A stretch of DNA of 62,634 nt from contig JAURFT010000004.1 of NCBI GenBank assembly GCA_030834185.1, positions 1-62,634 of the forward strand. The letters are read 5' to 3'. Below are positions 1-62,634 of the stretch, piece after piece (position 1 is the stretch's first letter; every line of letters starts with the position of its first letter). The notes below the pieces were generated by a model that was not told the origin of the DNA, ran no database searches, and saw only the letters and a list, made by a program, of their open reading frames with translations. The position numbers were made by a program, and so were the translations under genes. This DNA comes from Candidatus Nanopelagicales bacterium (GTDB lineage Bacteria; Actinomycetota; Actinomycetes; S36-B12; UBA5976).

Positions 1-357
1 GCAGGGAGTTTGTGCAGCAGGTAGCTGTACCTGTGTGATTGGGGTCGTTGTTTGAGTCGTAGTTGGAGTTGTTATAGGCGACGCGGCTGGTTTTGCAGCT
101 TTTTTGGCTTGTATTCGCCAAGTCAGTTTCTTACCACTTTTTTTACAAACAAAAGTTTTACCAGATTTAACAATTTTGATACTAGCTTTAGTGCAGACAG
201 CACCAGCCTTAACTTTAGTAGCAGGAGTTGCCATTGGCACTGCTAGCGAGAACAGCATCACAGCTGCAGTTCCGATCGAAAGCACTTTTGTAGTTTGGGG
301 TTCCAGGCCAATTGAGTCGGCGATAGCAACCCCATTTTGAACGCAACTCACGCACAT
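1..357 (-). CDS. Secreted protein with paired-Cys/Trp N-terminal domain (C-terminus cut by window edge)
   Basis: An open frame of 119 codons runs on the minus strand to base 1, so the C-terminus is missing. It starts MCVSCVQNG, has a hydrophobic stretch (about residues 25-43) ending VPMA that resembles a signal peptide, then a segment with AG-x2-C, a second Cys (VCKKSGKKLTW), and then a Thr/Pro/Gln-rich linker. The AGxxC...C...GK..W arrangement recurs after the signal peptides of the two solute-binding proteins in this window, which supports export and a real gene. Function is unknown. The start could instead lie further in, at a GTG just before the hydrophobic core. Confidence 0.55.
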   Translation of the reverse strand, partial: MCVSCVQNGVAIADSIGLEPQTTKVLSIGTAAVMLFSLAVPMATPATKVKAGAVCTKASIKIVKSGKTFVCKKSGKKLTWRIQAKKAAKPAASPITTPTTTQTTTPITQVQLPAAQTPC

Positions 358-459
358 ATCAATTACCCCCTATGGGCTAACTTCTGGCAACATCATCCGG
401 CTCAAAATCAGCTTAGTTGAAATCACCTAGTTGATACTAGTTTATAGAAACTGCTTTAA

Positions 460-1191
460 TCAATTATTTGGCTCAAGCTCAGGTTCACCCTTATTGGCAA
501 CAAATGTCCGCCAGATCATCAGGGAGATAATATAAATTGGTGCGATCAGCAATATTGGCTTTAAGACATCAGGTCCGGTTGGATACTCAAGCGAAAGCGC
601 TGTCATTGCTAGAAAATAGACTGCTGCCAAACTCAAAGTCAAAGGACGCAGGGTTTTTACTTTAATCAAGTGTGGAAATTTTAAATTCGTTAACTGCAAT
701 AGACAAATAACAATAGAGCTAATAATTACCCAGCTGCTGTTGATCTCAAGAATTAGCATTGTTGGTATGACCAAGTTCCATGAGGCTGGAAAGCCATTAA
801 ACCAAAAATCTTCAGTTTCTTGATCGCTACGTGCAAACCAAAGCGCGTAGGTGAAGAAAATAAGGGAAGCAATAACTATGTCCCAACCAGGTGGCAGCAT
901 CTGTAGCTCAATCATCAAAACTACCGGAACTACCACGCAAGTTGCATAATCAATTACTAAATCAAGGGTATGGCCATTAAGTTGTGGAGCATGGGTTTTA
1001 ACATCTAATTTTCTTGCAATTGGGCCATCAAATCCATCAAGCAGCTGACAGACAATTAACCAGATCAAACCTTCTCTGATTCGGCCATCCAAGATGGCAG
1101 CTAGCGCTAATAAGCCAGCAATTGCGCCCAACGCGGTAAAGGCATGCACGCTAAATCCAGCAACTACCAGTCTTCGCTCGGTTAATTTCAT
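460..1191 (-). CDS. pcs: Phosphatidylcholine synthase-like CDP-alcohol phosphatidyltransferase
   Basis: Multi-spanning membrane enzyme. It carries the CDP-alcohol phosphatidyltransferase signature in the order DGFDGPIAR, G-HTL-D, LVI-D (DGx2DG-x2-AR, then G-x3-D-x3-D), which binds the CDP-lipid and metal. The following DYATCVVVP and FNGFPASWN motifs are characteristic of bacterial phosphatidylcholine synthase (CDP-diacylglycerol + choline), rather than PgsA or Pss. I chose the ATG giving MKLTERR, because the family starts close to its first helix and a TACTGT -10-like element lies 8 nt upstream. A TTG 7 codons earlier (1212) is possible. The gene stands alone between a truncated secreted protein and a lipoprotein. 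PC synthesis is uncommon in Actinobacteria, so the substrate deserves checking. Confidence 0.8.
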   Translation of the reverse strand: MKLTERRLVVAGFSVHAFTALGAIAGLLALAAILDGRIREGLIWLIVCQLLDGFDGPIARKLDVKTHAPQLNGHTLDLVIDYATCVVVPVVLMIELQMLPPGWDIVIASLIFFTYALWFARSDQETEDFWFNGFPASWNLVIPTMLILEINSSWVIISSIVICLLQLTNLKFPHLIKVKTLRPLTLSLAAVYFLAMTALSLEYPTGPDVLKPILLIAPIYIISLMIWRTFVANKGEPELEPNN

Positions 1192-1294
1192 AATGTCGAA
1201 CAGTAGTGCCAATTGTTTAAGGCGATTTTTTAGATCAGGCAGAAGGATAGAGGCTAGAAAGTGCTTTATTTGTGTTGATATCTAAAAACTCTTG

Positions 1295-1540
1295 TTAGTT
1301 AAGCAGCGGACTGCACACTGACTCTGCTTCACCTTGAGCTGCCTCAGCTGGATCTCCCCCATTGGGGGTCATGCCATTAGTGAATGAGTCATCAACATAA
1401 TTTTTGACACAAGTTTCAAATTTACTCTGCGAGTTAGCAGGATCTGGGTTATTAGCTGAATTTGCACAACCCGATGTCAGTAACAAAGCCGATGCTGCCA
1501 GCAGCGCAATTTTTAATAAGCTGCCAAACCCGTGCTTCAT
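1295..1540 (-). CDS. Small predicted lipoprotein
   Basis: About 81 residues. MKHGFGSLLK is followed by a hydrophobic core and a lipobox LTSGC, so the mature protein is probably lipid-anchored on the outer face of the membrane. The mature part is Asn/Pro/Ser-rich, contains two Cys (FETCVKNY and SVCSPLLN) that could pair, and is acidic toward its end. The ATG at 1540 is preferred because AGGTGA sits 8 nt upstream; a GTG at 1552 is in frame. I recognise no domain. Confidence 0.7.
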   Translation of the reverse strand: MKHGFGSLLKIALLAASALLLTSGCANSANNPDPANSQSKFETCVKNYVDDSFTNGMTPNGGDPAEAAQGEAESVCSPLLN

Positions 1541-1944
1541 AATTTCAATCACCTATTCGCTGTTGCTGCTCCTTGATGGGAACTAATTTACTGCCTACAG
1601 CCATAGTTGCACCAATTAATATCAAATTTTTAATACTGTCTTGACCCTCTAACCTGCAAGTTGGCCTTATTCATCCCTATCTTTAATATCTCTAACCAAA
1701 AATTTGAAGGATTTCCTCTAAAGACACTAGCTGCTAATAATCAGAACTGCAGATTCTGACATATTTAACTGATCACAGAAACTGCTGAATTTGATTTTGT
1801 TATAACCATAAATAAATACTGCCAAGAATGGTTAAAAAGGCAGTCACTAGAAATACATCCCAAAGTGGATCTCTTGGGGCCTTCATGCTTCGCTCCCTCT
1901 TGCTCTAGGCGCTAAATTCTAAATCAGGTTTGCAAAATTGCATA
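1541..1944. other. AT-rich intergenic region containing only a candidate mini-gene
   Basis: This 404-base gap separates the small lipoprotein from the histidine phosphatase, both on the minus strand. I see no RNA gene, riboswitch or convincing terminator. The only candidate gene is the 28-codon minus-strand frame at 1800-1886, listed separately. The promoter of the lipoprotein should lie in 1541-1700. Confidence 0.4.
1800..1886 (-). CDS. Candidate 28-residue single-span membrane mini-protein
   Basis: A short frame begins MKAPRDPLWD and continues as an uninterrupted hydrophobic helix (VFLVTAFLTILGSIYLWL) up to a TAA stop. A purine-rich stretch, GAGGGAG, lies about 6 nt before the ATG. This layout (short polar N-terminus, one helix of about 18 residues, aromatic C-terminal cap, good ribosome-binding site) is typical of small membrane proteins missed by length cut-offs. 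I know of no family. Coding status is an inference from composition and the ribosome-binding site only. Confidence 0.4.
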   Translation of the reverse strand: MKAPRDPLWDVFLVTAFLTILGSIYLWL

Positions 1945-2532
1945 TTACTTTGGCACCGGCGAATAGCCCAGCACCTTTAGCGCTCCTTGTTTATTAGCTT
2001 TCACTAATACCCCTTCGCCAGAATCTAGTGAAACCCCAGTAAGTGCTGCGACGTTAACAAAGTGTCCAACCATAACTAGCAAACCACTTTTTTGACGGTG
2101 TTTAATAATTCGCTGCTTGATCCTTGCGGTTTGAATGTTATTTACTGGATCGGCAACTTGAAACAGCGAATCCAGATTCTTATTTAATCTCACTTTACCC
2201 AAATCAAGCAGCTTTGCAGTTTCGTTAGCCCGGCACCATCTGCTGGATTCAACACGAAGCACTTTTACCTGCTGGCTCTTAAGCCAGCTACCAATTTCAG
2301 CTGCATCTTTTCGACCACTGGCAGAAAGATTTCGCTGGGTAGTGCAATCTCCTAATTTGAAATTTGCTGGATCTCCACCTCCTGGCGCATAGGCATGGCG
2401 CATAAGAAGAACATAGCCTTTTGGATTGCCGCTTTGTAGTTTCTCCCAAACCTCCAACTCGTTGGCAGAAGTTGTAGTTGGTGATAGCGCAACTGAAAGC
2501 GCTGTAAGCAGGGTTAGGACTAGCTTGCGCAT
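1945..2532 (-). CDS. Secreted histidine phosphatase superfamily protein
   Basis: A 195-residue protein with a clear signal peptide (MRKLVLTLLTALSVALS...TSANE). The histidine phosphatase core follows: LMRHAYAPG carries the phospho-accepting His of the RHG motif (here RHA), CTTQRNLSASGR supplies a second phosphate-binding Arg, and VMVGHFVN carries the second catalytic His. GGGGGAG just upstream supports the ATG. The family acts on phosphomonoesters; the substrate is unknown, but the signal peptide places it outside the cytoplasm. It has no operon partner. Confidence 0.85.
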   Translation of the reverse strand: MRKLVLTLLTALSVALSPTTTSANELEVWEKLQSGNPKGYVLLMRHAYAPGGGDPANFKLGDCTTQRNLSASGRKDAAEIGSWLKSQQVKVLRVESSRWCRANETAKLLDLGKVRLNKNLDSLFQVADPVNNIQTARIKQRIIKHRQKSGLLVMVGHFVNVAALTGVSLDSGEGVLVKANKQGALKVLGYSPVPK

Positions 2533-2773
2533 TTACTCCCCCTACTAGCTATGTTGGTAACGGAACTGTAATAGCGAAATTTGAAATCTGCATCAGCACT
2601 TTAAAGGGGTTTAAATCTGAAGTCACCATTAACATCAAGCAAACCAATTTCAGGGAACTCAGCCTTCCTGCCCAAAGCGGTTGCCTAAATCCCTCAACAG
2701 AATATTTCATGGTACTCAATGAACGCAAATGAGTTATCAGTTAATTGGAAGCTCGGACACTGGTGATTCTTTA

Positions 2774-4066
2774 CTAAAGGTCAATAACGCTATATGGTTT
2801 TGATTTGTTACGAGAATGCGTATCTAGGCTAATCAAAATGACTACAATCGAAACTAAAATTACAGATACTCCCCCAAGCATTAATGTTTCTTGTGGTCCA
2901 AAAAGATCAGCAAATAAACCTACCGCCGGCCCACCAATAGCCATACTGCCGCTAAACACAACTGTGTAGATGCCAAGAATTTTGCCTCGAATTGCATATG
3001 GCGTGTGATGTTGGATAAGCGAGTTTGCAGCGATTGTTGTGAGCAGCGCAAATAATCCAGAAAGCCCCAGCATCGCGGCATAACTCACAAGTGTTGGCGA
3101 GGCTCCTGCTCCCAATTGCCACACTCCAAACAACAGCGCAGTGGCAGCAAGTTTAACAACTGGCACACTGGAGTTTCTGTGTGCTGAAATCAATCCACCA
3201 AATAGTGCACCAATTGCAGTAGTTGAACTCAGTAAGCCGTAACCGGCAGCTCCTAGTCCAAAGATATTTACTGCAACTAATGCAGTTGTAATTTGAAAGT
3301 TAAGTCCAAAATATGCCAGCGTAGCAACGATGAACATTGCTTTAACAATAGCTTTGTCAGCCCAGATAAATTTTAAAGTCGCAAAGAAATTAACATCATC
3401 TTTAGCTACCTCATGAGTTGTATGCAAACTACCATTTCGAGCACTTAAAATCAGTACAGCAAAAAACGCGTAGGCCAATGAGCTAGCAAATAATGACGCC
3501 GGCACTCCTAATACACTAACCGTAATACCCGCTATGGCTGGTCCAATAATTCGGGCCAGATTGAAATTCACCGAATTCAAACTCACCGCATTTGATACAT
3601 TTTGTTCACCAACTAAATCTGACATTAGTGAATGACGAATAGGCATATCAATTGCCGAAAATATTCCCACAACCAGAGCAAAGGTATACACAATCCAAAC
3701 CTTTTGATTCTCGGTGAAAACTATTGCAGCCAAAGTCAAGCCACTTAGTGAAATTACAGCAGAGCAGATTGCCAATATCTTCTTTTTGTTATATCTGTCT
3801 CCAAGGCTTCCGCCATAGAAGCTAAAGAAAATTGCAGGTGCAAACTGCAAGCCGGTGATAATGCCCAGCGCAACTCCGCTGCCCGTTAACTCAAGAATTA
3901 ACCAATCTTGGGCAATGCGATGCATCCAGGTGCCAAGATTCATCACAAAAGTACCAGTTGCATATTTGCGATACTGTCGAAAATCCAAAGACACAAAGGT
4001 TCGCTTTGAAGCAGTTTTTATCGATACTCTTTCAGAGGCCCGATTAGCACTTCGCTTAATTTGCAT
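2774..4066 (-). CDS. MFS transporter, MFS_3/DHA3-like exporter
   Basis: A 430-residue polytopic protein with about 12 membrane segments. The N-terminal NLGTWMHRIAQDWLILELTGSG and the loop 2-3 motif GGSLGDRYNKKK (major facilitator A-motif) place it in the MFS_3 drug/siderophore exporter group. A paralog with the same signature is at 48776-50041; this copy has an extra basic N-terminus of about 20 residues. It starts 19 nt downstream of the acetoacetate-decarboxylase-like gene on the same strand and is probably co-transcribed with it. The substrate cannot be read from the sequence. Confidence 0.85.
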   Translation of the reverse strand: MQIKRSANRASERVSIKTASKRTFVSLDFRQYRKYATGTFVMNLGTWMHRIAQDWLILELTGSGVALGIITGLQFAPAIFFSFYGGSLGDRYNKKKILAICSAVISLSGLTLAAIVFTENQKVWIVYTFALVVGIFSAIDMPIRHSLMSDLVGEQNVSNAVSLNSVNFNLARIIGPAIAGITVSVLGVPASLFASSLAYAFFAVLILSARNGSLHTTHEVAKDDVNFFATLKFIWADKAIVKAMFIVATLAYFGLNFQITTALVAVNIFGLGAAGYGLLSSTTAIGALFGGLISAHRNSSVPVVKLAATALLFGVWQLGAGASPTLVSYAAMLGLSGLFALLTTIAANSLIQHHTPYAIRGKILGIYTVVFSGSMAIGGPAVGLFADLFGPQETLMLGGVSVILVSIVVILISLDTHSRNKSKPYSVIDL

Positions 4067-4084
4067 TAAATTTTCAGTCAGAGA

Positions 4085-4888
4085 TTACTTGTTGTAATCC
4101 CTGACCAGTTCAGCCTTGAGGTCAGTTGTCCAACCACGTTGGAAGTAGTAGGAACTTACGATTTCGGTTGGCTGAAAGGCTTCTAGCTCCTCATTGCTGC
4201 CATCTAGGAAATTAACAAAACCATCACCTTTCCAGGCATTAATCGTGGTGGCATTGCCCAGGTTTAGTCCAAATAAATGCTTGCTATCTGGTACATCAGG
4301 AGATGGCGATGGCAGGTATCGATATGTGTAGATACGGTGGCCGTACGACGGAATACCATCATCTGGCAATTTCTCAGTTAGCGTGATTCCCATATCAACA
4401 ATTCTGGTACCAAAGCGATCTACTTGACCACGAAGTCGGGTACCAACTCCAAGCTTTGGCAATCCTGGGTTTGCTGGCTGCAGTTTGGTCTTAAATACCT
4501 GAGCTTGTTTTTTTGCAAAACCCATGTAATGACCAAATACCACTGACCATTCTTCGGAGACCCAAATAAATGCACTGAATCGTCCTGGCACGTTGTCGTA
4601 CTTAACGTAAAAGCCAACTAGGCCCTCGTTGTATTGAGTGCGTTGTGGTTCGTCAAATTCTTGACCTGGATGTGATTCGCTGACTTTCACCATATCGGCA
4701 ACATATACATAGCCTAAACAATCATCTGTTAATGATAAGCCTTCTGGCAAGTAAGGGGTGACAACTTTTGGATCAACGCGGAAGTTAACTTGAATTGCAT
4801 CTGCACTAATGTGGTGTGGCGGGTTTTCAACTAGTGAAGCTTTGCCATTTGGTGATACTGGATTTCCAAAACCGATTGGACCAACCAT
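4085..4888 (-). CDS. Acetoacetate decarboxylase family protein
   Basis: A 267-residue protein matching the acetoacetate decarboxylase superfamily. GFAKKQAQ (Lys126-Lys127) corresponds to the family's Lys-Lys pair, in which one Lys forms the Schiff base with the keto substrate; the upstream EEWSVVFGHYMGF also fits. Related proteins are true decarboxylases or Schiff-base aldolase/dehydratases, so the reaction is open. AAGGAG lies upstream of the ATG. It is transcribed divergently from the amidohydrolase at 5046, across an intergenic region with a perfect TGTGA-N6-TCACA box, and probably belongs to the catabolic island. Confidence 0.8.
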   Translation of the reverse strand: MVGPIGFGNPVSPNGKASLVENPPHHISADAIQVNFRVDPKVVTPYLPEGLSLTDDCLGYVYVADMVKVSESHPGQEFDEPQRTQYNEGLVGFYVKYDNVPGRFSAFIWVSEEWSVVFGHYMGFAKKQAQVFKTKLQPANPGLPKLGVGTRLRGQVDRFGTRIVDMGITLTEKLPDDGIPSYGHRIYTYRYLPSPSPDVPDSKHLFGLNLGNATTINAWKGDGFVNFLDGSNEELEAFQPTEIVSSYYFQRGWTTDLKAELVRDYNK

Positions 4889-4925
4889 GCTGAAAGCTCC
4901 TTTTCATAAGTACAAAAAAAATGAT

Positions 4926-4943
4926 TTGTGACTTGGGTCACAA
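4926..4943. promoter_or_regulatory. CRP/GlxR-type operator (TTGTGAC-N4-GTCACAA)
   Basis: Perfect 7-bp inverted repeat separated by 4 bp, equivalent to TGTGA-N6-TCACA, the consensus of CRP/GlxR-type cAMP-receptor proteins. It lies in the divergent region between the ADC-like gene and the first amidohydrolase. A plausible plus-strand -10 (TAGTAT, 4964-4969) would put +1 near 4976, so the box centre falls at about -41.5, a class II activator position. The protein that binds is not encoded in the window. Confidence 0.6.
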
Positions 4944-5045
4944 CCTTTAAAACCCTGCGCTTTTAGTATAGGCTTCCACGAAGTTCGAGGTCAAGAGTAT
5001 TTAATCTGTTATCGACAAACCAGAACCAACTCTGAAGGGTTTGAA

Positions 5046-6068
5046 ATGAATATTGACACGCATTCACACTATTGGCCAAAAAGTTTTCTTCAAGCCATGC
5101 ACTCTGGAAAGGATTTTTTTGGCTGGAAGCCAGAAAAAGTTGGCGGCAAATTAGCAATCTCACTTGGTGAAACCACACTCACATTTCCAGTGCCTGAGAC
5201 TGATCTAGACGATTTAGATACAAGATACGAAACTCGAAATGCTTATCAACCCATTTCAATGGAAGCTCTTCAAATTGTTGGTTTTCTTTGGTGCCAACAT
5301 TTAGATGAGACAGATGCAGCAAAATACACATCTCTTGTTAACGATGAGCTCAGCGCAGTCCAAGCAAAGCGACCAGATCGCTACCGCGGCTTAGGGCTTG
5401 TGCCAATTCAAAGTGTGGAACTAGCAGAGCGAGAAATTAAGCGGTTGAAAAATGAATTAGGAATTACTTCACTAGCAATGCCAACTTCATATCGGGATCA
5501 AAATTCCGATGAAGGCAATCTACTAAAAATCATTGAAATTGCAGCAAAAGAAGATATGTCAATGTCATTTCATGCAACTTACTTAAATCCTGTTGGCAAC
5601 GATCGGTATCCAAGGTATTACTTCATGAATAGCTTTGGAGCTCCAGCTGAAACATCACTTTCTTTAATGTCACTTATTTATTCTGGCTTTTTTGATCGCT
5701 TCCCAGAAGCTCGAGTTCAATTCATGCAAGGTGGTGGCTGCGTGCCATACAGCGTGATGCGGTTTACGCAACGTTACGAAGAACGTGAAGACTGCCGCGT
5801 AATGGCAGAACCGCCACATAAGTATTTAAATAAAATCTATTTTGACTGCCTAACCCATGATGATCTATCACTGCGCTTGCTGATTAATCGTGCTGGAATT
5901 GACAAAATTATGATTGGCACTGACTATCCATTTAAGAGCGATCATCCAGGTGGATCATCAAATTGGATTCGCTCTGGAGTGTTAGAGCCAGACGAAATCG
6001 AGCAAGTTGCTTATAAAAATGCAGCTAGATTCCTAAAACTACCAAAAGATCTTCTTCCTGCCTCATGA
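5046..6068 (+). CDS. ACMSD-like amidohydrolase (A1), with His-to-Gln at the catalytic HGGG motif
   Basis: A 340-residue TIM-barrel protein of the amidohydrolase_2/ACMSD group, whose members decarboxylate or hydrolyse ring-derived acids. HxH metal ligands are at His6/His8 (DTHSHYWP), a third His is at 176 (MSFHAT) and the metal Asp at 293 (GTDYPF). The motif that is HGGG in its paralogs A2 (8683) and A3 (23037) is MQGGG here, so the catalytic-type His is Gln228. AAGGG precedes the ATG. Its stop overlaps the next start (ATGA), making it the first gene of a run that includes the double cysteine hydrolase and the CoA ligase. Confidence 0.85.
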   Translation: MNIDTHSHYWPKSFLQAMHSGKDFFGWKPEKVGGKLAISLGETTLTFPVPETDLDDLDTRYETRNAYQPISMEALQIVGFLWCQHLDETDAAKYTSLVNDELSAVQAKRPDRYRGLGLVPIQSVELAEREIKRLKNELGITSLAMPTSYRDQNSDEGNLLKIIEIAAKEDMSMSFHATYLNPVGNDRYPRYYFMNSFGAPAETSLSLMSLIYSGFFDRFPEARVQFMQGGGCVPYSVMRFTQRYEEREDCRVMAEPPHKYLNKIYFDCLTHDDLSLRLLINRAGIDKIMIGTDYPFKSDHPGGSSNWIRSGVLEPDEIEQVAYKNAARFLKLPKDLLPAS

Positions 6069-7294
6069 GCGTAAAGCACCTTGACTATGTTGGTGATCGA
6101 ACCGCTGCCAACAGTGCGCTAATTGTGATAGATGTGCAGTGCGCATTTACCGAAAGCTCACTGTTTGGCATCGCTTCAGCTCAAAGCGTGCTTGACAATA
6201 TAAATAGTGCAGTTGATCGTGCTCGAGGGCTTGGTATGCCAGTGATCTGGGTGCGTTATCAAGTTCGCACCGAGGTTGGACTAGGACTAACCAGTAAGCG
6301 TTATGGCGTTGAGGATCTGCATACTGGCGAAGGCACTGAGCTGGATCCACAGCTGCATTTTGTGCCTGGTGATGAAGTGATTATCAAGCCAAGACAGAGT
6401 TCGTTTTACGCCACCGATTTAGAGTATTTGTTGCGCAGCAAGGGTATTAAGTATGTCTGCATAGCAGGAGTGACAACAAATGTCTGTGTGCTTGCAGCTG
6501 TAAAAGATGCCAGTGAGCGAGATTTCGCCGTTACGATGTTAGAAGACTGCACAGCAGCTTTACCAATTCTGCGCGATGAGGTTGAAGTCATGAGTGCCGC
6601 AGAAGTACAAGCTGCCGCTTGCAACTTCATACGTTGGGCATATGGTCCAGTTGAAGATCATAAGAGCGTATTTGATCAGATTGAAGCCAATGCAAACTTT
6701 CAAGCAGCACCAGTTGAACAAAAATCTGCGCTAATCATTATCGATCTACAAAACACTTTCACTCAGCCAACGTCACCACTTTCAGTTGAAGCCGCTCATG
6801 AACTCATTGATAGCATCAATAAGTTAGCTGAAAAAGCGCGTATCCAAGGAGTTCCAGTTATCTGGGTAAAACGCGAAGATCGCAGCTCAGTTGGGCCAGG
6901 AATCACTGCAAGCAGATATGGAAGAACTGGAATTCACCGTGATGGCGGTGCTCAATTTGATAGCAAGCTCGATTTGCAGCCTGGTGATTTAACCCTAACT
7001 AAGCGTCGACAGAGTTCGTTTTATTCCAGCGACCTTGAGATTGTGCTGCGCGGGCTAGATGTCACCAGACTTTACTTAGTTGGGGTCACAACAAATGTAT
7101 GCGTACTCGGTACTGCGAAAGATGCTGCTGAGCGAGATTTTGATGTGAATGTGGTTGTTGATGCAACAGCATCACTACCGATAGTTGTGGATTCAGAAAC
7201 TAAATTATCTACAGCTGACACGCAATTTGCCGCTGTTAATTTCATTGCTTGGGCATATGGAAAATTGGTAAACTCAAAAGACATCTTCAACTAG
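6065..7294 (+). CDS. Tandem two-domain isochorismatase-like cysteine hydrolase
   Basis: A 409-residue protein made of two complete cysteine hydrolase domains joined head to tail (about residues 1-205 and 215-409). Each keeps the Asp-Lys-Cys triad: Asp23, Lys108, Cys141 and Asp227, Lys313, Cys346. Both Cys lie in the motif GVTTNVCVL, and both domains share SSFY and DLE signatures. Single-domain relatives hydrolyse amides and ureides, such as maleamate, biuret and N-carbamoyl compounds, releasing ammonia. The domains look like an internal duplication with both active sites retained. It overlaps the upstream amidohydrolase by ATGA, implying translational coupling. The single-domain relative at 16186 has the same SSFYATDL signature. 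Confidence 0.88.
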   Translation: MSVKHLDYVGDRTAANSALIVIDVQCAFTESSLFGIASAQSVLDNINSAVDRARGLGMPVIWVRYQVRTEVGLGLTSKRYGVEDLHTGEGTELDPQLHFVPGDEVIIKPRQSSFYATDLEYLLRSKGIKYVCIAGVTTNVCVLAAVKDASERDFAVTMLEDCTAALPILRDEVEVMSAAEVQAAACNFIRWAYGPVEDHKSVFDQIEANANFQAAPVEQKSALIIIDLQNTFTQPTSPLSVEAAHELIDSINKLAEKARIQGVPVIWVKREDRSSVGPGITASRYGRTGIHRDGGAQFDSKLDLQPGDLTLTKRRQSSFYSSDLEIVLRGLDVTRLYLVGVTTNVCVLGTAKDAAERDFDVNVVVDATASLPIVVDSETKLSTADTQFAAVNFIAWAYGKLVNSKDIFN

Positions 7295-7303
7295 GAGCCG
7301 AAC

Positions 7304-8656
7304 TTGTATAAATCACCGCTTGGAGATCTGCGCAAATCAGTTGATGAGATTGCGAGCTATCAGGATCAAGCACTGGCCAAAATGACTAAATTAATAGCTC
7401 AAAACCACCCTCACTACAAAGCCAAATATTCTCAGCTTGGGCTAGATATCGCGAGCATAACCACTTTAGCCAAGCTGGAATCAATTCCTGTTACTGAAAA
7501 AATGGAGTTTGTAAATAGCCCAGAGAACTTTCGAATGCAGTCAGCTATTGATGCGCCAGATGAATATGTAATTTGGGATATTGTTTATACAGCAGGCACC
7601 AGTTCCTCGCCCACTCCGATCTACCAAACCAGCTACGACTTCCGCGGTATTTTGTTGGCCCAGGTTCGAATGGCTGAGATTCGTGGGATGAGTAACAAGT
7701 CACGAATTATGAATCTGTATCCAATCACTGCCCATCCGCATGGAGCTTGGTTGCGAGCAAACAATGCTGCTGCTGCACTTGGTTGTGCCATAACTGCTGG
7801 TATGAGTGGCAGGGACTTTGGTTCGTTTGAGCTAACTCGAAAAACTGCTGAGATTGTTGAATTGACACTGCAATCAAATCCAACTGCGCTCTGGGGCGTG
7901 CCTTCATATATCCGCGAAGTGTTAAGTCAGATCTTGGCAAAAGGTGGCAAACTGCCTGCGTTGGACATGATTGCCGTTAGCGGCGAGCCTTGCACCCAAG
8001 CAATGCGAGCTTCGCTTACTGAATTAGCTGAAAGTGTTTCTGATGTCCCAGTTGTAGTTTCAGACAGCCTTGGTGCCTCTGAGCTGCAGTGTGGATTAGT
8101 TGAATGTACCCTGGGTGCTGGTTTTCATAATCCCGCACCCGAACTATTCTTACTAGAAGCACTGGATGAGAACGGCAAGCGAGTATCTGAGGGTGAAATT
8201 GGTAGTTTGGCAATTACCCATCTTGATCGACGTGGCACTGTTTTGCTGCGTTATTTATTAGGTGACAAAGTTCAGATTACTTATGAAAACTGCGATAATT
8301 GTGGTCGCGGTGGCGGCAGAATTGTGGCGCATAAGGGCCGCGAAGGTCGCTTTACCAAAATTCGTGGCAATATGGTAAATCTTGATGAACTGTTAAAAAT
8401 ATTGGCTGATGATAAAGCAATTGTCGAGTACCAAATAGAGATTCATAAGCAGTCAAAAACTGATCCACTTTCACTAGATGAACTAACTGTTCGAGTTGTG
8501 CCTGGTGCGGGCTGTGACACAGCTGCAATTGGAAAACGGGTTGCTGCCGCAATCAGGATTACTCCTGTGGTGCAAGAAGTAACTCGAGATCAGATTTGGG
8601 GAAACAACACAAGTTTGAAAGCAACCAGAATCATTGACTCTCGTGACTACAACTAA
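7304..8656 (+). CDS. PaaK-like adenylate-forming acyl/aryl-CoA ligase (copy 1)
   Basis: A 450-residue ANL enzyme of the short phenylacetate-CoA ligase type. Visible motifs in order: P-loop TAGTSSSP (residues 96-103), SGEP, DSLGASE, LRYLLGD (the conserved Asp that binds ribose), a CxxC pair (CDNCGRGGGR), EGRFTKIRG at the C-terminal hinge, and LKATRIIDSR with the catalytic Lys. All expected active-site parts are present, so it should activate a carboxylate to a CoA thioester. It starts at TTG, with AGGAG 6 nt upstream. A close paralog is at 16901. It sits 9 nt after the double hydrolase in one operon. Confidence 0.85.
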   Translation: MYKSPLGDLRKSVDEIASYQDQALAKMTKLIAQNHPHYKAKYSQLGLDIASITTLAKLESIPVTEKMEFVNSPENFRMQSAIDAPDEYVIWDIVYTAGTSSSPTPIYQTSYDFRGILLAQVRMAEIRGMSNKSRIMNLYPITAHPHGAWLRANNAAAALGCAITAGMSGRDFGSFELTRKTAEIVELTLQSNPTALWGVPSYIREVLSQILAKGGKLPALDMIAVSGEPCTQAMRASLTELAESVSDVPVVVSDSLGASELQCGLVECTLGAGFHNPAPELFLLEALDENGKRVSEGEIGSLAITHLDRRGTVLLRYLLGDKVQITYENCDNCGRGGGRIVAHKGREGRFTKIRGNMVNLDELLKILADDKAIVEYQIEIHKQSKTDPLSLDELTVRVVPGAGCDTAAIGKRVAAAIRITPVVQEVTRDQIWGNNTSLKATRIIDSRDYN

Positions 8657-8682
8657 GTAAAAGCCTAATTAAGGACCTAAAA

Positions 8683-9708
8683 ATGACCTCAGTTCAGCCA
8701 ATAGGTGAAGTAATTGATACCCACTCCCACTATTGGCCAGACGGCATGGTTGCGCAGTTAAAAGCTGGGAAGTTATGGCATGGCTGGGAGTTAACTAAAA
8801 CATCAACTGGCAAATCAGCTGTTGCACGCGGAGCTCGCGTAGCTCCTTTTGAATTTGATGAATACGCTGGAGATCTAACCCTACGTCGAGCTAAGCGGCT
8901 TGAACTAGAAAATATCTCAGCTGAGCTGCTGATGGTGCCTTCTTTTTTATGGGGTTATGAAATGCCAGCAGCTGATGCAGCACCAATGTGCCGCGATATC
9001 AATCGTGAAATGGCTCAAGCCAGCATAACTACAGCCGGAAAAGCCATTGGGCTAGGAGTAGTTCCGCTGCAAGATCCAAAACTCACTGCTACAGAAGCTG
9101 AGTTTGCAGTAAAGGAACTTGGTATTACAGCATTTGCAATTGGTACCAGTGTGGATAAAAAATCCTTTGATGACCCAACTGTGCAAGCCTCGCTATCGGT
9201 GTTGTTTGAAACTGGGTTACCCGTTTTAATCCATGGTGTTTATTTTGACCGGATTGCAGCTGAACGGCTGCCAAATTATTATTTTGGTAACTCGTTTTCC
9301 GTACCGTTAGAAACCAGCGTTGCGCTAATGTCGCTGATCTTCTCAGGTCTACCAGACCAATTCCCAGACCTTCGCCTAGCCACCTCGCACGGCGGAGGTT
9401 GGATTCATTATGGCTTGGGTCGCTTTGAGATGCGATTAGCTCATGGTCACGATCGGGGAAAGATGCAAGGCATGCCATCGGAATATTTAAAGCGTTTCTA
9501 CTACGACTGCTTGGTGCATGATCCAGATACTTTGGCATATTTGATAAGCAAAGTAGGTATTGATCAGATTCTTATCGGCACAGACTTCCCTTTTGGTGGT
9601 GACATTATTGGTGGTTCATCGAATTGGATTAATAATATGCCATTCTTGGACCAAATCGATAAGCAAAAAATCTTCTCTCAAAACGCCAAGAGATTTATGG
9701 GTTGGTAG
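8683..9708 (+). CDS. ACMSD-like amidohydrolase (A2)
   Basis: A 341-residue paralog of the proteins at 5046 and 23037. Metal ligands: His14/His16 (DTHSHYWP), His184 (LIHGVY) and Asp301 (GTDFPF). The catalytic-type His236 is present in SHGGG, so unlike A1 the site is intact. Relatives include 2-amino-3-carboxymuconate semialdehyde decarboxylase and resorcylate-type decarboxylases; which reaction occurs here is unknown. AAGGA precedes the ATG. It is the last gene of the first plus-strand run and converges with the oligopeptide-type ABC operon, with 28 nt between stops. Confidence 0.85.
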   Translation: MTSVQPIGEVIDTHSHYWPDGMVAQLKAGKLWHGWELTKTSTGKSAVARGARVAPFEFDEYAGDLTLRRAKRLELENISAELLMVPSFLWGYEMPAADAAPMCRDINREMAQASITTAGKAIGLGVVPLQDPKLTATEAEFAVKELGITAFAIGTSVDKKSFDDPTVQASLSVLFETGLPVLIHGVYFDRIAAERLPNYYFGNSFSVPLETSVALMSLIFSGLPDQFPDLRLATSHGGGWIHYGLGRFEMRLAHGHDRGKMQGMPSEYLKRFYYDCLVHDPDTLAYLISKVGIDQILIGTDFPFGGDIIGGSSNWINNMPFLDQIDKQKIFSQNAKRFMGW

Positions 9709-9736
9709 TCTGTCAAGAAATAATCAAATATATTTT

Positions 9737-10552
9737 TTATCGAGTTGCCAAGAACCGACCCAGATCTTTTTCAGGATCCAGCACTGCACTTAGTAATTTC
9801 TTTGTGTATTCCTGCTGTGGATTGCCAAACAATGCTTCGACTGGCCCCTGTTCTACGACTTTTCCTGACTCCATCACCACAATGTCATCAGAGATAAAGG
9901 CAACCGTGCCCAAGTCATGTCCAATAAACAGATAAGTGAGTTGAAATTTTGCTTGTAGTTCTTTTAGCAGATTCAAAATCTGAGCCTGAATTGATAGATC
10001 TAGTGACGAAATTGGTTCATCTAAGATGATGAATTCAGGTTGTAGTGCAAGGGCTCGAGCAATGCTCACTCGCTGTGCCTGGCCTCCAGAAAGCTGATGT
10101 GGATAACGCATGGCGTAACTTGGCTCTAAGCCAACCATGACTAGTAATTCTTCAACTCGAGCTGACCGCTCCTCTTTACTACCAACTGCATGCACTACTA
10201 ATGGTTCGGAAATGGACTTCAAAACCGTCATTTTTGGGTTAAGTGATGAAAACGGATCTTGGAAGACAGTTTGCACTCGTCTACGGAAGGCCTTAAGTGA
10301 AGCACCACTTAATCCTGTTACGTCCTGACCATCAAACATAACACTGCCACTAGTAGGGGCTAACAATTTGGCCAAAATGGAGGCAACTGTGGATTTACCA
10401 GAACCCGACTCTCCAACTACACCAAGCGCTTTACCCTTTTTGATTTCAAAATCCACATGGTCAACAGCTCGAAGATTTACGCGCGACCCACGCTTTCCAA
10501 TCTTGTAGTCTTTAACTAAGTCTGTAACTTGAATTAGTGGTGCAGTTCCCAT
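9737..10552 (-). CDS. Oligopeptide/nickel-type ABC transporter ATPase (DppF-like)
   Basis: A 271-residue ATPase: Walker A GESGSGKST, Q-loop FQDPFSSLNP, signature LSGGQAQR, Walker B FIILDEP, switch His in FIGHDLG. The PFSSLNPK sequence is typical of the second (F) ATPase of Opp/Dpp systems. It lacks a long C-terminal Cys motif, consistent with F rather than D. Last gene of a five-gene minus-strand operon (15080 to 9737), with its start overlapping the stop of the D subunit by one base. Confidence 0.9.
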   Translation of the reverse strand: MGTAPLIQVTDLVKDYKIGKRGSRVNLRAVDHVDFEIKKGKALGVVGESGSGKSTVASILAKLLAPTSGSVMFDGQDVTGLSGASLKAFRRRVQTVFQDPFSSLNPKMTVLKSISEPLVVHAVGSKEERSARVEELLVMVGLEPSYAMRYPHQLSGGQAQRVSIARALALQPEFIILDEPISSLDLSIQAQILNLLKELQAKFQLTYLFIGHDLGTVAFISDDIVVMESGKVVEQGPVEALFGNPQQEYTKKLLSAVLDPEKDLGRFLATR

Positions 10553-11550
10553 CAGGCACCTTCCGCTGGGTTATGACATGAGAAGATGTGATTTACACTT
10601 TGCTTCGTTGGCTCAAGCCTTGGCACATCTGTTTTACATTTTTCAATTGCTCTTGTACATCTGGGGTGGAATGCACAACCCGATGGAATAGTGGCCAAAG
10701 AAGGTGGTGTGCCTGAAATAGTGGTCAATAGTTCTGCTTTGCTAGCACCGATTCGTGGCATGGAGGAAAGAAGTGCCTGAGTGTAAGGATGTTTTGGTGA
10801 TCGAAGCACTTCCTGAGCAGTGCCAGTTTCTACAATTCTGCCCGCATACATAATTGCAATTCGATCTGCAATTGCTGCTGCCACTCCAATATTGTGAGTG
10901 ATTAAAACAACTGCCATATCACGCTGATCACGGAGCCGTTGAATCAGCTCCAGCACAGCCACTTGGACTGAGGCATCAAGTGCAGTCGTTGGTTCATCAG
11001 CAATTAAGAGTTTAGGCTCAAGTGCAATTGCCATGGCAATCATCACACGTTGCCGTTGACCGCCTGATAGTTGATGTGGAAACTGGTTCGCGCGGCGTTC
11101 TGGATCTGGAATCTGCACTGAATCAAGCAATGAAACTGCTTGATTCCATGCTTCATCCTTGGACATGCCCCGGTGGACCTGAAAAATCTCAGCTATTTGT
11201 GCACCCACCTTGAAGCAAGGGTCAAGTGAAGTTAGCGGATCTTGAAAAATGACGCCAATTTTTTCCGCACGCAACTTTCGCAGCGATTCTTGATCTGCAC
11301 CAAGGATCTCATTTCCTTCAAACTCAATTGATCCAGTAATCCGAGCAGTGCTAGGAAGGAGGCCTGAAACGGCATGCACCGAAACGGATTTACCAGCACC
11401 AGACTCCCCTAATATAACGAAAGTTTCACCAGGAGCCACAGACCAGTTGGTAGTGTGAATGGCTTGCAACGGACCACTAGCAGTGTTAAAAACAACATCC
11501 AAATTTTTGATCGATACGACTGTGTCAACTTTTTGCTCAGCAAGATTCAC
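10552..11550 (-). CDS. Oligopeptide/nickel-type ABC transporter ATPase (DppD-like)
   Basis: A 332-residue ATPase with Walker A GESGAGKS, Q-loop FQDPLTSLDP, signature LSGGQRQR, Walker B LLIADEP and switch ITHNIG. The C-terminal oligopeptide-ABC extension is present, with GCAFHPRCTRA and a later Cys (KCKTDVP), the conserved Cys cluster of D subunits that can bind an iron-sulfur cluster. It lies between the DppC-like permease and the DppF-like ATPase with essentially no spacing, as expected for the heterodimeric ATPase of one importer. Confidence 0.92.
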   Translation of the reverse strand: MNLAEQKVDTVVSIKNLDVVFNTASGPLQAIHTTNWSVAPGETFVILGESGAGKSVSVHAVSGLLPSTARITGSIEFEGNEILGADQESLRKLRAEKIGVIFQDPLTSLDPCFKVGAQIAEIFQVHRGMSKDEAWNQAVSLLDSVQIPDPERRANQFPHQLSGGQRQRVMIAMAIALEPKLLIADEPTTALDASVQVAVLELIQRLRDQRDMAVVLITHNIGVAAAIADRIAIMYAGRIVETGTAQEVLRSPKHPYTQALLSSMPRIGASKAELLTTISGTPPSLATIPSGCAFHPRCTRAIEKCKTDVPRLEPTKQSVNHIFSCHNPAEGA

Positions 11551-11551
11551 G

Positions 11552-12457
11552 TTAGATTTCCTTTGTTTGTGGATCTAATCGATCGCTGAGCCAATCACCA
11601 AACACATTCACGCAAAGAACTGTGAGCATAATTGCAACGGCAGGAAAAGTTGCAATCCACCAAGCAGTCTCTAAGTAATTTCGCCCCTCGCTAAGCATGG
11701 ATCCCCAAGTTGGTGTCGAGAGCGGCACTCCGAGGCCAAGGTAACTCATGGAACTCTCCGCAATGATGGTCTGAGCCACCACGAAGGTCCAAACTACCAT
11801 CATGGCACCGGTGATATTTGGCACGATGTGTTGAAATACGAGTCCGAATCCAGAGCGACCTGAAGAAATCGCTGCCCGATAAAATTCGCTCTCCTTTACG
11901 CTTAAAGACTTTGCATGCGCAAGTCGTGCAAATGGAGTCCAGAGCCAAATTACTAAGGTGAAGATGATTGTGTTAACTCCTGCGCCAACAATAGATACAA
12001 TTGCAATAGCCACAATCAAAAATGGAAATGCCGTTTGGATATCAACAACTCGAAGTATCACTGCCTCTTGCCAGCCTCGAAAATATGCGGCAATAAGCCC
12101 TAAAAATCCACCAATTAACATAGCTAAAGTTGCTGTTGCAAGACCTACTGCAAACGAGACCTTCCCTCCATGCACCAGCCGACTAAATACATCGCGACCT
12201 AACTGGTCGGTGCCGAGCAAGTAACTAACTCCTTCGCCAATTTCGAAAGGCGGCACTAGTCGATAGAGTAGATCTTGGTACGTAGGATCCTGAGGAACCC
12301 AAAGATTTGCCCCAAAACTCAATAGGGCGGCAGCACCAAGGAACGCTAAACTAATGGGGCCCGCTTGCCTGAACCATTTTTTGCGTCCAGGGCCTTTAGG
12401 CAGAGCATCAGACTTTGCTCCAACAAAAAAACTAAACGCTGACATTCGCTGACTCAT
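11552..12457 (-). CDS. Oligopeptide/nickel-type ABC permease (DppC-like)
   Basis: A 301-residue permease: an N-terminal cytoplasmic extension, a first helix (ISLAFLGAAALL), the LLGTDQLGRDVFSRLVHGGKVS block diagnostic of DppC/OppC proteins, then about five more helices. The coupling-helix motif with SSGRSGFGLVFQHIVPN precedes the last helices and meets the ATPases. It is adjacent to the DppB-like permease (2 nt gap), so the two form the transmembrane heterodimer. Confidence 0.92.
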   Translation of the reverse strand: MSQRMSAFSFFVGAKSDALPKGPGRKKWFRQAGPISLAFLGAAALLSFGANLWVPQDPTYQDLLYRLVPPFEIGEGVSYLLGTDQLGRDVFSRLVHGGKVSFAVGLATATLAMLIGGFLGLIAAYFRGWQEAVILRVVDIQTAFPFLIVAIAIVSIVGAGVNTIIFTLVIWLWTPFARLAHAKSLSVKESEFYRAAISSGRSGFGLVFQHIVPNITGAMMVVWTFVVAQTIIAESSMSYLGLGVPLSTPTWGSMLSEGRNYLETAWWIATFPAVAIMLTVLCVNVFGDWLSDRLDPQTKEI

Positions 12458-12459
12458 AG

Positions 12460-13383
12460 CTAGTTAACCTTTGCCCTTAGCCTTGGGTCTACAAATTGAT
12501 ACAACAGATCTACGATCAAGTTAACTAGAACCACCATTACTGCAACTGTGAAAACCCCTGCTTCTAGCATTGGGTAATCTCGAGCCTTAACAGCGTTTAC
12601 CATCAGAGATCCAATTCCTGGCCAGGCAAACACAGCCTCAATAATCACCGCGCCACCTACAAACTTACCGAGGTCAATTCCAATTAGCGAAAGCATTGGC
12701 ACTGAGATATTGCGAAGGATATGCTTAAAACGAATTCTTCTATTGTTAAACCCGAGTGATTTTCCAGTCCGAACATAGCCACGGTTCATTTCCTCAATAA
12801 AGTATGCCCGTACCAAGCGGGTGTGCCTGGCCATCAATACAGCAGAAAGTGCAATAGCTGGCATGATGATGCTTGTTGGCTGCTCATTTCCAAAGCTTGG
12901 CAACCACTGCAGCCAAACTGAGAAAACCAAAATCATAAAGATTCCGATAATAAATGGTGGAATCGATTGACCCAACATCGACATCGACAAAATAAATCGG
13001 CCAGATGCATTCCGGCGCTTCACTGCTGCGAAGATACCCGCAGGAATGGCAACGAGCATGGCCAATGCAAACGCTACAAAGCTTAAATAAAGAGTTGATG
13101 GCAGGGCTTCCAAAATTAGTGGCATTGATGGCTGCAAATATATATATGAGTCGCCAAAGTTCAGTGTTGCTAATTTAATAAGGAAGGCAAAATATTGCTC
13201 AAAAATCGAGCGATTTAAGCCCAGTGACTCTCGAATGATTTCAATGTCTTCGGTAGTTGCTTCACTTCCAGCAACTGCCAAAGCCGGATCGCCACTTACC
13301 CTAACCAAGAAGAATAAAAGAGTGGAGATCCCGAGCACTACAAGTATTAGTTGTAGTGCTCGGGATCCTAGGACTCGCAGCAT
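12460..13383 (-). CDS. Oligopeptide/nickel-type ABC permease (DppB-like), with a 17-bp hairpin in its first codons
   Basis: A 307-residue permease beginning MLRVLGSRALQLILV, typical of DppB, with six helices and the RHTRLVRAYFIEEMNRGYVRTGKSLG coupling region in shortened form (VRAYFIEEM, RTGKSLG). It starts 11 nt after the stop of the solute-binding protein. Codons about 6-19 contain a perfect 17-bp inverted repeat with a 7-nt loop (13327-13367), so the mRNA should fold tightly right after the binding-protein gene. This would be expected to lower permease expression relative to the binding protein. Confidence 0.92.
   Translation of the reverse strand: MLRVLGSRALQLILVVLGISTLLFFLVRVSGDPALAVAGSEATTEDIEIIRESLGLNRSIFEQYFAFLIKLATLNFGDSYIYLQPSMPLILEALPSTLYLSFVAFALAMLVAIPAGIFAAVKRRNASGRFILSMSMLGQSIPPFIIGIFMILVFSVWLQWLPSFGNEQPTSIIMPAIALSAVLMARHTRLVRAYFIEEMNRGYVRTGKSLGFNNRRIRFKHILRNISVPMLSLIGIDLGKFVGGAVIIEAVFAWPGIGSLMVNAVKARDYPMLEAGVFTVAVMVVLVNLIVDLLYQFVDPRLRAKVN
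13327..13367 (-). promoter_or_regulatory. Perfect 17-bp stem-loop embedded in the dppB-like 5' coding region
   Basis: Arms 13327-13343 and 13351-13367 are perfectly complementary (GATCCCGAGCACTACAA and its reverse complement), with loop bases 13344-13350. The hairpin begins about 27 nt past the stop of the solute-binding-protein gene. No immediate U-tract follows on the transcribed strand, so it looks like an mRNA 3'-end stabiliser or processing hairpin rather than a terminator. The arms share the octamer AGTGCTCG with the stem-loop at 29367-29397. Confidence 0.75.
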
Positions 13384-13394
13384 CTAGTTCTTTC

Positions 13395-15080
13395 TCAATT
13401 ACCGATGCTTACAAGGTCAATATTGCCACCAGCATCAATAAAGAATCGCTTGGTTGCCTTTTTGCCTGCCCAAATATCTGGAGTATGGATACCCCACAGG
13501 ATTGGTGCATTTTCCTTCAGAATCTTGCCAGCCTCACAGAAAGCTCGAGTTCGAGCAGGGCTTCTGGTTGATAGTGAAGATGCTTTAGCAATCAACTCGT
13601 CATATCGGGGATCTGAATGGCCAATGTTGTGAGTCGAGTAATTTGTGGTGTAGCGCGCCATCTGCACACCAGCATCTAAGTCAGGACTTGATGACATTCG
13701 CCAAGCGAATAAGTCCTTACGTGGAATAGCTCCACGAAGATAGTAAACATCCAGGAACTTAGAAAACTCCAGAACCTCTACTTCAACCTTGTCCACTGCG
13801 TCCAAGCGCTCGATCATTTGAGCGATTGCCTGTGCCATCAATACGTCATTAGTTATGTAGGCAGTGGATGTTTGGAATGTTAGTTTCAGATTGGATACGC
13901 CAGCCTGCTTCATGAGGTCATTGGCTTTCTTCATATCATATGGATAGGCCGTAACTTCGCGGCAATATCCAGTCAGATTGCTCGGCACAAGTTGTGCTTG
14001 TGCAATAGAGCCTAAACCACTATTAACGCGATCAATCAATGCCTGCTTATCGACGGCAAAATTCAGCGCTTGCCTTACACGCTTGTCAGCGAGTGGGCCC
14101 GATTTTGCCATGATACTCATGTGATAGGTCGCTGGCTCAATGATTGAATTCACAGCAAAGCTTCTACGCAATGAGGCAATGTCGTCAGTTGGAACTTTGT
14201 TCACAACATCTAAGCCACCTGACCTAAGTCCAGACATACGTGAGGCATCTTCAGGAATCACTTTGAAGACAATCTTGGTCGCGGCAGGAACTACACGAAG
14301 TGATGATGGATTTGGCTCAAGCACTAGCTCCACGTTTGGTGTAAAGCTGGTTGCAACAAATGGGCCAGTACCTACTGGTGCTCGCCAGAATGCTGCAGCA
14401 CCTTTGGCCGCAAATTCCTTTGGCGGCAAAATAGGTACAGTACCTAGAGCACGAGGCAATAGATATCTTGGTGCAGACGTAGTGATTTTTACCTTGTACT
14501 CTGACATAACTTCAATTCGAGTTATTTCAGAAATCTTTGCTCGCAAGCCTGCTCTGTTGGCTGGATTCAAAACCCACTCTAACGAGGCTTTAACTGCAGT
14601 GGCATTGACTGGTTCGCCATTAGGAAAGGTCTTACCTTGAATTAAATTGAATACCCAGGTTTTTGAATTGCCTTCCTGTGACCAAGAGTCAGCAACATTT
14701 GGCTTAACAATTGGCGTTCCGGTAGAGAGATCAACTCGGGTTAGCGCTGAGTAAATAGCACCCACGATAAATGAACGAGGTGGGGCACTAGCTGCATAAG
14801 CTTCCAGCGATGGCGGCAATGATCCGATACCAATGGTTACGGTTTTACCAGATCCACCTTTAAAGTACTTTTTCCAAACGCGCTTACCTTTTTTGGTAGC
14901 TTTGCAAATAAGAACAGTGTTGTTTACGTACTCTTGTTCTTTCAAATTGGTGCACTTAGCTCCTGCAACTGCAGTATTTGCTGAGGCACTGGTATTGAAA
15001 GCAGTTAAGACTGCGAAAGCCATAACAAAAGTTATGACAGCACTCACAGACTTTTTTGCAAATCCTGCTTTTGTTGCCAT
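13395..15080 (-). CDS. ABC solute-binding protein, family 5 (DppA-like)
   Basis: A 561-residue exported binding protein: signal peptide (MATKAGFAKKSVSAVITFVMAFAVL...ASANT), a short domain with AGAKC, LICKATKKG and VWKKY (the paired-Cys/Trp module also seen at 1-357 and 28084), then a full family 5 binding fold. The family pattern is visible in VADSWSQEGNSKTWVFNL, and VRQALNFAVDKQALI matches its conserved block. AAGGAG precedes the ATG by 10 nt. First gene of the five-gene importer operon. Family members carry peptides, nickel, glycosides or opines; the context suggests import of the island's substrate. There is no lipobox. Confidence 0.9.
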   Translation of the reverse strand: MATKAGFAKKSVSAVITFVMAFAVLTAFNTSASANTAVAGAKCTNLKEQEYVNNTVLICKATKKGKRVWKKYFKGGSGKTVTIGIGSLPPSLEAYAASAPPRSFIVGAIYSALTRVDLSTGTPIVKPNVADSWSQEGNSKTWVFNLIQGKTFPNGEPVNATAVKASLEWVLNPANRAGLRAKISEITRIEVMSEYKVKITTSAPRYLLPRALGTVPILPPKEFAAKGAAAFWRAPVGTGPFVATSFTPNVELVLEPNPSSLRVVPAATKIVFKVIPEDASRMSGLRSGGLDVVNKVPTDDIASLRRSFAVNSIIEPATYHMSIMAKSGPLADKRVRQALNFAVDKQALIDRVNSGLGSIAQAQLVPSNLTGYCREVTAYPYDMKKANDLMKQAGVSNLKLTFQTSTAYITNDVLMAQAIAQMIERLDAVDKVEVEVLEFSKFLDVYYLRGAIPRKDLFAWRMSSSPDLDAGVQMARYTTNYSTHNIGHSDPRYDELIAKASSLSTRSPARTRAFCEAGKILKENAPILWGIHTPDIWAGKKATKRFFIDAGGNIDLVSIGN

Positions 15081-15209
15081 GCTGGTATTACTCCTTCTTG
15101 GAACGCTGACAGTCCCCTATTTGGAAAACATTCTTTGGACACCCAAAGAGTGCCATAAGGCTAATCAAGGACTGAAGCTGAGTCAATGACAATGTACTGG
15201 CAGAATTTT

Positions 15210-16166
15210 CTAGAAGCCAAGCTTGCGGTCATAAAGGCCAAGCAACTGTTGATTGGTTTTCCACCGGCCCAGATTGTTGCAAAATTGCTCTACCACTCGC
15301 TCGGCTCGCAATGGTGATCCACCTGCAATATGTGGGGTAATTACTAACTTTTGATTACTAAAAAGTGGGTTTATTCCTTTAATTGGCTCTGTTTCCAGCA
15401 CATCCAGCCCTGCGCCGTACAAGTGCCCTTCGTCTAACAATCGTAGAACATCTTCTTGCACTAGCAGCCCTCCGCGCGAAACATTTATCAGAACTGCTCC
15501 GGGTCGCAATTTAGACAGTCTCTCGTAGTTAAACCAACCATTATTTTTGGACGTCACCGGCAGTGTGAGACATATCACATCAAGCTCACCAAGGTAGTTT
15601 TCTAAGTGGTTGTTATCAATAAGCAAATCGACATGTTGCTTACTAACATTATTTAAAAGATCCACTCCAATAATTTTATGAAATTCGAAACTACGTGCGC
15701 GCTTTGCTACAGCTTGGCCGGCAGAGCCCATTCCTATTACACCAATTGTCCGATCTGTGAATTCCCATTGCTTTATCCGAATTTCTTCTCGATGCTCCCA
15801 GCCTGGATTGCGAACAGCTTCAGCTACACCTCGAGTAATGCTAAGCAGTAATGCAAAAGCGTGTTCAGCTAGATGGGACCCAACTAGACCGCGAGCAGAA
15901 ACTAATTTAATCGGCTTATTGCCAATGTATTCTACAATCTTATTTACACCAGCACCGACAGATTGCACCCAATCCAATTTGTTACCAAGCTCGATAAATT
16001 CTGGTTTGATATCACCAAAAATTACTTCTGCTTCTTTACTCAGTTCCATAGCTTCACTCAAGTCCCGAGTCAATTTGACCTCTGTGCCAGCGGCAGCGTT
16101 AATGATTTTTTCAAATTCAGAATCGGTAATTGGTGCAATTAAATCTAATGGGTAAACTAAAATCAT
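15210..16166 (-). CDS. D-2-hydroxyacid dehydrogenase
   Basis: A 318-residue NAD(P)-dependent dehydrogenase. Rossmann motif GMGSAGQAVAKRA (about residues 185-200), catalytic Arg in VSRGGLL, Glu in LETEP and His in TPHIAGGSP are all present, which fits the glyoxylate/hydroxypyruvate/D-lactate dehydrogenase family. It would interconvert a 2-keto acid and a D-2-hydroxy acid in the cytoplasm. It lies downstream of the cysteine hydrolase at 16186 (19 nt gap) and is probably co-transcribed with it. Confidence 0.88.
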   Translation of the reverse strand: MILVYPLDLIAPITDSEFEKIINAAAGTEVKLTRDLSEAMELSKEAEVIFGDIKPEFIELGNKLDWVQSVGAGVNKIVEYIGNKPIKLVSARGLVGSHLAEHAFALLLSITRGVAEAVRNPGWEHREEIRIKQWEFTDRTIGVIGMGSAGQAVAKRARSFEFHKIIGVDLLNNVSKQHVDLLIDNNHLENYLGELDVICLTLPVTSKNNGWFNYERLSKLRPGAVLINVSRGGLLVQEDVLRLLDEGHLYGAGLDVLETEPIKGINPLFSNQKLVITPHIAGGSPLRAERVVEQFCNNLGRWKTNQQLLGLYDRKLGF

Positions 16167-16185
16167 AATTGTGGCCTTGTCCGGT

Positions 16186-16785
16186 TTATTTAAGCCTAGC
16201 TTTAGTTTCTGAACTGTGAATCATTTCTCCAACTGCATAATCAGCAATTACGCTGGTAAATTTATGAACTTCATCATCAGTATATGTCTCATCTTTATGT
16301 CTAGTGGGCAAAGTGCCACAAAGATCTGCTACAAACTTAACTCGATAATCGTGAGCAGCAGCATCGAATGCAGTGGCCAATATGCAAACATTAAAGGTAA
16401 ATCCACTGAGCCATACTTCATCGATTGAATTTTCTTTCAGTACGATATCCAGATCAGTGGCATAAAACGAACTATGTCTGGGTTTGAAAATGACGTAATC
16501 TTGTTCCAAAATTTCTAGTCGGCCATCCAGTTCGGCCCATTCCCCCAAGAAGGCTGCGTTCATCCCAGCATATTTCTCTGAGGTTCGTGTACCGAGTGAT
16601 AACTGTGGTCGAATTAGTCGGCTCATCCAAATTACGGGAAGTTTCCTACTTCGAAAATTACGCGCAGTCTCATTTATGCCAGCGATAATTTCATCTGAGC
16701 CTTTGACTGAAAATGGTGCGTTCGGTGCAGAAAAACGTCTAAGTGGATCAACCACAATAAATGCTTTTGATTTAGTTTCAGACAC
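16186..16785 (-). CDS. Single-domain isochorismatase-like cysteine hydrolase
   Basis: A 199-residue hydrolase with the Asp13-Lys101-Cys134 triad (VVDPLRRF, KPRHSSF, FTFNVCIL). The SSFYATDLDIVL segment closely resembles both domains of the fused hydrolase at 6065, so all three belong to one subfamily that has expanded within the island. Members of the family cleave small amides and ureides and release ammonia. It is divergent from the CoA ligase at 16901; the 115-bp gap should hold both promoters. Confidence 0.86.
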   Translation of the reverse strand: MSETKSKAFIVVDPLRRFSAPNAPFSVKGSDEIIAGINETARNFRSRKLPVIWMSRLIRPQLSLGTRTSEKYAGMNAAFLGEWAELDGRLEILEQDYVIFKPRHSSFYATDLDIVLKENSIDEVWLSGFTFNVCILATAFDAAAHDYRVKFVADLCGTLPTRHKDETYTDDEVHKFTSVIADYAVGEMIHSSETKARLK

Positions 16786-16900
16786 TGGAGAATTATCGCG
16801 ATATATCCGAGGCTTGTCCAGCCTATTGATTTCAATATGATTCTACCAACATGAGCAGCAACTGCTTTGTTTAGATTACTTAGGCCGAGAGTGGGTGCTT

Positions 16901-18283
16901 ATGGCTATAGAAGATTTGGAACAACTAATATTTAGAGATGAGCAAATAATAAATGCTGATCCAGCGCAGGTATTATGTTTTCAAGAGCAGCTCATGAAAA
17001 ATATGTTGCAATTGATTGCAAAGCAGCACCCGGTGTATCGCACCATGATCGCTGCCAAGCAAATTGAAATTCTGGATATAAAGTCTTTTGCAGATTTAGA
17101 TGAAGCATTTCCAGTAACAACCAAGGAAGAGTTTGTTGCCACCCCTATGTCTTATGTTCTGGAGGCTGATCCAGCAAATCAGAAGGATTATTTAAATTGG
17201 GATGTCACTTACACGGCTGGTACAAGTGGAGTTCCTGCACCAGTTTTTCAAAGTGCTTACGACTTTAAAGGTGTCCTGTTTGCTCATTTACGCATGGCTA
17301 AGTTACGTGGTATGGATCGTACTGACACGATATTCAATCTTTACCCACTGGCACCGTATCCACATGGTGGCTGGATTCGTCCATCACAAGCCGCCGCAGT
17401 GATTGGTGCCTCTGCGGTGGTTGGAATGTCAGGCAGCACATCTTCGTCTTTTCCAGTTTTGCGAAGGTTTGAAGAAGTAGTTGACTTAGTTGCCGCAAGT
17501 AACCCGTCCGTAGTATGGGGTGTTCCGAGTTATGTGTTAAAAGTATTGCGAGAGCTGGAAAAAAATAAGGTTCAAATTCCGCGGTTACGCTTAATTAACG
17601 TTAGCGGGGAGCCTTGTGGACCTAAATTGCGCGCACACCTATTGCAATCTGCCCAACATGTTTCAAATTTGCCCGTAACAGTCTCTGATAGTTTAGGTGC
17701 AACCGAAATGCAGTTCTCGTTAGTGGAATGCAGTGGTGGATTTGGGTTCCATAACCCAGTTCCTGAGATAGCTAGATTAAGTGTGATAGATCACAATGGA
17801 ATCGAGTTGCCTGATGGCATTGCTGGCAAACTGCAAGTGACACACCTAAATCGACGTGGCACAGTTCTGATCAAATATCTATTGGGTGATATCGCAATCA
17901 TGGACCAATCGCCTTGTCCGGGCTGCGGTTGGACAGGTGGCAGAATTATTAAACACCTTGGCCGTGAAGGAAAGTTTGTAAAAGTCCGCGGCCAAATGGT
18001 TAACACTCAAGCAATAATGGATTATCTAGAATCACTTGACTACATTTTGGATTACAAGGTGTCAATCAGCCAAGATGTGTCAACTGGCCTGGATCAAATG
18101 TCAGTTGACTTGGCTACCAAAACTGGTAACCTCTCAGTTGATGACAGGACAACCTTGTTAGCCCAATTAAGTGACCTAGCCGGACTGCGACTAAAAGTTG
18201 ATCTAGTTGAGTTAAATCAAATCTGGGAGCCAGAAGCAGGGATGAAGCCAAAACGCTTCGTTGATCTTCGAATTGCAAACTGA
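16901..18283 (+). CDS. PaaK-like adenylate-forming acyl/aryl-CoA ligase (copy 2)
   Basis: A 460-residue paralog of the ligase at 7304, with the same motif order: TAGTSGVPAP P-loop, SGEP, DSLGATE, IKYLLGD, a CxxC pair (CPGCGWTGGR), EGKFVKVRG and MKPKRFVDLR with the catalytic Lys. All active-site elements look intact. The ATG giving MAIEDLEQ is used; a GTG two codons upstream (16895) is in frame. As in the first module, a cysteine hydrolase and amidohydrolases are its direct neighbours, suggesting parallel substrates or successive steps. Confidence 0.85.
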   Translation: MAIEDLEQLIFRDEQIINADPAQVLCFQEQLMKNMLQLIAKQHPVYRTMIAAKQIEILDIKSFADLDEAFPVTTKEEFVATPMSYVLEADPANQKDYLNWDVTYTAGTSGVPAPVFQSAYDFKGVLFAHLRMAKLRGMDRTDTIFNLYPLAPYPHGGWIRPSQAAAVIGASAVVGMSGSTSSSFPVLRRFEEVVDLVAASNPSVVWGVPSYVLKVLRELEKNKVQIPRLRLINVSGEPCGPKLRAHLLQSAQHVSNLPVTVSDSLGATEMQFSLVECSGGFGFHNPVPEIARLSVIDHNGIELPDGIAGKLQVTHLNRRGTVLIKYLLGDIAIMDQSPCPGCGWTGGRIIKHLGREGKFVKVRGQMVNTQAIMDYLESLDYILDYKVSISQDVSTGLDQMSVDLATKTGNLSVDDRTTLLAQLSDLAGLRLKVDLVELNQIWEPEAGMKPKRFVDLRIAN

Positions 18284-18331
18284 TTAACTATCTCCTCATT
18301 CCCCCCAACACGATTGGAAGCGAATCAAGAA

Positions 18332-19180
18332 ATGATTATTGATGCCGTGTGCAACATGTTTACGCCTGAAATTTACCAATCTCGGCCAGATTGGACTAGA
18401 AAATTTCATACTCAGAAAATGAAAGTTGCTGGAGCAGTGCTTGATGGTGTCAGTATAAGTGAGCACGTTGAACTGCTAAATAAAGCTGGAATTAGTAAAG
18501 CCTTATTGATTGCAGCAAAACTTGGTAGACGTGGACTAGAAGACTCTTGGGAGTTAGATGCCGCAACTGTGGCATCTGCTTGTGAAGCTGAGCCAGATGT
18601 CTTTAAGGGATTAATGGGCATCAATCCATTTGATAGCGTTAAAGGAACCAAGGAGCTAGAAATATTTGTTAAGAATTATGGCTTTGTTGGTGCACATCTA
18701 TATCCACACTGGTTTGAAGAAGCTCCAGATAACAGAATATATTACCCATTTTATGCAAAATGTGTTGAGCTGAATATTCCAATTCAGATGCAGGTAGGCC
18801 GCTGCCAGCGCTATGCACATGAACGACCAATGCGAAATGTTGGCTTCCCCAGCAGTGTAGATCGAATAGCTTGCCATTTTCCTGACCTGAAACTTATTGG
18901 CATCCACGTTGGCTGGCCATGGACTGAGGAGATGATCTCAGTTGCTGACAAGCACGAAAATGTGTTTATTGGCACTGATGCTTATGCGCCAAAATATCTA
19001 GGTGACTCGTTAATTAATTACATCAACTCATGGGGAATGAAAAAAGTTATTTTTGGTACTGATTGGCCAGTAATTCCATTTGATCGAGCAGTAAAAGAAA
19101 CAAAGGATTTAGGGCTAAGCGATGAAGCACTGGAGCACCTGTTTACATTGAATACTCAACGAATTTATGGATTGGAATAA
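18332..19180 (+). CDS. Amidohydrolase_2 family protein (B1), degenerate HxH site
   Basis: A TIM-barrel protein of about 282 residues in the amidohydrolase_2 group. It keeps IHVGWPW and the strand-8 Asp (FGTDWPV), but the strand-1 HxH is replaced: IIDAVCNMF has no His. The strand-5 position normally IHxG reads MQVG. B3 (20033) shows the same losses. ATG 18332 is chosen because GGAAG lies 11 nt upstream and the protein then starts MIID at strand 1; a TTG at 18314 would add six residues. Metal-independent catalysis or an altered metal site is possible. Co-transcribed with B2. Confidence 0.8.
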   Translation: MIIDAVCNMFTPEIYQSRPDWTRKFHTQKMKVAGAVLDGVSISEHVELLNKAGISKALLIAAKLGRRGLEDSWELDAATVASACEAEPDVFKGLMGINPFDSVKGTKELEIFVKNYGFVGAHLYPHWFEEAPDNRIYYPFYAKCVELNIPIQMQVGRCQRYAHERPMRNVGFPSSVDRIACHFPDLKLIGIHVGWPWTEEMISVADKHENVFIGTDAYAPKYLGDSLINYINSWGMKKVIFGTDWPVIPFDRAVKETKDLGLSDEALEHLFTLNTQRIYGLE

Positions 19181-19183
19181 GGC

Positions 19184-20044
19184 ATGAGCGAATTAATTAT
19201 CGATGTATCAGTTCATTTAAATGACCAGTCAGCCAAAAGCGCACAGGCCCAATGGGAGCGTCCGCTTTTGAATCGAATTCATACTCCACACACGCATGGC
19301 AGCAAACCAATCTCACTTGATGACCAAGTAAGCCAGATGGACCAAGCTGGCATAACCGCAGCTTTATTAGTTGCTACAAAAGTTGGTCGAGCTGGTCTTC
19401 CTGGCAGCTGGCACGTTGATCCAGCTGTTGTGCTCGAAGCAACTACAAAATATCCAAAGCGATTTTTTGGTCTCATGGGAATTGATCCATTTGCTGGCAT
19501 GAATGGCGTAAAAGAACTAGAGCGCTATATCGTGGATCATGGCTTTGTTGGTGCTCATGTTGTTCCACACTGGTTTGGTCTTAGCCCAGATGATGAAAGA
19601 CTGTTTCCGTTTTATGCTAAGTGTCTTGAACTTGATATCCCAATTCAAATCCATATTGGTTCATCGCTAATTCACACACCAGCTCAACAGTTGCCAAGTT
19701 TAGGAAGTCCAAACAGCTTAGATGAGATTGCTTACACGATGCCATTTTTGAAAATGGTTGCAACCAATAGTGGTTGGCCATGGGTGGAAGAGTTGATTTC
19801 AGCTTCGAACAAGCATGAGAATATTTATGTTGTGGTAGATAAGCACCCAATCTCTGCTCTTGGTTGGCCCATGTTTAATTTCCTAAAATCATGGGGCATG
19901 AACAGGGTGCTTTTTGGTGCTGACTTCCCATCTCGCAGGTATGAAGAAGTGCTAGCTGAAGTTAATTCATTAGGTCTACCAGAAAAAGCAAGGCCAGGAT
20001 TAATGGGACAAAATGCAGTTGATCTCTACAAATTAAACTTTTGA
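19184..20044 (+). CDS. Amidohydrolase_2 family protein (B2), degenerate metal site
   Basis: A 286-residue paralog of B1, starting 3 nt after it. Strand 1 reads LIIDVSVHL (no HxH). Strand 5 retains a His (IQIHIG). The HVGWPW block of B1/B3 is NSGWPW here, so a different His has been lost, and strand 8 is FGADFPS with its Asp. B1 and B2 therefore lack different subsets of the usual ligands. This invites the idea of a heteromer or a non-metal mechanism, but only sequence supports it. The 3' end overlaps the convergent B3 gene by 12 bp. Confidence 0.8.
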   Translation: MSELIIDVSVHLNDQSAKSAQAQWERPLLNRIHTPHTHGSKPISLDDQVSQMDQAGITAALLVATKVGRAGLPGSWHVDPAVVLEATTKYPKRFFGLMGIDPFAGMNGVKELERYIVDHGFVGAHVVPHWFGLSPDDERLFPFYAKCLELDIPIQIHIGSSLIHTPAQQLPSLGSPNSLDEIAYTMPFLKMVATNSGWPWVEELISASNKHENIYVVVDKHPISALGWPMFNFLKSWGMNRVLFGADFPSRRYEEVLAEVNSLGLPEKARPGLMGQNAVDLYKLNF

Positions 20045-20902
20045 ATCTAATTTGTAGAGCTTCAATGCGTTATCAGTCTCTAGCTTTCTTGCAATAGCCG
20101 GATCTAGTCCAAGCGCCGTCATCTCTGTGCGGGCAACGTCATACGGAACTACTGGGAAATCAGTACCAAACAGCACCTTGTCTTGGCCCCATGAACTCAA
20201 GTAATCAACTAGCACCTTTCCCCATTTGCTTGGGGCATGTCGGTCGGTTCCGATGTAAACATTCTTGTGCTTGTCAGCAACCGAGATCATTTCCTCAGTC
20301 CATGGCCAACCAACATGGATTCCAATAATTTTTAAGTCTGGAATGTCGCATGCCAACTTATCAATTGCTGATGGCCGATCCACACTTGGCATACGCTGCA
20401 ATGGTTCATAAATTCTCGAGTAACCAACTTGAATCTGTACTGGGATATCTAATTCAGCACACTTGGTGTAAAACGGATAGTAAATTGGATCATCTGGTGA
20501 TTTTTCATACCAATGCGGATAAAGGTGAGCACCAATAAAACCATGGTCAACAACCATACGCTCAAGTTCTTTCACACCACTAATCGAATCGTAAGGATTG
20601 ATGCCGTAAATTGCTGAGAAGTAATCTGGCTCTGCCTGTACAACCTCGAGGATCTTTTCAGGTGCAAGTGACCATGAACCAGGTAGGCCTTTTCTGCCAA
20701 GCTGTGCGGAAATTAGAAGTGCATGACCAAAGCCGTTTTCTTTGAGCATTTGGATCATTAAATCTATGGGAGTGCCATCAATTAAATATTGTGGCAACTT
20801 ATTTTTATTAGCATGAAACTTTCTTGTCCATTCAGGCCTAGACGCCACAACCTCTGGGGTGAAAAGGTTCGCCACAATATCAATTCCGCCGTTGATAGCC
20901 AA
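20033..20902 (-). CDS. Amidohydrolase_2 family protein (B3), degenerate HxH site
   Basis: A 289-residue paralog, closest to B1. Strand 1 is GIDIVANLF (no HxH), strand 5 is IQVGYS (no His), and IHVGWPW and FGTDFPV are kept. It shares with B1 the RPEWTRKFH/RPDWTRKFH block and the GAHLYPHW block, which may form part of the substrate pocket. Transcribed toward B2, on the opposite strand. It heads away from the deacetylase at 20954, whose stop is about 50 nt upstream of this start. Confidence 0.82.
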   Translation of the reverse strand: MAINGGIDIVANLFTPEVVASRPEWTRKFHANKNKLPQYLIDGTPIDLMIQMLKENGFGHALLISAQLGRKGLPGSWSLAPEKILEVVQAEPDYFSAIYGINPYDSISGVKELERMVVDHGFIGAHLYPHWYEKSPDDPIYYPFYTKCAELDIPVQIQVGYSRIYEPLQRMPSVDRPSAIDKLACDIPDLKIIGIHVGWPWTEEMISVADKHKNVYIGTDRHAPSKWGKVLVDYLSSWGQDKVLFGTDFPVVPYDVARTEMTALGLDPAIARKLETDNALKLYKLDSKV

Positions 20903-20953
20903 AATAATCCCTATCTCTTAATTTTTAGATGTTTAAGACTAACTTACTGAAAG

Positions 20954-21898
20954 CTATTGGTGCTGCTTTAGCCATACATTTGCAATATCGATTCGGCGAG
21001 CAAACCAAACCTGACCTTTTGCTTGGGCATAGTCAATAAATTCACGCAGCGCACTCATCCGAGCTGGTTGACCAATTAGTCGCGCATGTAAGCCAATTGA
21101 CATCATCTTGGGCGTGGCTTCACCTTCAAGCCATAACTCATCAAATGCCCGCTTTAGGTGATCAAGAAAGCCAGCTGGATCCGAATAGCCGGGTGACGTT
21201 GCGAATCTACCGTCATTTAATGTCAAGGAATAAGGTATGACTAAATGCTTTTTGGCATTCACCTCAGTGAAATATGGCAGGTCATCATTGTAGGAATCTG
21301 AGTCATAAACGAATCCACCCTCTTCAACCAATAACTCGCGAGTGTGCACGGATGGGCTGTATCGGCTGTACCAACCTAGCGGTCGTTGACCACAAGCTTT
21401 TTCAATTGTTTCCACCGACATGCGAATCTGTTCGCGCTCTTGTTCGCGAGTGAATTCCCACATTCGATCCCAGCGATAACCATGTCCAGCTGGTTCATGC
21501 TTTCGCTCTCGCACATAATCAGCAAACTCATTATGGCGAGCTAAAGCCATAGCTGTAGTGAATAAGGTGATTGGAATTTGATATTGATCAACAAGACGAG
21601 CAAGTCGCCAAATGCCAACTCTTGAGCCGTACTCAAAAACTGATTCGGCTGCTAAATCTCGAACCGTAGGGCCAGTCGAGGCTGGGGTTTCAAGCAATCC
21701 TTGCGGGTTCATGCCATCGCCGTTAAAGAAGGATAACTCTGATCCTTCTTCCCAGTTGAGAATAATGCTCACCGCTACTCTGGCGTTATTTGGCCAAACC
21801 GTCAGCGGTGCCTTTGCCCCGTAGCCAATCAAGTCTCGGACAGGTCCAGCATTATCTACTGGACCTGCGCCGATGTCACTGTTGCTAAGCATCGGCAT
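20954..21898 (-). CDS. PuuE-like polysaccharide deacetylase-fold hydrolase (allantoinase-type)
   Basis: A 314-residue protein of the polysaccharide-deacetylase fold, PuuE branch. The family's N-terminal block (DLIGYGAKAPLTVWPNNARV) and NWEEGSE are easy to see, followed by ITLFTTAMAL, AGHGYRWD and WYSRYSPS, and a late HARLIGQPARM. PuuE proteins hydrolyse allantoin or related cyclic ureides in the cytoplasm without being true chitin deacetylases, so a ring amide is the likely substrate type. It overlaps the M29-like gene by 1 nt, so the two are coupled. Confidence 0.82.
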   Translation of the reverse strand: MPMLSNSDIGAGPVDNAGPVRDLIGYGAKAPLTVWPNNARVAVSIILNWEEGSELSFFNGDGMNPQGLLETPASTGPTVRDLAAESVFEYGSRVGIWRLARLVDQYQIPITLFTTAMALARHNEFADYVRERKHEPAGHGYRWDRMWEFTREQEREQIRMSVETIEKACGQRPLGWYSRYSPSVHTRELLVEEGGFVYDSDSYNDDLPYFTEVNAKKHLVIPYSLTLNDGRFATSPGYSDPAGFLDHLKRAFDELWLEGEATPKMMSIGLHARLIGQPARMSALREFIDYAQAKGQVWFARRIDIANVWLKQHQ

Positions 21899-22872
21899 TA
21901 GCCAGTGTAAACAACTTTGCCATTTTCTACCAACAAGATTCCATCAACGTGAATTGTTGGCTTCATCATCAGAAGGTCAAGGTGAATGTCAGCTTTCACC
22001 GTACCGCCTACAACTGAGTTTCCAAGCGCGAAGTGTGATGTTCCAAGAGCTTTTTTATCCTCGGTGACATTTCCAGTGAAATCTGAAGCCGGATTAGTCC
22101 CAATAGAAAGTTCACCTAAGTTGTCACCGTTGACAATTGGAGCAATTATTCGCTTAAGTTCTTCGGCTTGTGGGCCTCCGGTGATCTCAACAGCTTTTCC
22201 TTTCTCAAATCGAACAGCAATTGGCTCAAGCAATCTTCCTAGCATGTGAGCTGATCCATCAGCAACTAAAATTCCCTCGCCAGTGCCTGGCACTGGACAT
22301 TGCCAAGATTCACCGCTTGGGAAACCAGAAACCTGACCTGGTTCACGGGCAAACGAAGCCCCACAGCCTGCAGTTACACCTTCGATTGAAGCTGTGAAGT
22401 CAGAACCAGCCTCACTTGTTACTTTAATAGTTTTGCCAGAAGTCATAATGTCAGAAAGCGGCTTAGTTATTTTATAAACTTCATCGTAATCTGCGAGACT
22501 TGACCCAGTCATTAAGAGGTCAGCCTTCATGCCAGTCATGACAATGCCTCGAGCGCCATTTTCTTTGAGTGCACGCCCAAACTCTTCTGTAAATCCAAGT
22601 CCAGTTGAAGTTGGTGAAATTATTACATCAGCACCCATGAGAGCCTGTGCCATGATTTTGGTTGCTGGCGCTCCAGCCAATACACGCCTGGGCATAATGA
22701 CCACGGTTGGCTCTGCTCCAACTGCTCTTGCAGCGGATGTGAGTGCTTGCACGATTGCGAAATCTGAATCATCATCTGCTGCGATCAATACCTGTTCATT
22801 GGGCTTTACTGCCAGCGACTGCTCTACTACTGCCTTTGCAGCCTTTGCTAGCTTGATTGCAATCCAGTCCAC
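21898..22872 (-). CDS. M29/NicX-like metalloenzyme
   Basis: A 324-residue protein of the thermophilic-aminopeptidase (M29) fold, which also includes 2,5-dihydroxypyridine 5,6-dioxygenase (NicX). The N-terminal half has the family's VKPNEQVLIAADDD block. The C-terminal half has GELSIGTNP, then His280 (SHFALG) and His297-x-Asp299 (DIHLDLLM), the His...His-x-Asp set that binds Fe in NicX and metals in M29 peptidases. Annotation pipelines would call it an aminopeptidase; the catabolic context makes a ring-cleaving or ring-hydrolysing role at least as likely. Coupled to the PuuE-like gene. Confidence 0.75.
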   Translation of the reverse strand: MDWIAIKLAKAAKAVVEQSLAVKPNEQVLIAADDDSDFAIVQALTSAARAVGAEPTVVIMPRRVLAGAPATKIMAQALMGADVIISPTSTGLGFTEEFGRALKENGARGIVMTGMKADLLMTGSSLADYDEVYKITKPLSDIMTSGKTIKVTSEAGSDFTASIEGVTAGCGASFAREPGQVSGFPSGESWQCPVPGTGEGILVADGSAHMLGRLLEPIAVRFEKGKAVEITGGPQAEELKRIIAPIVNGDNLGELSIGTNPASDFTGNVTEDKKALGTSHFALGNSVVGGTVKADIHLDLLMMKPTIHVDGILLVENGKVVYTG

Positions 22873-23036
22873 AAGACCTCTTCCTATCTAGTTAATAGTG
22901 ACAACCCTATGGCATAATCGAGGTCTAGTAAATAGTTTGCAGAAATGTTAATGATCAATGAGTTATTGGTTTTTAAACAGCTAGCCGCAAACATTCCGAA
23001 AAGTTTTTTGATGCATTACCTGAGAGGCAGCTAGTT

Positions 23037-24074
23037 ATGATCCCGGCGATAGACCTACATTCCCACTTTTGGCCGAGGGGCTTTCTTGAATCTTTAGCGA
23101 GCGGTAAGGAATGGTTTGGTTGGCAAAAGGTTTCCAAAGATGGCTTCAAGACAAGTATCAAAATTGGTGACGAAACATTATCATTCAAAGTTCCAAAGCA
23201 GGACTTAGTTGATCCTGCTGCCCGAACTCAAACAAGAATTGCCACCCAAGGCGTATCTCTAGAAGCTCCTATGGTGGTTGGATTTCTTTGGAACTACCAT
23301 CTTGGCAGATCTGATTCAGTTAAATTCTGCCGTGAGGTAAACGAAGAACTTTCAGAGGTGCAACGAGCATATCCAGAAAATTATCATGGGTTGGCAATGC
23401 TGCCAATGCAAAACAAAGATGCTGCAATCCAAGAAATAAAACATGCAGTAGATAATTTAGGGTTAACCTCATTCGCTATTGCCTCACATGTCAATGGCTC
23501 AAATCTTGATGCGAAGGACTCACTTGAAATAATTGAAGTGCTAGCAAAGGAGAATTTATCGCTATCAGTTCACCCTGAATTTTTTAATAAAATTGGAGAT
23601 CGAGATCGCTTGACCAGATATTATTTCAAAAGCTCTGTAGGCGCGCCCGCAGAATCTGGGATTGCTTTGCTTTCATTAGTTTATTCTGGAATTTTTGATA
23701 AGTACCCAGATTTTCGGGTGTCCTTTACTCACGGTGGTGGTTTTGCTCCCTATTCAATTGGTCGTAATCGTATTCGCTGGGAAGCTGAACCCACAGCAAG
23801 CAGAGCAACACTAAAGAGCCCAGAACATTATTTGCGTAACTGTTATGTTGATTGCCTAGTCCATGATGACTCGTCTTTCAAGTTTCTGCTTGATCGGATG
23901 GGGTCTGACCGAATTCTGGTTGGAACTGATTACCCATTTGATTGGGATCATCCCGGGGGTGCGGCTAATTGGATTCGAAACATGACCGATATCACCGACG
24001 ACACAAAGCGTGATTTACTCTGGAATACAGCTGCAAAATTCTTAAACACTTCCGTCCCTTATCGAGAGCTATGA
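23037..24074 (+). CDS. ACMSD-like amidohydrolase (A3)
   Basis: A 345-residue paralog of A1 and A2. All ligands are present: His8/His10 (DLHSHFWP), His179 (SVHPEF), catalytic-type His232 (THGGG) and Asp298 (GTDYPF). GAGAGG precedes the ATG. The stop overlaps the start of the aldehyde dehydrogenase (ATGA). An ACMSD-type decarboxylase coupled to an ALDH is the arrangement used in 3-hydroxyanthranilate and 2-nitrobenzoate degradation, where the semialdehyde product is oxidised next; here this is an analogy, not an assignment. Confidence 0.86.
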   Translation: MIPAIDLHSHFWPRGFLESLASGKEWFGWQKVSKDGFKTSIKIGDETLSFKVPKQDLVDPAARTQTRIATQGVSLEAPMVVGFLWNYHLGRSDSVKFCREVNEELSEVQRAYPENYHGLAMLPMQNKDAAIQEIKHAVDNLGLTSFAIASHVNGSNLDAKDSLEIIEVLAKENLSLSVHPEFFNKIGDRDRLTRYYFKSSVGAPAESGIALLSLVYSGIFDKYPDFRVSFTHGGGFAPYSIGRNRIRWEAEPTASRATLKSPEHYLRNCYVDCLVHDDSSFKFLLDRMGSDRILVGTDYPFDWDHPGGAANWIRNMTDITDDTKRDLLWNTAAKFLNTSVPYREL

Positions 24075-25693
24075 ATGTGACTACTTTAAATTATCCAATA
24101 AACACCACCCCCCGAGTTTTTTTGCCAGGTTCAAGTGATGTGACAGAAATTGGAGCAGCAATAACTCAGCTCTCAAATCAAGTCCATGAGCTCTCCTTGA
24201 TTATTGATGGTCGAAAGGTCAAGGGTGGTGGCGAACAGGTAAAGGTATTTTTGCCACATCGAAAAGATCAGCAATACGCTGAAATTGCGCTACCAACTAA
24301 AGCTCAGATCAACAGCGCTCTATCGAACACGCTAAAAGTCCGAGAAGCTTGGTCGAATACCAGCATGGCTGAGCGCGTCACCATATTTAACAAAATAGCA
24401 GATCTAATCGAATTTAAATACAAAAATTATCTTGTTGCAGCAACTATGGTGGGACAATCAAAAACTGTATTTCAAGGTGAGATCGATGCTGCTGCAGGAC
24501 TAATTGACTCAATTCGATTCAATACCAAATTTGCAGCTGAAATCGAGAAAATGCAACCACCTGAGAGTGAGATCACAAATATAACTTTAGATTATCGACC
24601 ACTAGAGGGATTTGTTTATTCAATAACACCTTTTAACTTCACCACAACAAGTGCAATTCTTTCTACTGCCCCAGCATTGATGGGAAATGTGGTGATTTGG
24701 AAGCCTTCGATCACTGCCATGCTACCAGCACATATCTTGATGGACATTTATCATGAAGCGGGTTTACCAGCAGGGGTTATCAATTTAGTTCCTGGTTACG
24801 GACCTGAAGTTAGTGAAGTGCTGTTAGAGGATGAGAATCTAGCTGGTATTTATTTCACTGGATCAACGAAAGTTTTTCGGCAACTTTGGAAAGACGTTGG
24901 CGACAATTTAGCTAAGTACCGAAACTTTCCCAGACTGGTTGGCGAAACTGGAGGTAAAGGTTTTGTGGTAGCACACCCAACTGCAGATCGCGACAAATTG
25001 GTATCGGCATTGATACGAAGTGCATTCGAATATCAAGGGCAAAAATGCTCTGCTTGTTCAAGAGCTTACATAGCCCAATCGGTCTGGAACGATATCTCTG
25101 AGCAACTAATTTCCACAATTGCCAACCTAAAATTTGGCCAGATCGAAGATTTTAAAAACTTTATGGGTGCGGTAATTGATCAAGCGTCATTTAACCGCTT
25201 ACACACTGTACTAAAAGAAATTGCTGGTGATGGTGATATCAAGGTCTTAGCTGGCGGTAAGACAAGCGATGAAGTTGGTTACTTTGTCGAACCAACATTA
25301 TTACTCTCCAATAACTTAGGCCACCGAATATTTTCAGATGAATACTTTGGCCCTATCTTGGCAGTTCATGTATTCCCTGATGAACAATATGAATCAATCC
25401 TTAACGCGATTGATTCATCTTCGCCATATGCTTTAACTGGTGCGATATTTGCTACCGATGAAGCTGCAATTAGATTTTCATTAGATAAATTACGCAATGC
25501 AGCTGGAAGCATGAATGTAAATGACAAACCAACTGGAGCTGTCATGGGAAAGCATCCGTTTGGTGGATCTAGAGCATCAGGCACAAACGACAAAGCAGGA
25601 TCCTTGCAAGGCTTGCTACGTTGGACAAGTCCAAGAGTTGTTCGTACCGTAACTAACTCAACAACTGAAGTTTTGCATCCCCATCAAACTTAG
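24071..25693 (+). CDS. pruA: P5C dehydrogenase-type aldehyde dehydrogenase
   Basis: A 540-residue ALDH with the group-4 (L-glutamate gamma-semialdehyde dehydrogenase) hallmarks: ITPFNFTT, the RNFPRLVGETGGKGFVVAHP block with the general-base Glu, EYQGQKCSACSR with the catalytic Cys, and a C-terminal FGGSRASGTNDKAG. It would oxidise glutamate semialdehyde or a similar semialdehyde with NAD. No proline dehydrogenase is adjacent. Instead it is translationally coupled to an ACMSD-like amidohydrolase, which may mean it has been recruited for another semialdehyde. It converges with the SDR gene, 6 nt away. Confidence 0.85.
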   Translation: MNVTTLNYPINTTPRVFLPGSSDVTEIGAAITQLSNQVHELSLIIDGRKVKGGGEQVKVFLPHRKDQQYAEIALPTKAQINSALSNTLKVREAWSNTSMAERVTIFNKIADLIEFKYKNYLVAATMVGQSKTVFQGEIDAAAGLIDSIRFNTKFAAEIEKMQPPESEITNITLDYRPLEGFVYSITPFNFTTTSAILSTAPALMGNVVIWKPSITAMLPAHILMDIYHEAGLPAGVINLVPGYGPEVSEVLLEDENLAGIYFTGSTKVFRQLWKDVGDNLAKYRNFPRLVGETGGKGFVVAHPTADRDKLVSALIRSAFEYQGQKCSACSRAYIAQSVWNDISEQLISTIANLKFGQIEDFKNFMGAVIDQASFNRLHTVLKEIAGDGDIKVLAGGKTSDEVGYFVEPTLLLSNNLGHRIFSDEYFGPILAVHVFPDEQYESILNAIDSSSPYALTGAIFATDEAAIRFSLDKLRNAAGSMNVNDKPTGAVMGKHPFGGSRASGTNDKAGSLQGLLRWTSPRVVRTVTNSTTEVLHPHQT

Positions 25694-25699
25694 GGTGGA

Positions 25700-26443
25700 T
25701 TAATGGATTGTGACGCCACCATCAATAAATATGGTCTGGCCAGTCACCATGCCCGCAGCATCGCTGAGCAGAAACAAAACTGAATCTGCCACATCCTGCT
25801 GGGTAGCCATGCGACCAAGCGGAATCGAGGATATCTTGTCTTTCATGTATACGTCATTTGTTAAAAGTGGTGCGGTCATATCACTTGGCACAATTGTTGG
25901 CCCAACTGCATTAACTCGAATGCCATCTGCTGCCCACTCAAAAGCTAACACCTTAGCCATAAACATTACGCCTGCTTTACTGACCGAATAACCAACCGTG
26001 TTATGCACAGCAGAATGGCCGCTGGTTGATCCAATATTAACAATTGCACCTTTAGTTTTTTTAAGTTCAGCATAAACAGCCTGACTCATAAAAAAAGTGC
26101 CGTTTAAATTAATATCAATTACATCGGTAAAATCTTTTTCGGCAACTTCACTCGCTTTTGCTCGGCGCACAATGCCAGCATTATTTACTAAGTAATCAAT
26201 TCGGCCATGCTCAGAAATTACACTTTGTACTAAATCCAAACATGACTGCCTGGATCTCACATCAACAAAGTGCTTACTATTTGGCGCAGCTAGCTGGTTC
26301 TCCCATGATTGCGCTGGCAACAAATCAGCAGCAGCCACAACAGCGCCTCGGGCAATTAGTGAATTGGAGATGGTTGCACCAATACCGCGAGCGGCACCGG
26401 TAACAATTGCAACTTTACCTTCAAAATCTTGACTTAGACTCAA
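25700..26443 (-). CDS. Short-chain dehydrogenase/reductase
   Basis: A 247-residue classical SDR: TGAARGIG cofactor motif, NNAG, catalytic Ser in NIGSTSGHS, YSVSK with Tyr and Lys, and a C-terminal GMVTGQTIFIDGG. It begins at a TTG just 3 nt after the permease stop (TGA 26446-26448). It is thus the last gene of the SsuABC-type operon, hinting that the imported compound or its product is oxidised or reduced at a hydroxyl/keto group. NAD versus NADP preference is unclear; Asp in AAADLLPA favours NAD. Confidence 0.85.
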   Translation of the reverse strand: MSLSQDFEGKVAIVTGAARGIGATISNSLIARGAVVAAADLLPAQSWENQLAAPNSKHFVDVRSRQSCLDLVQSVISEHGRIDYLVNNAGIVRRAKASEVAEKDFTDVIDINLNGTFFMSQAVYAELKKTKGAIVNIGSTSGHSAVHNTVGYSVSKAGVMFMAKVLAFEWAADGIRVNAVGPTIVPSDMTAPLLTNDVYMKDKISSIPLGRMATQQDVADSVLFLLSDAAGMVTGQTIFIDGGVTIH

Positions 26444-26445
26444 TC

Positions 26446-27228
26446 TCAGGTACCAATAATATTGCTGCTATCAGCCCAAAATACATAGCGCTTTTGCAGC
26501 GCCTTGATGATGATATGCGCGAAAATTCCCATTAGCGAGAGTACAATTAAAATCGCAAACATAGTTGGAGTTTCAAAGTTGTACTGCGATACCAAAACCA
26601 TATTGCCAAGCCCCGCCTGTGATCCTAGGAACTCACCTACCACAGCACCCAATATGCTTAGCAAAATTCCAACATCTAGACCAGCAAAGAAAAACGGCAT
26701 CGCACTTGGAACTTGCACTTTTTTAAAGATCTGAAATCTCGAAGCACCAAAAACTCGCAGCATCCGAATATGGTCGCTGTCAGCTGACTTTAGACCTTCA
26801 ATGATGTTAATTAAGATTGGGAAAAATGCAATTATCGCAGCCATTACAACTTTACTAGTTTGGCCAAAACCAAACCAGATAATAAAAATTGGGGCTAGCG
26901 CAATTTTAGGAATTGCCTGGAAACCAACTAGGTATGGCAGCAAAGTTTTTTCTACAATTTTTATCTGTGAAATAAAAGTTCCAGCTATTACAGCGAAAAT
27001 AGTTGCAGCCACAAAGCCGTAAAGGGCTTCTTGAGTTGTCACCCAAACATTGGTCCAGAAAAATGAAGTTTGCGATTGATAAATTAAGGCTTCACCAATC
27101 CGTGATGGCGTAGGTAAAATTGTTTCTTTAACCTCAAGGATATTGATTAAATTCTCCCAGGCCAAAATCACAACAATAAACAAGCCAGGGACCAAAATGA
27201 ATTCAGATCGTACCTTTAGAAACTTCAT
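26446..27228 (-). CDS. ABC transporter permease, SsuC/TauC type
   Basis: A 260-residue permease of the BPD_transp_1 family with six helices and the ILPTPSRIGEAL block near the N-terminus that is typical of nitrate/sulfonate/taurine/pyrimidine-precursor importers. The EAA-type coupling loop (LKSADSDHIRMLRVFGASRFQIFKKV) is present. GGGGAGA precedes the ATG. Encoded between its ATPase (10 nt away) and the SDR. Confidence 0.9.
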   Translation of the reverse strand: MKFLKVRSEFILVPGLFIVVILAWENLINILEVKETILPTPSRIGEALIYQSQTSFFWTNVWVTTQEALYGFVAATIFAVIAGTFISQIKIVEKTLLPYLVGFQAIPKIALAPIFIIWFGFGQTSKVVMAAIIAFFPILINIIEGLKSADSDHIRMLRVFGASRFQIFKKVQVPSAMPFFFAGLDVGILLSILGAVVGEFLGSQAGLGNMVLVSQYNFETPTMFAILIVLSLMGIFAHIIIKALQKRYVFWADSSNIIGT

Positions 27229-27238
27229 TTATCTCCCC

Positions 27239-28051
27239 TTATTCGATCACGTTAGCAGCACTGAAATAATGACGAATTCGCTGCACATAATGTCCTGAAG
27301 CATCACTTGTCATCATCTCAAGTGTTCTTGGTCTAGGAAGCTCGATATTAATAATTTCAGCAATTCGACCAGGTCTTGGACTCATCACAATTACGCGGTC
27401 AGATAAAAACACCGCTTCGGTAATTGAGTGAGTCACCAGCGCAATGGTCTGATTACTTTCTTTCCAAATTCTAAGCAGCTCTAGATTCATGTATTCACGA
27501 GTCATCGCATCTAGCGCACCAAATGGCTCATCCATCAGCAGAACTGAAGGTGAGTGAATAAGCGCTCGGCAGATGCCAGCGCGCTGCTGCATGCCGCCGC
27601 TGAGTTCATTTGGATATTTATTTTCAAAGCCATCCAGCCCTACTAGTTTTAATAGGTCTGCTGCAATAGCTTTGTATTCTGTTTTATTTCGTTTTTGAAC
27701 TTCTATTGGAATCATTAAGTTTTCTAAAATTGTCCGCCATGGGAGCAAAGTTGGTGCTTGAAAAACCATACCAATCTCTGACAGTGGTTTAGTTACCTCA
27801 TGGCCTGAAACCGCGGCGCTGCCTTCGGTTTTTGAAATAAGGCCAGCGAGAATATTTAACAGCGTGGTTTTACCGCAGCCTGAAGGTCCGACGATGGAGA
27901 TGAACTCACCGCGGCGCACATTGAAATTTATATCTGCCAAGGCATGGGTGGAGTCACCCGTTCGCGTGCGATAGACCTTGTGTAGCCCTTTTACGCTAAT
28001 CCAGGACGCCTCGTTAGAGGCGTCCTGGATGGCGTTGTTCTGTTGGGTCAT
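27239..28051 (-). CDS. ABC transporter ATPase, SsuB/TauB type, with a 14-bp hairpin in its first codons
   Basis: A 270-residue ATPase: Walker A GPSGCGKTT, Q-loop FQAPTLLPW (the LLPW form is typical of nitrate/sulfonate/thiamine-precursor importers), signature LSGGMQQR, Walker B LLMDEP, switch VTHSI. Codons about 8-18, encoding IQDASNEASWI, contain a perfect 14-bp inverted repeat with a 4-nt loop (27999-28030), shortly after the upstream binding-protein gene. This mirrors the dppB-like gene at 13327. Confidence 0.9.
   Translation of the reverse strand: MTQQNNAIQDASNEASWISVKGLHKVYRTRTGDSTHALADINFNVRRGEFISIVGPSGCGKTTLLNILAGLISKTEGSAAVSGHEVTKPLSEIGMVFQAPTLLPWRTILENLMIPIEVQKRNKTEYKAIAADLLKLVGLDGFENKYPNELSGGMQQRAGICRALIHSPSVLLMDEPFGALDAMTREYMNLELLRIWKESNQTIALVTHSITEAVFLSDRVIVMSPRPGRIAEIINIELPRPRTLEMMTSDASGHYVQRIRHYFSAANVIE
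27999..28030 (-). promoter_or_regulatory. Perfect 14-bp stem-loop embedded in the ssuB-like 5' coding region
   Basis: Arms 27999-28012 and 28017-28030 (ATCCAGGACGCCTC and its reverse complement) enclose a GTTA loop. The stem is GC-rich and lies about 53 nt after the stop of the solute-binding-protein gene, inside the next coding sequence. No U-tract follows on the transcribed strand. It is probably an mRNA stabiliser or processing element that favours binding-protein expression. Confidence 0.75.
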
Positions 28052-28083
28052 ATTTAATTTTCCCTACAAGATTTCAACAATTG

Positions 28084-29313
28084 TTACTTACCTGCCTTGT
28101 CCGCAGCGGCCACAATTGGCTTACGATCAAAGTCATTGGCTCGGCCAATTCCCCGATTGTCGAAATGTTTAGCTCGAGAGATCGCTGCAACTGTGGTGCC
28201 AGCAGCACGGGTGTATGCCTGGCTCTTGCTCCAATCGCTTAGAGGTATGTCTCCAAGCATCTTCCATGACGCTGGAGTTCCAGTTGTTGGTGTGGCAGAC
28301 GCTAGCCATACCTTCAGCTGATAAGCACCCAACGCAAGTCTGGATTCAAGTGGCTGTCCAGCTAATGCAGCTGGGATCTCGGTGAAGCCCAATCGAGCTC
28401 CAGAGGTTGGGTTCTGACTTGAATAAGTTAGACCCTTAAATGCTGCTCGCAAGAAGCGCTCAAATACCTCTGGCTCTTTAGCATAGCGATCAGCATTTAC
28501 TACCCATGACAGTGAACGGACGCCGGTTAGCGCAGCTGGGTTGGGTAGGTAGTTGTACTTAGTTCCGGCAAATTCAGTTCCGGCATAGGCTGCTGTGTAA
28601 AATGCAATTGCATCAACATCGCCGCGCTCTAGCGCAACTGTTGCTGGACCAATTGAGCCACCTACTGCAACAAGCTTGACATCAGTTTCTTTCATGCCGT
28701 TACCAGCTAGCCAAGCTTTGGTGTACGGATAGCTTCCAGAACCAAAACCAATAATTCCGATGGTCTTGCCCTTCAGGTCACTTGGGCTCTTGATGTTCTT
28801 CTTTGGATCTGTTGCCATCAACCATGGGAAGTTTTGCACTAGGCCACCGATGATTTTGATGTTTGCACCGCGCTGAATGCCTTGCAGTGCGGAACCTAGA
28901 TCACCTCCAGCGATATCAATTCGACCCTGACCAACTAGGTTTATGGCGTCAATTGATCCACCAGTTGTAACGGCAGAGACATTTAACTTCTCCGACTTGA
29001 AATAACCAAGTTGCTTTGGAACGGCATAAACTGCAAATTCTTCCTTAGGTGCAAAAGCGGCTGAGGCGGCACCAAAAACAAGTGTTGCAGCTTTGTAGCC
29101 TTTCCACTTTGCTTTTCCTGCCTTGCCTTTGCAAGACAATGTGTTTCCGTTGGCTGCAACTCCAATTGCACCAACCTTTGCACATTTCTGACCAGCTCTA
29201 GCAGTTGCAGCTTGTGATGCTGGTGCAAGTGCGACTAGAAGTGAACCTGCTAGCGCAGCACTAAGTACCGCTGAATAAATCTTTTTAACCCGTGGGTTGG
29301 TTAATCCAAACAT
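28084..29313 (-). CDS. ABC solute-binding protein, SsuA/NMT1 type
   Basis: About 409 residues. Signal peptide (MFGLTNPRVKKIYSAVLSAALAGSLLVALA...SQAA), then the paired-Cys/Trp module (AGQKC, LSCKGKAGKAKW), then an NMT1/SsuA-like periplasmic fold (AAFAPKEEFAVYAVPKQLG, TTGGSIDAINLVGQGRIDIAGG, KGKTIGIIGFGSG). Such proteins bind alkanesulfonates, taurine, thiamine precursors or nitrogen heterocycles. The frame extends upstream to 29487, but AAGGAG 4 nt before the second ATG of an ATGATG pair and the signal-peptide position fix the start at 29313. First gene of the importer operon. Confidence 0.87.
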   Translation of the reverse strand: MFGLTNPRVKKIYSAVLSAALAGSLLVALAPASQAATARAGQKCAKVGAIGVAANGNTLSCKGKAGKAKWKGYKAATLVFGAASAAFAPKEEFAVYAVPKQLGYFKSEKLNVSAVTTGGSIDAINLVGQGRIDIAGGDLGSALQGIQRGANIKIIGGLVQNFPWLMATDPKKNIKSPSDLKGKTIGIIGFGSGSYPYTKAWLAGNGMKETDVKLVAVGGSIGPATVALERGDVDAIAFYTAAYAGTEFAGTKYNYLPNPAALTGVRSLSWVVNADRYAKEPEVFERFLRAAFKGLTYSSQNPTSGARLGFTEIPAALAGQPLESRLALGAYQLKVWLASATPTTGTPASWKMLGDIPLSDWSKSQAYTRAAGTTVAAISRAKHFDNRGIGRANDFDRKPIVAAADKAGK

Positions 29314-29366
29314 CATTCTCCTTGGTTGTTTGGTGTGGCAGTTTTCGCTGACTTGAAAACTAAACA

Positions 29367-29397
29367 CAGTATCGAGCAAGACTAGTGCTCGATACTG
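29367..29397. promoter_or_regulatory. Perfect 12-bp stem-loop in the divergent region upstream of the SsuA-like gene
   Basis: Arms 29367-29378 and 29386-29397 (CAGTATCGAGCA and its reverse complement) with a 7-nt loop. It lies 54 nt upstream of the binding-protein start. On the minus strand it would form a 5'-UTR hairpin; as DNA it could be an operator. It shares AGTGCTCG with the hairpin at 13327-13367. Neither neighbouring gene ends here, so a simple terminator is unlikely. Confidence 0.6.
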
Positions 29398-29532
29398 CCA
29401 GGATGTCAAGGTGGTGACCAACTTTACAGCCCGCTTTAAAGTTTTAAGTAGTGCATTCCTGTGAACTTGAATTGCCCATGAGGCCATAGGGTCGGTACGC
29501 TTAAATCAAAATACCTAAATCAAGGACTGCTG

Positions 29533-31521
29533 GTGACCCCAAAAGTGCTCTCCCCCATTGCAATTGGGGGGTTATCGATCAAAAATCGAGTATTCCTGCC
29601 CGGGCACACAACCAACTTTGGCCGAAATAACCTGCCTACTCAACGAAATGCGCAGTATTTAGCGCAGCGAGCACGCGGCGGAATAGGTCTTATCTTCTCC
29701 GAAGCAATACGAATCCACCCCACCAGCGCCGGTCGTCCACTAACTATGGGCATCTTTGCTGATTCTGCAATTGACTCATATGCCATGCTCACCCAGAGCG
29801 TGCATGATGCTGGCGCTGCCATCTTTGCCCAGATCATGCATGCCGGCAGACAGGCCAACGGGGATTCATCCCACACTGCTGCTTGGTCTGCATCCGACAT
29901 TCCGTGGACACTTGGCGGACAGGTCCCGCATGTGATGAGCCACGCAGATATCAATCAAATGGTGAAAGCTTTTGGTGCAGCGGCAGTTCGAATGCGCAAA
30001 GCAAATTTTGATGGGCTTGAAATCCATCTGGGCCATGGCCATTTAATTCAGCAATTTCTTTCACCAATTAGCAATATCCGCAGCGATTCCTATGGCGGGT
30101 CGTTAGCTAATCGAATGCGGTTTGCCATTGAGGTGTTAACTGAAGTTTTTAATGCTGTGCCAGATTTGCCAGTTGGAATTCGAATCAGCGCTGATGAGTT
30201 TGTGGCAGGTGGGTTAGATCCTGAGCAGATGATTGAAATTGTTGCGGCGCTAAAAGATTACAACTTGAGCTTTATTCACACTTCACACTCTGCCTATCAT
30301 GGCTCTTGGAGCTTGCCAAGCCAATTTGCCGATATGAACTTTGGTCATGCACCATACCGACATCATGCGGGTATTTTTAAAGCAGCATTTCCAGAGCTAC
30401 CAATTTTAACAGTTTGTCGATTAGACACCATCTCTGAAGCTGCTGAGTTAATTGATAGTGGTGAAGCAGATATGGTCGGGCTGGCTCGCCCGCATATTGC
30501 AGATCCTGATTTAGTTATTAAATTCACCCAAAACCGCGAAGCTGAGATCACTTCTTGTATTGCTTGTAATCAAGAGTGCATAGGTAGAGTAGAGAAAAAT
30601 CTGCCAATTTCATGCGTTGTTAATCCAGAGGTTGGAGCTGAAGAACTTTGGTGCGAGCTAACTGGTCGCAACCAAACCAGTCAGCGCGTTTTAATCGTTG
30701 GTGGCGGACCTGCTGGGATGAAAGCAGCGCTTTCAGCTGATCGCAGCGGGCATAAAGTTAAATTAATTGAAGCTGGATCAGAGCTAGGCGGACAGGTGAT
30801 AGTTGCTGCCAGTTTGGCTAAGCGGGAACGATTTGGGCTTTTGATTAAAGATTTAATTCGCGATATTAAAAACTCAGATGTTCAAGTGCAGTTAAATAGC
30901 AAAGTAACCGATCTAACCGAGCTTGCAGTTAACTTTGATAGCGTCATTATTGCAACTGGCGCACACCATCTACCGCGTAGTTTTGGGCCAGGATTAGCTG
31001 CAATCTCACCGCAAAGCGCCATTGCACTTTATGCCGGTATGCCAGCTCAAACTCCCCAGCCAATTGTGATTGTTGATGAAGAGGGAACTTGGGTGGCTGG
31101 ATCAATCGCTGAGGAGTTGGCAGCTAATGGCTATCAAGTGCATTTAGTCTCACCCACCGCTTCGCTGTTTGCGCAAATTACAATGTATTCAAAATTAGCG
31201 TTGATTCCCAGATTGCGCAAATATGGCGTGCAGATTCATCTGACAGCTAAAGTTGAATCCAGCGATGCTGGTGTTTTGATAAAAAACAACTTAAACGAGC
31301 ATGAGTTATTGCTTGAAAACTGCAGCGCAATCATCGATTGCGGACCACGAAAAGCAAATGACCAGCTTTATCAAGCTGTTGAGCAGAACCCCAATCGCAA
31401 ATTTCAAGTAATTGGCGATGCGCTATCCCCTCGCAGCGCCGCTGAGGCTGTTTATGAAGGAAATGCAGTTGGCGCATTTTTAGATTTAGACTTAGCAACC
31501 GCGTCGCTTGACGCTCAATAA
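29533..31521 (+). CDS. Old Yellow Enzyme/FAD fusion oxidoreductase (2,4-dienoyl-CoA reductase/trimethylamine dehydrogenase type)
   Basis: A 662-residue protein with an N-terminal FMN barrel (about 1-350; RGGIGLIFSEA, IMHAGRQA, GLEIHLGHGHLIQQFLSP in part, LANRMRF), a 4Fe-4S ligand set CxxCxxxC plus a later Cys (CIACNQEC, ISCVVNP), and a C-terminal FAD/NAD domain (VLIVGGGPAGMKAAL, IATGAHHLP). This is the architecture of FadH-like enoate reductases and amine dehydrogenases, so it could reduce an activated C=C bond or demethylate an amine. GTG start with AAGGA upstream. Followed 12 nt later by an NTF2-like gene. Confidence 0.88.
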   Translation: MTPKVLSPIAIGGLSIKNRVFLPGHTTNFGRNNLPTQRNAQYLAQRARGGIGLIFSEAIRIHPTSAGRPLTMGIFADSAIDSYAMLTQSVHDAGAAIFAQIMHAGRQANGDSSHTAAWSASDIPWTLGGQVPHVMSHADINQMVKAFGAAAVRMRKANFDGLEIHLGHGHLIQQFLSPISNIRSDSYGGSLANRMRFAIEVLTEVFNAVPDLPVGIRISADEFVAGGLDPEQMIEIVAALKDYNLSFIHTSHSAYHGSWSLPSQFADMNFGHAPYRHHAGIFKAAFPELPILTVCRLDTISEAAELIDSGEADMVGLARPHIADPDLVIKFTQNREAEITSCIACNQECIGRVEKNLPISCVVNPEVGAEELWCELTGRNQTSQRVLIVGGGPAGMKAALSADRSGHKVKLIEAGSELGGQVIVAASLAKRERFGLLIKDLIRDIKNSDVQVQLNSKVTDLTELAVNFDSVIIATGAHHLPRSFGPGLAAISPQSAIALYAGMPAQTPQPIVIVDEEGTWVAGSIAEELAANGYQVHLVSPTASLFAQITMYSKLALIPRLRKYGVQIHLTAKVESSDAGVLIKNNLNEHELLLENCSAIIDCGPRKANDQLYQAVEQNPNRKFQVIGDALSPRSAAEAVYEGNAVGAFLDLDLATASLDAQ

Positions 31522-31533
31522 TAAGGAAGCCAA

Positions 31534-31905
31534 ATGAATGCAGCAGCGTTAATCGATAAGTTCTTGCAGCACAATGAAGATCGTGAGTTAGAGCAAGCTC
31601 AGGCGATGATGGCACCAGGTTGTCGAATTGAGTTTCCCGGCAAAAAAAATTACAGCTCATTAGCTGAGATGGTGGCAAACGCCAAGGGCCGCTACAACTG
31701 GGTGCGCAAACATCGAGATCGTTATTTTGTTGGCGAAGTTGGTGATGAAACTATTGTGACTTCAATAGGCACGCTTTATGGTGAAAACTTAAGCGGGGTT
31801 GCTTTTGAAGGTGTTCGATATGTAGATGTGTTTGTGATTAAAAACGGCCTGATTGTCGAGCAGATGGTCTGGAATGATTTTGGTGAAACCGGAGTGCTGA
31901 ATTAA
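31534..31905 (+). CDS. NTF2/SnoaL-like small protein
   Basis: A 123-residue protein with the cone-shaped NTF2/SnoaL pattern: an N-terminal helix (LIDKFLQHNEDRELEQAQAMM), GCRIEFPG, a long Tyr/Arg-rich helix (NAKGRYNWVRKHRDRYF) and alternating strands with a final IVEQMVWNDFGE. Family members are isomerases, cyclases, hydratases or accessory subunits. AAGGA precedes the ATG. It is probably the partner or product-processing step of the OYE fusion upstream. It overlaps the convergent flavoprotein gene by 4 bp. Confidence 0.75.
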   Translation: MNAAALIDKFLQHNEDRELEQAQAMMAPGCRIEFPGKKNYSSLAEMVANAKGRYNWVRKHRDRYFVGEVGDETIVTSIGTLYGENLSGVAFEGVRYVDVFVIKNGLIVEQMVWNDFGETGVLN

Positions 31906-33260
31906 CTTGCTTTAGCAATTGCTTTGGCAGCTAAATAGGCAAATCCAACTGCAGCCAGCAATCCATTGCCAGCTAAATAACCAGCTGAACCATGTCCGCT
32001 AATTCCCACAGCTGCCCCGCCTGCGGCATAAAGGCCTGGAATCAAATTACCTGCTTTATCTAAAACTGCAGCATCACTGTTTACTTTCAATCCACCTTGA
32101 GTGTGAAACAGCGATGGGCGCAGCTTGATCGCACCAAATGGTGCTATCAATTGCTTCTCAAACCGAGCCCGACCAAATTCATCAACAGCCTTACCGCTGT
32201 GCACAGCTGCAGCAGCAGCTGCAGCATTAACTAGTTTCTCAGCTGGTAGCTCAATTAATTCTGCTAGCTGAGTTAATTCATCTGCCCAAATAATTGCGCC
32301 GCTATCAGCTGTAACTTCAAACTCTTTAAATGACATTGAGCCATCATGAATCTCTTTATCAATAATTAACCAACCGCTGCTTTCAGGTTGATTGTTTAAG
32401 ATTGCCGCATACTCTGAGTAACCAGCAGATTCATCACCAAATCGGTCGCCAGCTAAATTTAAAATAAAACCGCCTTGCATCACAGTTGCCCACCCAACCA
32501 ATGTGTTGGCATGGCTAGCAATTGCCGCATGGCCTTGATACGCATCTAAATAACCAGTTGCAGCGCCAAGCCGCTCACCTATTTCTAAAGCTTCGCCATT
32601 GGAATAAATCGAGCCGTGATAATAAACCTGGGCAATTTCAGCGTTATATTTATCTAACAGCGCTTGATTAGCGCCATAGCCATTTGTTGCCAGCAGCACG
32701 TTTTTAGTTGCGATCTCAGATCTGCTGCCATCTGGGTTCTCAACCACTGCAGCAGTTACTCCAGTTTTGTCCAAGATCACATCAATTAATCGCGTACTGG
32801 TTTTAAAATCAAAATTCCCAGCAGCTTTTGCGCTATCCCAAATTGGTTGCATAACTAGATAGCCTTTTCGGCCCGTAACAGTTAAGCAGCGATCAACGCT
32901 ATGTCCTGGGTAATGAAAATCAGTTACTAACTCCCATGGAACACCAAGTGCATCTGCCATCCACTCTAAAACTTCAACGCTTACTTCAGTTAATGCTTTG
33001 GTGGCAACGGGATCTGCTGAATTTTTAGTTTTCTTCATGATGTCTTGGGTAAAAATTTCAGGTGAATCTGTTATTCCTGCAGCTTGCTGCCAGCGTGATC
33101 CAGCAGCTGGAAACATTCCTGTTGTTTTTGAAGTATTGCAAGTGGTAACAAAATCAGGTGAAGCATCAACTAGTAATACCTTTAAGCCCAGCTCTGCGGC
33201 TTTAATTGCGCCAATTAAGCCACCACCAGCACCGGCAATTACAACATCATAAGTTGTCAA
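31902..33260 (-). CDS. FrdA/ketosteroid-dehydrogenase-like FAD oxidoreductase
   Basis: A 452-residue flavoprotein of the succinate dehydrogenase/fumarate reductase flavoprotein family, soluble type. N-terminal FAD motif AGAGGGLIGAIKAAELG, middle LLATNGYG, and the C-terminal GLYAAGGAAVGISGHGSAGYLAGNGL block in shortened form (YAAGG, GSAGYLAGNG). It would carry out a C-C dehydrogenation or ene reduction next to a carbonyl or carboxylate. It lies 9 nt downstream of the racemase-family gene and is co-transcribed with it. Confidence 0.83.
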   Translation of the reverse strand: MTTYDVVIAGAGGGLIGAIKAAELGLKVLLVDASPDFVTTCNTSKTTGMFPAAGSRWQQAAGITDSPEIFTQDIMKKTKNSADPVATKALTEVSVEVLEWMADALGVPWELVTDFHYPGHSVDRCLTVTGRKGYLVMQPIWDSAKAAGNFDFKTSTRLIDVILDKTGVTAAVVENPDGSRSEIATKNVLLATNGYGANQALLDKYNAEIAQVYYHGSIYSNGEALEIGERLGAATGYLDAYQGHAAIASHANTLVGWATVMQGGFILNLAGDRFGDESAGYSEYAAILNNQPESSGWLIIDKEIHDGSMSFKEFEVTADSGAIIWADELTQLAELIELPAEKLVNAAAAAAAVHSGKAVDEFGRARFEKQLIAPFGAIKLRPSLFHTQGGLKVNSDAAVLDKAGNLIPGLYAAGGAAVGISGHGSAGYLAGNGLLAAVGFAYLAAKAIAKAS

Positions 33261-33269
33261 ACCAGCTCC

Positions 33270-33890
33270 CTAGTTGGATGAAATTAATTGCAGTGCGAGC
33301 TCGGCTGGATCAACAACTTCTAGCCTTAAACGATCTTGCTGTACATTTACAGCAGAGCAGCCATTGATTACCACTGTCGCGCCTTGCGATGCCAGGCTGT
33401 CAACCGCTTTGGTTAATGCTTCATGCCAAAGTTCTTCATCATTTATGGCATCAAAACTTAAATTCAACACTTCTCGACCAGCATAGTTTTTTGCAAAGCC
33501 ATATTCAGCGACCCTGCGCTCAAGCTCAGCACCAATCGCTTCGTTGCGAGTTACCGCGCCAATTTTATGACCCTTCGCAGCTAAGTGTGCGAGCACATTT
33601 TGCAACATTCCAACCACTTGGCTCTCTGCTTCCAATCTAAATCCTGGATCAAGAACGCAATCTGGCATTACATAATCAGCTCCAGCTTCACTGGCACTAC
33701 TTAATTCGGTGAGCAAGCTGGCGTCACTTGCTCGAACATCAGTTGGGGTATCTAAAGCGGTAGGACTGCCCTGGGTCAAATTTCGCAGTTCGACTGTTAC
33801 GCCGCTTGGCGCAATTCTGTTGTAACGCTGCTGGCGGCGTTCAAGTTCAGCTGCAGTGACGTGAATTGGGGTGATGGAAACAATCTTCAT
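33270..33890 (-). CDS. Asp/Glu/hydantoin racemase superfamily protein
   Basis: 206 residues from the ATG giving MKIVSITPIH, which has AGGAG 5 nt upstream; the frame continues another 25 codons upstream but without a ribosome-binding site. The two catalytic-type Cys are at 78 (MPDCVLDPG) and 178 (INGCSAVN), in the positions used by Asp/Glu racemases, hydantoin racemases and maleate isomerases. The CxxDPG context is closest to hydantoin racemase, and a hydantoinase-like gene lies further along at 38402. Maleate isomerase activity is a real alternative, given the NicX-like and maleamidase-like neighbours. Confidence 0.78.
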   Translation of the reverse strand: MKIVSITPIHVTAAELERRQQRYNRIAPSGVTVELRNLTQGSPTALDTPTDVRASDASLLTELSSASEAGADYVMPDCVLDPGFRLEAESQVVGMLQNVLAHLAAKGHKIGAVTRNEAIGAELERRVAEYGFAKNYAGREVLNLSFDAINDEELWHEALTKAVDSLASQGATVVINGCSAVNVQQDRLRLEVVDPAELALQLISSN

Positions 33891-34018
33891 TTGCGCTCCT
33901 ATGCGTTGGAATAAGCATACTGCGTGCTTGGCTGCTTGCAGCAACTTCCAAATTTCCAGAACCAAATTGCAAGCACTACGATATGAGGGAAAACCTCAAC
34001 TCAGGGAGCGATTAGCAG

Positions 34019-35206
34019 ATGACCCAAGCACTGCAGGATATAAAGGTAATAGATATGGCAACGCTGTTTGCCGGGCCTATGGCTGCCACCATGCTGGGAG
34101 ATTTTGGTGCTGATGTTATAAAAATTGAGCATCCAAAAAATGGAGACCCGGTTCGAACCCATGGCTCAAGTAAAAATGGGGTTGGGCTGTGGTGGAAGAT
34201 GTTGTCGCGCAATAAAAAATCTGTCACGTTATATCTAGGCTCCCCTGAAGGTCAAGAGATTTTTAAAAAGCTCGTAAAAGATGCTGATGTTGTAATTGAA
34301 AACTTTCGCCCCGGCACTTTGGAAAAATGGGGCTTGGGCTATGACGAATTAGTAAAAATCAATCCGAAATTAGTTTTAGCCAGAGTTACTGGCTTTGGCC
34401 AGATTGGCCCGTATGCCACTCGCCCAGGCTTTGGCACGCTAGCTGAAGCGATGAGCGGGTTTGCTTCAATTACTGGAACTGCAGATGGGCCACCAACCCT
34501 GCCACCATTTGGTTTAGCGGATGGTATCTCAGCGCTAACAACTGCCTATGCAATTATGACGGCGCTACATGCACGAAATATCACCGGCAAAGGTCAGGTA
34601 ATTGATTTAGCAATTATTGAACCGATATTAACCGTGCTAGGTCCGCAAGTAATTGCATACGATCAACTTGGTGAGATTCAAGAACGCCGGGGAAATCGCT
34701 CCAGCAACAACGCGCCACGAAACACCTACATCACTGCCGATGGCAAATGGGTAGCAATTTCAACAAGCGCGCAAGCAATCGCTGAACGAGTGATGCATTT
34801 AGTTGGTCGGCCAGAGTTAATTGATGAGCCTTGGTTTGCGTCTGGAGCTGAGCGCGCTAAGCATGCCGACGAGTTAGATGAAGCAGTTGGTGGCTGGATT
34901 GCGCAGCGAAATCGCGATGAGGTGATGGCGGAGTTTGAAGCAGCGCAGGCTGCCGTTGCTCCAATTTATGACATTACAGATATTTTTAAAGACGAACAGT
35001 TTTCTGCGCTTGGCACAATTAAAACTGTGCAAGATGAAGAACTGGGTCCTATTAAATTTCAAAATGTGCTGTTTCGATTATCAGATACGCCAGGGGCTAT
35101 CAACACTGCTGGTCCAAGCTTAGGTAAGCACACAAAAGAGGTGCTTAATAAATATGGCATCAGTGATGATCAAATTGCTGAGCTGAAAACTAAAGGCGTG
35201 GTTTGA
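34019..35206 (+). CDS. Family III CoA-transferase (CaiB/BaiF/Frc)
   Basis: A 395-residue CoA-transferase. IKVIDMATLFAGPMAATMLGDFGADVIKIEHP is the classical N-terminal block (shortened: FAGPMAA, GDFGADVIKIE), NFRPGTLEKWGL follows, and the catalytic Asp is in the GLADGIS segment. It moves CoA between acids without ATP and forms an acyl-oxalate-like aspartyl anhydride. GGGAG precedes the ATG. The next gene encodes a CitE-like lyase, the pairing found in itaconate and citramalate-type degradation. Confidence 0.88.
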   Translation: MTQALQDIKVIDMATLFAGPMAATMLGDFGADVIKIEHPKNGDPVRTHGSSKNGVGLWWKMLSRNKKSVTLYLGSPEGQEIFKKLVKDADVVIENFRPGTLEKWGLGYDELVKINPKLVLARVTGFGQIGPYATRPGFGTLAEAMSGFASITGTADGPPTLPPFGLADGISALTTAYAIMTALHARNITGKGQVIDLAIIEPILTVLGPQVIAYDQLGEIQERRGNRSSNNAPRNTYITADGKWVAISTSAQAIAERVMHLVGRPELIDEPWFASGAERAKHADELDEAVGGWIAQRNRDEVMAEFEAAQAAVAPIYDITDIFKDEQFSALGTIKTVQDEELGPIKFQNVLFRLSDTPGAINTAGPSLGKHTKEVLNKYGISDDQIAELKTKGVV

Positions 35207-35208
35207 GC

Positions 35209-36057
35209 ATGAATGAGTTAAATTACTTCAGAAGTTATTTATATGTGCCAGCGAGTAAGCCTGAGATTGTGGCTAAGGCTTTTAATTCTGATGCAGATTG
35301 TGTGGTTATTGACCTTGAAGATGCAGTTCATGTTGATAGTAAAACTGCAGCAAGAGAGTTTGTGGCAGAATTTCTAAAAACAAAAGCCCCAAAGCCATTT
35401 TTAGTTCGGATCAATGATCCAAATGGCGCCTGGGGAATGCTTGACCTGGAAGCTATTGCTTCTGAAAATCTATTTGGTGTTCGAATCCCAAAAATTTCAA
35501 GCATCGAAACGATCAAAACTGCAGCTAAAGTTTTTGATGCTGCCAAATCAAACGCGCAGATACATTTATTAATTGAATCAGCACTTGGTGTGCAGAACGC
35601 ATTTGAGCTAGCAACTGCAGATCCAAGAGTTAAAGCGATCTCATTAGGAGAAGCTGATCTTGAATCAGATCTTCGCGTTACAAATGATGAGGCACTTAAG
35701 TATTCTCGAAACGCAATTGTGGTTGCAGCAAGAGCTGCTGGGTTAAAACAGCCATCGCAATCAGTTTTTCCAAATACGAAAGATATAGCTGGCTTAACGG
35801 CCTCAACCATTGCTGGTAAAGCTGCTGGCTTTTTTGGCCGATCAGTGATTCATCCAAGCCAGGTTGCCGTTGTGAATGAAATTTTCACCCCTACCGCACA
35901 AGAAGTTGAGCAAGCTTTGCAGTTGCTCAGTTGGTATGACCAGATGCAGGCATCGGGAAATAGTGTGATGGCGCTACCAAATGGTGATTTACTAGATCCT
36001 GCAAATATTCATTATGCGCGTTTTCAAGTTTCGCTTAATCAGCAATTATTAAACTAG
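35209..36057 (+). CDS. CitE-like HpcH/HpaI-type acyl-CoA lyase
   Basis: About 282 residues. LYVPASKPEIVAKAF, VIDLEDAVHVDSK, LVRIND, the metal Glu region IESALGV and SLGEADLESDL are all typical of the citrate lyase beta/malyl-CoA/citramalyl-CoA lyase family, and GFFGRSVIHPSQ follows. It should cleave a 3-hydroxyacyl-CoA into acetyl-CoA or a similar product plus a 2-oxo acid. The ATG is used; a TTG overlapping the preceding stop (35203) would add two residues and has the better-spaced AAAGG. Confidence 0.85.
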   Translation: MNELNYFRSYLYVPASKPEIVAKAFNSDADCVVIDLEDAVHVDSKTAAREFVAEFLKTKAPKPFLVRINDPNGAWGMLDLEAIASENLFGVRIPKISSIETIKTAAKVFDAAKSNAQIHLLIESALGVQNAFELATADPRVKAISLGEADLESDLRVTNDEALKYSRNAIVVAARAAGLKQPSQSVFPNTKDIAGLTASTIAGKAAGFFGRSVIHPSQVAVVNEIFTPTAQEVEQALQLLSWYDQMQASGNSVMALPNGDLLDPANIHYARFQVSLNQQLLN

Positions 36058-36065
36058 GAGCACAG

Positions 36066-36875
36066 ATGGCAAGCCTAATTGTTCAAGCATTAAGTAATGC
36101 GGTGCAAATAATTGATTTATCACAGCCGCTTTACAGCGGTATGCCAACCTCCCCCAATCATCCTGAGTTTCGATTGTCATACCTTCGACGCCATGGCGAT
36201 ATGGTGCGAGCAGATGGTGGTTCAGCCGCAAATGAAATGATCGTGACCGGCGGACATGTTGGCACCCACGTTGATGCGCTAGCTCATGTCTCACAAGATG
36301 GCATGGTTTATGGCAATGTGCCAGTTTCAGATTGTTTTCAAAATGGCAAATTTGTTACCCACGGCATCGATCAGATGCAACCTGTTGTAACTCGCGGTAT
36401 CTTTTTAGATATTGCCGCTTTAAAAGGTGTTCATATTTTGCCAGGTGGCTACGCCATTACTGCTGACGATCTGCAAGCGGCCTGTGATCAAATAGGCGCA
36501 ACGCCAAACCCAGGTGATGCGGTAATTATTAGATCTGGCTGGGGTAAGCATTTTGCGGTTGATGCAAGAACTTATATCGGACATGACTCAGGGGTGCCTG
36601 GTGTTGATGAATCTGCTGGAAAATGGCTAGCTGAGCGCAAAATTAGTGTTACTGGATCAGATACAACTGCCTATGAACATATCGCAGCTGGCAAAGGCCA
36701 CAGCGTGTTACCAGTGCATCGAATTTTACTTGTTGATGCTGGTATTCATATTATTGAACATATGCATTTAGAAGATGCGCATGCTGCCAAGCTGACTGAA
36801 TTTATGTTTATTCTGGCTCCGCTTAAAATTCTTGGCGCAACAGGTTCGCCAGCTCGGCCATTGGCGGTAATTTAA
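36066..36875 (+). CDS. Metal-dependent cyclase/kynurenine-formamidase family hydrolase
   Basis: A 269-residue protein of the cyclase family. IIDLSQPLYSGMP opens the fold, GGHVGTHVDALAHV is the diagnostic HxGTHxDxPxH-type metal site (with Ala for Pro), and GDAVIIRSGW and GSDTTAYEHI follow. Relatives hydrolyse N-formylkynurenine, isatin and other amides or lactams. AGGAG precedes the ATG. It lies 8 nt after the CitE-like gene and overlaps the MmgE/PrpD start by one base. A ring-amide or formamide hydrolysis step is likely. Confidence 0.85.
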   Translation: MASLIVQALSNAVQIIDLSQPLYSGMPTSPNHPEFRLSYLRRHGDMVRADGGSAANEMIVTGGHVGTHVDALAHVSQDGMVYGNVPVSDCFQNGKFVTHGIDQMQPVVTRGIFLDIAALKGVHILPGGYAITADDLQAACDQIGATPNPGDAVIIRSGWGKHFAVDARTYIGHDSGVPGVDESAGKWLAERKISVTGSDTTAYEHIAAGKGHSVLPVHRILLVDAGIHIIEHMHLEDAHAAKLTEFMFILAPLKILGATGSPARPLAVI

Positions 36876-38275
36876 TGTCAACAATTGCAGAGCAGCTTGG
36901 CGAAGTTGCATATCAAATCACCCAAAATGGTTTATCCGATGAGCTGCGTCGCGAATCAGCGCGTCGAGTTTTAGATGTAATTGGTAATTCGCTTGCTGCT
37001 AAAGATCAAGCTGCAACTGAAGTTGTTCGTAATGTTGTCTTAGCTTGGGAAGGGCCAGCAGATTCTTTTGCCATTGGTGCTGGCAAATTACCTGCTGCTG
37101 CAGCTGCGCTGCTTAATGGCACGCTGGCACATGCGATGGATTTTGATGACACACATCTGCCTTCAGTTTTACATCCCAGCGCATCGGTAGTTCCTGCAGC
37201 GCTAGCTGTTGGCGCAAAACTTAAGTCCAATCCAACTGATGTGATGGATGCAATTGCATTTGGTATTGAAGTCACTTGCCGATTGGGGATGGCAGGCTAT
37301 GACAAAAAATTAGGTAACTCAGTATTTTTTGAACGTGGTTTACATGCAACTTCCATCTGCGGCACACTAGGTGCGGCAACAGCTGCAGCCATGCTTTACA
37401 AATTAAGCGCAGCGCAGATTACTTCGGCAATTGGAATTGCTTCTAGCATGGGAGCGGGATTACTTGAAGCTAATCGCACCGGTGGCACAGTTAAACGAAT
37501 GCACTGCGGTTGGGCGGCCCACGGCGGTGTGGTGGCAGCTGAGCTTGCTAAAGCTGGGCTAACTGGTCCGCCAACTGTGATTGAAGGTCGATTTGGTTTT
37601 ATGCAGGCATATTGCGGTGATCAAGTAAATCTTGCCGAGCTAACCGATGACCTTGGCACTAGCTGGGTGCTGCCAGGATTATTTTTTAAACCATACCCTT
37701 GCAATCACTTCACTCACACCGGCATCGATGCGGCGCGACGAATGAAAGCTAACGGCATCACTCCAGATCGAATCGAGCGCTTAGAGCTTGGTGTTCCCAC
37801 CCCCGTGCTTAGAACTATTGCTGAGCCACGAGAAGCGAAAATTAAACCTGAGTCTGGTTATCACGCTGCCTTTAGTGGCCCATATACAGTTGCAGCTGCT
37901 TTTTATCGAGATCATGGACTTGGGTTATTCCATGAAGACTTTGAAGATGAAGCAGCTCATGATCCAGAAATTTTGGCATTAGCGGCAAAAGTAAATGTTT
38001 CAGCAAATGCTTCCTGCGATGAAATATTTCCGCACCAATTTCCAGCAGTGCTAACCGCATATCTAAAAGATGGCAGCAGCATTACCGAGCGGGTGCTCGT
38101 TAATCGCGGTGGACCGCAAGATCCGCTATCAGATGCCGAGCTTGCACTGAAATTTGAATCTAATGCGCGCTTAGCAATCTCTAGTGAGCAAGCAGCAAAA
38201 ATTGCGCAGAGTATTTTTGGTTTTGCCACTAATTCCAGCAGTTTGGACCAATTAGCCCAGCTGCTTGAGGGTTAA
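36875..38275 (+). CDS. MmgE/PrpD family protein
   Basis: A 466-residue protein. AHAMDFDDTHLPSVLHPSASVVPAALA carries the family signature (DFDDTH), RMHCGWAAHGGVVAAELA and KPYPCNHFTHTGIDAA are further conserved blocks. The family includes 2-methylcitrate dehydratase, cis-aconitate decarboxylase and iminodisuccinate epimerase, all acting on polycarboxylates. Together with the CoA-transferase and CitE-like lyase it suggests a di- or tricarboxylate branch at the end of the catabolic island. Confidence 0.87.
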   Translation: MSTIAEQLGEVAYQITQNGLSDELRRESARRVLDVIGNSLAAKDQAATEVVRNVVLAWEGPADSFAIGAGKLPAAAAALLNGTLAHAMDFDDTHLPSVLHPSASVVPAALAVGAKLKSNPTDVMDAIAFGIEVTCRLGMAGYDKKLGNSVFFERGLHATSICGTLGAATAAAMLYKLSAAQITSAIGIASSMGAGLLEANRTGGTVKRMHCGWAAHGGVVAAELAKAGLTGPPTVIEGRFGFMQAYCGDQVNLAELTDDLGTSWVLPGLFFKPYPCNHFTHTGIDAARRMKANGITPDRIERLELGVPTPVLRTIAEPREAKIKPESGYHAAFSGPYTVAAAFYRDHGLGLFHEDFEDEAAHDPEILALAAKVNVSANASCDEIFPHQFPAVLTAYLKDGSSITERVLVNRGGPQDPLSDAELALKFESNARLAISSEQAAKIAQSIFGFATNSSSLDQLAQLLEG

Positions 38276-38401
38276 CGGGCGGTTTCGGGTGATCTGGGCT
38301 GGAATTGAAGAAATAGAGATTTAGGTCACAAAGCTGTCGCCTTGCTACCTTTGTTAGCTATGCCCTAGCGTATCCACACCTCGACATTAGGAGACCCAAA
38401 A

Positions 38402-39865
38402 GTGACTGCCTTTGATTTAGTTATTAAAAATTCTTTAGTAGTTAAGCATGATCAGGCACAACCACTGGCAGTAGATATTGGTATCAAAGACGGCAAGATC
38501 ACCAAACTAGAAGCCAATATTGCAGCAAGTGATGCTAAAGAAGTTTTTGATGCTGGCGGCAAGTTGGCGTTTCCAGGTGTGGTTGATGGACATCAGCACT
38601 GGGGTATTTACAACCCACTCGATATCGACACTGCGTCTGAAAGCAAGGCGTGTGCGCAAGGTGGCGTAACAACTGCGCTTTCTTATATGCGCACTGGCCA
38701 TTACTACATGAACAAGGGCGGCTCTTATCTTGATGTGTTCCCAGAGGTGCTTGAGCAAACCGCTGGACGTGCTTATGTTGATTACGCATATCACCTAGCT
38801 CCGTTAAGCGCTGAGCACCTAACCGAGATTCCAGAGTTGATCTCTAAGCATGGCGTTAATTCATTTAAGATTTTTATGTTCTACGGCAGCTATGGCCTGC
38901 ATGGTCGATCAACTTCACAAAATGAATTTTTAATGATCCCAGAAGGTGAGCGCTACGACGTTGCTCACTTTGAATTTGTAATGCGCGCAATTCAAGCAGC
39001 TCGAGTTAAAATGCCTGAAATTGCTGACACAATTTCTTTGTCACTGCATTGTGAAACAGCAGAGATCATGACTGCCTATACCAAGATGGTTGAAGAATCT
39101 GGTCGACCAAAAGATCTTGAGGCTTATCACCTATCTCGCCCACCACATTCTGAAGGATTGGCAATCACAATTGCCTCTTACCTGGCTCATGAAACCGAGC
39201 TGCCAAATATCAACTTACTGCATCTAACATCATTTAAAGCAATTGATGCGGCAATGAAAATGACGCTCGCTTTCCCACATGTTAACTTTAAGCGCGAAGT
39301 AACTATTGGCCACTTGTTGGCAGATATCAAAAACTCTAAAGGCGTTGGCGGCAAAGTGAATCCACCGCTTCGCCCACGCGAAGATGTGGAAGCGCTTTGG
39401 GAGCATTTATTAGCGGGCAACATCGACTGGGTGGTTAGCGATCATGCCTGCTGTAAAGATGAGCTTAAGTTTGGTAGCCCACGCGAAGATGTCTTTGTTG
39501 CTAAATCGGGCTTTGGTGGCGCTGAATACCTGCTTCCGGGACTTGTTAGCGAGAGCAAAACGAGAGATCTCAGCTATCAAAAGATTGCTCAGCTTGCCTC
39601 TTGGAACACAGCTCAGCGCTATGGCCTAAAGAATAAAGGTGCGATTGCACTAGGTTATGACGCTGACATTGCAATTGTGGATCCAAACACTTCTTATGTG
39701 GTTAAGGCTGAAGATTCACTATCAGCTCAGGAGTACACCCCATTTGAAGGATTTGAGTTAACGGCAAAAGTAACTGACACTTTCTTGCGTGGAAACCAAA
39801 TCTTTGGTGGCGGCAATGTGCTTGGCGCACCACTTGGAAAGTATCAGTTCCGACCAACTGCTTAA
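38402..39865 (+). CDS. Hydantoinase/dihydropyrimidinase-type cyclic amidohydrolase
   Basis: A 487-residue member of the dihydroorotase/hydantoinase/allantoinase branch with a complete binuclear site: HxH in VDGHQHWG, the Lys that is carboxylated (NSFKIFMFYG), His in LHCETAE, His in LLHLTS and Asp in VVSDHACC. It should open a five- or six-membered cyclic diamide. GTG start with AGGAG 8 nt upstream. It has its own 126-bp upstream region after the MmgE/PrpD gene, so separate transcription is possible. The His in HQHWG, where most members have Asp or Thr at the middle position, is slightly unusual. Confidence 0.86.
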   Translation: MTAFDLVIKNSLVVKHDQAQPLAVDIGIKDGKITKLEANIAASDAKEVFDAGGKLAFPGVVDGHQHWGIYNPLDIDTASESKACAQGGVTTALSYMRTGHYYMNKGGSYLDVFPEVLEQTAGRAYVDYAYHLAPLSAEHLTEIPELISKHGVNSFKIFMFYGSYGLHGRSTSQNEFLMIPEGERYDVAHFEFVMRAIQAARVKMPEIADTISLSLHCETAEIMTAYTKMVEESGRPKDLEAYHLSRPPHSEGLAITIASYLAHETELPNINLLHLTSFKAIDAAMKMTLAFPHVNFKREVTIGHLLADIKNSKGVGGKVNPPLRPREDVEALWEHLLAGNIDWVVSDHACCKDELKFGSPREDVFVAKSGFGGAEYLLPGLVSESKTRDLSYQKIAQLASWNTAQRYGLKNKGAIALGYDADIAIVDPNTSYVVKAEDSLSAQEYTPFEGFELTAKVTDTFLRGNQIFGGGNVLGAPLGKYQFRPTA

Positions 39866-39898
39866 TTTTCAACAGTGCATTAAATAGAGCGCGGCTTT

Positions 39899-40516
39899 CT
39901 ATTTATTTAATTTTGGTAAATGCCAATTGAATTTAATAGATAGTGAGCGAAAGGCAAAAACTAAACTACCAGCAATTATGCTGGCATAGGTTTGATTTAG
40001 CCCTAATTCAAGAGCTAACACAAAGCTGACTGCGCCCAAGAATGCAGATGTGCCGTTAGTTTCGCGGTGCAGCAAAGTTGGTTCAACTTGGCTTAATACA
40101 TCTCGAACCAAGCCGCCTAGCACCCCGCTAATTACTCCCAGCACAACCGCTGGAATAACACCTTTATCAAATTCAACAGCAAGTGCAACACCCGCAATAG
40201 TTGCGATTGCTAGGCCAATTGAATCCAGCAACTGGATAAAATTACCAACTGGCTTGGTCCATCTAAATGCGATTGTTAAAACTACCGCTAGCGCTATTAC
40301 TAGTAAAAGTGTGGGTTGATTAATCCAAGCTGGGTTTATATCCAAAATTACATTACGGAACGTTCCACCTGAAAGCGCTGCAGCGGCTGCCACAAATAAC
40401 AATCCGCCATAATCCATATTTCGCATAGCTGCAATGCGTGCGCCAACTAGCGCAAAAGCAAAAGTTGATAGGTGATCTAAAATCAGAATTAAATTAAAAT
40501 CTGCCAAATCAATCAT
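39899..40516 (-). CDS. TRIC-type (UPF0126/YadS) membrane channel protein
   Basis: A 205-residue protein with seven hydrophobic segments in two repeats: FALVGARIAAMRNMDYGG with SGGTFRNVILD in the first, and AVVLGVISGVLGGLVRDVLSQ in the second. This repeat pattern with GG-x-x-RD is the trimeric intracellular cation channel-like family, K+-conducting in characterised prokaryotic members. Its start abuts the stop of the EamA transporter. It converges with the hydantoinase gene. Confidence 0.88.
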   Translation of the reverse strand: MIDLADFNLILILDHLSTFAFALVGARIAAMRNMDYGGLLFVAAAAALSGGTFRNVILDINPAWINQPTLLLVIALAVVLTIAFRWTKPVGNFIQLLDSIGLAIATIAGVALAVEFDKGVIPAVVLGVISGVLGGLVRDVLSQVEPTLLHRETNGTSAFLGAVSFVLALELGLNQTYASIIAGSLVFAFRSLSIKFNWHLPKLNK

Positions 40517-41403
40517 TAACTAACTGCCTTCTGCCGCTGGCTAATAACTACTCCTAGTACCACGATAGTGGCTCCAGCAAATTCATACCAATGTAGTACT
40601 TCTTTAAGTAGCGTCACTCCCGCTACAGCTGCAACTATTGGGGTGACATATGTAACGGTGCTGGCAATTGCTGCTCCAGCTTTAGCTGTTACTCGATAAT
40701 GCAAAACATAAGCCAAGCCAGATCCAAATCCACCAAGCATTAGTGACACGAAAATAATTTGAGGCGAAATAGCACTGCGCAACTCAAGATTGAACATTGC
40801 AAATGGTGCGATTTGCAAGGCGCTAATGGTGATTTGAAGCGCCATCAATGAAGTTGGTGAATAGTTCAGCGGAACGATATTTCTTTTGTAATAAGGCAGT
40901 GAGAAGCCATAGCCAACAGTTGCAGCTAAAACAGCTAGCACGCCAATTAATTGTCCAGATGCAACGCCAGTCCAGATACCAAGCACCACCAACACACCAA
41001 TAAATCCAGTGAGTAAGCCAATGATCTGAAATCGGGTAACTTTTTGATCGCGAAAAACTAACATCAAGAGTAAAAGTGTAACTAGCGGAGTTGATGCATT
41101 AATGATTCCTGCCAAAATACTAGAAATGTAATCTTGGGCAAATGCAAATAAAAATCCTGGCATTGAATTCATAAGTATTGCCATAAAAAAGAGTTTCTTC
41201 CAAATTTTAAATGGAAGTTTAAGTTTCATCGCTCTATTAATTACCAATAGCACAAGCGCACCAATAGTTAGGCGGACAAATGCAAGCAGTGTTGGATGAA
41301 ATGCAGTTAACAATACCTCAACAAAATAAAAAGATAAGCCCCAAATAACAGCTACAATTAAATAGCTAGGTAGCCAAACTTTGCTGCTAGTTGGTAGCGT
41401 CAT
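40516..41403 (-). CDS. EamA/DMT family transporter (copy 1)
   Basis: About 295 residues, ten hydrophobic segments in two EamA repeats (repeat 1 from VIWGLSFYFVEVLL, repeat 2 from AVLAATVGYGFSLPYYKR). Probably an amino acid, nucleotide or metabolite exporter. The ATG giving MTLPTSSK is preferred; an ATG 11 codons upstream (41436) overlaps the preceding lipoprotein gene more and has no ribosome-binding site. Its translation likely depends on the upstream lipoprotein gene, which it overlaps by 17 nt. Confidence 0.85.
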   Translation of the reverse strand: MTLPTSSKVWLPSYLIVAVIWGLSFYFVEVLLTAFHPTLLAFVRLTIGALVLLVINRAMKLKLPFKIWKKLFFMAILMNSMPGFLFAFAQDYISSILAGIINASTPLVTLLLLMLVFRDQKVTRFQIIGLLTGFIGVLVVLGIWTGVASGQLIGVLAVLAATVGYGFSLPYYKRNIVPLNYSPTSLMALQITISALQIAPFAMFNLELRSAISPQIIFVSLMLGGFGSGLAYVLHYRVTAKAGAAIASTVTYVTPIVAAVAGVTLLKEVLHWYEFAGATIVVLGVVISQRQKAVS

Positions 41404-41881
41404 CGCACCAGCCGTAAAGTAAAAATACTTGGCCATTTACAGCAACAATTTCGCTTGAGATAATTTCTAGGTCAACTTCTAAATCAAATTTATAAACATC
41501 GCCATCAATTGATTCGCCTGCCAGCAGCCAATCAGCTGCACCCGATTGGCTGCCAACCCAATTGGAAACTAACTCAAGGGTTTCAACCCTAGGCAATCCA
41601 ATATTTACATTTTCATTTAAATATGGCTGCTTTGCCAATGCGCAAGATTGCAGCGCAGCTGGATCAAAAGCTCCCGGGTAGTTATTTGCAATTACAAAAT
41701 CAATACCCTGCGCAAATCCTTCCGCAAAAGCGGCATTGCCTTGGTCATAAAGCTCAACTATCGCCGCTGCAATATCCGCTGCAGTGGCAGTCGCCATTGG
41801 TGAGCCTGAAGGTGCAGCTGCATTACTGCCACAGCCAGCAAGCAAGCCCAAGGCCACGATCACAGACAACATTTTTCTCAA
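41387..41881 (-). CDS. Predicted lipoprotein
   Basis: A 164-residue protein with a lipobox (VIVALGLLAGCGSN) and an Ala/Ser/Pro-rich linker. The mature domain is helical at first (ADIAAAIVELYDQGNAAFAEGFAQG), then mixed alpha/beta, with two Cys (QSCALAK and YGWCDD) that may pair. TTG start with AAGGTG 5 nt upstream; an ATG three codons in is an alternative. I recognise no family. Confidence 0.75.
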   Translation of the reverse strand: MRKMLSVIVALGLLAGCGSNAAAPSGSPMATATAADIAAAIVELYDQGNAAFAEGFAQGIDFVIANNYPGAFDPAALQSCALAKQPYLNENVNIGLPRVETLELVSNWVGSQSGAADWLLAGESIDGDVYKFDLEVDLEIISSEIVAVNGQVFLLYGWCDDATN

Positions 41882-41968
41882 GAGGGCACCTTATTAGTTA
41901 ACTGGCTGAACAATACTGATTGGCAGCCAGGCCCGTTATGAAAGCCAGCCTGTTTGGCTTAATTTAGG

Positions 41969-42685
41969 TTAGAACTTATAGTCAAAAGCTGATATCCAGT
42001 CTTGATATGTTTTTGAGACCAATTCACGACTCTCCTCATTGAACAGCACCCGATGGTCTGGATAAAGCTGAGTCCAGCTACCTGCCTTAAGTCGAGGCAG
42101 TTTGGCTAAATCGGCTAAGTCCAGGTCAAGTTTTTTAATTACTGCTTCAATATCTGCTTGCAGACTTTCGTGCCTGATGTAGTAATCCAATGGGTGCCCA
42201 GTTAATAAGAATTTCTCAACAGCAGGTCGCTTGGTTTCTTTAAGCATTTGGGTAAAAAGCAGCTGTAGCTGTGGCAGCTCAGGAATAGTTTCACTTGCAG
42301 GTGCTCCCTGCTTTAGTTGTAATACTGCTCCACGATCACTTACCCATGGTCGGCGCCAGAAAAATTGTGAGACCGCTCTAGTAAATGGATTGCGGACATT
42401 AACAAATTTAAAATAATAATTCCAGGTGTCAATCCCAATGTGTTCAATAATTCGAACGGCTGGCATATGATTGAAAAAAGTGTAATTCGAGGATGTAGAT
42501 CCACGAGCACCAACTATTCCAACCTCGCTGATCTGTTCGTCACTGTAGTGCAGCTCTTCAGCAGTTTTTTCAGAAATAGAACCAGGTACACACCATCTTT
42601 GAAAGAGCACCTCGGTGCTGGTGCCAGCTGTTTTTTTAGTTTTAAGGAATATGAATTTTTTAGGGTGACTTAATAACATTGTCAA
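41969..42685 (-). CDS. Sulfotransferase-family (Sulfotransfer_2-like) protein
   Basis: A 238-residue protein. The 5'-phosphosulfate loop is visible as LKTKKTAGTST near residue 18 and the 3'-phosphate motif as FVNVRNPFTRAVSQF about 80 residues later, so it should bind PAPS and transfer sulfate, probably to a carbohydrate or cell-surface molecule. The ATG is preceded 6 nt upstream by a TATGGT -10-like element and no Shine-Dalgarno, suggesting a leaderless mRNA. Confidence 0.8.
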   Translation of the reverse strand: MTMLLSHPKKFIFLKTKKTAGTSTEVLFQRWCVPGSISEKTAEELHYSDEQISEVGIVGARGSTSSNYTFFNHMPAVRIIEHIGIDTWNYYFKFVNVRNPFTRAVSQFFWRRPWVSDRGAVLQLKQGAPASETIPELPQLQLLFTQMLKETKRPAVEKFLLTGHPLDYYIRHESLQADIEAVIKKLDLDLADLAKLPRLKAGSWTQLYPDHRVLFNEESRELVSKTYQDWISAFDYKF

Positions 42686-42754
42686 ACCATAGCAATTGAT
42701 ACCCCAGATATACTTTAAAGAATTCGGACATAACGGGAATATTTACTCAATTCA

Positions 42755-43684
42755 TTATTTTTCTTTTGCGGTTTCAGCAACAATGACACCAAGTATCACA
42801 GCAAGCCCACCTAATAGCTGAATTGCAAGTAATGACTCATTTAACAATACAAACGCAATAGCTGATGCAGTTACTGGTTCAAGTGTGCCAACAATTGCTA
42901 CCGTTCGCGCTTTTAAATGTCTAAGGGCTACAAATGATAAGAAGAATGGTGCAATAGTTCCCATAATTATCATCCAAGAAATAAGAGTCCAGGTTGGGAA
43001 AGTCGAATTAAAATCTGCTACAAGATTGACCTGGCCACCCAGTAGTGCTGAGTTAAAATTCCACCATGGCTCAAGAATTGCCCAGAAAATCACACTGGCT
43101 CCAAATGCCAAAGTAACTACAGCCAGTGGAGAGCGCTTTGCAACTAACTTCTCCCCAGTGATGAAATAAATTGCTAATGAAATTGCAGCCAATCCAGCTG
43201 CTACAACTCCAATACCATCAAGTGTAAATCCGCCCCAGAGATTAGTTACTAAGGACAAGCCAAGAATTGTGATTGCTAAGGCATACCAAACTCGCTGCTT
43301 AACTTTTTCTTTTTCGCCAAATCTCGCCCAAAGCGCGACTAAAACTGGAGCGGTGTACTCAATTACTAACGCAACTCCAATATCTAGTCTATTTATTGCT
43401 ACAAAATATAAATATTGAACCAGCGCAACGCCAACGATGCCATAGCTCAGGAACTTTGGAATCTCATTTAATTTAAGTTTTAATTCTTTTCTTACAAATA
43501 TAAGTGCTAGCACAATCAAAATAGCGAAAGCGCCTGTTACTCGAATTTGACTTAGCTGGGCGGCATCAATGCCTGAGATTAATAATGATTTAGATACTGA
43601 TCCATTTGCCGCAAACAGCGTAACTGAACTTAGGAGTGCAATATGTCCAACAATTGGACGCTTAACAAATTCAGATGTTGGCAT
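42755..43684 (-). CDS. EamA/DMT family transporter (copy 2)
   Basis: A 309-residue, ten-helix transporter with two EamA repeats (LLSSVTLFAANGSVSKSLL; GVVAAGLAAISLAIYFITGEKL). The RhtA/YdcZ-like SVSKSLL start and the EPVTASAIAFVLLNESL block in repeat 2 are typical of this family. It is distinct from copy 1 at 40516 and not obviously recently duplicated. The substrate is unknown. Confidence 0.87.
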   Translation of the reverse strand: MPTSEFVKRPIVGHIALLSSVTLFAANGSVSKSLLISGIDAAQLSQIRVTGAFAILIVLALIFVRKELKLKLNEIPKFLSYGIVGVALVQYLYFVAINRLDIGVALVIEYTAPVLVALWARFGEKEKVKQRVWYALAITILGLSLVTNLWGGFTLDGIGVVAAGLAAISLAIYFITGEKLVAKRSPLAVVTLAFGASVIFWAILEPWWNFNSALLGGQVNLVADFNSTFPTWTLISWMIIMGTIAPFFLSFVALRHLKARTVAIVGTLEPVTASAIAFVLLNESLLAIQLLGGLAVILGVIVAETAKEK

Positions 43685-43719
43685 AAGGAGCTGAGCCTAG
43701 TGGGCTGAGGTGATGAAAC

Positions 43720-45618
43720 TTAGCGAGGCACGGTCAACGATTTTGCCAATCCTTCGCCAATAACGTTGATCGCAACAATGGAAATCTTGCTTCCTGGCTT
43801 TAGCTTGCCCACCTTGGTAGAGCAAGCTGTTGTACTGGCAGTAACTCGGCAGATTGCCTTCCCGTCACTGCCACTTACTCGGTACCCAGTTAATTCTGAA
43901 CCACCAGTATCCGTTGGCGCTTGCCAGGAAATTATGTAATTAGAAGACTTGATATTTTTTCTAATTTTTGCTTTCTTAACTTTTTTAGGAATACTTGTTG
44001 CAATTTCCAAAGCTGCTAATTCAATGCGTTCAGAGCGACCAAGAGCAGTGTCTGCAAAAATTGCTAATCGATACTCTCCAGGGGTTGCGGTGATTGTGCA
44101 CTTATAGTCTGTTAACACTGCGTCACAAAGTATTTGCTCTGTTGTTGAATCAATTACTTTTACTCTGATTTCCGATTTTGGCACGCTGCTAACTCGTAGC
44201 GGATCACTCCAAGTTACTTCTATCGCTCCCGATACTGGAGTTAGTTTGATATTAGAAGGTGGACCACCAGGGCCCACTTCAACAGTAAATTCGTATGAGG
44301 TGCCATCACCTTTAGCTGAAAGCGCATAAAGCCGATACTTTGTTTTACCAGGATTGGTTGTAACCTGACAGCTTAGTGAGGAGGAACTTGTTTCACACAC
44401 CTTGTTGTATCCTGTTACATCACCAACTTCACTTAATCGCACCTCAATATTTACAATCTCACCACTTGATTTACGAATTCTAAAAGTAACTAGTTCGCCA
44501 GAAGATTTCTTTCGCATCTCAGCTAACATGGCATCCATATTTGCAACTGAAACTCCACCAACTGCAAGCACAACATCTAGTGCTTCAATTTTTGCGTAGT
44601 CAGCTGGGGTGTCTGTAATTACATTTGTAATTGTGACACCACCATCCGGAGCGTCTTGCACATAAACCCCAAGATAGGCACGCTTACTTTCTAAAACTTC
44701 TTCAACTCGGTATCCAGTAATTGCAGTAGATTCTGTTGTTGGTGCTTGCCAGCTGATGTTTAAATTGCTACCAAGAATTTCATATTTAACTTCTCGTGGT
44801 TCAGCAGGAGTTGAATTCGCAACTGAGGCAATTCCTTGATTGATGATATTTTGATAAAAGCTTGCCACCATTCCAGTTGCAATATTTGTACCCCGAAATG
44901 AAGGTATACAAGAAGTATCGCCACCAGCATTCACTCCAACTAATACCAATTCATTTCCAATTTGAGTCACCATCGGCCCACCAGAATCTCCTGGACAAAT
45001 TGACTGTGTTGAAGTTCCGGTGGTTTGAATAAAGCTGCCTGCTGGATATTGGAAACTAAGCACACTTTGACGAGCCCGAAGTTCGATTTTGCGCGGAATA
45101 CCGTCGTTATCTTGGTCCAATTTCAATTTGCCATAACCTAAATGAGTTATTGGCCCACGATTAGTTTGCAGGTCACGAATCTCAGCTGCTGATGCAACTC
45201 TAGCTAATACTGGAGTGGCTAAAACTTTGTCTAGCGTTAAAACTGCAAAGTCGTTGGGTTCAATTGTGTCAGATCGGTTTTGATATCCCCTTACCCAATT
45301 TATCTCAGTTACTCGAGCGCGCCCTGCAATTGAATCGCGATTTAAATCAGCTCCAGGTGTTGCAATAAATAGGCCATTTGGATAATTGATAGTGTCGCCA
45401 TTTTGAATGACACAGTGCGCAGCAGTTACCACAATGCGCGGTTGCAACAGCGCTCCTGAGCAAAATGCTCGAGTTGCCGTTCGGCCATGGATTAACGCAA
45501 CCACAACTCCATCGCTTGTTGCCACCTGACCGCCTTGCACAGCCGTTGCTGGCGGCACAAAGATCAGCCCTGAAACTAAACTCAGAGCTATTGCAACTAG
45601 TCGGATCCTTGGCTTCAT
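43720..45618 (-). CDS. Secreted trypsin-like serine protease with PDZ apparently inserted in an Fn3 domain
   Basis: About 632 residues from MKPRIRLV. Signal peptide to TAVQGG; S1 protease domain with His68 (TAAHC), Asp123 (NDFAVL) and Ser212 (GDSGGP). An Fn3-like domain begins near 275 (ISWQAPTTESTAITGYRV) but is interrupted by a PDZ domain (about 311-397: LGVYVQD, TPADYAKIEALDVVLAVGG, VTFRIRKSSGE), after which Fn3-like strands resume (DVTGYNKVCETSSSSLSC, TKYRLYALSAKGDG). Two further Fn3-like domains follow. The frame extends 9 codons upstream; MKPR is chosen because it starts the signal peptide. Exported, probably cell-surface. Confidence 0.88.
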   Translation of the reverse strand: MKPRIRLVAIALSLVSGLIFVPPATAVQGGQVATSDGVVVALIHGRTATRAFCSGALLQPRIVVTAAHCVIQNGDTINYPNGLFIATPGADLNRDSIAGRARVTEINWVRGYQNRSDTIEPNDFAVLTLDKVLATPVLARVASAAEIRDLQTNRGPITHLGYGKLKLDQDNDGIPRKIELRARQSVLSFQYPAGSFIQTTGTSTQSICPGDSGGPMVTQIGNELVLVGVNAGGDTSCIPSFRGTNIATGMVASFYQNIINQGIASVANSTPAEPREVKYEILGSNLNISWQAPTTESTAITGYRVEEVLESKRAYLGVYVQDAPDGGVTITNVITDTPADYAKIEALDVVLAVGGVSVANMDAMLAEMRKKSSGELVTFRIRKSSGEIVNIEVRLSEVGDVTGYNKVCETSSSSLSCQVTTNPGKTKYRLYALSAKGDGTSYEFTVEVGPGGPPSNIKLTPVSGAIEVTWSDPLRVSSVPKSEIRVKVIDSTTEQILCDAVLTDYKCTITATPGEYRLAIFADTALGRSERIELAALEIATSIPKKVKKAKIRKNIKSSNYIISWQAPTDTGGSELTGYRVSGSDGKAICRVTASTTACSTKVGKLKPGSKISIVAINVIGEGLAKSLTVPR

Positions 45619-45737
45619 ACGGTTAATATTTGCATGCATACCCAATAACTACCAGTTGAGACTGTCAAAATTCTTAGAAACCCCACTCTTGCTGGAAATG
45701 AGCTAACACCTCTGGCTGCTGGGCTATTGTTCACACG

Positions 45738-46649
45738 GTGAAATCAATCAGACGCCTCGTTTTAGCAATTACTGCCATCGCTGTTGCTATTCCCCTGCTA
45801 CCCAGCGCAACTGCCAGCGAACTTGGTGGCAGTCAACTAAATAACAGCGGAATCATTGTTAACTTAACTGAAGAGATTCCAGCAATTCCAAAAGCAAAAG
45901 TGAGATCTTTTTTGATCGTGAACATGACAACTGGTGAAGTGCTAGCTGCTAAGAATCCACATAAAAAACTACCTCCAGCAAGCACAATAAAAGCACTAAC
46001 TGCGATTACATTATTTGACAAGCTAGATCCGCAGCGCAGCTATACAGCCAGACGGGTAGATGCACAGACGTATGGAACTCAAGTTGGGATTGTGCAGGGT
46101 CGCAAGTACACAATTGAGCAACTTTTTTACGGCTTACTACTGCCCTCTGCTAACGATGCCGCAATGGCGCTCGCAAATGCCAACGGCGGAATTGCAAATA
46201 CTTTGCAGCAGATGAACCAAACTGCAAAATCATTAAAAGCATTTAATACTGTTGCAAAATCACCACATGGACTTGATACCGCTGGCCAAGTGTCAACAGC
46301 ATTTGACTTGGCATTAATTGGTCGCGCTGCGATCAATAATGAAACATTTCGCAAATATGCCAGAACCCCGCGATATGAGTTCCCTCGAGTTGGCCGAGAT
46401 GCAGCAAGCCGAGAGATAGCAAATACCAACAAATTGCTCTCAAGTTACCCGGGCACTATTGCTGGAAAAACTGGCTTCACTACTCAAGCTAGAAATTCCT
46501 ATATTGGCGCTGCTCGTCGAGAAGGTCAAACTATTTTGATCACTTTTTTGGGAGCCGAATATGGCAGAGATGCCCTTGCGACAAAGCTGTTTGATTGGGG
46601 TTTTGCAGTAACTGGATTTATTGAGCCCGTTGGCAAACTTCCTGATTAA
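45738..46649 (+). CDS. D-alanyl-D-alanine carboxypeptidase (PBP5/DacC-like)
   Basis: A 303-residue exported penicillin-binding protein: signal peptide, SxxK motif PASTIKALT (catalytic Ser), SxN motif PSANDAA and AGKTGFT (KTG) in order. It trims the terminal D-Ala from peptidoglycan pentapeptides outside the membrane. No C-terminal amphipathic anchor or extra domain is evident. GTG start, with a TATTGT -10-like element 7 nt upstream and no Shine-Dalgarno, hence probably leaderless. Confidence 0.9.
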   Translation: MKSIRRLVLAITAIAVAIPLLPSATASELGGSQLNNSGIIVNLTEEIPAIPKAKVRSFLIVNMTTGEVLAAKNPHKKLPPASTIKALTAITLFDKLDPQRSYTARRVDAQTYGTQVGIVQGRKYTIEQLFYGLLLPSANDAAMALANANGGIANTLQQMNQTAKSLKAFNTVAKSPHGLDTAGQVSTAFDLALIGRAAINNETFRKYARTPRYEFPRVGRDAASREIANTNKLLSSYPGTIAGKTGFTTQARNSYIGAARREGQTILITFLGAEYGRDALATKLFDWGFAVTGFIEPVGKLPD

Positions 46650-46700
46650 TCTGCAGTTATTAGCCGCCAATGGGAGCTACTCATCTAGTAGATTAATGAG

Positions 46701-47384
46701 GTGAAAACTAGCCCAAAGCAGCTCAAATTTATATTTGGCCTAAATGCCTTATTCGCTATCACTGGCTTTGCTATTCAGTTTGTAATTAATTTATTTGATC
46801 TGGTGCAATATGTTGATGTTGGCGATTACCCAACCCTGCTTGGCGGTCACCCCGCAGGAGCTGCTGGTGCCGTAGGGAGATTAACTGATTCATTTAGCTA
46901 CTTCACTATCTGGAGTAACTTAATTGTCTTTGGCGTTATGTTTGCGCTTTATCGCAATCCGAATCGGGATAGTTTTGTTTTTAGAGTGCTAAGGCTTGAT
47001 AGTTTATTGATGATCACAGTCACTGGGGTTATCTATCACATATTAATTAGACCTTATTTCCCACCAATCAGTTGGAATGTGTATTCAGATATCTTTTTAC
47101 ATACCATAACTCCGCTGTTCACAGTTTTAGTTTGGTTATTGATTGGGCCAAGAGGTTGGCTTAATCTACAAATTGTGTTTTATTCGCTAATAATTCCAAT
47201 TATTTGGTTGATTTATTCCATGCTTAGAGGTGTGGTTATTAGTAAATATCCTTATGACTTCTTAGATGTAATTACGCATGGTTATTTAACGGTTTTAATA
47301 ACAATTCTGGTCTTGCTAGTAATTGGCTTACTTGTGGCGATGTTTTATTTATTGCTTGATAAATTGCTCTCTACCAAAAAATAA
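46701..47384 (+). CDS. Pr6Pr family integral membrane protein
   Basis: A 227-residue protein with six hydrophobic segments. SYFTIWSNLIV, IYHILIRP, the YSDIFLHTITPLFTVLVWLL segment and the YPYDFLDV...GY block are the conserved features of the Pr6Pr/FAR-17a-like family of unknown function. GTG start, with a TAGATT -10-like element at 46689-46694, 6 nt upstream; no Shine-Dalgarno, so translation is probably leaderless. Converges with the aminotransferase gene. Confidence 0.82.
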   Translation: MKTSPKQLKFIFGLNALFAITGFAIQFVINLFDLVQYVDVGDYPTLLGGHPAGAAGAVGRLTDSFSYFTIWSNLIVFGVMFALYRNPNRDSFVFRVLRLDSLLMITVTGVIYHILIRPYFPPISWNVYSDIFLHTITPLFTVLVWLLIGPRGWLNLQIVFYSLIIPIIWLIYSMLRGVVISKYPYDFLDVITHGYLTVLITILVLLVIGLLVAMFYLLLDKLLSTKK

Positions 47385-47389
47385 ACTAG

Positions 47390-48736
47390 CTACGCCCCAA
47401 CATAGTAATGTGATATTTCAGTTAAACCTTCATCAATAATTGCTATTCCTTCGGCTATTTCAGCTGCCGAAACATTGCATGGCGGCACAATATGCATACG
47501 GTTAAAATGCACAAACGGCAATAAGCCACGCTTTTTACAAGCTGCAACTAGCTCAGACATTGCAGTGCTGGTGCCACCATAGGGAGCTAGTGGAGATTTA
47601 GTTGCTCGGTCAGTTACTAAATCCATACCCCAGAACACGCCTAGACCTCTGATATCTCCTATCAATTTATGCTTTTGAGCAAGTTCGTTCAAAGCTGGGC
47701 CAATTACGCTTTTGCCAATTTCTTTAGCATGCTCAATAATTTTTTCATCTTCCATAACTTCAATTGCAGCAACAGCTGATGCGCACGCTAATGGATGGCC
47801 TGAATAGGTAAGCCCACCAGGAAAAACTCGCTGATCAAATGTTGCAGCAATCGCATCTGAGATCACAACTCCACCTAGTGGCACATATCCAGAATTGACG
47901 CCTTTAGCAAACACAATTAAATCTGGCGTTTGATTCCAATGCTGATAGGCAAACCATGCTCCAGTCCTACCAAAGCCAGCCATAACTTCATCAGCGATCC
48001 AGACAATTCCATATTTGTCACATAGCGCCCTCACTCCTGCTAAATATTCAGCAGGTGGCACCAAAATGCCATTAGTGCCAACTACTGATTCAATCAATAT
48101 GGCAGCAATGGTGTTTGGTCCCTCAAAAATTATTACCTGTTCAAGATGCTCCAGTGCCCGCTGCGCTTCTTCAGCTTCAGTTTTTGCCCAAAATGGTGAG
48201 CGGTACAAATAAGGGCCAAAGAAGTGCACATGTCCGTAAGCAAATTCATTAGGCCAACGGCGTGGATCTCCCGTTGCACTTATGGCAGCACCCGTATTGC
48301 CGTGATACGAACGATACATGGATAAAACTTTGTGCCTTGAAGTGTGGATGCGAGCCATACGAATTGCATTTTCAACAGCATCAGCTCCACCATTTGTGAA
48401 AAATACTTTGTTTAAACTCGATTCAGCATGATCAGTTATCTTCTTTGCTGCCAGCGAACGAGCTTCATTTGCTTGCTGTGGTGCGATTGTGGCAAGGGTT
48501 GCCGCTTGATCAGCAATTGCTTTAACTACTTTTGGATGCTGAAAGCCGATATTAGTAAAAACTAATTGACTCGAGAAATCCAGATATTTTTTACCATCAA
48601 AATCCCAGCAGTAGGATCCAGCGCCACCAGCTATTGGCATTGGGCTGATCTGACCTTGCGCTGACCAAGAGTGAAATACATGGGCACGATCTAGCTCATA
48701 TACAGCTTTACCCCGGGCTGGATCTGGACTAAACAT
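47390..48736 (-). CDS. Class III aminotransferase (omega-amino acid/taurine-pyruvate type)
   Basis: A 448-residue PLP enzyme. FHSWSAQG near the N-terminus, FFTNGGADAVENAIRMAR, the YHGNTGAA segment, IADEVMAGFGRTG with the PLP-binding Asp, and FAKGVNSGY with the Schiff-base Lys are all present. HSWSAQG resembles taurine-pyruvate and beta-alanine-pyruvate aminotransferases. It would move an amino group from an omega-amino acid or amine to a keto acid. It is an isolated gene, 2-oxo acid partner unknown. Confidence 0.87.
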   Translation of the reverse strand: MFSPDPARGKAVYELDRAHVFHSWSAQGQISPMPIAGGAGSYCWDFDGKKYLDFSSQLVFTNIGFQHPKVVKAIADQAATLATIAPQQANEARSLAAKKITDHAESSLNKVFFTNGGADAVENAIRMARIHTSRHKVLSMYRSYHGNTGAAISATGDPRRWPNEFAYGHVHFFGPYLYRSPFWAKTEAEEAQRALEHLEQVIIFEGPNTIAAILIESVVGTNGILVPPAEYLAGVRALCDKYGIVWIADEVMAGFGRTGAWFAYQHWNQTPDLIVFAKGVNSGYVPLGGVVISDAIAATFDQRVFPGGLTYSGHPLACASAVAAIEVMEDEKIIEHAKEIGKSVIGPALNELAQKHKLIGDIRGLGVFWGMDLVTDRATKSPLAPYGGTSTAMSELVAACKKRGLLPFVHFNRMHIVPPCNVSAAEIAEGIAIIDEGLTEISHYYVGA

Positions 48737-48775
48737 ATCTGGGCCTTTCGCTCTGCCGCAATGTTATTACCGCTG

Positions 48776-50041
48776 TCAACTAATAATTGGAGGCTCTTCA
48801 ACGGAGAACTGCTTGATTACTAAATTATTCTGCCGCCTAAACCATATCCAGATGACAAAAGCTGCTAACGCGCTAATAATTCCCCCGATTGCAAGGCCGA
48901 ACCTAGCGCCAAAATCTTGGGAAATTTTGCCAATAATTGGTGACCCCACCGGCGAGCCCCCCATAAATACCATTAAATATAAACCTGTCACCCGGCCACG
49001 TAATTTATCTGGAACGGTTGATTGGATGTAGGAATTTGCACTTGCCATTACCATCATTGCTGCATAACCAGCAAGCGGTAAGACTGCTGCAAACATCCAA
49101 TAAGTTGGCATCTGCGATGCAACAATTTCAATTACTCCAAAGGCTATAGCTGCTTTTAAAATAAAATCTAACTTTGGCGCTTCTAGAAACCTCGCCACAA
49201 CTACAGCTCCAGTTACAGTTCCCAGCGCAATCATGGTGCCAAAAAGTCCAAATGATGTTGCACCTAGCCCAAATTCAACTCGTGCCATTAGCGCGGTCAC
49301 AACTTGAAAATTAAATCCAAAAGCTCCAACGATTAAAACTAAAATCATTGTTGCAACCAGATCTGGTCTAGCTTTAACATAGCGCAGCGCAGATCGAACT
49401 CCATCTGATTTACTGGCTCTTCCAAAATTGTGCAATGTGGTTGTGTTCATCATCATTAGTGCTGTAATCACAATGGGATAAGTTAGTGCGTTAATTATGA
49501 ATGCCGGGCCAGTGCCAAATGCCGCAATTAATAATCCTGCAGCAGCTGGTCCAACTAACCTGCCAGCATTGAAGTTAGCTGCATTAAGGCCAATTGCATT
49601 TGGTAGATCTTCTTTACCCACTAATTCAGGAACAAAAGATTGCCTAATTGGTGCATCAACTGCGCTTGCAATTCCAAGCATCACTGCTAGAACCATCACA
49701 TGCCAGACCTGAACTAGATCTGTAATTACCAATATTCCTAAAGTTAATGCTGCAGAACCTGCCAAAGTGTTGGTTAATATTAGAAGTTTGCGTTTATTTC
49801 GACGATCTGCCAGTTTGCCGCTAGGCAAACTTAGAAACAGCGCTGGCAGAAACTGCAATCCGGTAACAATTCCTAAAATTGTGCCAGAGCCAGTAAGTTC
49901 AAGCACGAGCCAATCTTGCGCAATGCGCTGCATCCAAGTTCCAAGATTCGCCATCAGGTTTGCACTAAAAAACAACTTATAGTTGCGGTGCCTTAAGGAG
50001 CGAAAAGTTCGAGTATCAGCGACGGATTTTGGTTGAAACAC
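48776..50041 (-). CDS. MFS transporter, MFS_3/DHA3-like exporter (paralog of 2774-4066)
   Basis: A 421-residue, about 12-helix transporter. MANLGTWMQRIAQDWLVLELTGSG and PSGKLADRRNKRK match the first MFS gene closely, so the two are paralogs. GTG start, with TAGAAT (minus strand, bases 50048-50053) 6 nt upstream and no Shine-Dalgarno; a leaderless mRNA is likely. It runs away from the stem-loop at 50061 and the tspO-like gene. Confidence 0.86.
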   Translation of the reverse strand: MFQPKSVADTRTFRSLRHRNYKLFFSANLMANLGTWMQRIAQDWLVLELTGSGTILGIVTGLQFLPALFLSLPSGKLADRRNKRKLLILTNTLAGSAALTLGILVITDLVQVWHVMVLAVMLGIASAVDAPIRQSFVPELVGKEDLPNAIGLNAANFNAGRLVGPAAAGLLIAAFGTGPAFIINALTYPIVITALMMMNTTTLHNFGRASKSDGVRSALRYVKARPDLVATMILVLIVGAFGFNFQVVTALMARVEFGLGATSFGLFGTMIALGTVTGAVVVARFLEAPKLDFILKAAIAFGVIEIVASQMPTYWMFAAVLPLAGYAAMMVMASANSYIQSTVPDKLRGRVTGLYLMVFMGGSPVGSPIIGKISQDFGARFGLAIGGIISALAAFVIWIWFRRQNNLVIKQFSVEEPPIIS

Positions 50042-50060
50042 TTGCTTATTCTAGTGGCAG

Positions 50061-50098
50061 CCTATTGCCCCGCTGTATTTAAGCAGCGGGGCAATAGG
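50061..50098. promoter_or_regulatory. Perfect 15-bp stem-loop in the divergent MFS/tspO intergenic region
   Basis: Arms 50061-50075 and 50084-50098 (CCTATTGCCCCGCTG and its reverse complement) with an 8-nt loop. It lies 20 nt upstream of the MFS start, i.e. over the MFS -10/-35 region, and no gene ends here. It is GC-rich and not followed by a T-run on either strand. It may be an operator or mark a small RNA; it is not explained by the neighbouring genes. Confidence 0.6.
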
Positions 50099-50250
50099 TC
50101 TTAACTTGGCTCAAACCAAGAAATTAGCGAATTGCCAAGGATCAGGGTCTTTTGCTGAGCCATCAATGCTGCTACCTAATTGCTGTTTCTAACCTGCGAA
50201 ACCAATGGTTTATGTGGAATGGATTTCTTGAAATAGCATATCGTTGCCGT

Positions 50251-50721
50251 ATGAGCACAGTTCGAATAGGCATAGCAACTGCAGCGATCCTGATCACTGT
50301 TGGCTACGCCCTTGGATCAAGTGTCTGGGTCAGCAGTGATGCTGGTTGGTATAGATCGCTAGTGCAGCCCGCTTGGCAGCCGCCTGACTGGATATTTGGA
50401 GTGATCTGGCCCTATAACTTTATCGTTCTTGGAATTGTTGGATTTATGATTGCAAAACAAGCAACAATTTTGCAGGCATGGCTTTGGCTAGGTTTTTATT
50501 TTTTTAGCGTGATATTTGCTCTAGTTTGGTCTTACTTGTTTTATGTGCCGCACAATATTGGTGCATCAGCAATTGCGCTTGCCCTAGCTTCTTTACTAAC
50601 TCTACCAGTACTAATAATTACATTTCAAACAGATCTTAAATACGCTGTGTTTTTGCTGCCTTATCAAATTTGGGTAATTGTGGCTACATTTTTAGCATTC
50701 AGTTACGCTGCTAAAAATTAA
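50251..50721 (+). CDS. TspO/MBR family membrane protein
   Basis: About 156 residues, five helices. WYRSLVQPAWQPPDWIFGVIWPYNF is the TspO signature (shortened: QPAWQPPDW, FGVIWPYNF), and the C-terminal LLPYQIWVIVATFLAFS matches the family's fifth helix. The frame is open from 50152, but that extension is not TspO-like. The ATG at 50251 has TATCGT ending 6 nt upstream and no Shine-Dalgarno, suggesting a leaderless start. Ligand unknown; the family binds porphyrins or cholesterol-like molecules. Confidence 0.83.
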   Translation: MSTVRIGIATAAILITVGYALGSSVWVSSDAGWYRSLVQPAWQPPDWIFGVIWPYNFIVLGIVGFMIAKQATILQAWLWLGFYFFSVIFALVWSYLFYVPHNIGASAIALALASLLTLPVLIITFQTDLKYAVFLLPYQIWVIVATFLAFSYAAKN

Positions 50722-51605
50722 AGTTTAGGGCGAGCTCCAATATGCTGAACACACTCACTACCAGCAGCAACGCCTGCAGTAAGCGCTGTTAAAGCATCTT
50801 TAGTTTTTAACCAAGCAGCTAGATAGCCACCAGCAAATGCATCACCTGCACCAGTAGCATCAACTGCTTTCACTTTTGGTGCTGAAACTTTTAGCTCTGG
50901 TAAATCTCTAGAAACCTGCATAGCCCCAGCTGCTCCAAGTGTGATTACTACATTTTCGGCCAAATCTAATAATGCGTTAGCAGCTTTGGTCATATCTGTT
51001 TGTCCAGTTAAAACTCGTGCTTCATCTGTATTAGGGAAAATAATCTGCGTGCCGCTAATCCAATCTCGTACATGTTGAATTCCAGCTAACTCAATCATTG
51101 ATTCCGAAGATGGATCTACGCTTGTGCTCAGCCCAGCTGATTTTGCTTTAGCTAGTATCTCAATTGCTGCGGTGCGAGATGTTGGTTGCAAATAGGTATA
51201 GCCAGAAATATGTAAATGATTTCCCGCTTGTAATAGGTCATCTGTCAGGTGCGCAACGCAGAGCAAACTGTTTGCGCCTTGATCGGGAATCATGGTGCGC
51301 TCTCCACTTGGGTCAACTATGCAGATGCATGAGCCAGTGCTAACTTCATTACTTACGATCAATCGGGTATCAACCCCAAGATTTGTAAGCGCAGCCTGCG
51401 AGCTGCGCCCAGCTTCATCATCGCCAATTCCGCCAATGAAAATCGTTGGTGCGCCAGTATGCGCTGCCCATGCTGCTGAATTAGCCGCTGCTCCACCTGG
51501 CTGTTGAGAGATTTTTCCAGGCGCATCAGAGGCGTAATTGAGCTCAACTGAGATAACTGCCGTGATATCTACCATCACATCACCAACAATTATTAATTTG
51601 CTCAT
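50718..51605 (-). CDS. psuK: Pseudouridine kinase (PfkB family)
   Basis: A 295-residue PfkB sugar/nucleoside kinase: GGAAANSAAWAAHTG, a middle FPNTDEARVLTG, and C-terminal DATGAGDAFAGGY with the catalytic Asp and anion hole. It overlaps psuG by 4 bases, so it should phosphorylate pseudouridine to the substrate that PsuG cleaves. The PfkB family alone would leave ribokinase as an alternative; the neighbour decides. Confidence 0.85.
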   Translation of the reverse strand: MSKLIIVGDVMVDITAVISVELNYASDAPGKISQQPGGAAANSAAWAAHTGAPTIFIGGIGDDEAGRSSQAALTNLGVDTRLIVSNEVSTGSCICIVDPSGERTMIPDQGANSLLCVAHLTDDLLQAGNHLHISGYTYLQPTSRTAAIEILAKAKSAGLSTSVDPSSESMIELAGIQHVRDWISGTQIIFPNTDEARVLTGQTDMTKAANALLDLAENVVITLGAAGAMQVSRDLPELKVSAPKVKAVDATGAGDAFAGGYLAAWLKTKDALTALTAGVAAGSECVQHIGARPKL

Positions 51606-52513
51606 CGGAGTTGACTCAATTCCAGCGCAATTTCAGCTGCTAGCTTGGCATTACTGCGAACCACATCGATGTTTACCCGCAGGCTCTCGCCTTTTGTTTC
51701 ACGATGGAAGAACTCCAATAAGAAAGGTGTTGCCTGCTTGCCTGATATTCCAGCCTTTTTAGCAGCAGCCATTCCTGCAAGCAACACGTCATCATGAAGT
51801 TGCTTTGGCAGCTCTAGCTCTTTTTTAACCGGATTTGCAACCACAATTGCACCGGTGCTCTGCAGGTTTGCATGCGTTTTTATCAAATCGGCAATTTCAG
51901 CGGCTGAATCAAAACACCATTCCAGGTCATAACCAGATTCGGTTTGATAAAAACCTGGAAATGCCAAAGTTTGATACCCAACCACTAACACGCCCAGAGT
52001 TTCTAGGCGCTCTAAAGTTGCCGGTACATCCAAAATTGATTTCACTCCTGCTGCAACTACAGCAATTGGAGTATTACTCAGCGTCGTTAGGTCTGCAGAT
52101 TCATCAAAGGTGTAATTAGCTTCACGATGCACCCCGCCCAATCCGCCAGTAGCAAATAATTTAATCCCAACACTTGCTGCAATATCTGAGGTAGATGCAA
52201 CAGTTGTTGCAGCACTTTCTTTTCTGGTAATCACAGCGGCTAGATCTCTTGGGCCAATTTTTCGGATATTGCTGCCGTGCGCGATGATTTCTAGATCAGA
52301 TTCATTAAGCCCAACTTTGATCTCACCATTAATCACCGCAATAGTTGCAGGCACTGCACCTATTGCCAATACATCTGCTTCGAGCTGTTTAGCAACAGCT
52401 AAATTATCTGGATAAGGCAAGCCATGAGCGATCAAGGTTGATTCCAAAGCCACAACTGCCCCGCCGGTAGCTAGAGCATCTGCAACCTGTGAACTTAACT
52501 TAGCCTCGATCAT
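51602..52513 (-). CDS. psuG: Pseudouridine-5'-phosphate glycosidase
   Basis: A 303-residue protein clearly of the PsuG family: VALESTLIAHGLPYPDN (contains catalytic-region Glu), KIGPRDLAAVI, FATGGLGGVHR, VVAAGVKSILDVPATLE and a late LPKQLHDDVLLAG. It breaks the C-C bond of pseudouridine 5'-phosphate to uracil and ribose 5-phosphate. AAGGTGA precedes the ATG. It lies 8 nt downstream of the copC-like gene. Confidence 0.92.
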   Translation of the reverse strand: MIEAKLSSQVADALATGGAVVALESTLIAHGLPYPDNLAVAKQLEADVLAIGAVPATIAVINGEIKVGLNESDLEIIAHGSNIRKIGPRDLAAVITRKESAATTVASTSDIAASVGIKLFATGGLGGVHREANYTFDESADLTTLSNTPIAVVAAGVKSILDVPATLERLETLGVLVVGYQTLAFPGFYQTESGYDLEWCFDSAAEIADLIKTHANLQSTGAIVVANPVKKELELPKQLHDDVLLAGMAAAKKAGISGKQATPFLLEFFHRETKGESLRVNIDVVRSNAKLAAEIALELSQLR

Positions 52514-52521
52514 GTTTCACC

Positions 52522-53076
52522 TTACCTAATTCGGTTATTACGAAACTGAAAAATTAAAACACCAAAACTAATAATTGAAACTAAAACGATAACTGCAGAC
52601 CATGGGGAGCTCGTTGATTCAATTTCAGCTGAAATTGGAACAATCTCTATGGAATCTTCTGATTCAGCAGTGCCAGTAGCTGGCAAATCGGATTCGCCGC
52701 TATCGAAGATAATTTCATAACTATCTTCGATTACATGTCCATCAGCTGAAACTACTCGGTAATTTACAAAATAAGATCCCAACGGCATCTGGGTTGGTAA
52801 TGAAACTGTCACTACATTGCCGCTCAGTGTTGAGTCTTGATTATCGATTTGCTTACCAGCAGCGTTGGTGACAGTTAAGAAGTTAACTTGTTGACCTGTT
52901 GCTTCAAGTAGATTTTCATTAAATGTCAAGGTCACAATTTCTGGCCAAGTTGTAACAATTTCATTTTGAGCAGGCGATGCGCTTACCAGATCTGAATGAG
53001 CGGAAACTGCTGGAGCGATTAAAAAACTAAAAAGCGTAGTTATGAAGAAGGCCGCACTAAACCTTAAGGCGCTCAA
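52522..53076 (-). CDS. CopC-domain copper-binding protein with C-terminal membrane anchor
   Basis: A 184-residue exported protein: signal peptide ending VSAHS, so the mature protein begins with His, as CopC/CopZ-type copper sites require; SADGHVIED carries the second His. SASPAQNEIV and VTLTFNENL are family blocks. A C-terminal helix (SAVIVLVSIISFGVLIF) and basic tail anchor it. TTG start directly after the stop of the upstream small gene. Co-transcribed with psuG/psuK; no functional link is evident. Confidence 0.86.
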   Translation of the reverse strand: MSALRFSAAFFITTLFSFLIAPAVSAHSDLVSASPAQNEIVTTWPEIVTLTFNENLLEATGQQVNFLTVTNAAGKQIDNQDSTLSGNVVTVSLPTQMPLGSYFVNYRVVSADGHVIEDSYEIIFDSGESDLPATGTAESEDSIEIVPISAEIESTSSPWSAVIVLVSIISFGVLIFQFRNNRIR

Positions 53077-53313
53077 TTATTTGCCTTTACCTCGACCAAA
53101 CAATAAGAATATAGAAAATACTATCGATGCACCGGTAGCAATTACTCGCTGAATGCGTAAATTTCCAGCTTGGTCAAAGAAGAAATCTCGAATGCTGCTA
53201 GTAGCCTGTTGCTTGATACCCTCTTTAGAAAGTGCATCACTTACTTCATCTAAGCTTTCAGCTAATTTTTTCAAAGCCGCTTCGGCTTGATTTTCTAGAT
53301 CGTCGAGTGCCAT
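53077..53313 (-). CDS. Small predicted membrane protein
   Basis: A 78-residue protein: an acidic helical N-terminus (LENQAEAALKKLAESLDEVSDALS), a middle region, then a hydrophobic segment (VIATGASIVFSIFLLFG) and a basic tail. No domain recognised. It starts 29 nt downstream of the CbiO-like ATPase and lies immediately before the CopC gene, so it may be either the last gene of the ECF operon or the first of the copC/psu run. Confidence 0.65.
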   Translation of the reverse strand: MALDDLENQAEAALKKLAESLDEVSDALSKEGIKQQATSSIRDFFFDQAGNLRIQRVIATGASIVFSIFLLFGRGKGK

Positions 53314-53342
53314 ATTTCCTCCGACTTCAATTCTACGCGTAG

Positions 53343-54095
53343 TTACTTTTTCGCTAACGATGGATCTAACCTAAAGCCAAAAGGTAGTTCCAAGCGGTGC
53401 TGTTTGATCAACGCATCATCGGTTAGAAGGTCATAGGTAGCACGGTCAGCCACAATGGCCCCCGCGCTTAAAATCACAGATCTATCACATAACTCAAGTG
53501 CATAAGGTAAATCATGAGTGACCATTAGCATGGTGATATCCAGTGATTCCAAAATTTCAGCGATTTCGCGTCTGGCTGCTGGATCCAAATTTGAGCTAGG
53601 TTCATCCAGAACCAATATTTCTGGTTTCATCGCAAGCACGGTTGCAATCGCAACTCGGCGGCGCTGGCCAAAAGACAAATGCTGCGGAGACCGATCAGCA
53701 AATTCGCTCATCCCCACAGCAGCAAGTGCCTCAGCTACAGTTTTTGCTAACTCATCTCCCACAATTCCCATATTGGATGGCCCAAAAGCCACATCATCTC
53801 TAACGGTTGGCATGAAAAGTTGATCATCAGGATCTTGGAAAACTACACCAACCTTTGCGCGAATTGCTTTTAAGTTTTCTTTGTTGACATCCATCCCTGC
53901 AATTCGAACGCTACCTGCACCTGGAAATAAAATTCCATTGACATGCAAAACTAAGGTTGTTTTTCCAGCACCGTTTGGACCAAGCAGCGCAATTTTCTCC
54001 CCGCGATGCACGTGCAGGTCAACGCCAAATAGTGCCTGATGGCCATCTGGATAGGCGTAGGCAACTTTGTGCATCTCTAAAACAGCATCGCTCAC
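53343..54095 (-). CDS. cbiO: Ni/Co ECF transporter ATPase (CbiO/NikO-like)
   Basis: About 250 residues. Walker A GPNGAGKTT, Q-loop FQDPDDQLF, LSFGQRRR, Walker B ILVLDEP, switch THDLP; DQLFMPTVRDDVAFGP is typical of ECF A-components. The GTG start overlaps the CbiQ stop (GTGA) and has GGAGG 5 nt upstream, so it is chosen over the ATG at 54161. It powers the nickel/cobalt transporter formed with the next three genes. Confidence 0.88.
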   Translation of the reverse strand: MSDAVLEMHKVAYAYPDGHQALFGVDLHVHRGEKIALLGPNGAGKTTLVLHVNGILFPGAGSVRIAGMDVNKENLKAIRAKVGVVFQDPDDQLFMPTVRDDVAFGPSNMGIVGDELAKTVAEALAAVGMSEFADRSPQHLSFGQRRRVAIATVLAMKPEILVLDEPSSNLDPAARREIAEILESLDITMLMVTHDLPYALELCDRSVILSAGAIVADRATYDLLTDDALIKQHRLELPFGFRLDPSLAKK

Positions 54096-54868
54096 GCCAT
54101 CCTCCATGCTAGAACCAGAATTATTGCTGCTCCCATTGGCAGCAGCATGCCTGTTGCCCACTGTGCTTTTGTTGCAATCGCAAGTGAATAGCTTGGTAGT
54201 TTACCGTTGTATCCACGAGACAGCATCGCCAAATGAACTCTTTCACCGCGTTCATAGGCTCTAATAAATAATGCACCAGCGCTTCGCGCAATTACAGGCC
54301 AAGATCTAATTCCGCGCTCAAAATAGCCGCGGCTTTGACGAGCGATTTTCATTCGGCGCATTTCATCAACAATAACATCAACATATCGCACCATAAATCC
54401 AGCAATTTCCACCAACAGCGTGGGCACTTTCAACCTGGTTAAGCCAGAGAGTAAATCTCGCATTGGAGTTGTGGCTGCCAATGTGACAGAACTAAGCACT
54501 CCAATTGTCCCTTTACAAAGTAATCCAAAGCCCGCTATTAGTCCTGCTTCTGATAACTGCAATCCAAAATATTCTACATATGGGCCGGCGGAGAAAAATG
54601 GCATCAAAATCGCAAATATCACAAACGGAACTTCAATCACCATGCGTTTAACCACGCGAACTGGAGGAAGTTTTGCAGCAGCGATAACTGCAATAATTAA
54701 AAGCCCATAGACACCAAATGCCCACCACTGACCCAGCGGAGTGAGCACGACTAAGAAAACAAATGAAAGCATCGCAACTAGCTTTACTTCAGCTGGTAGG
54801 TGATGCACAACAGAATGACGTGCAATTAATAATTTGCCCGCGATATCGTGTTGTTGTGTTGTTCCCAA
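54092..54868 (-). CDS. cbiQ: Ni/Co ECF transporter T-component (CbiQ/NikQ-like)
   Basis: A 258-residue transmembrane protein with an N-terminal HSVVHHLPAEVKLVAML and about five helices. RMKIARQSRGYF and the later RGERVHLAMLSRGYNGKLP carry the paired Arg-Gly-Tyr/Ala-Arg-Gly coupling motifs of ECF T-components. It couples the ATPase to the CbiM/N substrate unit. Its TGA overlaps the CbiO start. Confidence 0.88.
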   Translation of the reverse strand: MGTTQQHDIAGKLLIARHSVVHHLPAEVKLVAMLSFVFLVVLTPLGQWWAFGVYGLLIIAVIAAAKLPPVRVVKRMVIEVPFVIFAILMPFFSAGPYVEYFGLQLSEAGLIAGFGLLCKGTIGVLSSVTLAATTPMRDLLSGLTRLKVPTLLVEIAGFMVRYVDVIVDEMRRMKIARQSRGYFERGIRSWPVIARSAGALFIRAYERGERVHLAMLSRGYNGKLPSYSLAIATKAQWATGMLLPMGAAIILVLAWRMA

Positions 54869-54877
54869 GTTATTTTG

Positions 54878-55171
54878 CTATTTTCGCTTTGCTAAGAATT
54901 TGAATAGTAAGGTTGATCCTACCAGCATCAAAAGAACACCAAATGACCCTGCTAGGGCAACCGAAAGCCGATCATCTGCAACTCCACTAACGCCGTAATC
55001 TGCTAGCGGTGAATCGCCTAGCGAATGATCAACCGCATCATCAAGAAATCCTTTTTCTTCAGCGACTTTTTCCAAGCCATCTGGGTCGCCACTTGCATAA
55101 TATGAAACGACACTCGCCAAAATTAAGGTCACAAAAATACCAAGTGCTAAAAATTTATTTGATAATTTCAT
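54878..55171 (-). CDS. PDGLE-domain (CbiN/NikL-like) subunit
   Basis: A 97-residue protein with two helices: one at the N-terminus (LALGIFVTLILASVVSYYAS) and one at the C-terminus (VALAGSFGVLLMLVGSTLLF). The extracytoplasmic loop begins DPDGLEKVAEEKGF, the PDGLE signature. It stands in the CbiN position between CbiM and CbiQ. Its start overlaps the CbiM stop by 1 nt. Confidence 0.85.
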   Translation of the reverse strand: MKLSNKFLALGIFVTLILASVVSYYASGDPDGLEKVAEEKGFLDDAVDHSLGDSPLADYGVSGVADDRLSVALAGSFGVLLMLVGSTLLFKFLAKRK

Positions 55172-55854
55172 TAGCTTACTTTGCTTTCTTTGATCTGAAG
55201 TTCAGTTTTTATTTTACCTCGTGCTCCAAAGACTAAATCTGGTCGCAGTACTAAAACTGCAGAAATAGTTAGTGCCGTTATTAAACCTTCACCAATTCCA
55301 ATTAAAACGTGCACCGAAAACATCGCCACTAAAACATCTAGGACATCCAAGGTGCCAGTGCCACCAATTGCATACTGGGAAACAAATGAAACTGCTGATA
55401 CTGGAACCGAGATTAGGGCAGCAATAAAAGCCGCAATCACTATTCCAGATCTGCCTTTGAGGAACTTGGTTAGTAAAATAAACACAAACCAACCAGAAAA
55501 TACGGTGATGATTCCCATATTAAATACATTGAAGCCCAGCGCAGTTAGCCCGCCGTCCGCAAATAACAGTGCCTGCAAAATTACAACCACACTAACTGCG
55601 ATCATCCCAGTCCATGGGCCAATCAAAATGGCAGCAAGTGCACCACCAAGTAAATGACCACTGGTGCCTAACGCAACGGGGAAATTCAACATCTGCGCTG
55701 CAAACACGTATGCCGCAACTAAGCCTGCCATTGGGGCGGCTTTCTCATCTAGCTCGTTTTTCGCCTTATTGAGCGCGATAGCCAAAATTGAGGCAGAAAC
55801 TGCACCGGTGCCTAGCGAAACTGGGGCATTAATAAAACCATCTGGGGCATGCAT
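55171..55854 (-). CDS. cbiM: Ni/Co ECF transporter substrate-binding subunit (CbiM/NikM-like)
   Basis: A 227-residue, about seven-helix S-component. The free N-terminus MHAPDGF supplies the metal-coordinating N-terminal amine and His of CbiM/NikM proteins; GTSGHLLGGALAAILIGPW, and the C-terminal HVLIGIGEGLITAL with a conserved His, also fit. AGAAGGAG precedes the ATG. A palindromic TTGCAA-N5-TTGCAA operator overlies its predicted -35, so nickel rather than cobalt is the likely substrate. First gene of the operon. Confidence 0.9.
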   Translation of the reverse strand: MHAPDGFINAPVSLGTGAVSASILAIALNKAKNELDEKAAPMAGLVAAYVFAAQMLNFPVALGTSGHLLGGALAAILIGPWTGMIAVSVVVILQALLFADGGLTALGFNVFNMGIITVFSGWFVFILLTKFLKGRSGIVIAAFIAALISVPVSAVSFVSQYAIGGTGTLDVLDVLVAMFSVHVLIGIGEGLITALTISAVLVLRPDLVFGARGKIKTELQIKESKVS

Positions 55855-55874
55855 AGAAATCTCCTTCTAGGAGA

Positions 55875-55902
55875 ATCTTAGATGAGTATTTCCTTTTTGC
55901 AA
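55875..55902 (-). promoter_or_regulatory. Predicted cbiM promoter
   Basis: On the minus strand, TTGCAA (55897-55902) and TAAGAT (55875-55880) form a -35/-10 pair with a 16-bp spacer. A start near 55868 leaves a very short leader containing AAGGAG. The -35 lies inside the palindrome at 55892-55918, which would allow direct repression. Confidence 0.5.
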
Positions 55903-55918
55903 ATCATTTGCAAAAAGG
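55892..55918. promoter_or_regulatory. Nur-box-like palindromic operator (TTGCAA-N5-TTGCAA)
   Basis: Perfect 13-bp inverted repeat around one central base (CCTTTTTGCAAAT and its reverse complement). The core TTGCAA-N5-TTGCAA (55897-55913) matches the reported Streptomyces Nur (Fur-family, nickel-responsive) box. It overlies the promoter of the CbiM/N/Q/O operon, consistent with nickel-dependent repression. The nur gene is not in this window. The flanking T/A runs could also make it a weak terminator-like hairpin. Confidence 0.65.
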
Positions 55919-55963
55919 CCGCTGCACGGGTAAGCAGACCCTCCATTACCCTTAAGCCCCTGG

Positions 55964-56048
55964 GCGGAAGTGGCGAAATTGGCAGACGCACTGGATTTAG
56001 GTTCCAGCGCTTTCGGGCGTAGGGGTTCAAGTCCCCTCTTCCGCACCA
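55964..56048 (+). tRNA. tRNA-Leu (anticodon UAG)
   Basis: 85 nt including an encoded CCA. Acceptor GCGGAAG pairs with CTTCCGC, the anticodon stem CTGGA/TCCAG frames loop TTTAGGT (anticodon TAG), there is a long variable arm as expected for Leu, and the T-arm loop is GTTCAAG. It decodes CUA, and probably other CUN codons. It is followed by a strong hairpin (56051-56087). Confidence 0.97.
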
Positions 56049-56050
56049 AA

Positions 56051-56087
56051 AAATAACTGGGTCAGAAATACTCTGGCCCAGTTATTT
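56051..56087. terminator. Bidirectional terminator between tRNA-Leu and hpf
   Basis: A 16-bp stem (56051-56066 with 56072-56087; one G-T wobble) with a 5-nt loop, ending in A-runs on the left and T-runs (TTATTTT) on the right. It directly follows the tRNA (+) and the end of hpf (-), so it can serve both strands. Confidence 0.85.
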
Positions 56088-56104
56088 TATGTTAACCTCC
56101 AAAA

Positions 56105-56671
56105 TCAATTGCTTTGATTTTCCATCAAGATAATGCCGTAACTGTAGCCGCGACGGCGGTAAACCACAGCAGGTTTATTCGATTCAGCTTCTACAAAAAT
56201 ATAAAAATCATGATCAAGTAACTCCATCGCATCAATTGCTTCTTGTCTAGTCATTTTCTTCGCAATATGCGATTTTTCACGCACAATTTGATAATCATCA
56301 ACTACATCTGTTGTATCTTCTTCCTTATCCACACTAATTAACGGCATTTCTTTTAACGATACATGCTTTACATCTTTATTGCGTTCATGAGATTTTCTTA
56401 GTTGCAATTCGAACTTCTCTGCAGCGACATCAAAAGCTGAAATATTGTCACTTCCTGCAGCCTCTGACCTAACCTGAGGGCCAGCACCTTTGCTTGATAA
56501 CTGAATTTTGTGAGCCGCGTTGCCATGTCTTGGATTTTGCTCAACGGCTACTTCAATATCAACCCGATCAATCTTGATTCCAAATCGCTCCATTCGAGCC
56601 ATTCGCTCTTGTACTCGTTTTTTAAATGCATCATTCAGTTGAGCTGATTTGGTGTGGAATTGGATATCCAT
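56105..56671 (-). CDS. hpf: Ribosome hibernation promoting factor, long form
   Basis: A 188-residue protein with an N-terminal RaiA/HPF domain (residues about 1-105: MDIQFHTKSAQLNDAFKKRV) and the C-terminal dimerisation domain (YQIVREKSHIAKKMTRQEAIDAMELLDHDFYIFVEAES, shortened: MTRQEAIDAMELLDHDFYIF). The long form joins two 70S ribosomes into 100S dimers in stationary phase. AGGGGG precedes the ATG. It has a separate 150-bp promoter region before lpqB. Confidence 0.95.
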   Translation of the reverse strand: MDIQFHTKSAQLNDAFKKRVQERMARMERFGIKIDRVDIEVAVEQNPRHGNAAHKIQLSSKGAGPQVRSEAAGSDNISAFDVAAEKFELQLRKSHERNKDVKHVSLKEMPLISVDKEEDTTDVVDDYQIVREKSHIAKKMTRQEAIDAMELLDHDFYIFVEAESNKPAVVYRRRGYSYGIILMENQSN

Positions 56672-56821
56672 AATTGCCCCCTAGAACTTATTTAGGTTGA
56701 CCCTAACTTACTCCTGTGCAGCCATGCTGTCACTTCTGAATAGAACCAGTAAAACGTATGTGAGTGGGGCAACTAAGACGCACAGGAAATAATGCATTGG
56801 GCATGACGAAAAAAGTCAACA

Positions 56822-58489
56822 TTAGGGGAAAGTTATAGCCTGAGCTGTACCAACCTGACTCCACATGCCTTTACTGCGAAACCAGATCTCTCCACTGCTA
56901 TTAATCACCGCTATGGATTGATTTGCATTTGCCACTAAACTCTTTGTTTCAGCTGGCAGGCGCAAGATAGTTTGTTCAGCTGTTGCAATATCTATAATTA
57001 ATGCAACTAAATCTTGCTGTGTTGGAAAGTTAACCAATAAAACCACTTGGGTTGGTGAATACCAATTCAAGTCTAAGACTTCGCCATTAATAGAAATCAA
57101 TTTTTGAATTCTTGCAAATTTGATCTCAGAACTAGCACGCTTGACTCGCCCAATAAGAAGACTTGATAGTGCACCAGCCTGGGCAACTAACGCGACTCTA
57201 ACATTGTCTGGGGCTACCATCGCATGGTTTAGAACATTGCCTTGAGGCAATTGAATTTGAGCTGGCAGTAAATTTGATCCATCAAAACCATATACATTTC
57301 TATTAGATCGATTCAAGAACCATAATGTTCCTGAAGCATCAAAATTTAAATCACTCAGATTTGCAACTCGAGCAACTAGGTTTGGATTTTGTAAGCGGTC
57401 TCCCAGATAAAGTTCAGATGAGTTGGGCAGATACCCCGCAAGCTGAGCTTCATTTGGTGAAATTGCTAAGCTGCTTGGGTTGGTAAATCGAACTAGCCAA
57501 GAATCAAGATTCTCATTCTCAAGCGGCTTATTCAATACCCCATCCGCGCTTAAGGCATAAAGCTTCACCTCGTTGTCAATTACCTGACCTAGCCAGCTCC
57601 CAGTTGTTAAATCAAGGGGATTTTTTACTCCTTGAATATTGAGCAATTGTCCACCTGTAGTAATTCGTAATCCAGTTAAATTGTCTACCTGCTTTAAGGT
57701 CTGAGCCATCTGGCTAATTAGCAAAACCCGCTGTTGATTAGTCATTCTTAAAATTTCAGCATCAAAATCTACTGTTACTGAATCCCCAATCCGCTGCGTA
57801 GTTGCCAGGCCACTTAAAAATTCAGGATCAAACATATTCACAATAGCTGGCTTGAGCCAGGTGCTACTGCCAGCAAATAAAGCTCTAATAAGCTGCGGGG
57901 CTAAATCACTTTGCTTTGCTACCACTAGAAAATCAGGAACCAACTGGGATTTGGATTCATCAAAAAACCACAGATTTGTAACCGCGTAATTACGTTGAAA
58001 AGCAAAACTTGACATCACAATACTACCTGGCGGGTTAGTAATACGCCATTCACCATTTTCTTTAACAAAATTTAACTCAAATGATTTCAGATCTGTTTGA
58101 GTTGGTAATTTTGGTCGACGTTGCTGATCAACTACTAAGCTTGGCACTCCTTGTGCTGCAACTACCGTTTCACTCACTTCTTTCAAGCTCAAAGATGTTT
58201 CAAATACTTGAATTTCTGCACTAGGTATCCATTCAAAGGCTAAAAAGCTTGCGAGATATGCTCTGGCGATTGAAAAATCGCCAATTGTGTTCTCGTTTGC
58301 AGCTAAAAAGCCAGCGGCAATCTCCAATTTAGTCATGCCAATGGTTGGACGCTTGGGAGAATCGCTGATTAAAGAGGTTCGCTCTACTTTTCCAATATCC
58401 AAACCATTATTTACCGGGCCAGTTATTGGCACAAAACTGCAACTAGAGATTAGCAACATGATTAGCAGCGCTACAAGATATTTTTTCAT
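56822..58489 (-). CDS. lpqB: LpqB lipoprotein (MtrB accessory)
   Basis: A 555-residue lipoprotein: lipobox LLISSCSF, GPVNNGLDI, a GerMN-like region (VDFDAEILRMTNQQRVLLISQMAQTL) and a C-terminal beta-propeller-like part with repeated short strands. LpqB interacts with the sensor kinase MtrB at the membrane. It overlaps mtrB by 4 nt, the standard actinobacterial mtrA-mtrB-lpqB order. Confidence 0.9.
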   Translation of the reverse strand: MKKYLVALLIMLLISSCSFVPITGPVNNGLDIGKVERTSLISDSPKRPTIGMTKLEIAAGFLAANENTIGDFSIARAYLASFLAFEWIPSAEIQVFETSLSLKEVSETVVAAQGVPSLVVDQQRRPKLPTQTDLKSFELNFVKENGEWRITNPPGSIVMSSFAFQRNYAVTNLWFFDESKSQLVPDFLVVAKQSDLAPQLIRALFAGSSTWLKPAIVNMFDPEFLSGLATTQRIGDSVTVDFDAEILRMTNQQRVLLISQMAQTLKQVDNLTGLRITTGGQLLNIQGVKNPLDLTTGSWLGQVIDNEVKLYALSADGVLNKPLENENLDSWLVRFTNPSSLAISPNEAQLAGYLPNSSELYLGDRLQNPNLVARVANLSDLNFDASGTLWFLNRSNRNVYGFDGSNLLPAQIQLPQGNVLNHAMVAPDNVRVALVAQAGALSSLLIGRVKRASSEIKFARIQKLISINGEVLDLNWYSPTQVVLLVNFPTQQDLVALIIDIATAEQTILRLPAETKSLVANANQSIAVINSSGEIWFRSKGMWSQVGTAQAITFP

Positions 58490-59979
58490 GTCAGATTAAT
58501 CTTGCTAACAATTGGCAGTCGAATTGCAAAAACTACTCCGCTTGAATCTGGGTTATCTGTCACGCTAATTACTCCGTTGTGTTGCTTCACATCCTCAAGC
58601 GCAATTGATAATCCCAAACCAGAACCACTGTTATCACGAGCACGCGCTGGATCTGCTCGCCAGAATCGTTGAAATACTTGTATTTTTTGCTCATCAGTTA
58701 GCCCAATGCCAAAATCAGCAACTAGTACTTCACAAAAGCCATCATCAGATTTCATTGAAATATCAATCTGAGTTGATCCAGCGTGAGTTATAGCATTTAC
58801 AATCAAGTTTCTAAGAGCACGTTCAATTCGTCGACTATCGCATTCCACTATTAAATCTGCTGTTTTAGTTTCTAGCCCAATTTGCACACCCGCTGCTTTG
58901 GCTAGCGGACTTGTGGAATCTAAAACTCGTTGCACAATATCAACGATTTTGTGCTGAGCTAATTGTAATTGTGTAGCGCCAGCATCGATACGGCTGATTT
59001 CAAGTAGATCAGCCAGCATCACCTCAAAGCGATCCAGCTCTCCTTGTAATAACTCAGCAGCCCTTGCAACGTCTGGCGGAAATTGGTCACGTTTGGCGTG
59101 TAACAAATCCGCAGCTAGCCGAACAGTGGTAACTGGGGTTCTTAGTTCATGGCTGACATCTGAAACGAAGCGTTGTTGCACTACAGATAACTCTTTAAGT
59201 CGCAGAATCTGCTTTTCAAGCGAATCAGTCATCGAATTAAATGACTGCGCCCACCTTGCAACTTCATCTTCGCCGCGAACAATTAATCGTTGATCCAATA
59301 ATCCTGTTGCAATCTTTTGCGCAGTATCAGCGGCTTGTCGAATTGGCTCAGTAATTCTTCTGGTTAAGAGATATACTACAAAGATTAAACTAACAATTAA
59401 CAATACTGCGATAAATAAAATTGCCGATAGAACAACATCAAGTAATTCTTGCTGCTGAAGTGTTGGGTAGAGCAAAAAAAGACCATATTGCTGTTGCTCA
59501 GAAATTATTATTGGAGCACCAATGACAATTGCTGCAGTTGTTGTGCTGTCTACATAATTAATCTGCCCAAAAGACCATTGCTGATTATTTTCAGCAAATA
59601 TCTTCACCAATAGTTCAGCAGAAACCGAGCTAGTTAGCACTGCATTGGTTGAGCGCTCTGGGCCGCCACCATTTGAGAGTAATAAAACTTCATACGTTGC
59701 CGGTTCACCAGATCTTCGAGCTAGCGTTGCAACAATTGAGTCAACTACAGTTGCCGTATCAATAACGCTAGGTCCAAAAGAATCAACTACATCTCGTGCA
59801 AACTCCAACCCAACTACCGCATCTACTAAAGAGTCATTTACCTTGGCGTTAATTACGCCATTTTGCACTTGATTGAGCAGCAAACTTGAAGCTCCAATAA
59901 CGATACCAAAAATTAAAATACTGGTACTTATCAGCACTCGCAACGAAAGCGATTTACGCCATCGAGCTAGTGGACTCAT
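58486..59979 (-). CDS. mtrB: Sensor histidine kinase MtrB
   Basis: A 497-residue kinase: N-terminal helix, an extracytoplasmic sensor region, a second helix (VVLSAILFIAVLLIVSLIFVVYLL), HAMP (RITEPIRQAADTAQKIATG), HisKA with the phospho-accepting His in FVSDVSHELRTPVTT, and a HATPase with N, G1 (ADFGIGL) and G2 (GSGLGLS) boxes. It phosphorylates MtrA and controls cell-wall and osmotic genes. Overlaps mtrA by 4 nt. Confidence 0.94.
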   Translation of the reverse strand: MSPLARWRKSLSLRVLISTSILIFGIVIGASSLLLNQVQNGVINAKVNDSLVDAVVGLEFARDVVDSFGPSVIDTATVVDSIVATLARRSGEPATYEVLLLSNGGGPERSTNAVLTSSVSAELLVKIFAENNQQWSFGQINYVDSTTTAAIVIGAPIIISEQQQYGLFLLYPTLQQQELLDVVLSAILFIAVLLIVSLIFVVYLLTRRITEPIRQAADTAQKIATGLLDQRLIVRGEDEVARWAQSFNSMTDSLEKQILRLKELSVVQQRFVSDVSHELRTPVTTVRLAADLLHAKRDQFPPDVARAAELLQGELDRFEVMLADLLEISRIDAGATQLQLAQHKIVDIVQRVLDSTSPLAKAAGVQIGLETKTADLIVECDSRRIERALRNLIVNAITHAGSTQIDISMKSDDGFCEVLVADFGIGLTDEQKIQVFQRFWRADPARARDNSGSGLGLSIALEDVKQHNGVISVTDNPDSSGVVFAIRLPIVSKINLT

Positions 59980-60656
59980 GCAACGCTCGCCTTATATCCA
60001 ACTCCCCTGACGGTGAGCACAATGGTTGGATTCTCTGGATCCTCTTCGATTTTGGCCCGTAATCGCTGCACGTGAACGTTAACTAGTCTTGTGTCAGCTG
60101 GATGACGGTATCCCCAGACTTCTTGCAACAAGACTTCCCTGGTAAATACTTGACCTGGTTTTTTAATCAAGCAAACTAACAAATCAAACTCAAGCGGAGT
60201 TAATTGAATCGCCCGACCGTTTTTATTCACAGTATGGCCATTAACATCAATTATTAATTCGCCAAAAGTTAAGGCACTTAAATCTTTTGGCGATTCTCGA
60301 CGGGCGCGAGCTCGCAGCCTTGCTACAAGCTCACGAGGCTTAAATGGTTTGACAATGTAATCGTCAGCGCCAGCTTCTAACCCAAGCACAACATCTGAGG
60401 TATCCCCTCGCGCTGTTAACATAATGATTGGCGTTCCTGATTCAGCCCTAATCTCTCGACAAATTTCTACGCCATCTTTCCCTGGCAGCATGACATCTAA
60501 AAGTACGAGATCTGGCTTATGACTGCGAAACGAGCTCATTGCTGAAGCGCCATCTAGACAAAACAGCGGCTCGAATCCTTCCGCCCGCAGCACAATTCCC
60601 AACATCTCGGCCAGCGCTGAATCATCGTCAACCACCAGCACACGCACTACGCTCAT
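59976..60656 (-). CDS. mtrA: Response regulator MtrA
   Basis: About 226 residues: receiver domain (VLVVDDDSALAEM; phospho-acceptor Asp in LVLLDVMLPG; Lys in IVKPFKP) and an OmpR/PhoB winged helix (TFGELIIDVNGHTVNKNG, LTPLEFDLL, RLRAKIEEDP). The ATG giving MSVVRVLV is used; the frame is open further upstream. A very strong AGGAGG lies 16 nt before this ATG, an unusual distance. Divergent from the membrane protein at 60721. Confidence 0.95.
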   Translation of the reverse strand: MSVVRVLVVDDDSALAEMLGIVLRAEGFEPLFCLDGASAMSSFRSHKPDLVLLDVMLPGKDGVEICREIRAESGTPIIMLTARGDTSDVVLGLEAGADDYIVKPFKPRELVARLRARARRESPKDLSALTFGELIIDVNGHTVNKNGRAIQLTPLEFDLLVCLIKKPGQVFTREVLLQEVWGYRHPADTRLVNVHVQRLRAKIEEDPENPTIVLTVRGVGYKASVA

Positions 60657-60720
60657 GGGGGTAATGGTGTCACCTCCTGTTTCAGATCCGCCAGCACAGC
60701 CCCTAAGGAGCAAAGACTAA

Positions 60721-61695
60721 ATGGCAGAGCCAAGTAATGAACAGCCTTTTCCTGGATCAATTCCATTTCGAGAACTAGTTATTGGCGATATCTTCGCCGG
60801 CTTAGGTCGAACCGTTCGGATGACCTGGCGGGTATTAATTGCAGTTGGAGCGGTCGTTGGACTAATCGCTGGCTTGCTCTCGTTAGTTATCACTTTTGTA
60901 TCAGCCCTATTGGGGCTAGATGAAGTTGAGCAGGCAATTACAGATTCAACTATTGGAGCAACCAGCTCTGCTGACTTAACCCAAGCCTTAGTACAGCTCA
61001 ATGATGACATTTCCACGCTACTGCTGGGCTTTGCGTTAGCGCTAATCTCCGCGCTGATCATGCAGGTCATCGCTGCTGGTGTAATAACGCATATTGCCGC
61101 AGATGCAGTTTTAGGTAGAAAGATTTCTGGCACTGATGCTTGGGAGCGAATTAAGCCGCGCGTATTTGGATTAATTGGGTTAGCGCTAGCTGTATTTGGA
61201 CTTGCTATCGCAGCTGCTGCAATTGCGGTGATTCCAATTTTAGTGCTTGCGCCTTTTTCTTCTGGAGTTAGTTCAGGAATTTTAATTACTGGATTATTGG
61301 TTGGATTAATTATGGCGATTGTAGTAAGTATCAGATTAAGTTTGGCAGCTCCAATTTATGTTTTAGAGCACACCACAATTAGTAAAGCTATTGCAAGATC
61401 AAACCAATTAGTCAAAGGCAGCAGCTGGCGAATTTTTGGTTATCTGGTGCTCAGCTCAATTATTGCCCAATTCATCGGTGGCATCTTCTCGCTACCAACT
61501 CAAACTGCAGCAGTAGCCGCCGCTACAAATGATCCAACCTCAAGCACCGCGACCTTTTTTGAGAGCATCTCAACTGTTATCTCAACAGCAGTTGCGCTAC
61601 CAATTACTGCCATAGTTCTAACGCTGCTATACACAGATCTTCGGATCCGAAAAGAAGATTTCGCGCAAGAACTAAGGCGAGCAAGCGAGAATTAG
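60721..61695 (+). CDS. Polytopic membrane protein (glycerophosphodiester phosphodiesterase membrane-domain-like)
   Basis: A 324-residue protein with about six hydrophobic segments. The N-terminal [23 protein letters not shown] and the [27 protein letters not shown] block match the membrane domain seen in several actinobacterial proteins next to mtrA. No catalytic domain is present. AAGGAG precedes the ATG. Function unknown; conserved neighbourhood suggests an envelope role. Confidence 0.75.
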
Positions 61696-62634
61696 TAGCG
61701 GTAGTGATCTGGTTTGTATGGACCTGACTCAGCTACACCCATATAAGCTGCTTGATCAGTTGTTAGCTCAGTAAGCGTTACGCCCAGAGCTGGCAGATGC
61801 AATCTGGCAACTTTCTCATCTAAGAACTTTGGCAGGGTGTAAACGCCAACTGGGTAGGCGCTGGTGTTGCCATAAAGTTCAATTTGAGCCAACACCTGGT
61901 TGGTAAATGAAGTGGACATCACAAATGATGGATGCCCGGTGGCATTACCTAGGTTAAGCAATCTACCTTCAGAGAGCACAATTATTGATTTGTGGTCTGG
62001 GAAAATCCATTCATCAACTTGTGGCTTGATGTTATTTCGAACCACACCTTTAACTTGAGCTAGACCAGCCATATCAATTTCATTATCAAAATGCCCGATG
62101 TTTCCTAAAATCGCTTGATGACGCATTTTGCGCATATGCTCAACAGTTACAACATTTTTGCAACCAGTTGCTGTAATCACAATGTCGGCATCGCTAATAA
62201 CTTCGTCTAGCGCTTTAACAGTGTATCCATCCATTGCAGCTTGCAAGGCGCAAATTGGATCAATCTCAGTGACCACAACTCGAGCGCCTTGGCCACGAAG
62301 TGATTCAGCAGAGCCCTTGCCAACATCGCCATAGCCGCAGATAACTGCAAGTTTGCCAGCAATCAAAACATCGGTAGCGCGGTTAATGCCATCAATTAAA
62401 GAGTGGCGGCAGCCGTACTTGTTGTCAAACTTACTTTTTGTGACAGCATCATTTACGTTGATCGCTGGAAATAGCAGTTTTTGCGCAGTAGCCATTTCAT
62501 ACAACCGATGAACACCAGTTGTTGTCTCTTCAGTTACGCCTTTAATGTCAGCGGCAATTCTGGTCCAGCGCTGCTTATCAGCGACTAATGATGCAGCTAA
62601 GGTTTGCAGCACAACTGCGAACTCTTCAGAATCT
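61692..62634 (-). CDS. ahcY: Adenosylhomocysteinase (N-terminus beyond window edge)
   Basis: C-terminal about 314 codons of S-adenosylhomocysteine hydrolase, open to the window end. [37 protein letters not shown] (catalytic Asp/Lys region, shortened: [12 protein letters not shown]), [10 protein letters not shown] (NAD-binding), [11 protein letters not shown], and the C-terminal [10 protein letters not shown] are all present. It hydrolyses SAH to adenosine and homocysteine. Convergent with the membrane protein gene, overlapping it by 4 nt. Confidence 0.95.

Follow-up and report, generated by a model that had tools for sequence, protein, structure and literature searches.

A perfect hairpin in the first codons of a dppB-like permease gene, a likely RNA element of the preceding solute-binding protein gene in a Candidatus Nanopelagicales bacterium

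In this study, a perfect RNA hairpin was located in the first codons of a dppB-like permease gene, just past the stop codon of a solute-binding protein (SBP) gene, and strong hairpins were found after nearly every SBP gene of the same genome. We consider it likely that the hairpin acts in the sense-strand RNA and serves the upstream SBP gene, whose mRNA 3' end it would form or protect, leaving more SBP than permease message. Cells need more binding protein than membrane partner, and the means by which operons provide this excess are known from a few model bacteria. The window, that is, the whole stretch of DNA analyzed, comprises 62,634 nt of contig JAURFT010000004.1 from a Candidatus Nanopelagicales bacterium.

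Results

Position and Form of the Hairpin in the dppB-Like Gene

The hairpin lies in an operon for oligopeptide uptake (Table 1), in which the SBP_bac_5 gene is presumed to be the gene whose mRNA 3' end is formed or protected. The arm at 13327-13343 (GATCCCGAGCACTACAA) is the exact reverse complement of 13351-13367, and the structure, with an energy of -32.2 kcal/mol, occupies nt 17-57 of the coding sequence (CDS). The SBP stop codon ends at 13395, with a gap of 11 nt to the dppB-like gene and of 27 nt to the start of the hairpin; the ATG at 13383-13381 is the sole candidate start in its frame. An earlier note on this DNA had described this palindrome, its loop, its codons and both distances, and it was right to the base. 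The stretch encodes GSRALQLILVVLGI, which is aligned to WSRIIQLLILLWSV in a paralogue (39% from residue 3 of the permease) and is a normal first transmembrane stretch, with the Pfam domains BPD_transp_1_N and BPD_transp_1 at residues 1-71 and 112-303, respectively.

Table 1. Features around the two embedded hairpins of the window.
Feature	Position	Strand	Remarks
SBP_bac_5 solute-binding protein gene	13395..15080	-	561 aa; upstream of the dppB hairpin; Pfam PF00496, 1.5e-62
Perfect RNA hairpin	13327..13367	-	17 bp + 7-nt loop; codons 6-19 of the dppB-like gene
dppB-like permease gene	12460..13383	-	307 aa; hairpin in the first transmembrane segment; PF19300 (residues 1-71) + PF00528
dppC-like permease gene	11552..12457	-	same operon as dppB-like; Pfam PF00528
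Oligopeptide ABC ATPase gene, dppD-like	10552..11550	-	Pfam PF00005 + PF08352
Oligopeptide ABC ATPase gene, dppF-like	9737..10552	-	Pfam PF00005
NMT1-type solute-binding protein gene	28084..29487	-	upstream of the second hairpin; Pfam PF09084
Perfect stem	27999..28030	-	14 bp, 4-nt loop; codons 8-17 of the ABC ATPase gene
ABC transporter ATPase gene	27239..28051	-	second hairpin in N-terminal codons; Pfam PF00005

Codon Choice and the Question of Chance

In its 141-nt context, the hairpin had a fold z-score of -4.9, and none of 200 shuffles was as good. When the protein was held fixed and synonymous codons were resampled at genome codon usage, none of 1000 recodings of dppB reached the real energy (best -23.5 kcal/mol; z -6.4), and the longest perfect stem among them was 8 bp compared with the real 17. 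Therefore, the hairpin is made by codon choice and is not forced by the amino acids. Five further embedded hairpins of the genome were tested in this way, and by energy the result was 0 of 1000 recodings in every case (z -4.5 to -8.5). The genome also holds 58 perfect stems of at least 11 bp, compared with 3-6 in each first-order Markov genome of about equal size, and 28 of at least 13 bp, compared with 2, 0 and 0 in three such replicates.

A functionless origin, by chance or as a mutational accident such as the template-switch correction of a quasi-palindrome, would gain some room from the fact that no dppB orthologue closer than 40%, in which selection on the stem could be seen, was found in the genus, family and GTDB species genomes searched. 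For the same reason, conservation of the dppB hairpin itself is deduced from the recoding test and from the rule for SBP genes given below. We regard this origin as very improbable, since hairpins are tied to SBP genes across the genome, mutational bias would be blind to SBP identity, and repeated, different hairpins stand at sister junctions.

Hairpins After Solute-Binding Protein Genes Across the Genome

Our scan covered 1.19 of the 1.34 Mb (89%) of the window's genome. For each gene with a same-strand neighbor within 120 nt (n = 657 pairs), the best hairpin between positions -10 and +110 relative to the stop codon was scored. A hairpin at or below -29.5 kcal/mol followed 13 of 16 Pfam-confirmed SBP genes and only 7 of the 641 other pairs (Fisher p = 7e-20; Mann-Whitney p = 5e-9), where the SBP list was built from a signal-peptide screen plus Pfam, and an SBP may lie outside that screen. 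The strongest-hairpin end of the ranked pairs consisted mostly of secreted or lipoprotein genes, which by Pfam are SBPs. They belong to SBP_bac_1, SBP_bac_3, SBP_bac_5, SBP_bac_6/8, PBP_like_2, Bmp, Peripla_BP_4, Peripla_BP_6 and NMT1, and with nine families represented the rule cannot reflect one inherited operon. Among the weaker-ranked secreted candidates were two more SBPs, at C75 and, for ZnuA, at C59, both without a strong hairpin; the others were peptidases, chitinase-like proteins, FtsQ, cytochrome c or unassigned.

Equally strong hairpins were also seen at non-SBP junctions of the same genome (contigs C43, C32, C68 and C85), following genes that we take, from an impression of their sequences, to be HU-, L31-, PII-, groES-, polynucleotide phosphorylase-fragment- and atpD-like. 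At the junction from the atpD-like gene (ATP synthase beta subunit) to atpC, the hairpin is within the next gene. Two other palindromes were observed in the genome. One is an inverted repeat upstream of groES on contig C68, between 10392 and 10455 (TTAGCACTC-N9-GGGTGCTAA), presumably a CIRCE (HrcA) element from its appearance; the other is a near-perfect palindrome (CTAACTTACGGTACCGTAACCTACGGTTCCGTAAGTTAG) at ~8411-8454 of contig C63, directly 3' of a small gene resembling BldC.

With its perfectly matched inverted arms and 7-bp spacer, the dppB palindrome might also act as DNA, either as a REP-like repeat element or as the operator of a regulator. Every SBP hairpin has its own sequence, and neither a shared motif among them nor another copy of the dppB arm in the genome (up to 2 mismatches allowed) was found; in family hairpins, in addition, G-U pairs are retained on the sense strand, which is also the strand that folds better. 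A role as DNA is the least probable of the explanations weighed here, and a REP/PU element or operator is largely refuted by the single copy and the missing motif. An Rfam search of the window returned only a tRNA above the gathering score, and the dppB hairpin matched no curated family.

The hairpin could instead be a partial intrinsic terminator, at which polymerase stops in a fraction of passes and SBP mRNA is in excess without any role of decay. Stem-loops in intergenic space after SBP genes of Ruminiclostridium have the same location and the same predicted outcome (PMC9045158), and 3' of the dppB stem, in CCACTCTT, an interrupted U-rich stretch (TCCACTCTTTTATTC) starts ~5 nt past the stem. 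Past most SBP hairpins, in contrast, stand GGGAAGTG, CCCAAGAG or AAAAGGGC, with no canonical U-tract. T is just as scarce after hairpins at convergent gene ends of this genome (2.0 of the 8 nt that follow, compared with 1.9 after SBP hairpins), and a poor U-tract therefore does not exclude termination here. We judge termination unlikely, and the most serious competitor all the same; protection of the 3' end would be clearly favored over it, mainly because of the analogy with CDS-embedded cases of Escherichia coli.

Distance From the SBP Stop Codon and Embedding in the Next Gene

Throughout the genome set, stems started 6-49 nt past the SBP stop. With at least 86 nt between the SBP gene and the next gene, the hairpin was intergenic; with at most 46 nt, it overlapped the next CDS. 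Two paralogues of dppB are cases of the former kind, with the hairpin in intergenic space at gaps of 90 nt (C131) and 117 nt (C21). The next CDS was overlapped by 8 of the 13 strong SBP hairpins, those in dppB and at 27999-28030 included, where some start codons are predicted only and two cases (C110 and C72) are partial overlaps with uncertain starts. The near-constant distance indicates that the SBP stop sets the position of the element, and that embedding follows from short gaps. The earlier proposal that the hairpin is embedded owing to the 11-nt gap accordingly gains support from the 13 of 16 SBP genes, the near-constant distance and the gap-dependent placement.

The same data bear on the alternative that the hairpin chiefly lowers permease translation by structuring the initiation region and leaves SBP mRNA unaffected. 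With nt 17 of dppB as its first base, the stem borders on the initiating ribosome, and in genomes of the small-genome family f31 the permease start codon is within the 5' arm of the hairpin. The position, however, is fixed by the SBP stop and not by the next start, and where the gap is large, post-SBP hairpins lie far ahead of the next start, which makes this alternative improbable.

The second embedded hairpin of the window follows the NMT1-type SBP gene. In the same-genus genome G001, both of its arms are identical, and the loop and flanking codons differ; this was the one useful match in the orthologue search for the NMT1-type SBP, and the SBP at C77 had none. Homologue alignment of the NMT1-type SBP begins at residue 54, and the true start of the gene is probably ~150 nt inside the listed open reading frame. 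A 12-bp perfect inverted repeat with a 7-nt spacer was noticed within that listed frame at 29367-29397. Given where the homologue alignment begins, this repeat probably lies in the 5' leader or is an operator; it is absent from G001. Another perfect hairpin of the window, of 15 bp (50061-50098), is found between the divergent genes 48776-50041 (-) and 50152-50721 (+).

Sister Junctions in Related Genomes

Taken together, the sequences of relatives support an RNA element at sister junctions. Within the same family, a hairpin of -30 kcal/mol or below was found directly past the SBP stop, mostly in intergenic space, at 13 of 16 SBP-dppB loci, and none of the control junctions downstream of dppB in those loci reached -28 kcal/mol. 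About half of the SBP-dppB junctions in other families of the order had a hairpin of that strength, and in other genomes several SBP-dppB junctions with a short gap had only weak hairpins.

At the iron-type junction, where the SBP and permease genes overlap by 4 nt, the hairpin is inside the permease CDS in three genomes of the genus, with a sequence in G001 that differs from that in G000 and G002. It is also in the permease CDS in five genomes of genus g4, where one comparison includes a paired change (CTA..GTA replaced by TTG..GCA). The family members G018 and G021 had weak structure only.

The SBP_bac_3-permease junction had a hairpin of -23 to -43 kcal/mol in all 28 family genomes read, mostly within N-terminal permease codons. 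In an alignment of 14 distinct sequences from one genus in a shared register, 93% of cells pair, 7 pairs are changed on both sides (19 double-change cells), and the covariation score was 0.335, compared with 0.05-0.12 for slid partners. Such paired changes alter the amino acids (SPARDNSGRA to SPIHDNVGRA to SPIHNQVSRA), and G-U pairs are kept in the sense strand. The earlier note had named relatives that keep the amino acids and lose base pairing as the pattern that would speak against its reading; the opposite is seen at these other embedded hairpins, where compensatory changes retain pairing. At the SBP_bac_3 junction of high-GC genomes from other families, the signal did not clearly exceed the control.

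Pairing across the permease start codon was found at this junction in 4 of 5 genomes of family f31, a hairpin that could couple permease translation to structure. In genomes L226-L229, the permease ATG is in the 5' arm (GTTTGGCGACCATG...).

Sense RNA folded better than antisense at 24 of 27 family junctions (p = 4e-5), which points to RNA and not DNA. For the hairpins of the window's own genome alone, the sense strand was better in 9 of 14 (p = 0.17), with no clear advantage, and the perfect dppB palindrome folds about equally on both strands.

Discussion

We propose a likely model for the SBP-dppB junction, in which the transcription of the region, the position of the 3' end, the action of nucleases and the resulting excess of SBP over permease are inferred, and the higher level of SBP mRNA would be expected by analogy. 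RNA polymerase would transcribe through the SBP and permease genes, and once the downstream part has been cut, or where it is missing, PNPase and other 3'-to-5' exonucleases would halt at the hairpin, giving a stable SBP message and a scarcer permease message. The 11-nt gap, together with placement by distance from the SBP stop, would bring the element into the beginning of the dppB coding sequence, where the choice of synonymous codons would have been shaped to make the hairpin.

With somewhat more reserve, we put forward the wider idea, a real possibility in our view, that in these lineages with small genomes the N-terminal segments of many ABC permeases and ATPases are an RNA element for the preceding SBP gene first and protein second, in which the fold is kept and the peptide drifts, and that the permease start codon is itself part of the fold in one family. 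If this is true, a start codon within the fold could tie the translation of the permease to the protection of the SBP mRNA 3' end. Protein tails seem to evolve so as to accommodate the hairpin signal, and where intergenic space is short, the signal for stoichiometry would be moved into the code of the next gene and not lost. The rule found by this sequence-only survey is nearly universal in one compact genome and in its relatives. It may serve as a natural test set in which selection on RNA can be told apart from selection on protein and, for uncultured bacteria, as a simple marker of the ratios in which SBPs are expressed.

Several known systems can be compared with the element. In the SRPS operons of Clostridium, analyzed by SLOFE, the energy of the stem-loop after a gene predicts within-operon stoichiometry, and the stem-loops are described at the 3'-UTR of selected genes (PMC8219983). 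The passages found from the Streptomyces 3'-end literature give no description of hairpins after SBP genes, and in open-licence literature no description of such elements was found for the present lineage. In Ruminiclostridium cellulolyticum, stem-loops occur mostly directly after the SBP genes of ABC importer operons as internal terminators (Wu, 2022, PMC9045158). The stems of the two bacteria are alike in being long and GC-rich and in standing after SBP genes, with low U content in R. cellulolyticum, whereas they are intergenic and reported to terminate there and are often within the next gene here. The maltose operon of E. coli has, as here, the binding-protein gene first and the permease second, and a structure after the first gene (malE-malF) gives an excess of binding-protein mRNA (PMC5927463). 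That structure is intergenic, in contrast to the dppB hairpin, which is in the CDS and is a single copy in its genome.

The closest likeness is to the differentially decaying operons of E. coli, in which decay was measured and 17 of the 26 protective structures were inside the downstream CDS (Dar and Sorek, 2018, PMC5927463). The stabilized gene in the ABC operons of that study was always the binding protein, and the structures had no U-tract and conserved wobble positions (PMC5927463). Both sets share a stable hairpin just 3' of the upstream gene, often embedded in the downstream CDS. In contrast to those structures, for which decay is an experimental result and not, as here, a deduction, the present stems are long (~13-20 bp) and begin close to the CDS start, within a few dozen nt (mean 107 nt in E. 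coli), follow nearly every SBP gene in another lineage, and show amino-acid-changing compensation at a sister junction. The kind of element is already known, and what differs here is that nearly all SBP genes of one genome are followed by it, that the long stems are start-proximal and that the compensation changes amino acids.
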